Source of the DNA: Eggerthellaceae bacterium
Lineage (GTDB): Bacteria > Actinomycetota > Coriobacteriia > Coriobacteriales > Eggerthellaceae
Assembly: GCA_017459925.1 (NCBI GenBank)
Contig: JAFUCC010000029.1
Coordinates: forward strand, 1 to 33,537
Length of the DNA: 33,537 bases
Direction: 5' to 3'
Of the stretch, positions 1 to 33,537 are shown in pieces; positions within the stretch are counted from its first letter, which is position 1; every line of letters begins with the position of its first letter. Under the pieces are notes generated by a model. It worked only from the letters and a program-made list of their open reading frames with translations, had not been told where the DNA came from and ran no database searches. The translations under genes and the position numbers were made by a program.

Positions 1-51
1 CTCGGAGGATATTGATTATTGAGTAATCAATATCCTCCGAGGAAATTGATT
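1..51. repeat. Tandem palindromic repeat, family P1 (AATCAAT/ATTGATT)
   Basis: Positions 25-51 form a 27-bp palindromic unit: AATCAAT, one base, TCCTC, one base, GAGGA, one base, ATTGATT. A second unit, cut by the window edge, occupies 1-17, and the two together allow an 18-bp perfect stem (1-18 with 24-41, loop 19-23). A third copy lies at 19782-19808. The element sits beyond the mIHF terminator and codes for nothing visible. It resembles REP-type intergenic palindromes. Confidence 0.7.
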
Positions 52-62
52 AGCCCAACAAC

Positions 63-91
63 AAAAAAGCCCTTCCGAATGGAAGGGCTTT
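63..91 (-). terminator. Rho-independent terminator of the mIHF gene
   Basis: An 11-bp stem (66-76 with 81-91, loop GAAT) is followed on the minus strand by a T run (A run at 63-68 on the plus strand). It begins 24 bases beyond the mIHF stop codon. Confidence 0.85.
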
Positions 92-114
92 CGTGCTTCT
101 ATGTTCGCGAAGAA

Positions 115-423
115 CTAGTCGAGCGCCTCGATCAGAGCGGCGACCTGCTTCTCGCCCAGGCCGGACAGACGGCGGCCTTCGGCGATGCCGATCTCAGCCA
201 TGAGCTTCTCGGCCTTAGCCTTGCCATAGCCCGGGAACGACTCGATGAACTGAGAAACCTTGATCTTGCCGTAGATGGGATCGTCGCGCTTGCCGAGAGC
301 CTTCTTGGCGGTCAGCTTGCCAGCCTTGATGTCCTCGCGGACCTTGGCGCGCTTACGACGGGTTTCCTTGGCCTTCTCGAGAGCGGCGGCACGCTGCTCT
401 TCAGTCATCTGAGGCAATGCCAT
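115..423 (-). CDS. mihF: Integration host factor, actinobacterial type (mIHF)
   Basis: This encodes a 102-residue basic, DNA-binding nucleoid protein of the mIHF/sIHF family, which is unrelated to the HU/IHF fold of proteobacteria and is essential in mycobacteria. The N-terminal third is a Lys/Arg-rich helix (roughly residues 8-45). The C-terminal part has the helix-two-turn-helix pattern typical of the family, with GYGKAKAEKLMAEIGI at 65-80 and RRLSGLGEKQ further on. The start at 423 is chosen because AAAGGAG (432-438) lies eight bases upstream and the length matches the family; a longer reading to 636 adds only non-conserved sequence. The gene stands alone, with its own promoter and terminator. 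The family assignment is secure. Confidence 0.93.
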   Translation of the reverse strand: MALPQMTEEQRAAALEKAKETRRKRAKVREDIKAGKLTAKKALGKRDDPIYGKIKVSQFIESFPGYGKAKAEKLMAEIGIAEGRRLSGLGEKQVAALIEALD

Positions 424-464
424 GTTCAGAACTCCTTTGCTAATTGATGAATACTGCCTAACGA

Positions 465-495
465 ATACTAGCAGAAACCGAGGTGGATGTGTCAA
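465..495 (-). promoter_or_regulatory. Probable sigma70-type promoter of mIHF
   Basis: Read on the minus strand there is a perfect TTGACA (490-495) and a TAGTAT -10 element (465-470), separated by 19 bases. Transcription would begin near 458, about 35 bases before the start codon. The spacer is slightly long. Confidence 0.5.
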
Positions 496-801
496 ACAGC
501 ACATTTCCCCTTCAAAAACGGCCTGTTTAACCTGCTGTTTCAGCACAGCTGTCATCGCGCACATATATAAGAGAATTCGCTCCGCTCTGTGATGAACGAG
601 TACGAAGCGTGACGAGATGATTATCTTTCGTTTCATTTGTGAATAATTGAATCACGCTTTTGACCTGCAATTTAGCATTCTTGTTGAATGTTATATGAAT
701 AATTATTAACCGTCTTTTCAAGAACGGTATAGTATCGCAGCACGCCGCAGAGCCCATCACGGAAAGCCCTGCATAACCCGCTAGGAAACGAGGTATCAAA
801 T
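496..801. other. AT-rich divergent intergenic region between mIHF and the MarR-like gene
   Basis: No convincing gene is visible. An interrupted palindrome ACCGT/ACGGT spans 709-728 and is followed directly by TATAGT (728-733), a possible -10 element for the rightward gene. This could be an autoregulatory operator, but the arms are only five bases long. Confidence 0.4.
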
Positions 802-1290
802 ATGAACGATTCCGCAAAAACGCTCGCGAAGATGAAGAAAGCCGGCAAGCTCGTCCGCCTTTCCCAACGCAAGAACGGTCCCAAGAGCTACAAGCGCGGC
901 CAGGGCGCCCTGCTGCGCGTTCTGCTGGAAAACGACGGCGCCACGCAGCGCGAGCTCGTATCCAAACTTGGCATGAATCGCGCCGCCCTGAAGGACATCG
1001 TGCGCAAGGCCAACCGCAACGGCTACGTCACCATCGAGAAGGCCGGCGAGAAGAAGTTGTATGCCGTGAAGCTGACTGACGACGGCCGCAAGCTCGCCAA
1101 GAAGCACGAAGAGGCGCAGGACAAGGCCGCCGAGGAAATCCTGTCCGCCCTTTCCGCCGACGAACGCGCCCAGCTCGACGCCATCAACGAGAAGCTGATC
1201 GTCAGCCTGAAAGAAGCCGGCATCGACGGCAAGAAGAAAGGCCGCAAGCATCATCGCAAGGGCCACAAGCACTCGCGCCGCCTGCACTAA
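802..1290 (+). CDS. MarR-like winged helix-turn-helix transcriptional regulator
   Basis: This is a 162-residue soluble protein. Residues about 35-90 match a MarR-type winged helix: a helix around RGQGALLRVLLENDG, the pair TQRELVSKLGMNRAALKDIV that would form the recognition unit, then a wing at GYVTIEKAG. A helical segment rich in Lys, Glu and Ala follows (95-145), as in MarR dimerisation helices. The last 20 residues are extremely basic and His-rich (KKKGRKHHRKGHKHSRRLH), unusual for MarR and suggestive of extra nucleic-acid or metal contact. GAGG lies nine bases before the ATG. The gene is monocistronic with a strong terminator. The ligand and targets are unknown; another wHTH family is possible. 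Confidence 0.75.
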   Translation: MNDSAKTLAKMKKAGKLVRLSQRKNGPKSYKRGQGALLRVLLENDGATQRELVSKLGMNRAALKDIVRKANRNGYVTIEKAGEKKLYAVKLTDDGRKLAKKHEEAQDKAAEEILSALSADERAQLDAINEKLIVSLKEAGIDGKKKGRKHHRKGHKHSRRLH

Positions 1291-1313
1291 ACATAGTTGA
1301 AATAGCAACAACG

Positions 1314-1348
1314 AACCGGGGGCTTCGATTATGAGGACCCCGGTTTTT
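1314..1348 (+). terminator. Rho-independent terminator of the MarR-like gene
   Basis: AACCGGGG (1314-1321) pairs with CCCCGGTT (1338-1345), followed by a run of T to 1348, starting 24 bases after the stop codon. Confidence 0.85.
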
Positions 1349-1349
1349 C

Positions 1350-1387
1350 GTAGGGGCTCGATTCATCGAGCCCGCCGCCGTAGGCGG
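1350..1387. repeat. Palindromic repeat, family P3 (GTAGGGGC...), variant copy
   Basis: GGGCTCGAT (1354-1362) and ATCGAGCCC (1365-1373) form a 9-bp stem preceded by GTAG, then CCGCC/GGCGG. Related copies occur at 23505-23536 and 31074-31101. It directly abuts the preceding terminator. Confidence 0.65.
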
Positions 1388-1400
1388 ATGTATTAGTTGG

Positions 1401-1500
1401 AATGAGTATCAGGACGTTCCTCCTACTCATTTCCAGGGTACGGGAACTGGGGCCAGGCATGCCTTGCTAAATGAGTAGGAGGAACGTCCTGCTACTCATT
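1401..1500. repeat. Paired palindromic element, family P2 (BIME-like)
   Basis: Two 32-bp arms (1401-1432 and 1469-1500) are inverted copies of each other with one mismatch. Each arm is itself nearly palindromic (AATGAGTAG ... AGGA CGT TCCT ... CTACTCATT). The 36-bp spacer contains no ORF. The element fills the gap between the convergent MarR-like and GGDEF/EAL genes and could also terminate the latter. The arrangement recalls paired REP elements or a small MITE. Confidence 0.75.
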
Positions 1501-1521
1501 AGGGCGCCCATTCTATTTGCG

Positions 1522-4050
1522 TTAATTCGCACGGAACACGAGAATGGCCAGCACGTCGGTCGCCTCGTCGTCGACGGCGTCCGACTTCACGCTGAGGTCG
1601 AGAAGCTCGCCCGAATCGGTGCGGATGTGGAACCGCAGCGACATCTCCTGGATCGGGAAAATGTCCGGGTCTTTCAGAGTGGCACGCACATCGTCTTCCA
1701 CGATGCGATTGATGAACGCGCCGGATGCAAGCTCGTCTTGGAATTCCTCGGCAGTAAGCCCCATCGCGCGTTCGAGCCCATGCGTCACGGCCTTGTACAC
1801 GATACCGCCGCCAAATTTGCGAACGAACACCATGCTGTCAGACGAGAACCGCGAGAGCAGCTTCATCTGGCCTTGCAGCTCGGTGAGCTCGGTGACATCG
1901 CGCACCGAACCGTAGAAAAGCCTGCCGCCGTCCCGCCTACCTAAATAGTAGAAGCGGAAGTAGTAGCGGTTCACCGCGCCACCATAACGCAGGAAGCGCA
2001 ACATGCCCTCGGAGCCGTTCAGCACGTTGTCCTCAGCTTGTGACAACAAGTGGAATAGCTTCGGCCGCTCGTCGCGGGGCATGAGCTTCTGAATGCCATG
2101 CAGCAAATCATGGAACGCCGGCGAGTTGATGGTTTCGTAGAACTGCTCGTTGAAGCGCACGATGTCCACGTCGCTGCCGTTCCACGAGTACATGGCCACC
2201 GGTCCCAAAATGTTGTTCAACATTGAATCGCTGTACACGTTCTCGTCGAACAGCTCGCGCGTGCGGATCTGCTCGTTCGACTTCACGATGAAGCCGCGCG
2301 TGTCGAGAATTTCTCCATCCCCGATGATCTCTTCGAACTGCTCGGGGCTCATCGGGCGGTAGAACTTGTAGCCCTGCACGTAGCGACAGCCCTGGCGCTC
2401 GAGGAACTGCGACTGCTCCTCGGTTTCCACGCCTTCGCTGATGATGGGAAGGTTCATGGACTTGGCCATGTTGATGACCGATTCCAATATATGTATTCCC
2501 TTGTGGTCCTTGTCGTCGCGAATGCGAAGGAACTGGGCGTCGAGCTTTATGACGTCGACCGACAGATCGCGCAGCGTGTTCAACGACGAGTACCCGCTGC
2601 CGAAGTCGTCCATGAGCACGAGGAAGCCCTTTTCGCGCAGGCGGGTCGTGGCATCGTGGATGACCGCCATGTTGTTGACGTAGGCCGACTCGGTGACTTC
2701 GATCTTCAACAGTGAAGGATCGAGCTCGTACTGGTCGACGAGCCCCTGGAAATAATCGGGGATGTCGATGAGGTAGAAATCGACCTGCGAGACGTTCACC
2801 GAAACGGGAATGGGCGTACGGCCGCTCGCAACCCACGCCTGCAGATTGCTGCAAACCTCTTCCCAAATGTAGCAATCAAGCGTGGTGACGAACCCGTGAC
2901 GTTCGAGCACGGGTATGAAATCGAGTGGCGAAACCATGGTGCCGTCGGCCCTGCGCCAACGCGCAAGCGCCTCGACGCCGACGATCTTGCCGGTGGACAT
3001 GCGGCATTGCGGCTGCAGTTCGAAGAAGATCTCGCCGTTTTCCAGCCCGCGCAGGAAATCCGACAAGATGCGGTATTCCTTTTCCTCCTGCTCGCGCATG
3101 GGCTGGCGGAATATGCAGATGCGCTTGCGGAAATCGGCTTTCGCCTTGCCCGCCGCGATGATGGCCTGGTCGAGCAGGTCCATGCTGGTGATGGGGCCCT
3201 CGACCATGCTGATGCCGAACACCGGCATGAAGCCGACAGCCGACCTGCGCGCGGAGACGATTGCGCATAGGTCGTCGAACAGGTTGTCAATGCGGTCTTT
3301 GTCGAAAGGCGTGAGCAGGCAAAAATCGTCGCCGCCGCGATAACCGGCTAAGCCACCGGCGGTTTGCTCTTCCTTCGACAGGCGCGCGCCGATTTCCGCA
3401 AGCAGGAAGTCGCCTTCCTCGCGGCCGTACCACTCGTTGAACAGCTTGAAATGGTCGAGGTCGATGGCGATGAGGCACCAACGTTCAGGCTCGGCACCCT
3501 CGATGATGCCGCCGATGCGCGCGAGGAACGGCTGCTCACGCACCAAGCCCGTGCGGTCGTCATGGTCGGTCGTCGCCACGTAATGACGGCCCGACATGCC
3601 GACCCGCGCACGGCTCATCTGGTTTTCGATGTCGAATATGTAGAACCGGATGATACCTTCCGGGATGCCGTGCCGGCCGTCGCCTATGAGGCACACTTCA
3701 GTCCAACGCCAGCCGCCGTCTTGCAGTTTGTAGCGGTACTGCGCCGTCATGGCGCCGGGAATCTCGGCCTCGGCAAGCCGTTGGGAAACGGTATCGGGAT
3801 CCATGAACCTCGCGAAGATGTCGCGGTCGTCGGGGTGCACCATGTTGTCGATGCAGTAGTCGTACTGTGAATGGTACGAGCCGTCCGTAACGGGAACGAA
3901 GTACTTGCCTTCCACATGGAAGATATTACGGCAGCGGTCGTTGACGAGGTCGATTTCGGCGAGCTCGTCGTAAGAAGACCTGTCGAGGTACTCGACGATA
4001 GTCAGAGGAGGGCCGTCGTTTGAAAACAGACTGAGCAAGCCCGATGCCAT
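1522..4050 (-). CDS. PAS-GGDEF-EAL-PAS cyclic-di-GMP signalling protein
   Basis: An 842-residue cytoplasmic protein without membrane segments. Residues 1-145 look like a PAS-type sensor (GGWRWTEV at 112-119). Residues 155-315 form a GGDEF domain whose signature reads RGGDDF (238-243), with Asp in place of the usual Glu, so cyclase activity is uncertain. Residues 325-575 form an EAL domain with its catalytic set in place: EAL 360-362, the Asn of VNVS, EVTES 451-455, DDFGSGYSS 481-489, Lys502 and Glu539. This predicts an active c-di-GMP phosphodiesterase. Two further PAS-like segments occupy about 600-842, an unusual C-terminal position. The start at 4050 is chosen for AAGGAGG five bases upstream (4055-4062); a reading to 4071 would put this site inside the gene. 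It is monocistronic. Confidence 0.9.
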   Translation of the reverse strand: MASGLLSLFSNDGPPLTIVEYLDRSSYDELAEIDLVNDRCRNIFHVEGKYFVPVTDGSYHSQYDYCIDNMVHPDDRDIFARFMDPDTVSQRLAEAEIPGAMTAQYRYKLQDGGWRWTEVCLIGDGRHGIPEGIIRFYIFDIENQMSRARVGMSGRHYVATTDHDDRTGLVREQPFLARIGGIIEGAEPERWCLIAIDLDHFKLFNEWYGREEGDFLLAEIGARLSKEEQTAGGLAGYRGGDDFCLLTPFDKDRIDNLFDDLCAIVSARRSAVGFMPVFGISMVEGPITSMDLLDQAIIAAGKAKADFRKRICIFRQPMREQEEKEYRILSDFLRGLENGEIFFELQPQCRMSTGKIVGVEALARWRRADGTMVSPLDFIPVLERHGFVTTLDCYIWEEVCSNLQAWVASGRTPIPVSVNVSQVDFYLIDIPDYFQGLVDQYELDPSLLKIEVTESAYVNNMAVIHDATTRLREKGFLVLMDDFGSGYSSLNTLRDLSVDVIKLDAQFLRIRDDKDHKGIHILESVINMAKSMNLPIISEGVETEEQSQFLERQGCRYVQGYKFYRPMSPEQFEEIIGDGEILDTRGFIVKSNEQIRTRELFDENVYSDSMLNNILGPVAMYSWNGSDVDIVRFNEQFYETINSPAFHDLLHGIQKLMPRDERPKLFHLLSQAEDNVLNGSEGMLRFLRYGGAVNRYYFRFYYLGRRDGGRLFYGSVRDVTELTELQGQMKLLSRFSSDSMVFVRKFGGGIVYKAVTHGLERAMGLTAEEFQDELASGAFINRIVEDDVRATLKDPDIFPIQEMSLRFHIRTDSGELLDLSVKSDAVDDEATDVLAILVFRAN

Positions 4051-4182
4051 AGCGTCCTCCTTGCCCGTCATGTTCCATCAACCCTTCAGCATAGCCTGGA
4101 TATTATAACTTAAAAACGAATAATTATCAAAATTTGCGCAGTTCAAACAGTCAATAGCACCCGTTTTATCAACTTTAGCGAA

Positions 4183-4211
4183 CAGGGACCGTCCAAGCTG
4201 GGCGGCCCCTG
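4183..4211 (-). terminator. Hairpin downstream of the first ABC binding-protein gene
   Basis: A 12-bp imperfect stem (4183-4194 with 4200-4211, loop AAGCT, one mismatch and one GU pair) lies 28 bases beyond the stop codon. There is no T run after it, so termination may be weak. Confidence 0.45.
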
Positions 4212-4239
4212 TGAAAGGGAGGGCAGATAATCAGACGGC

Positions 4240-5379
4240 TTACGCCGGGTCCAAGCCGTCCAGCATGCGCTGGGCATCGTCGGCGGAAAGCGTGTAACCG
4301 TAGAACTGCTTGTAGAAGTCCTGCGTCTCCTTCACCATGTCGACGTCGGTGAACTTGTCGGGGTTCAACTTCTGGGCAGCCCAGAGCACCTGCAGCGCTT
4401 CCTCGCCGGAGTAGCGGTCCCAAGCGAACACGCCGCCGGGGTTGCCGTACACGGCGCCGTTCTTCACTGCGGTGATACCCGTCCAGGCGGAATCGGCCAT
4501 GAGGGCCTTGACCGCTTCCTCGTTGCCACCGCCGATGATGATGACCTGCGGGTCGGCGTTCACGATGTCTTCCATCGTCACCTCGACCATGTTGCCCTCG
4601 ATGGTCAGGCAGTTCTTGCCGCCGGCCAGCTTGATCCACTCGTCGACAATCGTCTTCACGCCGTCGACCTTCGTCAGCGCGTTGGCGTTGGCAATATGGA
4701 GCACCGACACCTTGTCGGCATCGGACACGCCCGCCATCGCCTTCTCGACCTTCGCGATGTTGGCATCGAGCAGATCCGCCCATTCCTTGGCGATATCCAC
4801 CGCGTCGCCGCCCAGAACCTGGCCGGTGAGCTCCACGTCGTTGCGCAAGCCCTCGTAGTTGTTGAAGGCGACGTTCACGGTCGTAAGCCCCTGCTTGCGA
4901 CAGTTGGCCGTGACGTCCTTGTCGGACGTGAACACGACATCGGGCTCGAGGTTGAACGCCTCCTCGTAGTTCACCTCGCCGGCGCCGGTGCCGACGACAA
5001 GCGCTTCCACGTTCGCCAGGCCGGGGAACACGGCGTTCGCCCACGGGCGTTTCTTGAAGTTATCGGTCGTACCGACCAGCTTGTCAGCGGCGCCGAGCAT
5101 AAGGACGACCTGGTTGTGTGCATGCCACAAATCCACAATCTTGTTGATTTCGGTGGGAACCTCGACCGTATCGCCCTGCAGGTCGGTAATGGTCTGCGTG
5201 CCGGCTGCCGCCGACGAGGCCGATGCGCTCGCAGACGCACTCGCCGAGGCGGATGCGCTGGCAGAGCCCGAACCCGACCCACCCGCGCAACCCGCGAGAC
5301 CCGCGAGACCCGCGATGGCGGCCGTAGCCGAGCCGATTTTGACGAATTGCCTTCTTGAGATTCCATCCTGATACGACAT
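4240..5379 (-). CDS. Tat-exported lipoprotein, FecB/BtuF-type ABC substrate-binding protein
   Basis: A 379-residue binding protein of the TroA-like superfamily that feeds FecCD-type importers. The N-terminus has a twin-arginine motif (SRRQFVK, 8-14) and a lipobox LAGC with the lipidated Cys at 31. A Ser-Ala linker follows (about 35-60). The mature domain begins with ITDLQGDTVEVP and contains NLEPDVVFTS and NADPQVIIIGGG, phrases typical of metal-chelate binding proteins. AAGGAGGA lies five bases before the chosen ATG. The gene is divergent from a permease-ATPase pair, which it should serve. Substrate unknown: ferric chelate, corrinoid or haem, and molybdate (MolA type) are all used by relatives. 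Confidence 0.9.
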   Translation of the reverse strand: MSYQDGISRRQFVKIGSATAAIAGLAGLAGCAGGSGSGSASASASASASASASASSAAAGTQTITDLQGDTVEVPTEINKIVDLWHAHNQVVLMLGAADKLVGTTDNFKKRPWANAVFPGLANVEALVVGTGAGEVNYEEAFNLEPDVVFTSDKDVTANCRKQGLTTVNVAFNNYEGLRNDVELTGQVLGGDAVDIAKEWADLLDANIAKVEKAMAGVSDADKVSVLHIANANALTKVDGVKTIVDEWIKLAGGKNCLTIEGNMVEVTMEDIVNADPQVIIIGGGNEEAVKALMADSAWTGITAVKNGAVYGNPGGVFAWDRYSGEEALQVLWAAQKLNPDKFTDVDMVKETQDFYKQFYGYTLSADDAQRMLDGLDPA

Positions 5380-5449
5380 GCGCTTCCTCCTTAGATTCTT
5401 TCTACGCACAAGGTCGGAACAGCATCCCTTCCTTTATTCCGCCCCAACT

Positions 5450-5487
5450 ATAATAGTTAACAAATACTATGTTTACAAGAGTATATT
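5450..5487. promoter_or_regulatory. Bidirectional promoter with 21-bp operator-like palindrome
   Basis: Leftward promoter: TTGTAA (5473-5478), 17 bases, TATTAT (5450-5455). Possible rightward promoter: TTAACA (5457-5462), 19 bases, TATATT (5482-5487). An imperfect palindrome with arms GTTAACAAA and TATGTTTAC (5456-5476) fills the leftward spacer and overlaps both -35 elements. A repressor bound there would shut off both transporter genes together. Its identity is unknown. Confidence 0.6.
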
Positions 5488-5552
5488 TTTGTTAGAAAAT
5501 AAATCTGACCTGCTCTTTTACGACTATTTCAACCAAAATTAGAGAGGTGACT

Positions 5553-6626
5553 ATGGCTGAAGAGAAGCCAAATAAGGATCGGAAATTCTCCGCCGAAGAC
5601 GCGACGACCGAGGGAAAGAAGCAAGTGCCCTTAAGCATTATCCTCATCGGTTGCGGCATCGTCGTCATGGCGCTGGCCGTGGCGTCGCTTTGCATGGGGC
5701 GTTACTCAGTCGACGTCTTCGATACGATCCAAATCCTATTCTCGCCGCTCACAGGCACGCAAGATGCTTGGCCGACGAACGATTACAACGTCATCATGAA
5801 CATTCGCTTGCCGCGCGTGTTAGCGGCGTTCCTCGTTGGCGCGGCACTGGCCCTTTCCGGCGCGTCGTACCAGGGCGTGTTCCAGAACCCGCTCGTCTCT
5901 CCCGACATCTTGGGCGTGTCGTACGGCGCATGCGTGGGCGCAGCCCTTTCCATCCTGCTGTACATGAACACATGGCAGACGCAGATCTTCGCGTTCGTAG
6001 GCGGCCTCGTCACTGTGTTCATAACCGTGTCGCTTCCCAAGCTCATGCATCGCCATTCCAACGTCATGATGGTGCTGTCCGGCATCATCGTCGGCGGCCT
6101 CATGTCCTCGATCTTGGGCCTCATGAAATACGTCGCCGACCCCGACACCCAGCTGCAATCCATCACGTACTGGCAGCTGGGTTCCATCGCCAAGGTCGAC
6201 TTCACGGTCCTAGGCTACACGGCGCCGGTCATGATCATCGCCGCCATCGTGCTCGTCGCCATGCGCTGGCGGCTGAACCTCATCTCGCTCGGCGAAGAGG
6301 AAGCACGCTCGCTCGGCGTGGACCTGAAACGCGAGCGCAACATCATCATCATCGCATCCACGCTGCTCACGGCCAGCGCGGTTTCCATCTCGGGAACCAT
6401 CGGCTGGGTGGGCCTCATCATCCCGCATGTCACGCGTCGCATCGTCGGCTCCGACAACAAGCGGCTGATACCCACGGTCATCCTAGTCGCCGCCGCGTTC
6501 ATGATCCTGGTCGACCTGTTCGCGCGCAACATATCCGGCTACGAGATTCCGCTCGGCATCCTGACGGGCCTCATAGGCGCGCCGATATTCGGCTACATCC
6601 TCGTAAAGCAACGCGACGTGGACTAG
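5553..6626 (+). CDS. FecCD-type ABC transporter permease
   Basis: A 357-residue inner-membrane protein with a polar N-terminal tail of about 28 residues and then the multi-pass FecCD/BtuC pattern. Family hallmarks visible are RLPRVLAAFLVGAALALSGA, the QGVFQNPLVSPDILGVSYGA region, and the ATPase-coupling stretch SLGEEEARSLGVD followed by GTIGWVGLIIPHVTRR. GAGAGG lies five bases before the ATG at 5553; a GTG two codons earlier would overlap that site. The ATPase gene follows after 15 bases. It should act as a homodimer with the downstream ATPase and receive substrate from the divergent lipoprotein. Confidence 0.92.
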   Translation: MAEEKPNKDRKFSAEDATTEGKKQVPLSIILIGCGIVVMALAVASLCMGRYSVDVFDTIQILFSPLTGTQDAWPTNDYNVIMNIRLPRVLAAFLVGAALALSGASYQGVFQNPLVSPDILGVSYGACVGAALSILLYMNTWQTQIFAFVGGLVTVFITVSLPKLMHRHSNVMMVLSGIIVGGLMSSILGLMKYVADPDTQLQSITYWQLGSIAKVDFTVLGYTAPVMIIAAIVLVAMRWRLNLISLGEEEARSLGVDLKRERNIIIIASTLLTASAVSISGTIGWVGLIIPHVTRRIVGSDNKRLIPTVILVAAAFMILVDLFARNISGYEIPLGILTGLIGAPIFGYILVKQRDVD

Positions 6627-6641
6627 CGGAAGGAGGCAACC

Positions 6642-7427
6642 ATGGGATCTTTGATCGAAGTCAACAACCTGGCGTTCCGCTATTCGGCCGAGCGGGGCAA
6701 CGTGTTCCAGGGCATTACGTTCACGGTGGAAAGGGGCGAGATGTTCACGTTGCTCGGCCCCAACGGCGCGGGCAAGTCGACGCTGCTGAACTGCATCGCC
6801 GGCTTGGCAGCACCGAGCGAAGGCTACGTGAAGGTGAACGACAAACCGGTAGAAAGCTACTCCACACGCGAGCTGGCCAAGCATATCGGCTACGTGCGCC
6901 AGCACATCGCGGTGACCTACGGTTACACGGTTCGCGAGTACCTGGTCATGGGCGCAGCACCGCGTATCGGCATGTTCGCCACGCCCAAACAGGAAGACTA
7001 CGAGCGCGTAGAAGAGGCCATCGAGGACCTGGAACTGCAGAAGCTGGCCGACCGCACGGTGTCGCACCTGTCGGGAGGCGAGCGCCAGCGCGTCGCCGTG
7101 GCGCGCTCCATCGTGCAGAACCCCGAAGTCATCCTGTTCGACGAGCCCACGAGCGCGCTCGACTTCGGCAACCAAATCCGCGTCATGCGCACCTGCAAGC
7201 ACCTGACCGAACGCGGCTATGCCGTGGTCATGACCACGCACAACCCCGACCAGCCCATACTGCTCGGCGGCAAGGTGGCCATGCTGAACGCCGACGGCAC
7301 GCTGGCCGTAGGCGACGCCGAAACCACGCTGACGAGCGAACGCCTAAGCGAGCTGTACGGCACCGAGCTGCACCTGGTCCATGTCGACGAAGTCGACCGC
7401 GTGGCCTGCGTGTCGAGCAAGCTGTAG
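6642..7427 (+). CDS. FecE-type ABC transporter ATP-binding protein
   Basis: A 261-residue cytoplasmic ATPase. It has Walker A GPNGAGKST, Q-loop YVRQH, signature LSGGERQR, Walker B VILFDEPTSALDFG and the switch His in TTHNPDQ. Its length and the C-terminal ELYGTEL motif are typical of the FecE/BtuD branch. AAGGAGG lies five bases upstream. The stop codon forms one end of a palindromic repeat shared with the convergent gene. Confidence 0.93.
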   Translation: MGSLIEVNNLAFRYSAERGNVFQGITFTVERGEMFTLLGPNGAGKSTLLNCIAGLAAPSEGYVKVNDKPVESYSTRELAKHIGYVRQHIAVTYGYTVREYLVMGAAPRIGMFATPKQEDYERVEEAIEDLELQKLADRTVSHLSGGERQRVAVARSIVQNPEVILFDEPTSALDFGNQIRVMRTCKHLTERGYAVVMTTHNPDQPILLGGKVAMLNADGTLAVGDAETTLTSERLSELYGTELHLVHVDEVDRVACVSSKL

Positions 7428-7455
7428 CCCAAAGGGGATACTCCCCATTGGGCTA
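7425..7455. repeat. Palindromic repeat, family P4, spanning two stop codons
   Basis: TAGCCCAA(A)GGGGA (7425-7438) pairs with TCCCCATTGGGCTA (7442-7455), one mismatch, loop of three. The first TAG is the stop of the rightward ATPase gene; the last CTA is the stop (TAG) of the leftward methyltransferase gene. A nearly identical copy is at 24385-24415. It probably serves as a bidirectional terminator hairpin, although there is no T run. Confidence 0.75.
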
Positions 7456-8601
7456 TTGGCCAGCGCCATGGGGATTGAACGTGTAGCCTTCGCCCCATCG
7501 CGTGAGCAAGTAGCGCGGACGCGCAGGGTCGTCTTCGATCTTGGCGCGGATGCGGCGGATGTACACGGCCAGGTTAATGGCCTCCTCGGTGAACTCGTTA
7601 CCCCACACCGCGGCCCGCAAGTCCGCCTGCGAGACCGTCTGACCGGCGTTTCGCGCCAGCGTCAGCAGCACGTTGAACTCTTTGGGCGTCAACTTCACAG
7701 GCACGCCGTCTTTTCGCACGACGAACTTGCGCGGGTCGAACTCGAACGCGCCCATGCGCACATAGTCGACGAGCATGACCTTCGCACGCTGCCGGCTTTC
7801 CACCACGTTGGCTTCGGGTGCGTCGGAACCCGCAAGCGAAGGCTGGGAGGGCGTGTCGAGCGAGCTTATGGGATGCGGCTGCGCTGCCCACGCGCCCTTG
7901 CCCTTGTGCACCTCGAGCGCAAACAGCCGAGACGCGGGCACGTTGGTTCCCTCGCCGACTTGACGGCAGTTGACCGCGCTCGCGCCGAGGCGCCAGAACT
8001 GGCCGACGTCCCATTCAGGCCGATCGACCTGCGTTATGGCGAGGTCGCGGGCAATGGCGTTGCGCTGGCGCAGCTGCTCGAGCGTCTGCGTCGGATGCGT
8101 GGGAACCTCGCCCCGCGCGTCGGCCTCGTTGAACTTGCGGCCGTAGTTCGCGTCGAGGTTCAGATATACCCCGCCATCGGCAAGCACGCGCATGATTTCG
8201 GCATACACGGAATCGACGTCTTCGAGCGTCCAGGTGACGTTGCGCGAGACGACGAAATCGAAGCTTCCATCGGGAAATTCGAGCTTCTGCGCCCGCATGC
8301 GCAGAAGCGTCGCCTCGTAGCCCTTGCCCGCCAGGTTCTCGCGCGCGCAGGCGAGCATGTCTTCGGAGAAGTCGATGCCCGTCACGCGACACCCGGCATC
8401 GAGCAGCAACATCGTCATGAAGCCGGAACCACACCCGATGTCGAGCGCGTTCAGGTTATCGCGGGCAGGGATGCTCATGGCAACCTGTTCGGCGAACATC
8501 ATGCGCTTGTCCGAGACGTACGAATCCATATGCAATCGCGAGAACTCGGGCGCCCGACCCGACCAGTACGCGAGCGATTGCGCTTCCTTTTTCTCCGACA
8601 C
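7453..8601 (-). CDS. SAM-dependent methyltransferase fused to OmpR/PhoB-type DNA-binding domain
   Basis: A 382-residue protein joining two families. Residues 25-160 are a class I methyltransferase: motif I LDIGCGSGF (53-61), acidic motif II end VTGIDFSED, and FPDGSFDFVVSRN for motif IV. A linker rich in Ser, Pro and Ala (240-270) leads to a winged helix at 284-378 of the response-regulator output type (KLTPKEFNVLLTL, LRAAVWG, YIRRIRAKIE, RWGEGYTF). No receiver domain is present. The start is GTG at 8601, preceded by GGGGGAG and lying eight bases after the ATPase stop; an ATG at 8646 would overlap the ATPase. As the last gene of a transporter operon it may be a one-component regulator using a methyltransferase fold as sensor, or a methyltransferase targeted to DNA. 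Confidence 0.88.
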   Translation of the reverse strand: MSEKKEAQSLAYWSGRAPEFSRLHMDSYVSDKRMMFAEQVAMSIPARDNLNALDIGCGSGFMTMLLLDAGCRVTGIDFSEDMLACARENLAGKGYEATLLRMRAQKLEFPDGSFDFVVSRNVTWTLEDVDSVYAEIMRVLADGGVYLNLDANYGRKFNEADARGEVPTHPTQTLEQLRQRNAIARDLAITQVDRPEWDVGQFWRLGASAVNCRQVGEGTNVPASRLFALEVHKGKGAWAAQPHPISSLDTPSQPSLAGSDAPEANVVESRQRAKVMLVDYVRMGAFEFDPRKFVVRKDGVPVKLTPKEFNVLLTLARNAGQTVSQADLRAAVWGNEFTEEAINLAVYIRRIRAKIEDDPARPRYLLTRWGEGYTFNPHGAGQ

Positions 8602-8609
8602 GGCTCCCC

Positions 8610-9395
8610 CTATTCGGCACTCTTCTTCAAGGGGCCGGGAATGCACACGATGCGGTCCCCGACATGATGTACATGAACCTCGATGCCGTACAGCTCGGCC
8701 ATGCTTTCGTCGTTGATGACCTCATGCGCCAGGCCCTCGGCGATGATGCGGCCGCCGGAAAGCACGGCCGTCTTCGAGCCGAGCATGAGCGCATGGTCGG
8801 GAAAATGGGTGGTCATGAGCACGCCCATGTTGCGCTCACGCAGCTTCTCAACCAGCTCGACGAACCGGTACTGGTTGCCAAAATCGAGATGCGCCGTCGG
8901 CTCGTCCAAAATCATGAGCTCCGGCTCTTGCGTGAGCGCCGACGCAATCATGACGAGCTGACGCTCGCCGCCGGAAATATCGGTGTAGGGCTTCTCGGTG
9001 AGATGACCCACGCCCAGGTAGTCGAGCTGCTCGCGCGCGAACGCCACGTCGTCGTCGCTCGGGTTCGCCAAGTAGCCAATGCGCGAAGTGCGTCCCATGG
9101 TCACGATGTCGATGACCTTGTAGGAAAACGACGGCGTATGAGACTGCGGAATGTAGGCGATTTTCCGCGCGAAGTCGCGCGCCTTGTAGTCCCCCACCGG
9201 CACGCCGTCAACCGTAATCGAGCCCGCCGATATCTGGAAGGCGCCGATGATGCACTGCAGCAATGTGGATTTGCCCATGCCGTTCGAGCCCAGAATGCAC
9301 AGAACTTCGGGGGAATCGTAGGCGAACGACAAATGTTCGAGCACGTTGCGCTCGGAATCGTATCCGAAGGTGATGTCGTCGACCGTTAGGTTCAT
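8610..9395 (-). CDS. FecE-type ABC transporter ATP-binding protein
   Basis: A 261-residue ATPase with Walker A GSNGMGKST, Q-loop YIPQS, signature ISGGERQL, Walker B LMILDEPTAHLDFG and switch His TTHFPDH. The Asn-Gly-Met variant in the P-loop is unremarkable. The ATG overlaps the permease stop codon by one base (TAATG), which indicates translational coupling, and AAGGTGAG lies just upstream. Longer readings upstream would run into the permease gene. It powers the permease encoded immediately before it. Confidence 0.92.
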   Translation of the reverse strand: MNLTVDDITFGYDSERNVLEHLSFAYDSPEVLCILGSNGMGKSTLLQCIIGAFQISAGSITVDGVPVGDYKARDFARKIAYIPQSHTPSFSYKVIDIVTMGRTSRIGYLANPSDDDVAFAREQLDYLGVGHLTEKPYTDISGGERQLVMIASALTQEPELMILDEPTAHLDFGNQYRFVELVEKLRERNMGVLMTTHFPDHALMLGSKTAVLSGGRIIAEGLAHEVINDESMAELYGIEVHVHHVGDRIVCIPGPLKKSAE

Positions 9396-10417
9396 TACCA
9401 GCTCACCTTCTTCTTGTAGATGAAGTACAGGAACAGCGGCACGCCGATAATGCCGGTGATGACGCCGAGCGGGATCTCGGACGCGGTCAGCGTGCGGCAC
9501 AGGTCATCAACGACCAGCAGATAGCAAATGCCGATGGAAACCGACGTGGGGATGAGCTTCCGGAAATCGGGGCCGACGAGCATGCGAGCCAAATGCGGCA
9601 CCACGATGCCGACCCAGCCGATGATGCCCGAAATAGACACGACAAGCGCGGTGAGCATGCTGCTGACGCCGATGACGATGGCCCGGTCGCGACGGACGTT
9701 CAGCCCGAACGACTTCGCTTCCTGATCACCCAGCGACAGCACGTTCGTGCGCCAGCGCAACAAGAACACGACGACCATGCAGATGATGTAGAACGGCAAG
9801 ATTTTCGCGATGCCCTCGAACGACGAACCGGACAGCGAGCCCATGAGCCAGTACACGATTTGAGGCAGCTTTTCCAACGGGTCGGCCGTGAACTTCAACA
9901 GCGAGACGAGCGATGAGAACAGCGCGCCGATGAGCATGCCAGCCAACACGAGCGTGACGGTGTTGCGCCTGCTGCGGCTGGCGATGAGGAAGGTAAGCGC
10001 CACAGCCAAAAGCCCGAACGCGACCGAGAACAGCTGGATGCCCGCAGCGCCGAGCGACAACACGATTGCCAGGGCGGCGCCGAAACCTGCGCCGTTGCTG
10101 ACGCCGAGCGTGTAAGGCGAGGCGAGCGGGTTGCGGAACACGCCCTGGAACACGGCGCCTGCAACCGAAAGGCCCGCGCCCACGAGCGCCGCCGCGCACA
10201 CGCGGGGCAGGCGCACCTGCCAGATGACGTTGACCGTCAACGCGTCTTGCGGCGGAGTCTGCCCCGTCAGCTTGCACCAGATGATCTGGCATACGTCGAC
10301 CGGCCCCACGTTATACGAGCCGAGTGCCAGCGAGAACAGGAAAAACAAGATGGGCAAGATGATGAGCACGATGCCCGTGATCGTCATCCAAAAGCCCGCA
10401 TGAGCCTTTTCGGCCAT
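9395..10417 (-). CDS. FecCD-type ABC transporter permease
   Basis: A 340-residue multi-pass membrane protein. It has a short cytoplasmic start, then the family motifs RLPRVCAAALVGAGLSVAGA, the QGVFRNPLASPYTLGVSNGA region, the coupling helix SLGDQEAKSFGLN and GIIGWVGIVVPHLAR. AAAGGAAC lies five bases before the ATG. It is separated from its upstream binding-protein gene by 105 bases containing a strong hairpin, and overlaps the downstream ATPase gene by one base. It resembles the permease at 5553 but is clearly a separate paralogue. Confidence 0.92.
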   Translation of the reverse strand: MAEKAHAGFWMTITGIVLIILPILFFLFSLALGSYNVGPVDVCQIIWCKLTGQTPPQDALTVNVIWQVRLPRVCAAALVGAGLSVAGAVFQGVFRNPLASPYTLGVSNGAGFGAALAIVLSLGAAGIQLFSVAFGLLAVALTFLIASRSRRNTVTLVLAGMLIGALFSSLVSLLKFTADPLEKLPQIVYWLMGSLSGSSFEGIAKILPFYIICMVVVFLLRWRTNVLSLGDQEAKSFGLNVRRDRAIVIGVSSMLTALVVSISGIIGWVGIVVPHLARMLVGPDFRKLIPTSVSIGICYLLVVDDLCRTLTASEIPLGVITGIIGVPLFLYFIYKKKVSW

Positions 10418-10437
10418 GGCGTTCCTTTCTTACAGGA

Positions 10438-10468
10438 ACCTGCCACGGGAACGTACCCCGTGGCAGGT
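10438..10468 (-). promoter_or_regulatory. Intercistronic hairpin between binding protein and permease
   Basis: ACCTGCCACGGG (10438-10449) pairs perfectly with CCCGTGGCAGGT (10457-10468) across a 7-base loop, with no T run. Such hairpins commonly stabilise the upstream message so that the binding protein is made in excess over the membrane components. The role is inferred from position. Confidence 0.6.
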
Positions 10469-10522
10469 CGAAGGCAACGGTGCGACGCGGGAAGGGCGCG
10501 CCGCACCTGGATGGGGAGGAGG

Positions 10523-11719
10523 CTACTTCACGGTGTCGGTGAACTCGATGCCGTAGAAATCCTTGTAGAAGGCCTCGGCTTTTTCCTGGACGGTCTTCGC
10601 ATCGACTTTCTCGGGGTAGAACGTGTGCGATAGCCACAGCTCGCCCAGTGCGATGGAGTCGGTGTCGGGGTTGCCCCAGGGCTTCGTCCAATACGGGGCC
10701 TCGATGACCTTTCCATCCTTAACGGCCTGAAGCTCGGCGTACTGGGGATCGGTCGTGATGGTCTTGTAATCGTCGGGATAACGGTCCTGGGTGATGATGA
10801 CCTCAGGGTTCCAAGTCGCCACGAGCTCGGCATTGTAGTCGGTGTTGCCCTGAACGCCTGCGAGCGCTGCCGCGTTCACCGCGCCAGAGCGGAGCAGCTG
10901 GCAGCCCACGTACTTGTCGTTGCCATACGCGATGCCGTTAGCCAGCACGGCGACCTTCACGCGCTCGTCGTCGCTGATGTCACCGACGGCCTTGTCGACA
11001 ATCGCGCGGCTTTCCAGGCAGAAGTCCCAGATGTCCCCGGCCACGTCGTCCTTGCCCGACAGCGTGCCGAGCGTCTTGATGGCCCATTCGCAACCCTCGG
11101 TATAAGCCGCGTCGGCGTTGGCCAAGCGCGGGTTCTGCGCCTCGGCCTGCTTGCCCTCGCCGCGCAGCGATACGACGACGACCGGGATGCCCAGGTCGCG
11201 CACCTGCTGCATGGCGTCTTCGGGCGCTTGGGACGCGGCGATGACCACGTCGGGTTCGAGCGCGGCGATTTGCTCGACGTTCCACTCGGACAGGCCGCCC
11301 GGCGTGGGCAGCTGGTCGATGCCGGGGAACACGTCGTTCATGTAGTCGCCGAGGTTCTTCTTCCAGCTGTCGACGATACCGACGATGCTGTCCTGCGCAC
11401 CAAGCTGGCACAGCATGTCGAGAGAATGATGCTGCAGCACGACCATGCGCTCGCAGGGCACCGAAACCGTGACGTCGTAGTCGTTCTGGTCCTTCAACGA
11501 GATCTCCCTCTTCGTGGCACTTGAGGCCGACGCCGATGCGGAAGCCGAGGCGGATGCGGACGATGCGCTTGCCGACGCGCTCGAGGAAGACGAGTTCTGC
11601 GCGCAGCCGACCGCGCCGATGGCCGCCGCCGCGCCGACGCCGATGGCGCTCAACCTCAAGAACGAACGACGGGAAAGGTCGTTGTTGCGTACCGTGTTGA
11701 AATCATCGTGGTCTGACAT
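10523..11719 (-). CDS. Tat-exported lipoprotein, FecB/BtuF-type ABC substrate-binding protein
   Basis: A 398-residue lipoprotein. It carries a twin-arginine motif SRRSFLR (16-22), a hydrophobic stretch and lipobox AVGC with Cys39, then a Ser-Ala linker to about residue 68. The binding domain has PCERMVVLQHHSLDMLCQLG, IAALEPDVVIAAS and ATWNPEVIITQD, in keeping with metal-chelate binding proteins, and ends at a helix around AEAFYKDFYGIEF that also occurs in the first binding protein (FYKQFYGYTL). AGGAGG lies five bases before the ATG. It heads an operon with permease, ATPase and the methyltransferase-regulator fusion. Substrate unknown. Confidence 0.9.
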   Translation of the reverse strand: MSDHDDFNTVRNNDLSRRSFLRLSAIGVGAAAAIGAVGCAQNSSSSSASASASSASASASASASASSATKREISLKDQNDYDVTVSVPCERMVVLQHHSLDMLCQLGAQDSIVGIVDSWKKNLGDYMNDVFPGIDQLPTPGGLSEWNVEQIAALEPDVVIAASQAPEDAMQQVRDLGIPVVVVSLRGEGKQAEAQNPRLANADAAYTEGCEWAIKTLGTLSGKDDVAGDIWDFCLESRAIVDKAVGDISDDERVKVAVLANGIAYGNDKYVGCQLLRSGAVNAAALAGVQGNTDYNAELVATWNPEVIITQDRYPDDYKTITTDPQYAELQAVKDGKVIEAPYWTKPWGNPDTDSIALGELWLSHTFYPEKVDAKTVQEKAEAFYKDFYGIEFTDTVK

Positions 11720-11748
11720 GGTGCCCTCCTGTTCAATGGCTGTTACTT

Positions 11749-11786
11749 ATTATTCGTTCTTACGAATAATCTGGAATGTAATTATA
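11749..11786 (-). promoter_or_regulatory. Promoter and perfect operator-like palindrome of the second transporter operon
   Basis: On the minus strand TATAAT (11781-11786) is a perfect -10 element; the -35 is weak. A perfect palindrome with arms ATTATTCGT and ACGAATAAT (11749-11770, 4-base centre) covers the first transcribed bases and should act as an operator. The methyltransferase-wHTH protein encoded in the operon is one candidate binder. A single half-site ACGAATAAT also occurs at 4116-4124 upstream of the GGDEF/EAL gene. Confidence 0.6.
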
Positions 11787-11857
11787 GATTTCTAGAAACA
11801 TTTATTCTCGATGGAAAAGATTGAAATTTGTGTATAAATCCCGTTGAAGAGAAAGCT

Positions 11858-12007
11858 ATGCAAAGGGAAGGCGGGGCCCGTCGGCCGAAGCCGTTTGAGG
11901 AGAAAGAGAAGGCCCCGCCTCTGAGCGAGGCTACATATGAGCACATCGAAGCATTCGGTTTTCTGAGCGAAAACCCGAAACGGCGTTTTATGAAGAGTAG
12001 AAAATGA
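11858..12007 (+). CDS. Small hypothetical protein, overlaps next ORF
   Basis: A 49-codon ORF, beginning MQREGGARRPKPFEE and ending RRFMKSRK. The predicted product is strongly basic with no recognised domain, signal peptide or membrane segment. Its stop TGA overlaps the start of the following ORF (ATGA), the pattern of translational coupling, which is the main argument that both are real. The ribosome-binding site is weak (GAAGAGAAAG). It may instead be a decayed remnant of a larger gene. Confidence 0.3.
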   Translation: MQREGGARRPKPFEEKEKAPPLSEATYEHIEAFGFLSENPKRRFMKSRK

Positions 12008-12231
12008 ACGGCGCACAGAGGAAAGAGTTCTTCAGCACCAAGCCCATGGCGGAGCGCATCGCCCACGACGTCCGCAACTGCGGGGCCATCCTGCGTTCCG
12101 ACCGCAACCTCGAGAGCCGCGGCGAGGGCGGCTACACGCTGACCGAAAAGGGCGTCGCGCACCTCAAGATTCGTCCGACGCCGCCGCTCACTCCACGCAT
12201 TCCGACAGGTGCGCTCGCAGAATGCCCATGA
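12004..12231 (+). CDS. Small hypothetical protein
   Basis: A 75-residue ORF starting MNGAQRKEFF. It contains ESRGEGGYTLTEKGVAHLKI, which looks like the tail of a winged-helix or similar domain, but no family can be named. It overlaps the 3' end of the convergent LysR gene by 44 bases. No good Shine-Dalgarno is visible, so expression would rest on coupling to the preceding 49-codon ORF. It could be a gene fragment. Confidence 0.35.
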   Translation: MNGAQRKEFFSTKPMAERIAHDVRNCGAILRSDRNLESRGEGGYTLTEKGVAHLKIRPTPPLTPRIPTGALAECP

Positions 12232-13093
12232 AATGGCGTTCCTCTTCCGAAACGGGCGCCGTGCTGCGGCGGATGTAGCGCAGCACGGCGCCTGTCTGCA
12301 CTCCCGCGAGGTCGAACAAGCGGAGTCCCTTCGTGCCGACGACCCATGTCGACGGCACGATGGAAACCCCCAACCCGTCGCTTACCAACTGCAGTGCCAG
12401 CTCGGCGCTGCAGTCGCGCACAACGGTCTCCAGTTGGGCATTCGATGCGTCTATGACATGGCTGATGATCGGATCGTAATAATCGCCGCACGTCGGCAGC
12501 ACGAACGGCAAGCCTTCGAGCTGGCCGATGCCCACGCGCCCGCCGCGTATGCGGGCCAGTTGCGGCGCCCGCAGCTCCTCCGAGGCGATGACGACCAGCC
12601 GCTCGTGGCACAGGACCTCCAGGTCGTACGATGAAGGATCGGGCGATATGGGCGTGAGGATTGCGAAGTCCACCTCGTCGCCTAAGAACAAACGGTGCAT
12701 CTGGTCGAGGTTGACCATCTCGAGCAAATCGACCGTGCAGCCGTGGTAGGTGGCGTAAAACGACACGATGGGTTCGGCGAGGATGGCGTTGGCCCGCGGC
12801 ATCGACACGCCGATGCGAAGCCTCTGGCGATGCGATTTCGCCGCACTGCTCACCTCGCGGAGCATGGCGTCTTCGGCGGCAAGTGCACGGCGCGCATGCT
12901 TCAGATACACCTTCCCCACCTCGGTCGGCTGCAAGGGCGCGTGCGCTCGATCGAACAAGTCGGCGCCTATCTGGGCTTCCAGCCGCTTGAGGCGCTGGGA
13001 AAGCCCCGGCTGCGAAATGTGCACCGCACGAGCGGCTTTGCTGATGGACCCGTGTTCGGCTATGGCGGCTATGTATTTATAGTCTTCGTTCAT
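12188..13093 (-). CDS. LysR-family transcriptional regulator
   Basis: A 301-residue regulator of usual family length. The N-terminal winged helix shows the canonical pattern: YIAAIAEHGSISKAARAVHI, SQPGLSQRLKRLEAQIG and LFDR (residues 5-50). Residues 90-295 form the two-lobed effector-binding domain (LRIGVSMPRANAIL, GDEVDFAIL, VSDGLGVSIVPS). The start at 13093 gives the standard LysR N-terminus; a reading extending to 13873 is an artefact that runs antisense through the neighbour. No strong Shine-Dalgarno is seen, so a slightly earlier start is possible. It is divergent from a gene of unknown function at 13256, its likely target. Confidence 0.9.
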   Translation of the reverse strand: MNEDYKYIAAIAEHGSISKAARAVHISQPGLSQRLKRLEAQIGADLFDRAHAPLQPTEVGKVYLKHARRALAAEDAMLREVSSAAKSHRQRLRIGVSMPRANAILAEPIVSFYATYHGCTVDLLEMVNLDQMHRLFLGDEVDFAILTPISPDPSSYDLEVLCHERLVVIASEELRAPQLARIRGGRVGIGQLEGLPFVLPTCGDYYDPIISHVIDASNAQLETVVRDCSAELALQLVSDGLGVSIVPSTWVVGTKGLRLFDLAGVQTGAVLRYIRRSTAPVSEEERHFMGILRAHLSECVE

Positions 13094-13141
13094 GGCGCGC
13101 TCGCAATCAACCCCGTCGTTTATGCCCTTGACGCCAAGGCC

Positions 13142-13156
13142 ATAACATCTTGTTAT
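13142..13156. promoter_or_regulatory. LysR-type operator (T-N11-A box)
   Basis: ATAACA-TCT-TGTTAT is a perfect palindrome that contains the T-N11-A core of LysR boxes. It lies 49 bases upstream of the lysR start codon and about 100 upstream of the divergent gene, the expected place for autoregulation plus activation of the neighbour. AT-rich sequence to 13195 probably holds the rightward promoter. Confidence 0.6.
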
Positions 13157-13255
13157 ATCTATTCTGATTTCAGTATTATTTTCAGTAATTATAATTCGTC
13201 CTGTAAGTCCTGTTCGACAGGGAAATTGCAACGCGTTGCGAGAAAGGAACCAGCA

Positions 13256-13870
13256 ATGGACAAGTTCATCACCTCTATCGGCAACTTCTACAACAGCGAA
13301 GATGCCCAGCTCATCGACGTCCCCGCTGACGAGTCCGAAATCCATGCGAAGATCCTCGAGATCATGGACCGTTGCCCCTCGAGCACCGAGCTTTCCGATG
13401 ACGACTTCGCCGTGCTGCGCGCGTACCTGCCGGCCATCGGCTGCGCAGAGGCGACGCAGGACGACAACGGCTCGCTGCAGGGCAAGGAAGTCGTGAAGGG
13501 CACAGCTGAAGGCTGCGGCATCGAAGTTGAGAAGACCGGCACCGTCGAGGTCGTCAGCCGCTGGCATGCCGAGCGCAAGCAGTGGTCGGCCGACATGGCC
13601 GTGAAGCGCACGGGCGGCGCACTGAAGGCCAAGGAGCTGACGTTCGACTTCTACTTCCTCTCCATTGGCGTGAACTCGGACAACAAGCCGATGATCCTGT
13701 TCAACGAGCACTACACCCGCACGTTCAACGACCCGCGCCATCTGGAGGACTTCAACAACGGCGGTACGGCGCAGGCTTCCCGCTTCGACATCTCCAAGCA
13801 CAACCAGTGGGGTTACTACGTCCGTTGCACCTGCAGCATCCTCACCGACGAGGGCACGCTGCTCGTTTAG
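13256..13870 (+). CDS. Hypothetical protein, probable LysR target
   Basis: A 204-residue soluble protein without signal peptide, membrane segment or recognised motif. It is acidic in its first half, with a Cys at GCGIE and a CTC near the end, and has alternating hydrophobic strands (TGTVEVVSRWH, KELTFDFYFLSIGVN) that suggest a beta-rich fold. AAAGGAA lies seven bases upstream of the ATG. The gene is monocistronic with a strong terminator and divergent from a LysR gene, so it is probably induced by that regulator. I do not recognise the family. Confidence 0.8.
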   Translation: MDKFITSIGNFYNSEDAQLIDVPADESEIHAKILEIMDRCPSSTELSDDDFAVLRAYLPAIGCAEATQDDNGSLQGKEVVKGTAEGCGIEVEKTGTVEVVSRWHAERKQWSADMAVKRTGGALKAKELTFDFYFLSIGVNSDNKPMILFNEHYTRTFNDPRHLEDFNNGGTAQASRFDISKHNQWGYYVRCTCSILTDEGTLLV

Positions 13871-13936
13871 CACCCCTTCCGAGGCCGAGGAGGTGATCGG
13901 CAGCTTAAACCACGCTCACGGCAGGAATTGAACCAT

Positions 13937-13970
13937 GCGCTCCGCAGTCCCTAACGCGGAGCGCTTTTTT
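13937..13970 (+). terminator. Rho-independent terminator
   Basis: GCGCTCCGC (13937-13945) pairs with GCGGAGCGC (13956-13964) and is followed by six T. It ends the hypothetical gene at 13256. Confidence 0.88.
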
Positions 13971-14122
13971 CGCAATGTTGAACCGACGCTAGCATGGTGC
14001 AGACCGGCCGTGGGGCAAGCCCCATGCGCCCCCCCGCAGATCACATGCCCCATGACGGCGCAGATACCGTATAAAGCTCAGGCTTGGCGTGCGGAAAATG
14101 CGCGTCAAGCGCCCAGGCTGGC

Positions 14123-14128
14123 TATAAT
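14123..14128 (+). promoter_or_regulatory. Possible -10 element of the MoeA-like gene
   Basis: A perfect TATAAT lies 42 bases before the GTG start; no good -35 is apparent at the usual distance. The rest of 13971-14122 holds no gene or other clear signal. Confidence 0.4.
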
Positions 14129-14170
14129 TCTTCAAAACGCCTGATAAAAGCCTTGCGAAAGGAGCAATGC

Positions 14171-15478
14171 GTGCGCGACCACACCAACCACATCGAGCTG
14201 ACGCGTGAAGCTGCAATCGAACGGCTCATCGACGCCTCCACGTTCGACGCAACGACGGAGACGGTCGGATTGCACGACGCCCATATGCGCGCGACGGCAA
14301 GCGAATGCCGTTCGCGCATAGACGTTCCCAACGCCCTGTGCGCGCAAATGGACGGAATAGCGGTGCGCTTCGACGATTTCTCGGAAGGGATGCCCGATAC
14401 GGGCAATTGGCAACTCGGCCGAGAATACGATTGGGCCAACACCGGAACGGCTCTGCCCGCCGGCTTCGATTGCGCCATTCGCATCGAGCAGGTGGAATTC
14501 GACGGAGGCATCGGAAATATCGGCGTCGGTACGGAGAACCCGGGTTCCTTGCGTATCCTGGAAGCGCCAACTAGGCGATACGCGTCCTGCAAAGAACGCG
14601 GGTCGAACTTCACAGAGGGACAAGCACTGTTCCCCGCCGGCACGCGCCTGACCCCTGCCAAGCTCTCGGTGCTCGCAATGTGCGGTTACTCGGAAGTCGA
14701 GGTCGTGAAGAGGCCCCGCGTGGCGTTCATCCCCACGGGCGACGAGCTGGTGTCGCCCGGCAGCGGCCTTCCCGAAGGCAAGGCCTACGACAGTAACGGC
14801 GTGTTGCTGGAGGGAAAGCTGCGCCTATGGGGCGCCGACCCAGTCATCTACGAGTGCATACCCGATGATTGGGACATCATCACGCAGGCGATTCTGCGCG
14901 CTTGCGACGAGGCCGATATCGTGGCCATCAACGCCGGTTCGTCGAAGGGGTCGAAAGACTTCACGATGGAAATCCTCGAGCAGGTCGGCACGGTTATTTG
15001 CCACGAGACCAACCATGGCCCCGGGCGCCACACCAGCGCCTCTGTCGTGAACGGTACGCCGGTGCTCGGGTTGTCGGGCCCGCCTTCGGGTTGCGAGATC
15101 ACGGCCGATTGGTACCTGAAACCGCTCGTCGACTGGTTCCTGTATGGACGCGCCACCCCATCCGCGCACGTGAAGGCCGCATACGATGGCCAGGCGCAAC
15201 CCACAGGGGGAAAGCCAGCCAAAAAGACGCCCGACACGCCTGGTGCCAGCGGCAAGGGCCGAGAGCCTGGAAAGGACTTCTTCGGCATTCGGCCCGTGAA
15301 ACTCGAACGCGAAAACGACGTGCTGAAGGCAAAGCCGATAGCCAACGGGATGCATCCCGACCTGCTGCGGCTCGACGAGGCAGACGGGTATCTCGAGCTC
15401 CATCCCTCCGCATACCGAAACCTGGAGCCAGGTGACGAGGTGACCGTCGAACTGCGCTATCCTTACACGTCGCTGTAA
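14171..15478 (+). CDS. MoeA-like molybdopterin molybdotransferase, divergent
   Basis: A 435-residue protein of the MoeA family, which inserts molybdenum or tungsten into molybdopterin. Seen are MDGIAVR (60-66, matching MDGYA), FIPTGDEL (186-193), YDSNG (206-210) and a C-terminal domain IV (about 371-435). Two catalytic stretches deviate: GSSKGSKDF (256-264) replaces the usual Gly-rich Ser-Val-Gly-Asp loop, and GLSGPPSGCEI (300-310) replaces the Gly-Asn-Pro-Val-Ser motif. A low-complexity Pro/Gly/Lys insert fills about 338-368. The start is GTG at 14171, because AAGGAG lies six bases upstream. It is convergent, five bases apart, with a HTH/binding-domain gene; such domains are fused to MoeA in other organisms. 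Confidence 0.85.
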   Translation: MRDHTNHIELTREAAIERLIDASTFDATTETVGLHDAHMRATASECRSRIDVPNALCAQMDGIAVRFDDFSEGMPDTGNWQLGREYDWANTGTALPAGFDCAIRIEQVEFDGGIGNIGVGTENPGSLRILEAPTRRYASCKERGSNFTEGQALFPAGTRLTPAKLSVLAMCGYSEVEVVKRPRVAFIPTGDELVSPGSGLPEGKAYDSNGVLLEGKLRLWGADPVIYECIPDDWDIITQAILRACDEADIVAINAGSSKGSKDFTMEILEQVGTVICHETNHGPGRHTSASVVNGTPVLGLSGPPSGCEITADWYLKPLVDWFLYGRATPSAHVKAAYDGQAQPTGGKPAKKTPDTPGASGKGREPGKDFFGIRPVKLERENDVLKAKPIANGMHPDLLRLDEADGYLELHPSAYRNLEPGDEVTVELRYPYTSL

Positions 15479-15483
15479 CCAAC

Positions 15484-16452
15484 CTACGACTCGTACACGA
15501 TAACGCCGAGTTTGCTCGCATCGCACGACTGCAGCGCTGAGATGTCCTGGCGCATGCGGTCGGAGGCAAGCAACTCCTTCAGCAGCTTGATGACCGGCCG
15601 GGCGTCGGCGGTCTTGCGCACGACCAGGTCGGTCCATTCCATCTGCATGGGAACGAACTGCACGCCGGAAACGCCGCGGATTTCGCGTTCGGTCCCGATG
15701 GCGACATCGGCCACGCCGCCGGCCACGCGCCGAGCCGCCGTGCTGCCGACCATGTAATGGGTGTCGTACCCATCGATTGTCTCGGCGCGGGCCTCCATGG
15801 CCCGAAGCTTCTCGTCGAGCAGCACGCGCGCGCCGCTGCCCTTCGCACGGTTGGCCAGCCGCACGCCCTCGCGCAGAAGCGAACCCCACGTCGTCAGCGC
15901 CTTGGGATTGCCCGTGCGTACGATGAAGCCCTGATGGCAACCATACAGGCGGAACACCACAACCGACGCGCCCGGCGCCAGGTTGCGCACGTAGGGAACG
16001 TTACACGAGTTCGACGCCTGGTCGTACAGATGCACGACAGCCGCATCCGCATCGCCGGCGTACAGGTTCACGAGCGCCGTGTAGCTGCCGCACACCTTGC
16101 GCATCGCCGGCGTTCCCGATGCGTTCAGCGAGGCAGCCACGATGTCAGCTGCGGGATCGCCGCCGGAGATGACGAACGGAACGCCTTCCAGCTCGCCGAA
16201 CGATGCGGCTTCCGATAGATTCTCCTCGCCTTCGGGTGCCTCGGCAGGTTGGGGCCGCGACGCAACGCCCGACGACGGGGCGTGGTGCGTCGACGACACG
16301 TAGGCCTCGACGTCGTCGAGCGTGAACTTCAGCTTGCGGCCGACATGGTACGACGCGAGCTTCCCCGATTTGGCAAGCTGATAAACCGTGTTCTTGCCCA
16401 TGTTGAGATAGCGGGCAACGTCCTCGGCATTCATGAACTCGTCTGAACGCAT
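15484..16452 (-). CDS. Helix-turn-helix protein with periplasmic-binding-like domain
   Basis: A 322-residue cytoplasmic protein. Residues 5-52 form an excisionase-type helix-turn-helix (MNAEDVARYLNMGKNTVYQL, then HVGRKLKFTLDDVEAYV). After a Pro/Ser/Glu-rich linker (53-85), residues 90-290 match the PBP-like domain found in molybdate-responsive and MoeA-linked proteins (VPFVISGGDPAADIVAASLN, HLYDQASN, FIVRTGNPKALTTW, GGVADVAIG). It is therefore a plausible molybdate or tungstate sensing repressor or activator of the surrounding genes. GAGG lies about six bases before the ATG. It has a near-consensus promoter and is divergent from mop. Confidence 0.85.
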   Translation of the reverse strand: MRSDEFMNAEDVARYLNMGKNTVYQLAKSGKLASYHVGRKLKFTLDDVEAYVSSTHHAPSSGVASRPQPAEAPEGEENLSEAASFGELEGVPFVISGGDPAADIVAASLNASGTPAMRKVCGSYTALVNLYAGDADAAVVHLYDQASNSCNVPYVRNLAPGASVVVFRLYGCHQGFIVRTGNPKALTTWGSLLREGVRLANRAKGSGARVLLDEKLRAMEARAETIDGYDTHYMVGSTAARRVAGGVADVAIGTEREIRGVSGVQFVPMQMEWTDLVVRKTADARPVIKLLKELLASDRMRQDISALQSCDASKLGVIVYES

Positions 16453-16490
16453 GGAATCCTCTTATCCTATTGCAAGGTTATTCTTTATTT

Positions 16491-16519
16491 AGTATATTTT
16501 GCTACGGAGAGTTTTTCAA
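16491..16519 (-). promoter_or_regulatory. Sigma70-type promoter of the HTH/PBP gene
   Basis: On the minus strand TTGAAA (16514-16519), exactly 17 bases, TATACT (16491-16496). Transcription would start about 30 bases upstream of the ATG. Confidence 0.7.
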
Positions 16520-16797
16520 CTGGGATTATACCAGGGCAAAGCTTTTCAATCGTTTCATGCCGCCGCAGCTTCACGAGCCCCTCACTGGCTTTCCTCCCCT
16601 TCCCTAACGAATGCTGCGGCGGCTCGAAACGCACAAGCGCCAACAGCTCTGCACCGCATCTCAAACGAACCATGACGAACCGTGATGCGAGTTGTGAGCG
16701 CAGCTCCTCCTGGGCTTCCACTCCCCAGCGGAGCGCGAAACTAAGCACCAGCAAAGGCAAGAGCCTACTGGAAAACCGAATGAAAGGAAGAACCGAC
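16520..16797 (+). other. Leader region upstream of mop with long-loop stem
   Basis: No gene is visible. GCCGCCGCAGC (16559-16569) and GCTGCGGCGGC (16613-16623) form a perfect 11-bp stem closing a 43-base loop. This could be a structured leader or an operator. I could not match it to the molybdenum-cofactor RNA motif by eye. No convincing rightward promoter was found. Confidence 0.4.
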
Positions 16798-17220
16798 ATG
16801 AAGATCAGCGCACGCAACCAGATCAAGGGCACCGTCAAGTCCGTCAAGGAGGGCGCCGTCAACGCGGTCGTCGTCATCTGCCGCGGCAACCACAACCCCA
16901 TCAAGGCCGACATCACCATGGAGAGCGTGAAGGAGCTCGGCCTGGAAGAGGGCAAGGAGTGCTACGCCGTCGTCAAGGCCACGAACGTCATGTTCGCCAC
17001 GCAGAAGATCGAGGGCATCAGCGCCCGCAACCAGATCGAGGGCACGGTCGTCAGCGTGAAGGAAGGCGCCGTGAACGGCCACGTGACCATCGAAGACGCC
17101 GACGGCGTGAAGATCTCCGGCTCCATCACCAACGAGTCCATCGAGAGCCTGGGCCTGAAGGAAGGTGGCAAGGCCGTCGCCATCATCAAGGCCACCGACG
17201 TCATGGTCGCCGTCGACTAA
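16798..17220 (+). CDS. Tandem Mop/TOBE molybdate-binding protein (molbindin)
   Basis: A 140-residue protein made of two Mop/TOBE repeats of about 70 residues. Each opens with ISARNQI(K/E)GTV and SVKEGAVN and ends with VKATNVM or IKATDVM, the pattern of cytoplasmic molbindins that store or buffer molybdate or tungstate. GGAAG lies about nine bases before the ATG. A strong terminator follows. Its place beside a MoeA-like gene and a HTH/PBP gene supports a role in Mo/W homeostasis. The last 63 coding bases are duplicated at 18667-18729, beyond the fic gene. Confidence 0.92.
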   Translation: MKISARNQIKGTVKSVKEGAVNAVVVICRGNHNPIKADITMESVKELGLEEGKECYAVVKATNVMFATQKIEGISARNQIEGTVVSVKEGAVNGHVTIEDADGVKISGSITNESIESLGLKEGGKAVAIIKATDVMVAVD

Positions 17221-17273
17221 CGACCAGCCGACACCCGAGCGCATCCCAGCGCCCCGCAGAGATGCGGGGCGCT
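17158..17273 (+). repeat. Direct repeat copy 1 (3' end of mop plus terminator)
   Basis: The segment from the last 21 codons of mop through its terminator recurs at 18667-18783, differing at three single bases, one inserted base and the terminator loop. The two copies bracket the fic gene. Confidence 0.85.
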
Positions 17274-17275
17274 TT
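17248..17275. terminator. Terminator between convergent mop and fic genes
   Basis: AGCGCCCCGCA (17248-17258) pairs with TGCGGGGCGCT (17263-17273) around a GAGA loop, with three T (17273-17275) on the plus strand. It sits between the mop stop and the fic stop. Confidence 0.8.
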
Positions 17276-17281
17276 GCTTCC

Positions 17282-18565
17282 CTATCTTCCCTTCGAAAGA
17301 TTCTCGGGAACCACTCGGATGGGCTTCGCGGCCTCCGTATCGCCTGAGGGACTTGCAAGCCTGCGTTCGAAGATGTTGAACTCGTTTATCACGTCGGGAA
17401 CCTCGAAGGCGCGGTTGCGCTTCTGGTTTCCGATGGGTTTCACGATGCCAGCCTCGACGCAACGCTCGACCGCCGCCGACATGGCGCTGAACGCGCGACC
17501 GGACGATTCGCTCGCCGTACCGATGGAAAAGATAGGCATGCCCACCATCTCGTCGAGCAGCACTTCGAGCGCAGAGCCCCTGCGCACGCTTCCCAGCTTC
17601 TCCCGCCAGCTGTCCTGCAGCGCACGTGCGCTATCCTCGAAACCCTGAGCCTCCTCGCACGCTTTCACGCAGGAGCCAGCGAAGAAGGAAACCCAGTCAT
17701 TGATATGCGTGCGGATCTGCTTTGCGCCTTCGTCATCCATGTAACGGAATTCGCCCAAGCCCTGCACGTAGTCGGTGGCCCTTGTTGCCATGCAAAGCGA
17801 TATCGGCGGCACCAGGTTGGGGGCCAAACCGCGCCGCTTCAGGATGAGGTGTATGAGCGCGCGGCCAGCGCGTCCGTTGCCATCGATGAAGGGATGGATG
17901 CTCTCGAACTGCGCATGCACAAGGGCTGCCTGCACCACGGGCGATACAACCTGGTCGTTGCAATAGGCGGCTAAATCCTCCAGCAGCTCCATGACGTGCT
18001 CGGGCGCTGGCGGGATGTAGTCTGCCTGCAGAGGGTTATAGGAGTTGCCGCCCACCCAGTTCTGCACGGTGCGCGCCTTGCCGCCGAAGCCCTCAATGCG
18101 CGTGTTCTCGCAAAGGGCTTTATGGATGTCGAGGATGGTATCCACGCTGATCGTCTCCGCAGCTGATGCCGCTTCGATTGCGCATTCCATGGCGTGGATA
18201 TTGCCCACTACCTCGGCGGCGGCCTCGTCGAACTTGAACGCCGCATTGCCTTGGATGTTCATCTCCGCCTTGAGCAGACGCCTCGTTCCGATGCTCAGCC
18301 CCTCGATATAGGAAGAGGAAACCGCTTCGGCACGTAGGAGCAGCCGGGCAAGACCCTCGGTGCTGTGCAGCGCCTTCGGCTCGCTATTCAGCTTGGATAT
18401 GGCCGCCTCGGCGCGACTTATGTCACCCACGACATCGGGTTCGAGCGCGATTTCCATATCTTCAAGCTTAGTGGGCAAAAAGTACTCGTAGGCGCCACTC
18501 GCACGTTCCTTGCGCGAGCGCCCTGCACCCTCCGACAGCCACATCTCCCTATGAAGTGTGCCCAT
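17282..18565 (-). CDS. Fic family protein (predicted AMP transferase)
   Basis: A 427-residue Fic protein, a family that attaches AMP or another phosphorylated group to hydroxyl side chains of target proteins. The full catalytic motif HPFIDGNGRAGR is at 224-235, with the upstream flap signature RTVQNWVGG (165-173). An N-terminal inhibitory motif SSSYIEG (83-89) puts it in the class whose own N-terminal helix blocks ATP. The C-terminal part (about 320-427) looks like a winged helix (IVKPIGNQKRNRAFEV), as in Fic proteins that bind DNA. GGAGG lies five bases before the ATG at 18565. The gene is flanked by a duplication of the mop 3' end, and its promoter is covered by a 31-bp palindrome. Confidence 0.93.
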   Translation of the reverse strand: MGTLHREMWLSEGAGRSRKERASGAYEYFLPTKLEDMEIALEPDVVGDISRAEAAISKLNSEPKALHSTEGLARLLLRAEAVSSSYIEGLSIGTRRLLKAEMNIQGNAAFKFDEAAAEVVGNIHAMECAIEAASAAETISVDTILDIHKALCENTRIEGFGGKARTVQNWVGGNSYNPLQADYIPPAPEHVMELLEDLAAYCNDQVVSPVVQAALVHAQFESIHPFIDGNGRAGRALIHLILKRRGLAPNLVPPISLCMATRATDYVQGLGEFRYMDDEGAKQIRTHINDWVSFFAGSCVKACEEAQGFEDSARALQDSWREKLGSVRRGSALEVLLDEMVGMPIFSIGTASESSGRAFSAMSAAVERCVEAGIVKPIGNQKRNRAFEVPDVINEFNIFERRLASPSGDTEAAKPIRVVPENLSKGR

Positions 18566-18590
18566 CTGAACCTCCAATAAGACGCTCTAG

Positions 18591-18621
18591 TTATTTCAGA
18601 TTATATATTAACCTGAAATAA
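18591..18621 (-). promoter_or_regulatory. 31-bp palindromic operator over the fic promoter
   Basis: TTATTTCAG (18591-18599) and CTGAAATAA (18613-18621) are perfect inverted arms around an AT-rich, largely symmetrical centre. The centre contains TATAAT on the minus strand (18600-18605), a likely fic -10 element. Binding of a repressor, possibly Fic itself through its C-terminal winged helix, would block transcription. Confidence 0.65.
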
Positions 18622-18636
18622 GAGGCCTGTACAGTT

Positions 18637-18729
18637 ATGAAACAGGTACCGGGTATGCGTTCCACTAAGGAAGGCGGCAAGGCCGTCGCCATCATCAAGG
18701 CCACCGATGTCATGGTCGCCGTCGACTAA
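18637..18729 (+). pseudogene. Truncated mop fragment
   Basis: A 30-codon ORF. The first ten codons (MKQVPGMRST) are unrelated to mop; the remaining 20 codons match the C-terminal end of the second Mop repeat, in frame to the same stop codon. It lacks nearly all of the domain and cannot bind molybdate. It appears to be the by-product of the duplication that brackets fic. Confidence 0.7.
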
Positions 18730-18783
18730 CGACCGGCCGACACCCGAGCGCCATCCCAGCGCCCCGCAATTTCGCGGGGCGCT
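18667..18783 (+). repeat. Direct repeat copy 2 (3' end of mop plus terminator)
   Basis: This corresponds to 17158-17273 and includes the stop codon and downstream hairpin. Similarity begins abruptly at 18667 and ends with the hairpin at 18783. Confidence 0.85.
18758..18783. terminator. Hairpin at the end of the long transporter operon
   Basis: AGCGCCCCGC (18758-18767) pairs with GCGGGGCGCT (18774-18783). It is the duplicated mop terminator and now lies 30 bases beyond the stop of the leftward methyltransferase gene. No minus-strand T run follows. Confidence 0.6.
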
Positions 18784-18813
18784 GTTATTGTTGCGAGCTA
18801 ACAGGCTAACGGG

Positions 18814-19716
18814 CTAGCGCACGTCCCACCAGATGATGGCGGCCTTCGTGGCGATGCAGAACTCGACGCCGTAATCAACCTTCGACAAGAACGGCTCGAC
18901 GTTCAGCGCCAGGCGCTCCAGGTTGCCTTCGGCCCGCTCGGGCTTCAGCGCGGCCACCCAAGCGACGGCTTCCTCGGCGCTGCCGAACGTCTTGCGGAAA
19001 CGCTCGGGGAAGATGCGGATGTTGGGGTCATACCCAGCATGGAACGCCTTCTCGGCGATTACCAGGTAGATGGCCTTCTTGGGTCCAGAGCCGCCAGGGC
19101 CGCCCATCGGGCCACCCGGGCGCGGGCCCGGACCACCAGGACCGCCCATGGGGCCGTGGCCTCCTGGCATGCCCATCGGCGACATGCCGCCCGGGCCGTC
19201 GGGGCCCGGCTTTCCCTCGCGCCCGCGTTCGGGGCCGTCATCCTTGCCGCAACCGCTGAACAGGACGTTCTGCAGCTCGGGAATGGACGGCGCGTCGGCG
19301 AAGATCTGCACGCCAACCGTGCGCTTCGCCAGCGACGAGAGCTTCTCGACATCCATCATCGCCCCGCAACGGCTCGCGATGACCACGTCGGCAGTCTGAA
19401 GGTTCTGCCCTGGCAACACGTGCTTCCAATCGAGCAGGCGGAAATCGCAGCGGTCCGCGACGCCTGCCTGCTGCGCGTTCTCGCGCGCGTGCTCGAGCAT
19501 CTTCTCGGCGGAATCGATGCCCGTAACGGCCGCGCCACGCTCAGCAGCCAACACCGAGATACGCCCCGGCCCGCAGCACACGTCGAGCACCGTGTCGCCC
19601 TCGCCCACCCCGATGGCGTCGAGGTACGTGCGCGTGTCGTCGAGCTCGCAGAACGCGAAATCGCTGTACATGCCGGCTTCGCTGTTCCAATCGACCTTAT
19701 GCTCCTGTGGTCCCAT
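18814..19716 (-). CDS. SAM-dependent methyltransferase with Gly/Pro-rich insert
   Basis: A 300-residue class I methyltransferase. Motif I is VLDVCCGPGR (43-52), followed by VTGIDSAEKML (64-74) and TADVVIASRCG for motif IV. Residues 158-214 are a collagen-like stretch made mostly of Gly, Pro and Met (GGHGPMGGPGGPGPRPGG is part of it), after which an ordinary fold resumes (KKAIYLVIAEKAF). The target is unknown. The start at 19716 is preceded by AAGGAAG; a GTG two codons earlier is also possible. It is the last gene of the long transporter operon, paralleling the methyltransferase fusion at the end of the second transporter operon. Confidence 0.87.
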   Translation of the reverse strand: MGPQEHKVDWNSEAGMYSDFAFCELDDTRTYLDAIGVGEGDTVLDVCCGPGRISVLAAERGAAVTGIDSAEKMLEHARENAQQAGVADRCDFRLLDWKHVLPGQNLQTADVVIASRCGAMMDVEKLSSLAKRTVGVQIFADAPSIPELQNVLFSGCGKDDGPERGREGKPGPDGPGGMSPMGMPGGHGPMGGPGGPGPRPGGPMGGPGGSGPKKAIYLVIAEKAFHAGYDPNIRIFPERFRKTFGSAEEAVAWVAALKPERAEGNLERLALNVEPFLSKVDYGVEFCIATKAAIIWWDVR

Positions 19717-19781
19717 GTTCACGCTTCCTTCCATATCCTGTATCCTCAACGCGGTTTCCCGCGCTGCTTCCCACTGCCGAC

Positions 19782-19808
19782 AATCAATTTCCTCGGAGGA
19801 GATTGATT
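19782..19808. repeat. Palindromic repeat, family P1, third copy
   Basis: AATCAAT, T, TCCTC, G, GAGGA, G, ATTGATT: a 27-bp palindrome with one mismatch, ending two bases before the stop codon of the leftward gene that precedes it in transcription. Copies 1 and 2 are at 1-51. Confidence 0.7.
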
Positions 19809-19810
19809 CG

Positions 19811-21235
19811 TCACATGCGCCAGAAGTACTTCAGCCAGCGCAAGCCGCCCACCTGCAACCGCGCGTTGCGGAAGAACGGGCGGTAGAAACGCTTGCACGC
19901 CTGCCAGTCCTCATCGGTCGCGCGGTCTTCGTCCAAGCATGCGCGCTGGTAGGCCAGCGTCACGTCGACGAAATCGACGCCGTCGGTGTCCTGCGCGAAC
20001 TGCGGCAGGCTCGTCGTCGTGGCGAAGGCGTATTCCATGGGCGTCATGGAATCGGGCTTGCCGTAGCCTAAGCGGCGCAAGCGCTTGCAGAAGAACCCGT
20101 ACAGCGACCAAATGCGGTATTCGAGCGGCTGCGATTCGAGCTTGGCCACGCGACGGCGGCGCAAGTAGCGCTGCAGGAACGCCGCCACGATGAGCAGCAC
20201 CACGATGGCGATGACGACGAACACGGCCCCCGCCCGGAAGCGCTCGTAGCTGATGGCCATGAACTCCTGCAGCCAGCTCGTGATGTCGAAGGCGGCCATC
20301 TGCTCGAGCGCGGATGCGACGGGATTCGTGCCCGCAGCGTCGGCGCTGTCGGGCGAAAGGCTCTCCGCGCCGCTTTCCGCCTCTTGGTTCGTGTAGCTCA
20401 CCTGGTCGTTCAGGGCGCTGGTCACGGTGTCGGGGTCTTCCACGTACGAGGTGTCGTACACGCCCGTGTACTCCACGACCGGGCGGTAGAAGTAATCCAT
20501 GAACGGGCGGATCTCGGCCGTCTGCAATCCGAGCGGCGCGATGACCGCGAAGAACAGGAGCGCGCCGATGCTGCAACATACCGCGCTCGTAACGACCGCA
20601 TAGGCGAACGCGGTGCCGAACGCGGTGCTCTCCAAATGGCGCACCTGGTAGGCGTTCGCGCGGTACCGTTGGAAGATGAGCAGGGCGCCAACCGCCACGA
20701 GCACCACGGCCGTCACAGCCGTGCCGCCGTTCACTTCGCCCCAATCGCGGTACAGCAGGTGGATGAACCCGCAGGCCACGATGGCTGCCACGACGAGCAC
20801 GATCATGCCCGCACGCCGCCGCGACAGCAGGTACACGATGATGGGCGTAATCACGAGCACGAGCCCGAAGATGACGTAGCTCTGAGGGTCGTCGTTAATG
20901 ACGCCGTCCGTGAACAGGTCGACCTGGTACGGCTGTGCCGCCACGCACACGCCCAAGATGACGGCGCAGTACAGCACAGCGCCGATGGCCGCGAACACGG
21001 CAGCCCGTTTCGACCAGGCGCCTGCATACAGGATGAGCAGCAGCGGCACGATGGCGGCCGCCACGATGAACGTGTTGCCGCGCAAGACCGGCGCGCTTTC
21101 GAAGCCGAACGACACCGTCAGCACGAGGCCCACCGACGCGACGAGCACCAGCGCGAAGTCGCCCACGGCCGCACGCAGGAACAGCCGCAGCTTGGAAGGG
21201 GCCTTCGCCTGGGCTTGCGACTCCAGCTCGCTCAT
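19811..21235 (-). CDS. Multi-pass membrane protein, TgpA/DUF4129-like without transglutaminase domain
   Basis: A 474-residue membrane protein. About seven hydrophobic segments occupy residues 25-260, then an external stretch of roughly 100 residues rich in Asp, Ser and Ala, one more membrane segment (near AVFVVIAIVVLLIVAAFLQ), and a cytoplasmic tail with RLGYGKPDSMTPMEYA that recalls DUF4129. This is the topology of TgpA-type transglutaminase proteins found with MoxR and DUF58, but the external part is short and shows no Cys-His-Asp catalytic set. The ATG overlaps the DUF58 stop codon (ATGA), and GGGGAGGTGA precedes it. It likely forms a complex with the DUF58 and MoxR products. Confidence 0.75.
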   Translation of the reverse strand: MSELESQAQAKAPSKLRLFLRAAVGDFALVLVASVGLVLTVSFGFESAPVLRGNTFIVAAAIVPLLLILYAGAWSKRAAVFAAIGAVLYCAVILGVCVAAQPYQVDLFTDGVINDDPQSYVIFGLVLVITPIIVYLLSRRRAGMIVLVVAAIVACGFIHLLYRDWGEVNGGTAVTAVVLVAVGALLIFQRYRANAYQVRHLESTAFGTAFAYAVVTSAVCCSIGALLFFAVIAPLGLQTAEIRPFMDYFYRPVVEYTGVYDTSYVEDPDTVTSALNDQVSYTNQEAESGAESLSPDSADAAGTNPVASALEQMAAFDITSWLQEFMAISYERFRAGAVFVVIAIVVLLIVAAFLQRYLRRRRVAKLESQPLEYRIWSLYGFFCKRLRRLGYGKPDSMTPMEYAFATTTSLPQFAQDTDGVDFVDVTLAYQRACLDEDRATDEDWQACKRFYRPFFRNARLQVGGLRWLKYFWRM

Positions 21236-22476
21236 GGCCTCACCTCCCCAAGCTCTTCGGCATGGGCGATGACCACATAGGGAACGTCCACGGCGTCGAG
21301 GCGCGCAAGCGGCTTGCAATACGCATCGCGTTCGCGGCCGACCACGCCCGTGGGCACGATGGCGATGAGCAGCGGGGCCCGCTGGTGCGCCCGCGCGGCA
21401 AGCACGAGCGACACCATGTCAGCGTCGAGGTCGGCCGTGCACACGACGAGGTTGTTCTGCCCGCGGCCCTGCCCCATCTGCTCGGTCAGCACGTCGCGGG
21501 CCGGCGCCTTGTCCTCGTCGCTCGCCGACATGACCGGCATGTCGGCGACGATTTCGGGCAGCTCGGACGGGCTCCAACGGCGCACCACCCGGCGCTCGCC
21601 GCTGCGCGCGCAAAAGCGCATCTCGGTTTCGAACCCGCAGCTGCGGGCGTAGTCTGCTATGGCCAGCCCCGATTCCACGACCGTGTCGAACATGGTCATG
21701 AGCTGCTCGGGCCCCTCGCCCGGCCCGTAGAAATCGAGCACGACGCACACGCTGGGGTTCGTGTACTGCTCGTACAGGCGCGTCATGTAATGGTCGGCTC
21801 GCGCCGAAAGCTTCCAGTGGATCGTCTTCAAGGGGTCGCCCGCCACGTACTCGCGCGAATACGCGTAATCCATCGAGTCGGCGAGCACCGACTTGGCCGC
21901 GCGCGACGCCTGCATGAGCGCGTCGTCGGAAAAGCGGATGCCCCCGACCGGGTGCAGGCGCGGCGTCACGTTGATCGACGAGCGCTTCGCATTGGGAACC
22001 GTCACCGTGAACAGGCCGAGGAAATCGCTGATGACCACGCGCTCGAGGCCCGCCTCGTACGTGCCGATGTGGTCGAAGTGCATGGCGAAGCCGAAGCTCT
22101 GGCTCTCGTACGGCGCCAGCGTCAACGTCGTGGATGTGGTGTTCGCCGTGTTGCCGAACGCGTCGGCGATGACCAGATGAGCATCCAACTTGAACACGAA
22201 CAGCGGCGTCGGGTTCGAGAAACGCACCGAGAACTGCACGTCGTTGCCGCGCTGACAGCTTTGCGCGAACGTGTCTTCCGAAAACGACAGGTTGCGCTTC
22301 ACGAACTGCAGGTACCCGAACGCGAGCGCAAGCGCCGCCAGCATGGCGATGGGCGGCGCCCACCCGACGACCGTGGCATGGTAATCGCTGTCGCCCACGA
22401 GAAACGCCAACGCCACGAGCACCGCGAAGATGGCGGCGCAGACGACGGCTTTCACTATGTTCGAGGATGCCTTCAT
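21232..22476 (-). CDS. DUF58 domain protein
   Basis: A 414-residue protein. Two hydrophobic segments lie near the N-terminus (residues 8-25 and 38-55), then a beta-rich region and the DUF58 signature YVAGDPLKTIHWKLSARAD, followed by a vWA-like fold (SVCVVLDFYGPGEG). DUF58 proteins are almost always encoded beside MoxR ATPases and are thought to be their adaptor or partner. The gene begins ten bases after the moxR-type gene and overlaps the next membrane-protein gene by four bases. The Shine-Dalgarno is weak, consistent with coupling. Confidence 0.9.
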   Translation of the reverse strand: MKASSNIVKAVVCAAIFAVLVALAFLVGDSDYHATVVGWAPPIAMLAALALAFGYLQFVKRNLSFSEDTFAQSCQRGNDVQFSVRFSNPTPLFVFKLDAHLVIADAFGNTANTTSTTLTLAPYESQSFGFAMHFDHIGTYEAGLERVVISDFLGLFTVTVPNAKRSSINVTPRLHPVGGIRFSDDALMQASRAAKSVLADSMDYAYSREYVAGDPLKTIHWKLSARADHYMTRLYEQYTNPSVCVVLDFYGPGEGPEQLMTMFDTVVESGLAIADYARSCGFETEMRFCARSGERRVVRRWSPSELPEIVADMPVMSASDEDKAPARDVLTEQMGQGRGQNNLVVCTADLDADMVSLVLAARAHQRAPLLIAIVPTGVVGRERDAYCKPLARLDAVDVPYVVIAHAEELGEVRP

Positions 22477-22486
22477 GGTTCGGGCG

Positions 22487-23461
<975 letters not shown>

Positions 23462-23504
23462 GTTGGAATTCCTTTCTCAGATGCGCCGAAATGCTGCTGG
23501 GTCG

Positions 23505-23536
23505 AAACGGACGGGCGCGATGAATCGCGCCCCTAC
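23505..23536. repeat. Palindromic repeat, family P3
   Basis: GGGCGCGAT (23513-23521), GA, ATCGCGCCC (23524-23532), followed by CTAC. It lies between the ATPase and MoxR genes and matches the perfect copy at 31074-31101. Confidence 0.65.
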
Positions 23537-23562
23537 GGAGGCTTTTGAACCAAGTCTCGCCA

Positions 23563-24363
23563 TCATGGCCGCAGCCCGCCGAACTCGGGGGCGCACATGC
23601 GCATGACTTCCTGGTTATCGTGCGTGAACTCGACGAGCTTCACGTTCACGCCGTAAGCGTCCGATATGTTCTCGCGCGTGATGATGTCGTAGGCCGTTCC
23701 GAACTTCATGTTCTGGTTGCGCATGAACAGCGCCACGTTCGCGCGCGTCATGAACGCGTGGTCGGGGTTGTGGGTGATCATCATGACGCCATAGCCCTCG
23801 TCGGCAAGCTCCCTCACCTTCTCGATGACGCGCACCGCGTTGCCGTAGTCGAGCGCCGCCGTGGGCTCGTCCATGATGAGCAGCTGCGGCTCTTGCGCGA
23901 GCGCGCGGGCGAACATGACCAACTGCAGCTCGCCGCCCGAGATGTCGACGTAGGGCACGTCGCGCAGGTGGCGGATGCCCATCTCCTCCATCGCGTTTTC
24001 CACGATGTTGTAGTCGCGCGTCGACGGCTTGCCCGAAAGCGATTCGGTCTTGGTCAGGCGCCCGAGCATGACGACGTCTTTCACCTGGTAGGGAAAGGGC
24101 TGGTTGTGCCTTTGCGCCACGAACGCCACCTTGTCGGAAAGCTCAGCCGCCGACCACTTGGTCACATCGCTGCCGTCGAACGTGATGGAACCGGCGAGAG
24201 GCGGCGTCGTGCCGAGCACCGTGTTCACGAGCGTCGTCTTCCCGCAGCCATTGGGCCCGAGAATGCAGCACACCTCCCCGCTCTCCACGCTGAAGTTCAC
24301 GTACTTCTGCAGCGGCTTTTCAGCGTCATAGCCTATGAACGCGTCTTGCACGAGCAGCTTCAT
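23563..24363 (-). CDS. FecE-type ABC transporter ATP-binding protein
   Basis: A 266-residue ATPase with Walker A GPNGCGKTT, Q-loop FVAQRH, signature ISGGELQL, Walker B LLIMDEPTAALDYG and switch His ITHNPDH. The ATG at 24363 is preceded by AAAGGA seven bases upstream; a longer reading would pass through the P4 repeat. It should drive the pair of permeases encoded just upstream. It is divergent from the other two ATPases in the window, especially at the C-terminus. Confidence 0.92.
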   Translation of the reverse strand: MKLLVQDAFIGYDAEKPLQKYVNFSVESGEVCCILGPNGCGKTTLVNTVLGTTPPLAGSITFDGSDVTKWSAAELSDKVAFVAQRHNQPFPYQVKDVVMLGRLTKTESLSGKPSTRDYNIVENAMEEMGIRHLRDVPYVDISGGELQLVMFARALAQEPQLLIMDEPTAALDYGNAVRVIEKVRELADEGYGVMMITHNPDHAFMTRANVALFMRNQNMKFGTAYDIITRENISDAYGVNVKLVEFTHDNQEVMRMCAPEFGGLRP

Positions 24364-24384
24364 GCGAACGTCCTTTCCGTCTCT

Positions 24385-24415
24385 TAGCCCAATGGGGAGT
24401 ATCCCCATTGGGCTA
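24385..24415. repeat. Palindromic repeat, family P4, perfect copy
   Basis: TAGCCCAATGGGGA (24385-24398) pairs without mismatch to TCCCCATTGGGCTA (24402-24415), loop GTA. The last three bases are the stop codon (TAG, minus strand) of the preceding permease. The other copy is at 7425-7455. Confidence 0.8.
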
Positions 24416-25693
24416 TTCCCAGCCCCTTACGTGTCGGGCCATCAGCACCACGAACAGCGGCAACGCCACGACGCTCACGACCGAGCCGATGGCCAGGCCC
24501 TCGCCGATGAACGGCAGAAGGTCGGTGATGTCGCGGCAGATGAGCAGCAAGATGGGGCTGATGCACAGATTCCCGATGAGCTGCTTGTTGAACTCGCACC
24601 CGAACACGCTGCGCGAGATGAACGGCACCACGAGCGATATGAGCGCCACCGCGCCCACGTGAATCGTGGCGGCCAGAATCATGATGGCGCCGCACACGAT
24701 GGCGAGCGCCCGCATGCGCGACGAGTTCACGCCGAGCAGGCGCGCTTCCTGGTCGTCGAACGCCAACGCGTTCAGCTTGTGGCGGTTCATCCAGATGGGG
24801 ACGAACGACGCCAGCGCGGCGATGCCGAGCGTCACCCACGAGATGAGCGACGTGCTGACCGTGAGCATCTGCGAAAGCGTGTAGAAGACCAGGTAGTCGT
24901 CTTCTTCCATGACGAACAGCGTCACGTACGACACGACGAACCCGATGAGCTGGCTGAAAATCGAGCCGATGAGCAGCATGGTCACGATGTCGTAGGGCTT
25001 TCCCGCGCCCGACAGCCTCTTGCCGGCCAACAGCACGACCACCAGGATGACCGCTCCGAAGCCGTAGCACATGGCGTAGCGCTCGTAGAGCATGGACGGC
25101 GCCGCCGCATGGTAGATGGCGACGAGGATCATGAGCCCCAGGCTGACGCCGCTCGTCACGCCGAGCATGCCCGGGCCAGCAATGGGATTGCGGAACACGT
25201 TCTGGTACAGCATGCCGCTGACCGCCAGGAGCTCGGCGCAGATGAACGTGATGCCCAGAACCGACGCGCGCCGGGGCACGGCCCAGTATCCGGGGACGTT
25301 CTCGCGAATCCACTCGTTGGAATGCGCCGGGAACTGGTGCGTGAGGTTCGCGAGCGCGTTGTGCGCTTGCTCGAACAGCACCGAGCCCACCTGCAGCGGC
25401 GTGTAGATGTCGTAGCGCTGGCTGTACGGGTACAAGTCGCCCGCCGCGCCCATGATGCCCAGCGACAGGAACGCCAGCACGATGATGGCGATGACGCAGG
25501 CGAACACCTTCGTCGCGAAGGCGAAGCGCTCGGAAGACAGCAGCGCGTTCGACTCCTTCATGCTTATGGCGCGCTTCACGGTGGCACCCGTGACATGCGT
25601 GCGCTTGGGTGCAGCAGCGCCGTTACGCATGCGCGCGATGTCGGACGCGCCGTACGACAGGTTCAACCTGCTGCGCTTACCGAAACTCGCCAC
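24413..25693 (-). CDS. FecCD-type ABC transporter permease, second subunit
   Basis: A 426-residue multi-pass membrane protein, longer than usual because of a polar N-terminal region of about 60 residues and an external insert after the first membrane segment. Family motifs are MLYQNVFRNPIAGPGMLGVT, the coupling stretch AFDDQEARLLGVN, and VGAVALISLVVPFISR. The start is a GTG at 25693 with AGGGGG five bases upstream, overlapping the previous permease gene by 17 bases. With that gene it probably forms a heterodimeric channel, unlike the usual FecCD homodimer. Confidence 0.9.
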   Translation of the reverse strand: MASFGKRSRLNLSYGASDIARMRNGAAAPKRTHVTGATVKRAISMKESNALLSSERFAFATKVFACVIAIIVLAFLSLGIMGAAGDLYPYSQRYDIYTPLQVGSVLFEQAHNALANLTHQFPAHSNEWIRENVPGYWAVPRRASVLGITFICAELLAVSGMLYQNVFRNPIAGPGMLGVTSGVSLGLMILVAIYHAAAPSMLYERYAMCYGFGAVILVVVLLAGKRLSGAGKPYDIVTMLLIGSIFSQLIGFVVSYVTLFVMEEDDYLVFYTLSQMLTVSTSLISWVTLGIAALASFVPIWMNRHKLNALAFDDQEARLLGVNSSRMRALAIVCGAIMILAATIHVGAVALISLVVPFISRSVFGCEFNKQLIGNLCISPILLLICRDITDLLPFIGEGLAIGSVVSVVALPLFVVLMARHVRGWE

Positions 25694-26957
25694 GGGAACC
25701 CCCTTTCCCGCGCAAGGCCGTCACCAGGAACACGGCGGCTCCGCCGATCGAGATGAACATGCCCACCATGGTCTCGTAGCTCGACCCCAGCGTCATGAGC
25801 AGCAGCACGTACGCGCCGAGCACGAACACCGCGCCGAGCACGGTGGCCGCCGGCAGCAGGTAGCTGAAGTTCGGGCCGACGAGTCGCCGTGCCAAGTGCG
25901 GCACGAGGAAGCCCACGAAGCCGACCATGCCGCAAAACGAGATGAGGATGGCCGTGAGCAGCGTGCACAGGCCCACGACGAGCACCTGCATGCGCTTGGC
26001 GTCGACGCCGAGCGCGCGGGCCTCGCCTTCCCCGAGCGACAGCGCCTGCATGCGGCGGCGCAGCTTCATGATGACGATGAACGTGATGACGATGGGAATG
26101 CCCACCAGCACGAGGTCGATCCACGTGTAGTTGCGGTAGAACGACGCGATTTGCAGCTCGGTGAGCAGTTCGGCTTTGGCGCCGTATGGGTTCGAGTACA
26201 CGTAGAAGTAGCGGATGGTGTTGCTGAGCGCGCCCATGACGCCGCCGATGATCTGCCCGGTGATGATGAGCATGATAGGCGACGAGAACCCGCCGCGCCC
26301 CACGCGCATGACGAGCAGCACGCAGCCCACGACGAGCAAACACCCGATGAACGATATGACCGAAAGGCTGTAGTTCGATACAAGCTGCGCCCAGAACCCG
26401 TCGTCGGACCCTGCGTACGTGGACAGCCAGGGCACGTTCGTCCCTTCGTCGTCGACGAAGAACACAACCCAGAGCATCATGCCCGCCGTCGCGCCGCTCA
26501 TGACGCCGAGCGTCGAAGGCGACACGAGCGCGTTGCGGAACGACCCTTGGTACACCGCGCCGCAGAGCGCCAACCCAGCCCCCGTCATGGCGATGATGAG
26601 GTAGCGGACCATGGTGCTGGAAAACGCAACCGGGGCATCGTCGTGCCCGAGGAACACGCTGACCAGCCCGTTCACGTTGCTCGCAAGGTCGTCGACGAAC
26701 CACGAGAACGAGTACCCCGCCGCGTAGCCGCCCTGGTGCAGGTTGGGGTTGAACAGGTTCTTGGGAACTACGAGCCCGAAGAAGTACAGCACCACCAACA
26801 CGATGCACAGCACGAAGATGACCTGCGTGCGGCGATCGACCTTGTGGCCCTCGTCGACCGACTCGGCATAGACGTTGCGTTCGTCGCCGTCGAGGCGGAT
26901 GTTGTCAGCCGTCACGGCTGGTTGCTCGGCACTTGGACGTTTGCGTTTGCGAGCCAT
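25677..26957 (-). CDS. FecCD-type ABC transporter permease, first subunit
   Basis: A 426-residue membrane protein with a polar, charged N-terminal region of about 40 residues. Hallmarks are GLALCGAVYQGSFRNALVSP, then STLGVMSGATAG, SLGEGEARALGVD and GMVGFVGFLVPHLARR. The ATG overlaps the stop codon of the upstream surface-protein gene by one base (TGATG), so translation is probably coupled. An external insert near YAGSDDGFWAQL lengthens it relative to BtuC. It partners with the permease at 24413 and the ATPase at 23563. Confidence 0.9.
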   Translation of the reverse strand: MARKRKRPSAEQPAVTADNIRLDGDERNVYAESVDEGHKVDRRTQVIFVLCIVLVVLYFFGLVVPKNLFNPNLHQGGYAAGYSFSWFVDDLASNVNGLVSVFLGHDDAPVAFSSTMVRYLIIAMTGAGLALCGAVYQGSFRNALVSPSTLGVMSGATAGMMLWVVFFVDDEGTNVPWLSTYAGSDDGFWAQLVSNYSLSVISFIGCLLVVGCVLLVMRVGRGGFSSPIMLIITGQIIGGVMGALSNTIRYFYVYSNPYGAKAELLTELQIASFYRNYTWIDLVLVGIPIVITFIVIMKLRRRMQALSLGEGEARALGVDAKRMQVLVVGLCTLLTAILISFCGMVGFVGFLVPHLARRLVGPNFSYLLPAATVLGAVFVLGAYVLLLMTLGSSYETMVGMFISIGGAAVFLVTALRGKGGSRGEFR

Positions 26958-29197
26958 CAGAACCGGATTCCCCCTTTCCGCTTCTGCTCCTCTTGGGATG
27001 AGGCCTCCTCGCTTGCCGCCTCGGCTTCCAGGGCGACGAGCTTGCGCCCACGTGCACGCCACAGCAGGCATGCCGCCACGACGACGAGCGCAAACCCGCC
27101 GATGACGGCCATGCCGCCTACAGACGAGAACACTTCCTCTTGCGTGGCGCCGGCGTCGAGGCCGCCTGTCGGCAGTTGGCCGGTTTCCACGATGGTCGAG
27201 GAAACCGCCTGCACAGGCTGCGCCGTTTGCCCTGATTGGCCGGCAGTTGCTTGGGCGCCTTCCTGCTCGGGCTCGTCGACCACGATTTCGTAAATGCCAT
27301 ACAGGGCGCACTTGGCCCCGAACGAGCCCCAGTTCTGCTTTTCCAGCAAGATGTGGTCGGTGTACAGGGGCTCTTTGTCGCTCATGCGCGGCGACCAGCC
27401 CAAAAACCTGTTTTTTACACCGCCGATCTCGACGATGTCACCAGGCCGTATGCGCTCGTTCGCCACGTCGATGAGGTCGAGCTCGGGGCTGTACGTGTAC
27501 GTCCCCGCCTCTTCGCCGGTGTAGAGGTACCCGTCTTGGCTCATGCGGTAATACGTCAGCGACAAGCCGATGGTCGTTTCGGTTTCGTCTTCCGCAGGGA
27601 CCTCGCCGTACAGGCCCCATTCGGTGAACAGGTCGTCGAAGGCAATGGGAAGCGAAGCGTATACCCAGGCTTCTTCGCCAGCGACAGCCGTCTTCCAGGC
27701 GACGGGGCTCTCCTCGCGCACGGAGGTGTACGCCGACTGCGCAGGGTACGACACCGACACGTCGGGACTCACGGGAACATCGACGTAATCGCCGAAATCG
27801 AACGGCCCGGCATCCGCTCTGAACGCGCCCTTGCCGCACGTCGCGCTTATGGTGTCCTCGTCGACCTCATAGGTTCCCGAAGCGCCTTCGTACACGCCGA
27901 TGGCGTGGCCGAGCGTGGTCGTCGCAGACAACGCGCCTTCTTGCGAAACGGAGCCCGCGAAACCCTCATCGCACCAGATGCCATAGGCGTCGAGCGGAAG
28001 CGCGTAATCGCTGCGCACGAACACGTGGGTCGGCACGATGTTTTCAGGAAGACCCGCCACGCCAGCTGCCATCGGGTCGGTGAACGCCCACACGTTCAAC
28101 CCGTTTTCCAATTCGAGCGGAGAGGCATAGTACACTTCGGCCCCGTAGACGAAGCCGTCTGCGTCTTCGCGGTCGTCGTAGCGCGCATTCGCCAGGAAGC
28201 GGGCGCACATGTCGTCGTACCAGCCAAGCGACGGGTCGACTGCAATTTCCATGAGTTCGGAATTGGTCGTCTTCGTCGTGCCGAACACCGTCGTCGGGTA
28301 CCCGATGGCACCCTGCATCACCTGGGCCGAACGGTTGTCGACGGCAATCGACGAGTCGTCCGACACGGCGATGGTGCAAGCGCCGTCCGTTCCCTTCGCG
28401 TGAACGCCGGCAGCCGTGGAGGCGCCGAACGCATCGCGCGCAGAAGCCGACTCGACCGAAATGGCCGACCCATCTTGCAACGTCAGCGACCCGCCCGTTT
28501 CCACGCCCGCCAACTCGACGCCCGGCATGATCGTGCTCGTGCCGGCATAGGCCACGCTCAGATCGACATTGGAAAGCGCCAAGTTGCTTCCCTCTTCGGC
28601 GGAAACACCGCGATACCCGGCCGTCGCGCTCTGCGTCGTCTCGGGCTGGGCGCCAACCGTCACCGATACGGTTCCGTTCGAAATCGCGTATTCGCCTGCG
28701 CCGAGTCCGATACCGTCATGCGCGAGCCCCTGCCCGCCGCGTGCGCCGGAGCCAACGGCATCAATCGTCAGCGCATGGCCCTGCAAGTCAACCGCCAGCT
28801 TGTCCGCAGACGACTGCAGCGCACCAGACTCAAGGTCCTCATACACGTACAGCGTCGCCCCATCTGCCGCCGACGCAAACGCAGATTCCATATCGTCATA
28901 CCAAGCCCCAGCCAAGGCGTCGTACACAACTCCTTGCGCCTCCTCGGCGGGAACCGCGCTTCCGCCCCCAGGGTTTGCAGCGCACCCTGACAGCATGACC
29001 GCAATAGCCATTAACATCACGATAGTTGCTCCTGGGACGGCCAGCCCGGAGGGAGGGGTGCGCCGCTTGCGCAGGCGGAAGGAGGGCAAGGGAAGGGAAA
29101 GCGGTTTCCCGCCGAGCAGCCGTAGGCGCACCCCTCCCTCCGGGCTGGCCGTCCCAGGAGCAACATGTTCACGTTGTCGCAGCAAACCCTTCCCCAT
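26957..29197 (-). CDS. Large surface lipoprotein with beta-helix-like region and C-terminal membrane anchor
   Basis: 746 residues if translated from the ATG at 29197, which follows the previous stop codon directly (TAGATG). The lipobox MLSGC puts the lipidated Cys at residue 72, far too deep, because a 140-bp inverted-repeat element (29025-29164) supplies residues 12-58. Alternative starts are GTG at 29020 and ATG at 29017, for which the element itself offers AGGAG 8 or 11 bases upstream. Residues about 130-310 show repeated strands (ISNGTVSV, LSNVDLSV, SLTLQDGSAISV) suggesting a right-handed beta-helix. NRFLGWSP resembles Listeria-Bacteroides repeats. A single membrane segment near the end (AVIGGFALVVVAACLLW) is followed by a charged tail. 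It probably presents substrate to the importer; this is inference from operon position. Confidence 0.75.
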   Translation of the reverse strand: MGKGLLRQREHVAPGTASPEGGVRLRLLGGKPLSLPLPSFRLRKRRTPPSGLAVPGATIVMLMAIAVMLSGCAANPGGGSAVPAEEAQGVVYDALAGAWYDDMESAFASAADGATLYVYEDLESGALQSSADKLAVDLQGHALTIDAVGSGARGGQGLAHDGIGLGAGEYAISNGTVSVTVGAQPETTQSATAGYRGVSAEEGSNLALSNVDLSVAYAGTSTIMPGVELAGVETGGSLTLQDGSAISVESASARDAFGASTAAGVHAKGTDGACTIAVSDDSSIAVDNRSAQVMQGAIGYPTTVFGTTKTTNSELMEIAVDPSLGWYDDMCARFLANARYDDREDADGFVYGAEVYYASPLELENGLNVWAFTDPMAAGVAGLPENIVPTHVFVRSDYALPLDAYGIWCDEGFAGSVSQEGALSATTTLGHAIGVYEGASGTYEVDEDTISATCGKGAFRADAGPFDFGDYVDVPVSPDVSVSYPAQSAYTSVREESPVAWKTAVAGEEAWVYASLPIAFDDLFTEWGLYGEVPAEDETETTIGLSLTYYRMSQDGYLYTGEEAGTYTYSPELDLIDVANERIRPGDIVEIGGVKNRFLGWSPRMSDKEPLYTDHILLEKQNWGSFGAKCALYGIYEIVVDEPEQEGAQATAGQSGQTAQPVQAVSSTIVETGQLPTGGLDAGATQEEVFSSVGGMAVIGGFALVVVAACLLWRARGRKLVALEAEAASEEASSQEEQKRKGGIRF
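29025..29164. mobile_element. 140-bp element with perfect 40-bp terminal inverted repeats
   Basis: Bases 29025-29064 are the exact reverse complement of 29125-29164; the arms start GTTGCTCCTGGGACGG. The 60-bp centre has no ORF of its own. It interrupts the signal-peptide coding region of the surface lipoprotein. Removing 141 bases (the element plus one flanking base) restores a normal lipoprotein signal peptide in frame. No second copy was noticed in the window. A MITE or similar non-autonomous insertion is the likeliest explanation. Confidence 0.75.
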
Positions 29198-31060
29198 CTA
29201 CTTCACCGTGCACAACGCCGTGTAGCTCGTATTGAAATCGGCAAGGGCGCTATCCGCCGAACCGCGGTAAAACGTCGCGTAGAACTGGTCGACGTACGAT
29301 TTGCACCGCTCGAGGTTGCCGTCGTTCTTGAACAGCCCTTCCACCCACGGCGACACGAGGAAGCTTTCCACCGTGCCGTCTGCCCAGCTGCCGGACACGC
29401 CCGTCGGCATGACTTGCACCCGGTACGGGCTGCCGACGTTGTACAGGCCGTCGACCTTGTTCGCCGACGCGACGACGCGGCGCGCCATGTCATCGTCTTT
29501 GGTTATGAGGATGGGAAAGCCCTCGTCGCCCACCTTCAGCCAACTCGCCGCCGTCGCCACCGACGAGGGGGCGAACCACAGCGCTGAGGGAGCGGTGCGC
29601 GACGATACGCGGGTCGTGTCGGTGATGAGGTTGCGCGTGCCGCCGGGCACGACCAGGTACGGCTCGCTTGCCATGCCCGACCCGCCGGCGACGGGCTTCA
29701 CGCCCTCGTAGGCGTTGTCGACCACGCCGGCCACCTGCAGGTAGTACGCGAGCAACGGGAAGTTCTTCGATTCTATGGTTAACGACAGTCCCGCACCCTC
29801 CGATGCGTCGATGGGCTCGCCGTCGAGGTACAGCGTGGCGTTGCCATAGCGGCGGATGGCCACCGAGCTCGCGTTCACGTCGGCTGTCCACGAGTCGATG
29901 AACGCCGTGACATAGCGCACGCTGCTGAGCTGGGTCGTCTCGATGCCGCTGTCGGCCGTTCCCTGGTACACGCCCGGGAAGCTCGTGCCGTATTCCATCT
30001 TGTACGAGTAGCCGCCGTTCGTTTGCAAGCATGCGTCGATGACGCTGTCGTGCTGGCTTGCGTACTCGTCGGACATGGCCAACGCGTCGAACTGCGTCTC
30101 GGCGCCAGCCAGCAGCTCGCCTACGATCGACACCGCCTTCACGACGTCGTCGTCGGGCGTGTCTGTCGCCCCGAGCCGCGGTAGCACGACCACGTCGATA
30201 CCTGCGGCGGCAAGGCGCGCTTGCTCGGCGTCGTCGAGCTTCACGAGGGCGTTGTCGGTCAGCACGACATCGGGCTCGGCGGCGATCACCGCGTCGATGT
30301 CGACCTCGTACCCCGTGTCTGCATCTCCACGCCACGCGATGGGCAAGTCCTCGATGCCCTCGCCGGGGAAGAGGCGCTGGTCGGTCACGGACGACGCCCA
30401 CTCGCTGTCCGCCGCGACGAGCGCACCGCGGCCCGCCAGCATTTGCACGATCGTCGCATACTGGCCGGCGGCAGCCACATGTTGCACGTCTTCGGGCAGC
30501 TCGTAATCGGTGCCCGTGGTGTCGAACGTCTCGCCCGCGCCTCCGATGCCACCTGCCAGGTTCTGCAAATCGCCCGGATCGCCTTCGCCGCCAGTCGAGG
30601 TGTCCGACGAGGTCTCCCCCTCGCCCTCGCCTTCGCCGCTCGTGGCGCTGCCCGTCTTCTCGCTTTCGCCCGCCACCTCGTTGTCGCCTTCGGCGTACGA
30701 GCGCTGGTTGCCCGTGCTCGCATTGTCGGTGTCGGCGCTGTCGGCACGTTGCTCGCGGATGTCGGTCGTTCCGTCTTCCGCTGCGCTCTGCTCGTACACG
30801 GGAAGCGTTTGCTCCTGGTCGTCGACACGGTCGCTGTCGCTGATGGTGTTGGTCGTGCGCGTGGAGTCTTCGGGAGCGTCCGGCGTCTCGCGATAAATGG
30901 GATTGGCCGATTCGTCCAACTCGCCGAGCTGCTCGTCCTCGACGTGCTGCGTGAGCACGCTCGTGAACTTGCATCCGCACATGCCTGCCGAAAGCACCAG
31001 CAGCGCGGCGAGCAAGAGAACCGCCAGGATTCGTCGTGTATGTTTATGATTGCTACCCAT
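29198..31060 (-). CDS. Lipoprotein, TroA-like substrate-binding protein with acidic linker
   Basis: A 620-residue exported protein. The signal peptide has two Arg at 9-10, a Leu-rich core and a lipobox region AGMCGC, with Cys28 or Cys30 lipidated. Residues 35-190 are a low-complexity stretch rich in Asp, Glu, Ser, Thr and Gly. The C-terminal 430 residues look like a FecB-type binding fold: QHVAAAGQYATIVQMLAG, VIAAEPDVVLTD, a lobe with LYLDGEPIDA, and a closing helix around YVDQFYATFYRG that echoes the other binding proteins. The Shine-Dalgarno is weak. A P3 palindrome lies just upstream. It abuts the surface lipoprotein gene. Confidence 0.82.
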   Translation of the reverse strand: MGSNHKHTRRILAVLLLAALLVLSAGMCGCKFTSVLTQHVEDEQLGELDESANPIYRETPDAPEDSTRTTNTISDSDRVDDQEQTLPVYEQSAAEDGTTDIREQRADSADTDNASTGNQRSYAEGDNEVAGESEKTGSATSGEGEGEGETSSDTSTGGEGDPGDLQNLAGGIGGAGETFDTTGTDYELPEDVQHVAAAGQYATIVQMLAGRGALVAADSEWASSVTDQRLFPGEGIEDLPIAWRGDADTGYEVDIDAVIAAEPDVVLTDNALVKLDDAEQARLAAAGIDVVVLPRLGATDTPDDDVVKAVSIVGELLAGAETQFDALAMSDEYASQHDSVIDACLQTNGGYSYKMEYGTSFPGVYQGTADSGIETTQLSSVRYVTAFIDSWTADVNASSVAIRRYGNATLYLDGEPIDASEGAGLSLTIESKNFPLLAYYLQVAGVVDNAYEGVKPVAGGSGMASEPYLVVPGGTRNLITDTTRVSSRTAPSALWFAPSSVATAASWLKVGDEGFPILITKDDDMARRVVASANKVDGLYNVGSPYRVQVMPTGVSGSWADGTVESFLVSPWVEGLFKNDGNLERCKSYVDQFYATFYRGSADSALADFNTSYTALCTVK

Positions 31061-31073
31061 TCGAAGTCATCCC

Positions 31074-31101
31074 GTAGGGGCGCGATGAATCGCGCCCCTA
31101 C
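31074..31101. repeat. Palindromic repeat, family P3, perfect copy
   Basis: GTAGGGGCGCGAT (31074-31086), GA, ATCGCGCCCCTAC (31089-31101): a perfect 13-bp stem 13 bases upstream of the start codon at 31060, in the leader of that gene. It could restrict ribosome access. Confidence 0.8.
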
Positions 31102-31116
31102 AAAACGAAACGCAAG

Positions 31117-31152
31117 AAGCGTTGGCGACACCAGGCGATGCCGCCAACGCTT
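31117..31152 (-). terminator. Terminator of the split-domain binding-protein gene
   Basis: AAGCGTTGGCG (31117-31127) pairs with CGCCAACGCTT (31142-31152), and T-rich sequence follows on the minus strand. It lies 23 bases past the stop at 31176, so the rest of the operon may be expressed at a lower level by read-through. Confidence 0.65.
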
Positions 31153-31175
31153 TCCTTGAATCTTTCGCCTTGGGC

Positions 31176-32939
31176 CTAGCGGTTCGAAGCCGCGAGCAGG
31201 GCGTTCACGCTCGACGCGTTGTCGGCGATCCACTTCACGCCATCGCTGAGCTTCTTCTCGACGGCGGCCTTGTCGTAATCGGACACGTCATCGGTCGTCC
31301 AAGCGGTCAGCTCGGAACCGGCGGCGTCCCAGTTGCGCACGCCGTCCATCGCGTTGTCGATGGCGTCAGCCAAGTCGGACTCGTTCAGGTGGTAGAAGTT
31401 GTCGTAGTAGTAGGCGATCCACTGGTCCTGATCGATGTACTCGGGGTACAGGCAGCCGAGGATGCGGCCGATGTTCTGGGCGTTCTCGACGGAATTCATG
31501 ACGACGCCGTACATCGAGCCGGCGGAGGAGGTGTCGCTGTTCACCCAGTACGTCTTCTTCTTCATGTCATCGGTGAACGATGCCAGGATGTCCTCGGTGC
31601 TGGCGATGTTCTCCTGGCCGGCCTGGCTGCCGAGCAGGATGAGGTCCACGTCGGCGAGCTGGTCCTGCGTCACCGTGACGGTCGGGGCAGATGCCGTCTG
31701 GCCACCACCCTGGCCACCACCCTGGCCGCCGCCCTGGCCGCCGCCTTGGCCGCCCTGGCCGCCTGCTGCTGCTGCGCTGCCGCTGCCGGCCGCTGCCGCG
31801 CTGCCAGATGCAGATGCGGAGCTCGCGCTGCCAGATGCCGCTGCGGCGCTTCCGCTGCTGGCTGCAGCCGCGCTACCAGACGCTGCTGCAGCGCTGCCGG
31901 ACGCAGATGCGGCGCTCGCGCTGCCGGATGCTGCCGCCGCGCTGCCGCTGCCCTGGCCCTGGCCGCTCTGCTGCTGCGCGGACTCGTCAACCGGGTCGGC
32001 CTCCATGCCGTCGGCGATGTTGGTCGCTACGAACTGCGTGGCCTCGAGGTAACGGTTTGCCGTGGCAGTGCCCTCGGCAACGCCGGTCTGCGTCAACTTG
32101 TACGTGCCGGTGGCGGCGTCGTAATCGCTCACGAGGGCGACCTTCTTCAGGTCAGCGCCGTTCAGCTGCGACAGGACATAACCCTGCGTGCCCTTCACGT
32201 ACTGCTCGTAGGCCTTCGCGATGTCGGTAGCGCTGCCGTAACGCAGCTTCGCCGTGCCGTTGCTCTCGGCGACGATGTCGTCAGCGGCCTCGGCCAGGTT
32301 GTACATCGTGTCGACCATCGTGTAGATGTTCGTGTTGTCGTACTTGATGCCCACCGGGCTGTAGTCGGACACGCCGTTGGCCTCGCCCGCCGCGGGCGCG
32401 TAGTTGGCCTGGCTGTAGTCGACCGCCTCGCCCTGGCCCGTGCCCACGATGATGTCGGGCAGCATGTTCCACGCGGCATCGGAGTCGGCGTCGGCGCCGT
32501 ACTCGAACATGGCGGCCGCCGGGCCACCCTGACGCGTGGTGTACACGAGCGTCGGCTGGGCGTTCTCGTTGCCATTCTCGATATTCAGCACTGCGTTGTA
32601 CATATAGGGGTTCGGCGCAGAGTTGATGTCGGTGCCCATGATGTAGTACACGGGGGTCGACCAATCCAGCACGCCCACGGACGTCCACGCGTTGTTCGTC
32701 GAGATGCCGGAGATGCCCAAGATCTCGGGAGCCGGCTCGGCAGCGCGGTACGCAGCCGCCGTCACGTACCCTTCGACGTCGGCCGCAGCCGTGGAAGCCG
32801 CGGACCCGGAAGCCGAAGCGCTCGATGCAGCGGACGACGTCGTGCCCGACGCGCACCCGACGACGAGCGCCGAGCCCAACGCCAAGGACGCGGCAACCGC
32901 CATCGCCTTGCTCGCCACTTTCAAATTCGGTTTATACAA
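31176..32939 (-). CDS. Lipoprotein, two-lobed binding protein split by Ser-Ala/Gly-Gln linker
   Basis: A 587-residue lipoprotein starting at TTG (32939), chosen because AAAGGG lies seven bases upstream and it gives a normal signal peptide with three Lys, a hydrophobic core and lipobox VVGC (Cys29). A Ser-Ala linker follows to about 53. Residues 65-315 form one lobe (PEILGISGISTNN, LPDIIVGTG, KKVALVSDY). Residues 321-415 are a low-complexity linker of Ser-Ala and GGGQ repeats. Residues 420-587 form a second lobe (ADVDLILLGSQAG, WIAYYYDNFYHL) of the kind seen in FecB-type proteins. Placing such a long linker between the two lobes is odd. It heads the long operon, after an AT-rich promoter region, with its own terminator. 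Confidence 0.78.
   Translation of the reverse strand: MYKPNLKVASKAMAVAASLALGSALVVGCASGTTSSAASSASASGSAASTAAADVEGYVTAAAYRAAEPAPEILGISGISTNNAWTSVGVLDWSTPVYYIMGTDINSAPNPYMYNAVLNIENGNENAQPTLVYTTRQGGPAAAMFEYGADADSDAAWNMLPDIIVGTGQGEAVDYSQANYAPAAGEANGVSDYSPVGIKYDNTNIYTMVDTMYNLAEAADDIVAESNGTAKLRYGSATDIAKAYEQYVKGTQGYVLSQLNGADLKKVALVSDYDAATGTYKLTQTGVAEGTATANRYLEATQFVATNIADGMEADPVDESAQQQSGQGQGSGSAAAASGSASAASASGSAAAASGSAAAASSGSAAAASGSASSASASGSAAAAGSGSAAAAGGQGGQGGGQGGGQGGGQGGGQTASAPTVTVTQDQLADVDLILLGSQAGQENIASTEDILASFTDDMKKKTYWVNSDTSSAGSMYGVVMNSVENAQNIGRILGCLYPEYIDQDQWIAYYYDNFYHLNESDLADAIDNAMDGVRNWDAAGSELTAWTTDDVSDYDKAAVEKKLSDGVKWIADNASSVNALLAASNR
31697..31965. repeat. Low-complexity in-frame repeats in the binding-protein gene
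   Basis: 12-bp tandem units (GGCCACCACCCT and variants, about 31700-31760) encode GGGQ repeats. The adjoining GC-rich stretch encodes Ser-Ala-Gly repeats. Similar Ser-Ala coding repeats occur near 5215-5275 and 11515-11590. Such tracts are prone to length change. Confidence 0.75.
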
Positions 32940-33267
32940 ACAAATCACCCTTTCTCTTCCCATGCCCGTATGCAATCGCGGTGGCTTCGCGCGATTAGAG
33001 CTATGTGAGTATATTAGTGATTGAGAATAATGCCATACGTTTAAGAGGATGAAATCACCACACTTGCTCACGCTGCTGGTATGAGCAGCTCTCATCAGGC
33101 ATTACGGGCAATTCCGAACCGTGATGAAATGTGACGACATTGGGCTGTACAGCTTCGACAACGACGTGTTCTTCGCGCTCGTACGGGACTGTTCGTCTTA
33201 CGAAATCGCCGGAGCCTGCGACGCGAGCGCTTCGGCCAGCCCCTTCCCGATTTCGCGCTATGAGAAA
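32940..33267. other. Intergenic region upstream of the long operon
   Basis: No supported gene. On the minus strand TATACT (near 33012-33017) is a plausible -10 element for the operon; no strong -35 was found. AT-rich sequence at 33000-33055 probably holds the promoter. ORFs in 33055-33300 on both strands lack ribosome-binding sites and resemble nothing known. Confidence 0.45.
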
Positions 33268-33291
33268 GGCGGAAAGGTTTCCCCTTCCGCC
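33268..33291 (-). terminator. Terminator of the MFS transporter gene
   Basis: GGCGGAA-AGG (33268-33277) pairs with CC-C-TTCCGCC (33282-33291, one mismatch). TTTCTC follows on the minus strand. Confidence 0.65.
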
Positions 33292-33319
33292 GTTCTTCAA
33301 ACTGGTATTGTCGTTCGCG

Positions 33320-33537
33320 CTAGTTCTCTGCAGTAGCGGGCTTCAGCTCGGTCGCTTCCTTCTGCTTCTTCTCCTTCTTCCACGGGTTAATCATCAGCGC
33401 GCAGACGATCGCGATGATGCACACGGGAATCTGGATGAGGTTGCCGGGCAGCGCCCAGGTGGCCACGTTGGTCACGTCGATGACCGAACCGTAGATGACC
33501 GAGCCCAGGCCAGCGCCGAGGTTCTGCATGAACTGCA
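33320..33537 (-). CDS. MFS transporter, C-terminal end (partial)
   Basis: The reading frame is open to the window edge, so only the last 72 codons are present. The stretch MQNLGAGLGSVIYGSVIDVT and the hydrophobic segment LIQIPVCIIAIVCALMIN match the last two membrane helices of a major facilitator, followed by a Lys/Glu-rich cytoplasmic tail. Substrate cannot be judged. The Met at 33529 is internal, not the start. Confidence 0.7.
   Translation of the reverse strand, partial: QFMQNLGAGLGSVIYGSVIDVTNVATWALPGNLIQIPVCIIAIVCALMINPWKKEKKQKEATELKPATAEN

Follow-up and report, generated by a model that had tools for sequence, protein, structure and literature searches.

A hairpin in an Eggerthellaceae lipoprotein reading frame, probably one copy of a genus-specific family of palindromic elements

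In Rickettsia, palindromic elements (RPE) occur in frame inside protein genes, and the copies of an RPE family have sequence in common over the whole palindrome. The intercistronic REP between malE and malF of E. coli places a hairpin directly after the binding-protein gene of an ABC-transporter operon. REPs, including GTAG- and CGTC-tagged palindromes, are dispersed, lie downstream of genes among co-directional or convergent ORFs, and are sometimes intragenic (Di Nocera 2013, PMC3733652). Long perfect inverted repeats within coding sequence are also found in the mitochondria of Nematomorpha (PMC6649704), and template switching is reported to homogenise the arms of hairpins, invert their spacers and extend their stems (Monttinen and Loytynoja 2022, PMC8794818; Abraham and Hazkani-Covo 2021, PMC8604942). 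The perfect stems of long hairpins are debated: they may be kept by selection through compensatory mutation, or by template switching, in which both sides are written together.

Here we analysed a window of 33,537 nt from an Eggerthellaceae bacterium (contig JAFUCC010000029.1, assembly GCA_017459925.1). The hairpin it contains probably represents a genus-specific palindromic element of REP-like character. About 200 such hairpins, with one core, unrelated arms and several orthologous sets, form a natural experiment that can separate selection from template switching.

A hairpin with a shared core and a dispersed family

The perfect 40-bp inverted repeat described in the initial annotation is real: its arms (Table 1) match at 40/40 bases across a spacer of 60 nt, and no perfect inverted repeat listed for the window is longer. 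The very stable transcript hairpin claimed there was borne out as well, as the minus-strand RNA folds at -120.2 kcal/mol (shuffles -63.1 +/- 3.9, z -14.6) and the DNA at -69.3 (z -13.4). Rfam covariance models gave zero matches in the window, and a known RNA family was rejected as a candidate for that reason.

Table 1. Features of the hairpin and the surrounding operon-like run, in window positions
Feature	Positions	Strand	Remark
Whole palindromic element, 140 nt	29025..29164	-	core in sense with operon; match to covariance model R1
5' arm, 40 nt, locus-specific	29125..29164	-	inner part G-rich, GGAGGGAGGGGTG
3' arm, 40 nt	29025..29064	-	perfect complement of 5' arm
Conserved core motif 1	29109..29125	-	CTACGGCTGCTCGGCGG
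Variable loop of core	29079..29108	-	
Conserved core motif 2	29062..29078	-	CCGCCTGCGCAAGCGGC
746-aa ORF	26957..29197	-	in frame through element; lipobox Cys is residue 72 (codon 28982-28984)
Upstream gene, substrate-binding lipoprotein	29198..31060	-	weak Peripla_BP_2 match, below Pfam's cut-off
Downstream FecCD-type permease gene	25677..27311	-	same operon-like run
GGTGA, possible Shine-Dalgarno for ATG 29197	29203..29207	-	from sequence
GGAGGGAGGG in arm before in-frame GTG 29131, possible internal start	29132..29141	-	from sequence

A 156-bp segment matches other sites in the same genome and many in nine sister species of its genus, mostly in the middle of the hairpin. With a covariance model (R1) we found 204 copies in 12 of the 15 genomes of one uncultured Eggerthellaceae genus from the ruminant gut, a lower bound like all copy numbers here, which come from draft metagenome assemblies. 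The window copy, which belongs to the model's own training set, was matched at 29040-29147 on the minus strand (95.5 bits, E 2.5e-20). A search of the genome for other copies had been proposed, and the model has 14 matches there, two of them on redundant contigs. In a family-wide sample, 8 of 119 genomes match, and of these only two, with one match each, belong to other genera; judged by these matches, the hairpin family appears almost absent outside the genus. The named records are uncultured Eggerthellaceae MAGs, with titles that include goat, sheep and red deer. The copy in a genome of another genus (G139, L314) looks like one on a small contig of G007 (L123), which may reflect contamination or recent transfer. 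The window's own assembly is redundant, with near-identical duplicated stretches between contigs C106 and C181 and between C101 and C145 of G000.

The copies are all built alike. A locus-specific arm is followed by an inner G-rich stretch and CCTACRGCTGCTCGGCGG; a variable loop of some 25-30 nt and CCGCCTGCGCAAGCGGC come next, and the complementary arm closes the element. The core (51-67 nt in most copies) is near-invariant and asymmetric across copies, a constancy that would imply selection or a binding protein. That the hairpin is an assembly artefact, a snap-back chimera, is barely credible. Perfect inverted repeats are typical of chimeras and the source MAG has 8% contamination, but the conserved core recurs with the same design in at least five independently produced MAGs, and orthologous sites carry copies in as many as four species.

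We regard the hairpin family as a new form of palindromic repeat rather than part of a named family, because it differs from REPs in its length, its ends, its unshared stem and the lack of a RAYT in its flanks. It is 3-4 times longer than REPs (PMC3733652), with a median element of 120 nt and median arms of 31 nt against 20-40 bp, and differs in its asymmetric conserved core and in arms that are private to each locus. Instead of the unpaired GTAG/CGTC end tag, a REP-like TAC end (GTA on the other strand) is found in a minority of copies (19/91), 15 of the 91 having GTCC and TAC together; the window copy ends in ACAT and TATC and has no tag. Where REPs share a stem sequence, the outer arms here are no more alike than shuffled sequence (identity between copies 0.306 vs 0.301). 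The location, downstream of genes with co-directional or convergent neighbours, is as in REPs.

It is unlikely that these are conventional REPs or MITEs moved by a transposase such as Y1 (RAYT), with arms that simply decay. GTCC...TAC would read as a GTAG-like end from the opposite strand, Y1 transposases are present in 12 of the 15 genomes, and empty sites exist. Nonetheless, none of the 12 Y1_Tnp loci examined carries the element, which led us to reject RAYT mobilisation; several of these loci are flanked by other palindromes instead, G007 lacks any Y1 match despite its 17 copies, the end motif is missing from the window copy, and the arms co-vary rather than decay (see below). The conserved terminal inverted repeats of a MITE are missing, as the arms are unconserved, and no consistent target-site duplication was seen by eye in the flanks.

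Other described systems are alike in part. RPEs resemble the family in their in-frame insertion, found here in the window ORF and four other ORFs, two with empty orthologues, but only the core is common to the copies of the hairpin family, and most copies are intergenic. The malE-malF REP has the same placement as the window hairpin and an unrelated sequence, a likeness by position only. In the Nematomorpha palindromes, both arms encode conserved protein sequence and there is no shared core, unlike in the hairpin family (PMC6649704). A literature search for such elements in Eggerthella returned nothing relevant.

Private arms and concerted change

Although the arms are private, their two sides change together. 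Over 91 copies, the covariation score was 0.693, compared with 0.152 +/- 0.007 after shuffling and about 0.1 in slid controls; two-sided changes (828 vs 248) were counted in an alignment fitted to the structure model, and these counts therefore lean towards structure. The core stem co-varies too (TGC/GCA, TCC/GGA, TAC/GTA), with one inner-stem pair seen as G-C, C-G and A-U. Orthologous copies could be aligned at the gyrB-gyrA junction in four species and at six other sites. They gave 59 two-sided against 35 one-sided changes, with 53 of the 59 complementary afterwards, in pairwise comparisons that share sequences within a site and are not independent. Matching between arms at the gyrB-gyrA site extends even to single-base indels.

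Concerted change of this kind could come from a structured RNA under selection, in which compensatory mutation keeps the arms paired and the hairpin serves as a terminator, processing site or protein-binding RNA. The near-invariant core with its covarying inner stem is consistent with such an RNA, as are the sense bias and post-stop position described below. Under transcript selection, however, G-U intermediates should exceed A-C, and this excess is absent: arm mismatches comprised 48 G-T and 67 A-C (p 0.09), or 43 and 51 after closer trimming of the arms (p 0.47). Fourteen copies have perfect outer arms of at least 25 bp, the element is missing at many orthologous sites, and the sequence after the hairpin is only slightly richer in T than background (at least 5 T of 8 in 7% of copies, background 2%). 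No intrinsic terminator was scored at the window element, and this candidate was rejected for lack of a T-run. We regard a selected RNA as rather unlikely. Because G-T mismatches are no commoner than A-C, the arms appear to point to hairpin-templated correction of the DNA rather than to selection at the RNA level.

It is quite likely that the arms stay complementary through intra-hairpin template switching during replication, a process favoured by the missing wobble excess together with a templated insertion. The hairpin would form during replication, and the polymerase would copy one arm from the other; the same switching may also extend arms into host sequence, invert or replace the core and bring in nearby sequence. 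The arm homogenisation, loop or spacer inversion, stem extension and simultaneous compensatory changes are like those of described template-switch hairpins, but the latter are single or short and lie in RNA genes and yeast, whereas here a whole interspersed family with a conserved core displays these features (PMC8794818, PMC8604942).

Footprints of this kind are visible at individual loci. At the ABC-F site of the window's genome (G000), the 3' arm is an inverted copy of the coding end, and the arms pair at 61/67 positions. Conservation of the C-terminal codons of the ABC-F gene spans the genus and reaches other genera of the family, and the inverted copy is likewise missing from relatives that have no element. 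The hairpin at the same site in G007 has its core in the opposite orientation, and in the G007 element half of the core has given way to 33 bp copied exactly from the next gene, with the junction at a shared GGCTGC; this single templated insertion could be an assembly error. In G006, host codons are repeated inverted in the linker of a 2-hydroxyglutaryl-CoA dehydratase activator.

Capture of host sequence is seen at only a few such loci, while arm correction looks general. In a gene-end permutation test for an inverted copy of upstream coding sequence, only 2 of 51 copies exceeded the null; the general idea that every arm derives by inversion from the end of the upstream gene was unsupported by this result and is kept only for the loci described. 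At several empty sites (L116, L114), the arms have no host counterpart, so most arms came with the element or drifted past recognition. In a tentative overall model, less likely than not, only the core would be inherited and spread, and the arms would be made or remade at each site by hairpin-templated replication, which would leave them private, self-correcting, able to capture host coding sequence and translatable in frame.

Genomic position and the lipoprotein reading frame

Copies typically lie close behind a stop codon, most of them in the sense orientation. With gene calls from a simple codon-usage caller made for this analysis, the upstream gene was co-directional in 63 of 89 copies (63:26, p 1e-4), the median distance was 14 nt after the stop codon, and divergent intergenic regions were rare (9 copies). 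In E. coli, ribosome stalling is reported for REPs that lie within 15 nt of a stop codon (PMC12306157). Somewhat short of an even chance, the transcript hairpin may act as an intercistronic REP that damps the downstream gene, protects the mRNA of the upstream binding protein, or both. In the window, the element starts 33 nt past the stop codon of the binding-protein gene and is intercistronic, in the order substrate-binding lipoprotein gene, element, second lipoprotein-like ORF and FecCD permease. Further upstream, another lipoprotein-like ORF (31176-33095) has a Ser/Ala/Gly-rich repeat region at 31762-31951.

Besides the window ORF, in-frame copies lie in at least four other proteins, which we take, by recognition of their sequences, to be a 2-hydroxyglutaryl-CoA dehydratase activator (G006), a U32 peptidase with the copy in its linker (G010, G005), a membrane protein (G005) and a TsaE-TsaB-like fusion (G002). 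Orthologues of the activator and the U32 peptidase have no element, or have other palindromes at the same linker. The hairpin family also shows a route by which palindromes can give bacterial proteins new segments at linkers. The U32 peptidase and activator linkers (L233, L231, L207, L205) look like hot spots for in-frame palindromes, with different long palindromes per species.

The initial annotation proposed that the window element had been inserted into a lipoprotein signal peptide. Insertion holds in a broad sense, given the dispersed family, element-free sites at sister loci of other copies and the other in-frame copies, but that the element broke a pre-existing signal peptide is conjectural, and treating the hairpin as a single element overlooked the family, its private arms and its post-stop-codon position. 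Deleting 141 bases is what the frame needs, as had been noted, but the element proper is 140 nt. The flanks of the window copy have zero matches in 14 congeneric genomes, and the suggested comparison with relatives yielded neither an orthologue nor an empty site for it in the genus or family. In other genera, homologous sequence takes the form of internal repeats in very large surface proteins, starting after the lipobox; since the flanks are also unmatched, the window copy has no empty site to read. The mature part of the 746-aa product likewise resembles repeat domains of large surface proteins.

The N-terminus of the ORF reads MGKGLLRQREH, 47 residues and then IVMLMAIAVMLSGC, and the lipobox Cys lies, as had been stated, at residue 72 from the first ATG. 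Because a few copies sit in frame inside proteins, a signal-peptide reading of the window copy is plausible but unproven. ATG 29197 abuts the TAG (29198-29200) of the upstream co-directional gene and is preceded by a GGTGA of its own; within the element, a GGAGG stands ahead of GTG 29131. Read-through gives RLRKRRTPPSGLAVPGATIVMLMAIAVMLSGC, with a basic n-region from the element core, which encodes RLRKRR directly before the hydrophobic stretch, whereas a start after the element gives MLMAIAVMLSGC, without basic residues. The arm had also been put forward as a replacement ribosome-binding site; this is possible, as the GGAG ahead of GTG 29020 belongs to the arm, but not special, as other starts have SD-like sites. 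In our judgement, which is not a measurement, read-through from ATG 29197 is the most likely start, at just under an even chance; an internal GTG start and a start after the element are each improbable, and a broken gene is quite improbable. The read-through product would contain LLGGKPLSLPLPSFR-type peptides, and lipoprotein export may persist with a lengthened n-region that includes RLRKRR from the core.

It is very improbable that the 47 residues genuinely belong to the lipoprotein and are maintained by selection. They are in frame without stops, the RLRKRR they contain precedes the hydrophobic stretch, and in-frame copies persist in the U32 peptidase orthologues of G005 and G010, where an indel keeps the frame. 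However, the same nucleotide element is intergenic at most loci and is read in different frames and strands, and homologues of the lipoprotein, in which conservation of the segment would have marked it as a real protein part, do not have it.

Other palindromes and repeats in the window

Further repeats were seen in and around the window. Another palindrome lies at 1401-1500 (AATGAGTATCAGGACGTTCC...), with a short relative (AATGAGCAGCAGGAACGTCCTGTGACTCATT) in frame in an activator-protein linker of the same genome (L198). Palindromes of the GTAGGGGCKCGATKMATCG type at 1346-1374, 23512-23537 and 31078-31105 look like classical GTAG-tagged REPs, and a third palindromic repeat family (TAGCCCAAWGGGGA...CCCCATTGGGCTA) is represented at 7425-7455 and 24385-24415. 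RAYT-REP pairs separate from the hairpin family also occur, with Y1 transposase genes (L060, L066, L067) flanked by short palindromes (TGAACATCACCCC.GGGGTGATGTTCA and others). Lastly, an 85-bp repeat, 96% identical between 17158-17242 and 18667-18751, forms the ends of two adjacent small genes (EGGKAVAIIKATDVMVAVD), which probably encode tandem Mop/TOBE-like proteins.
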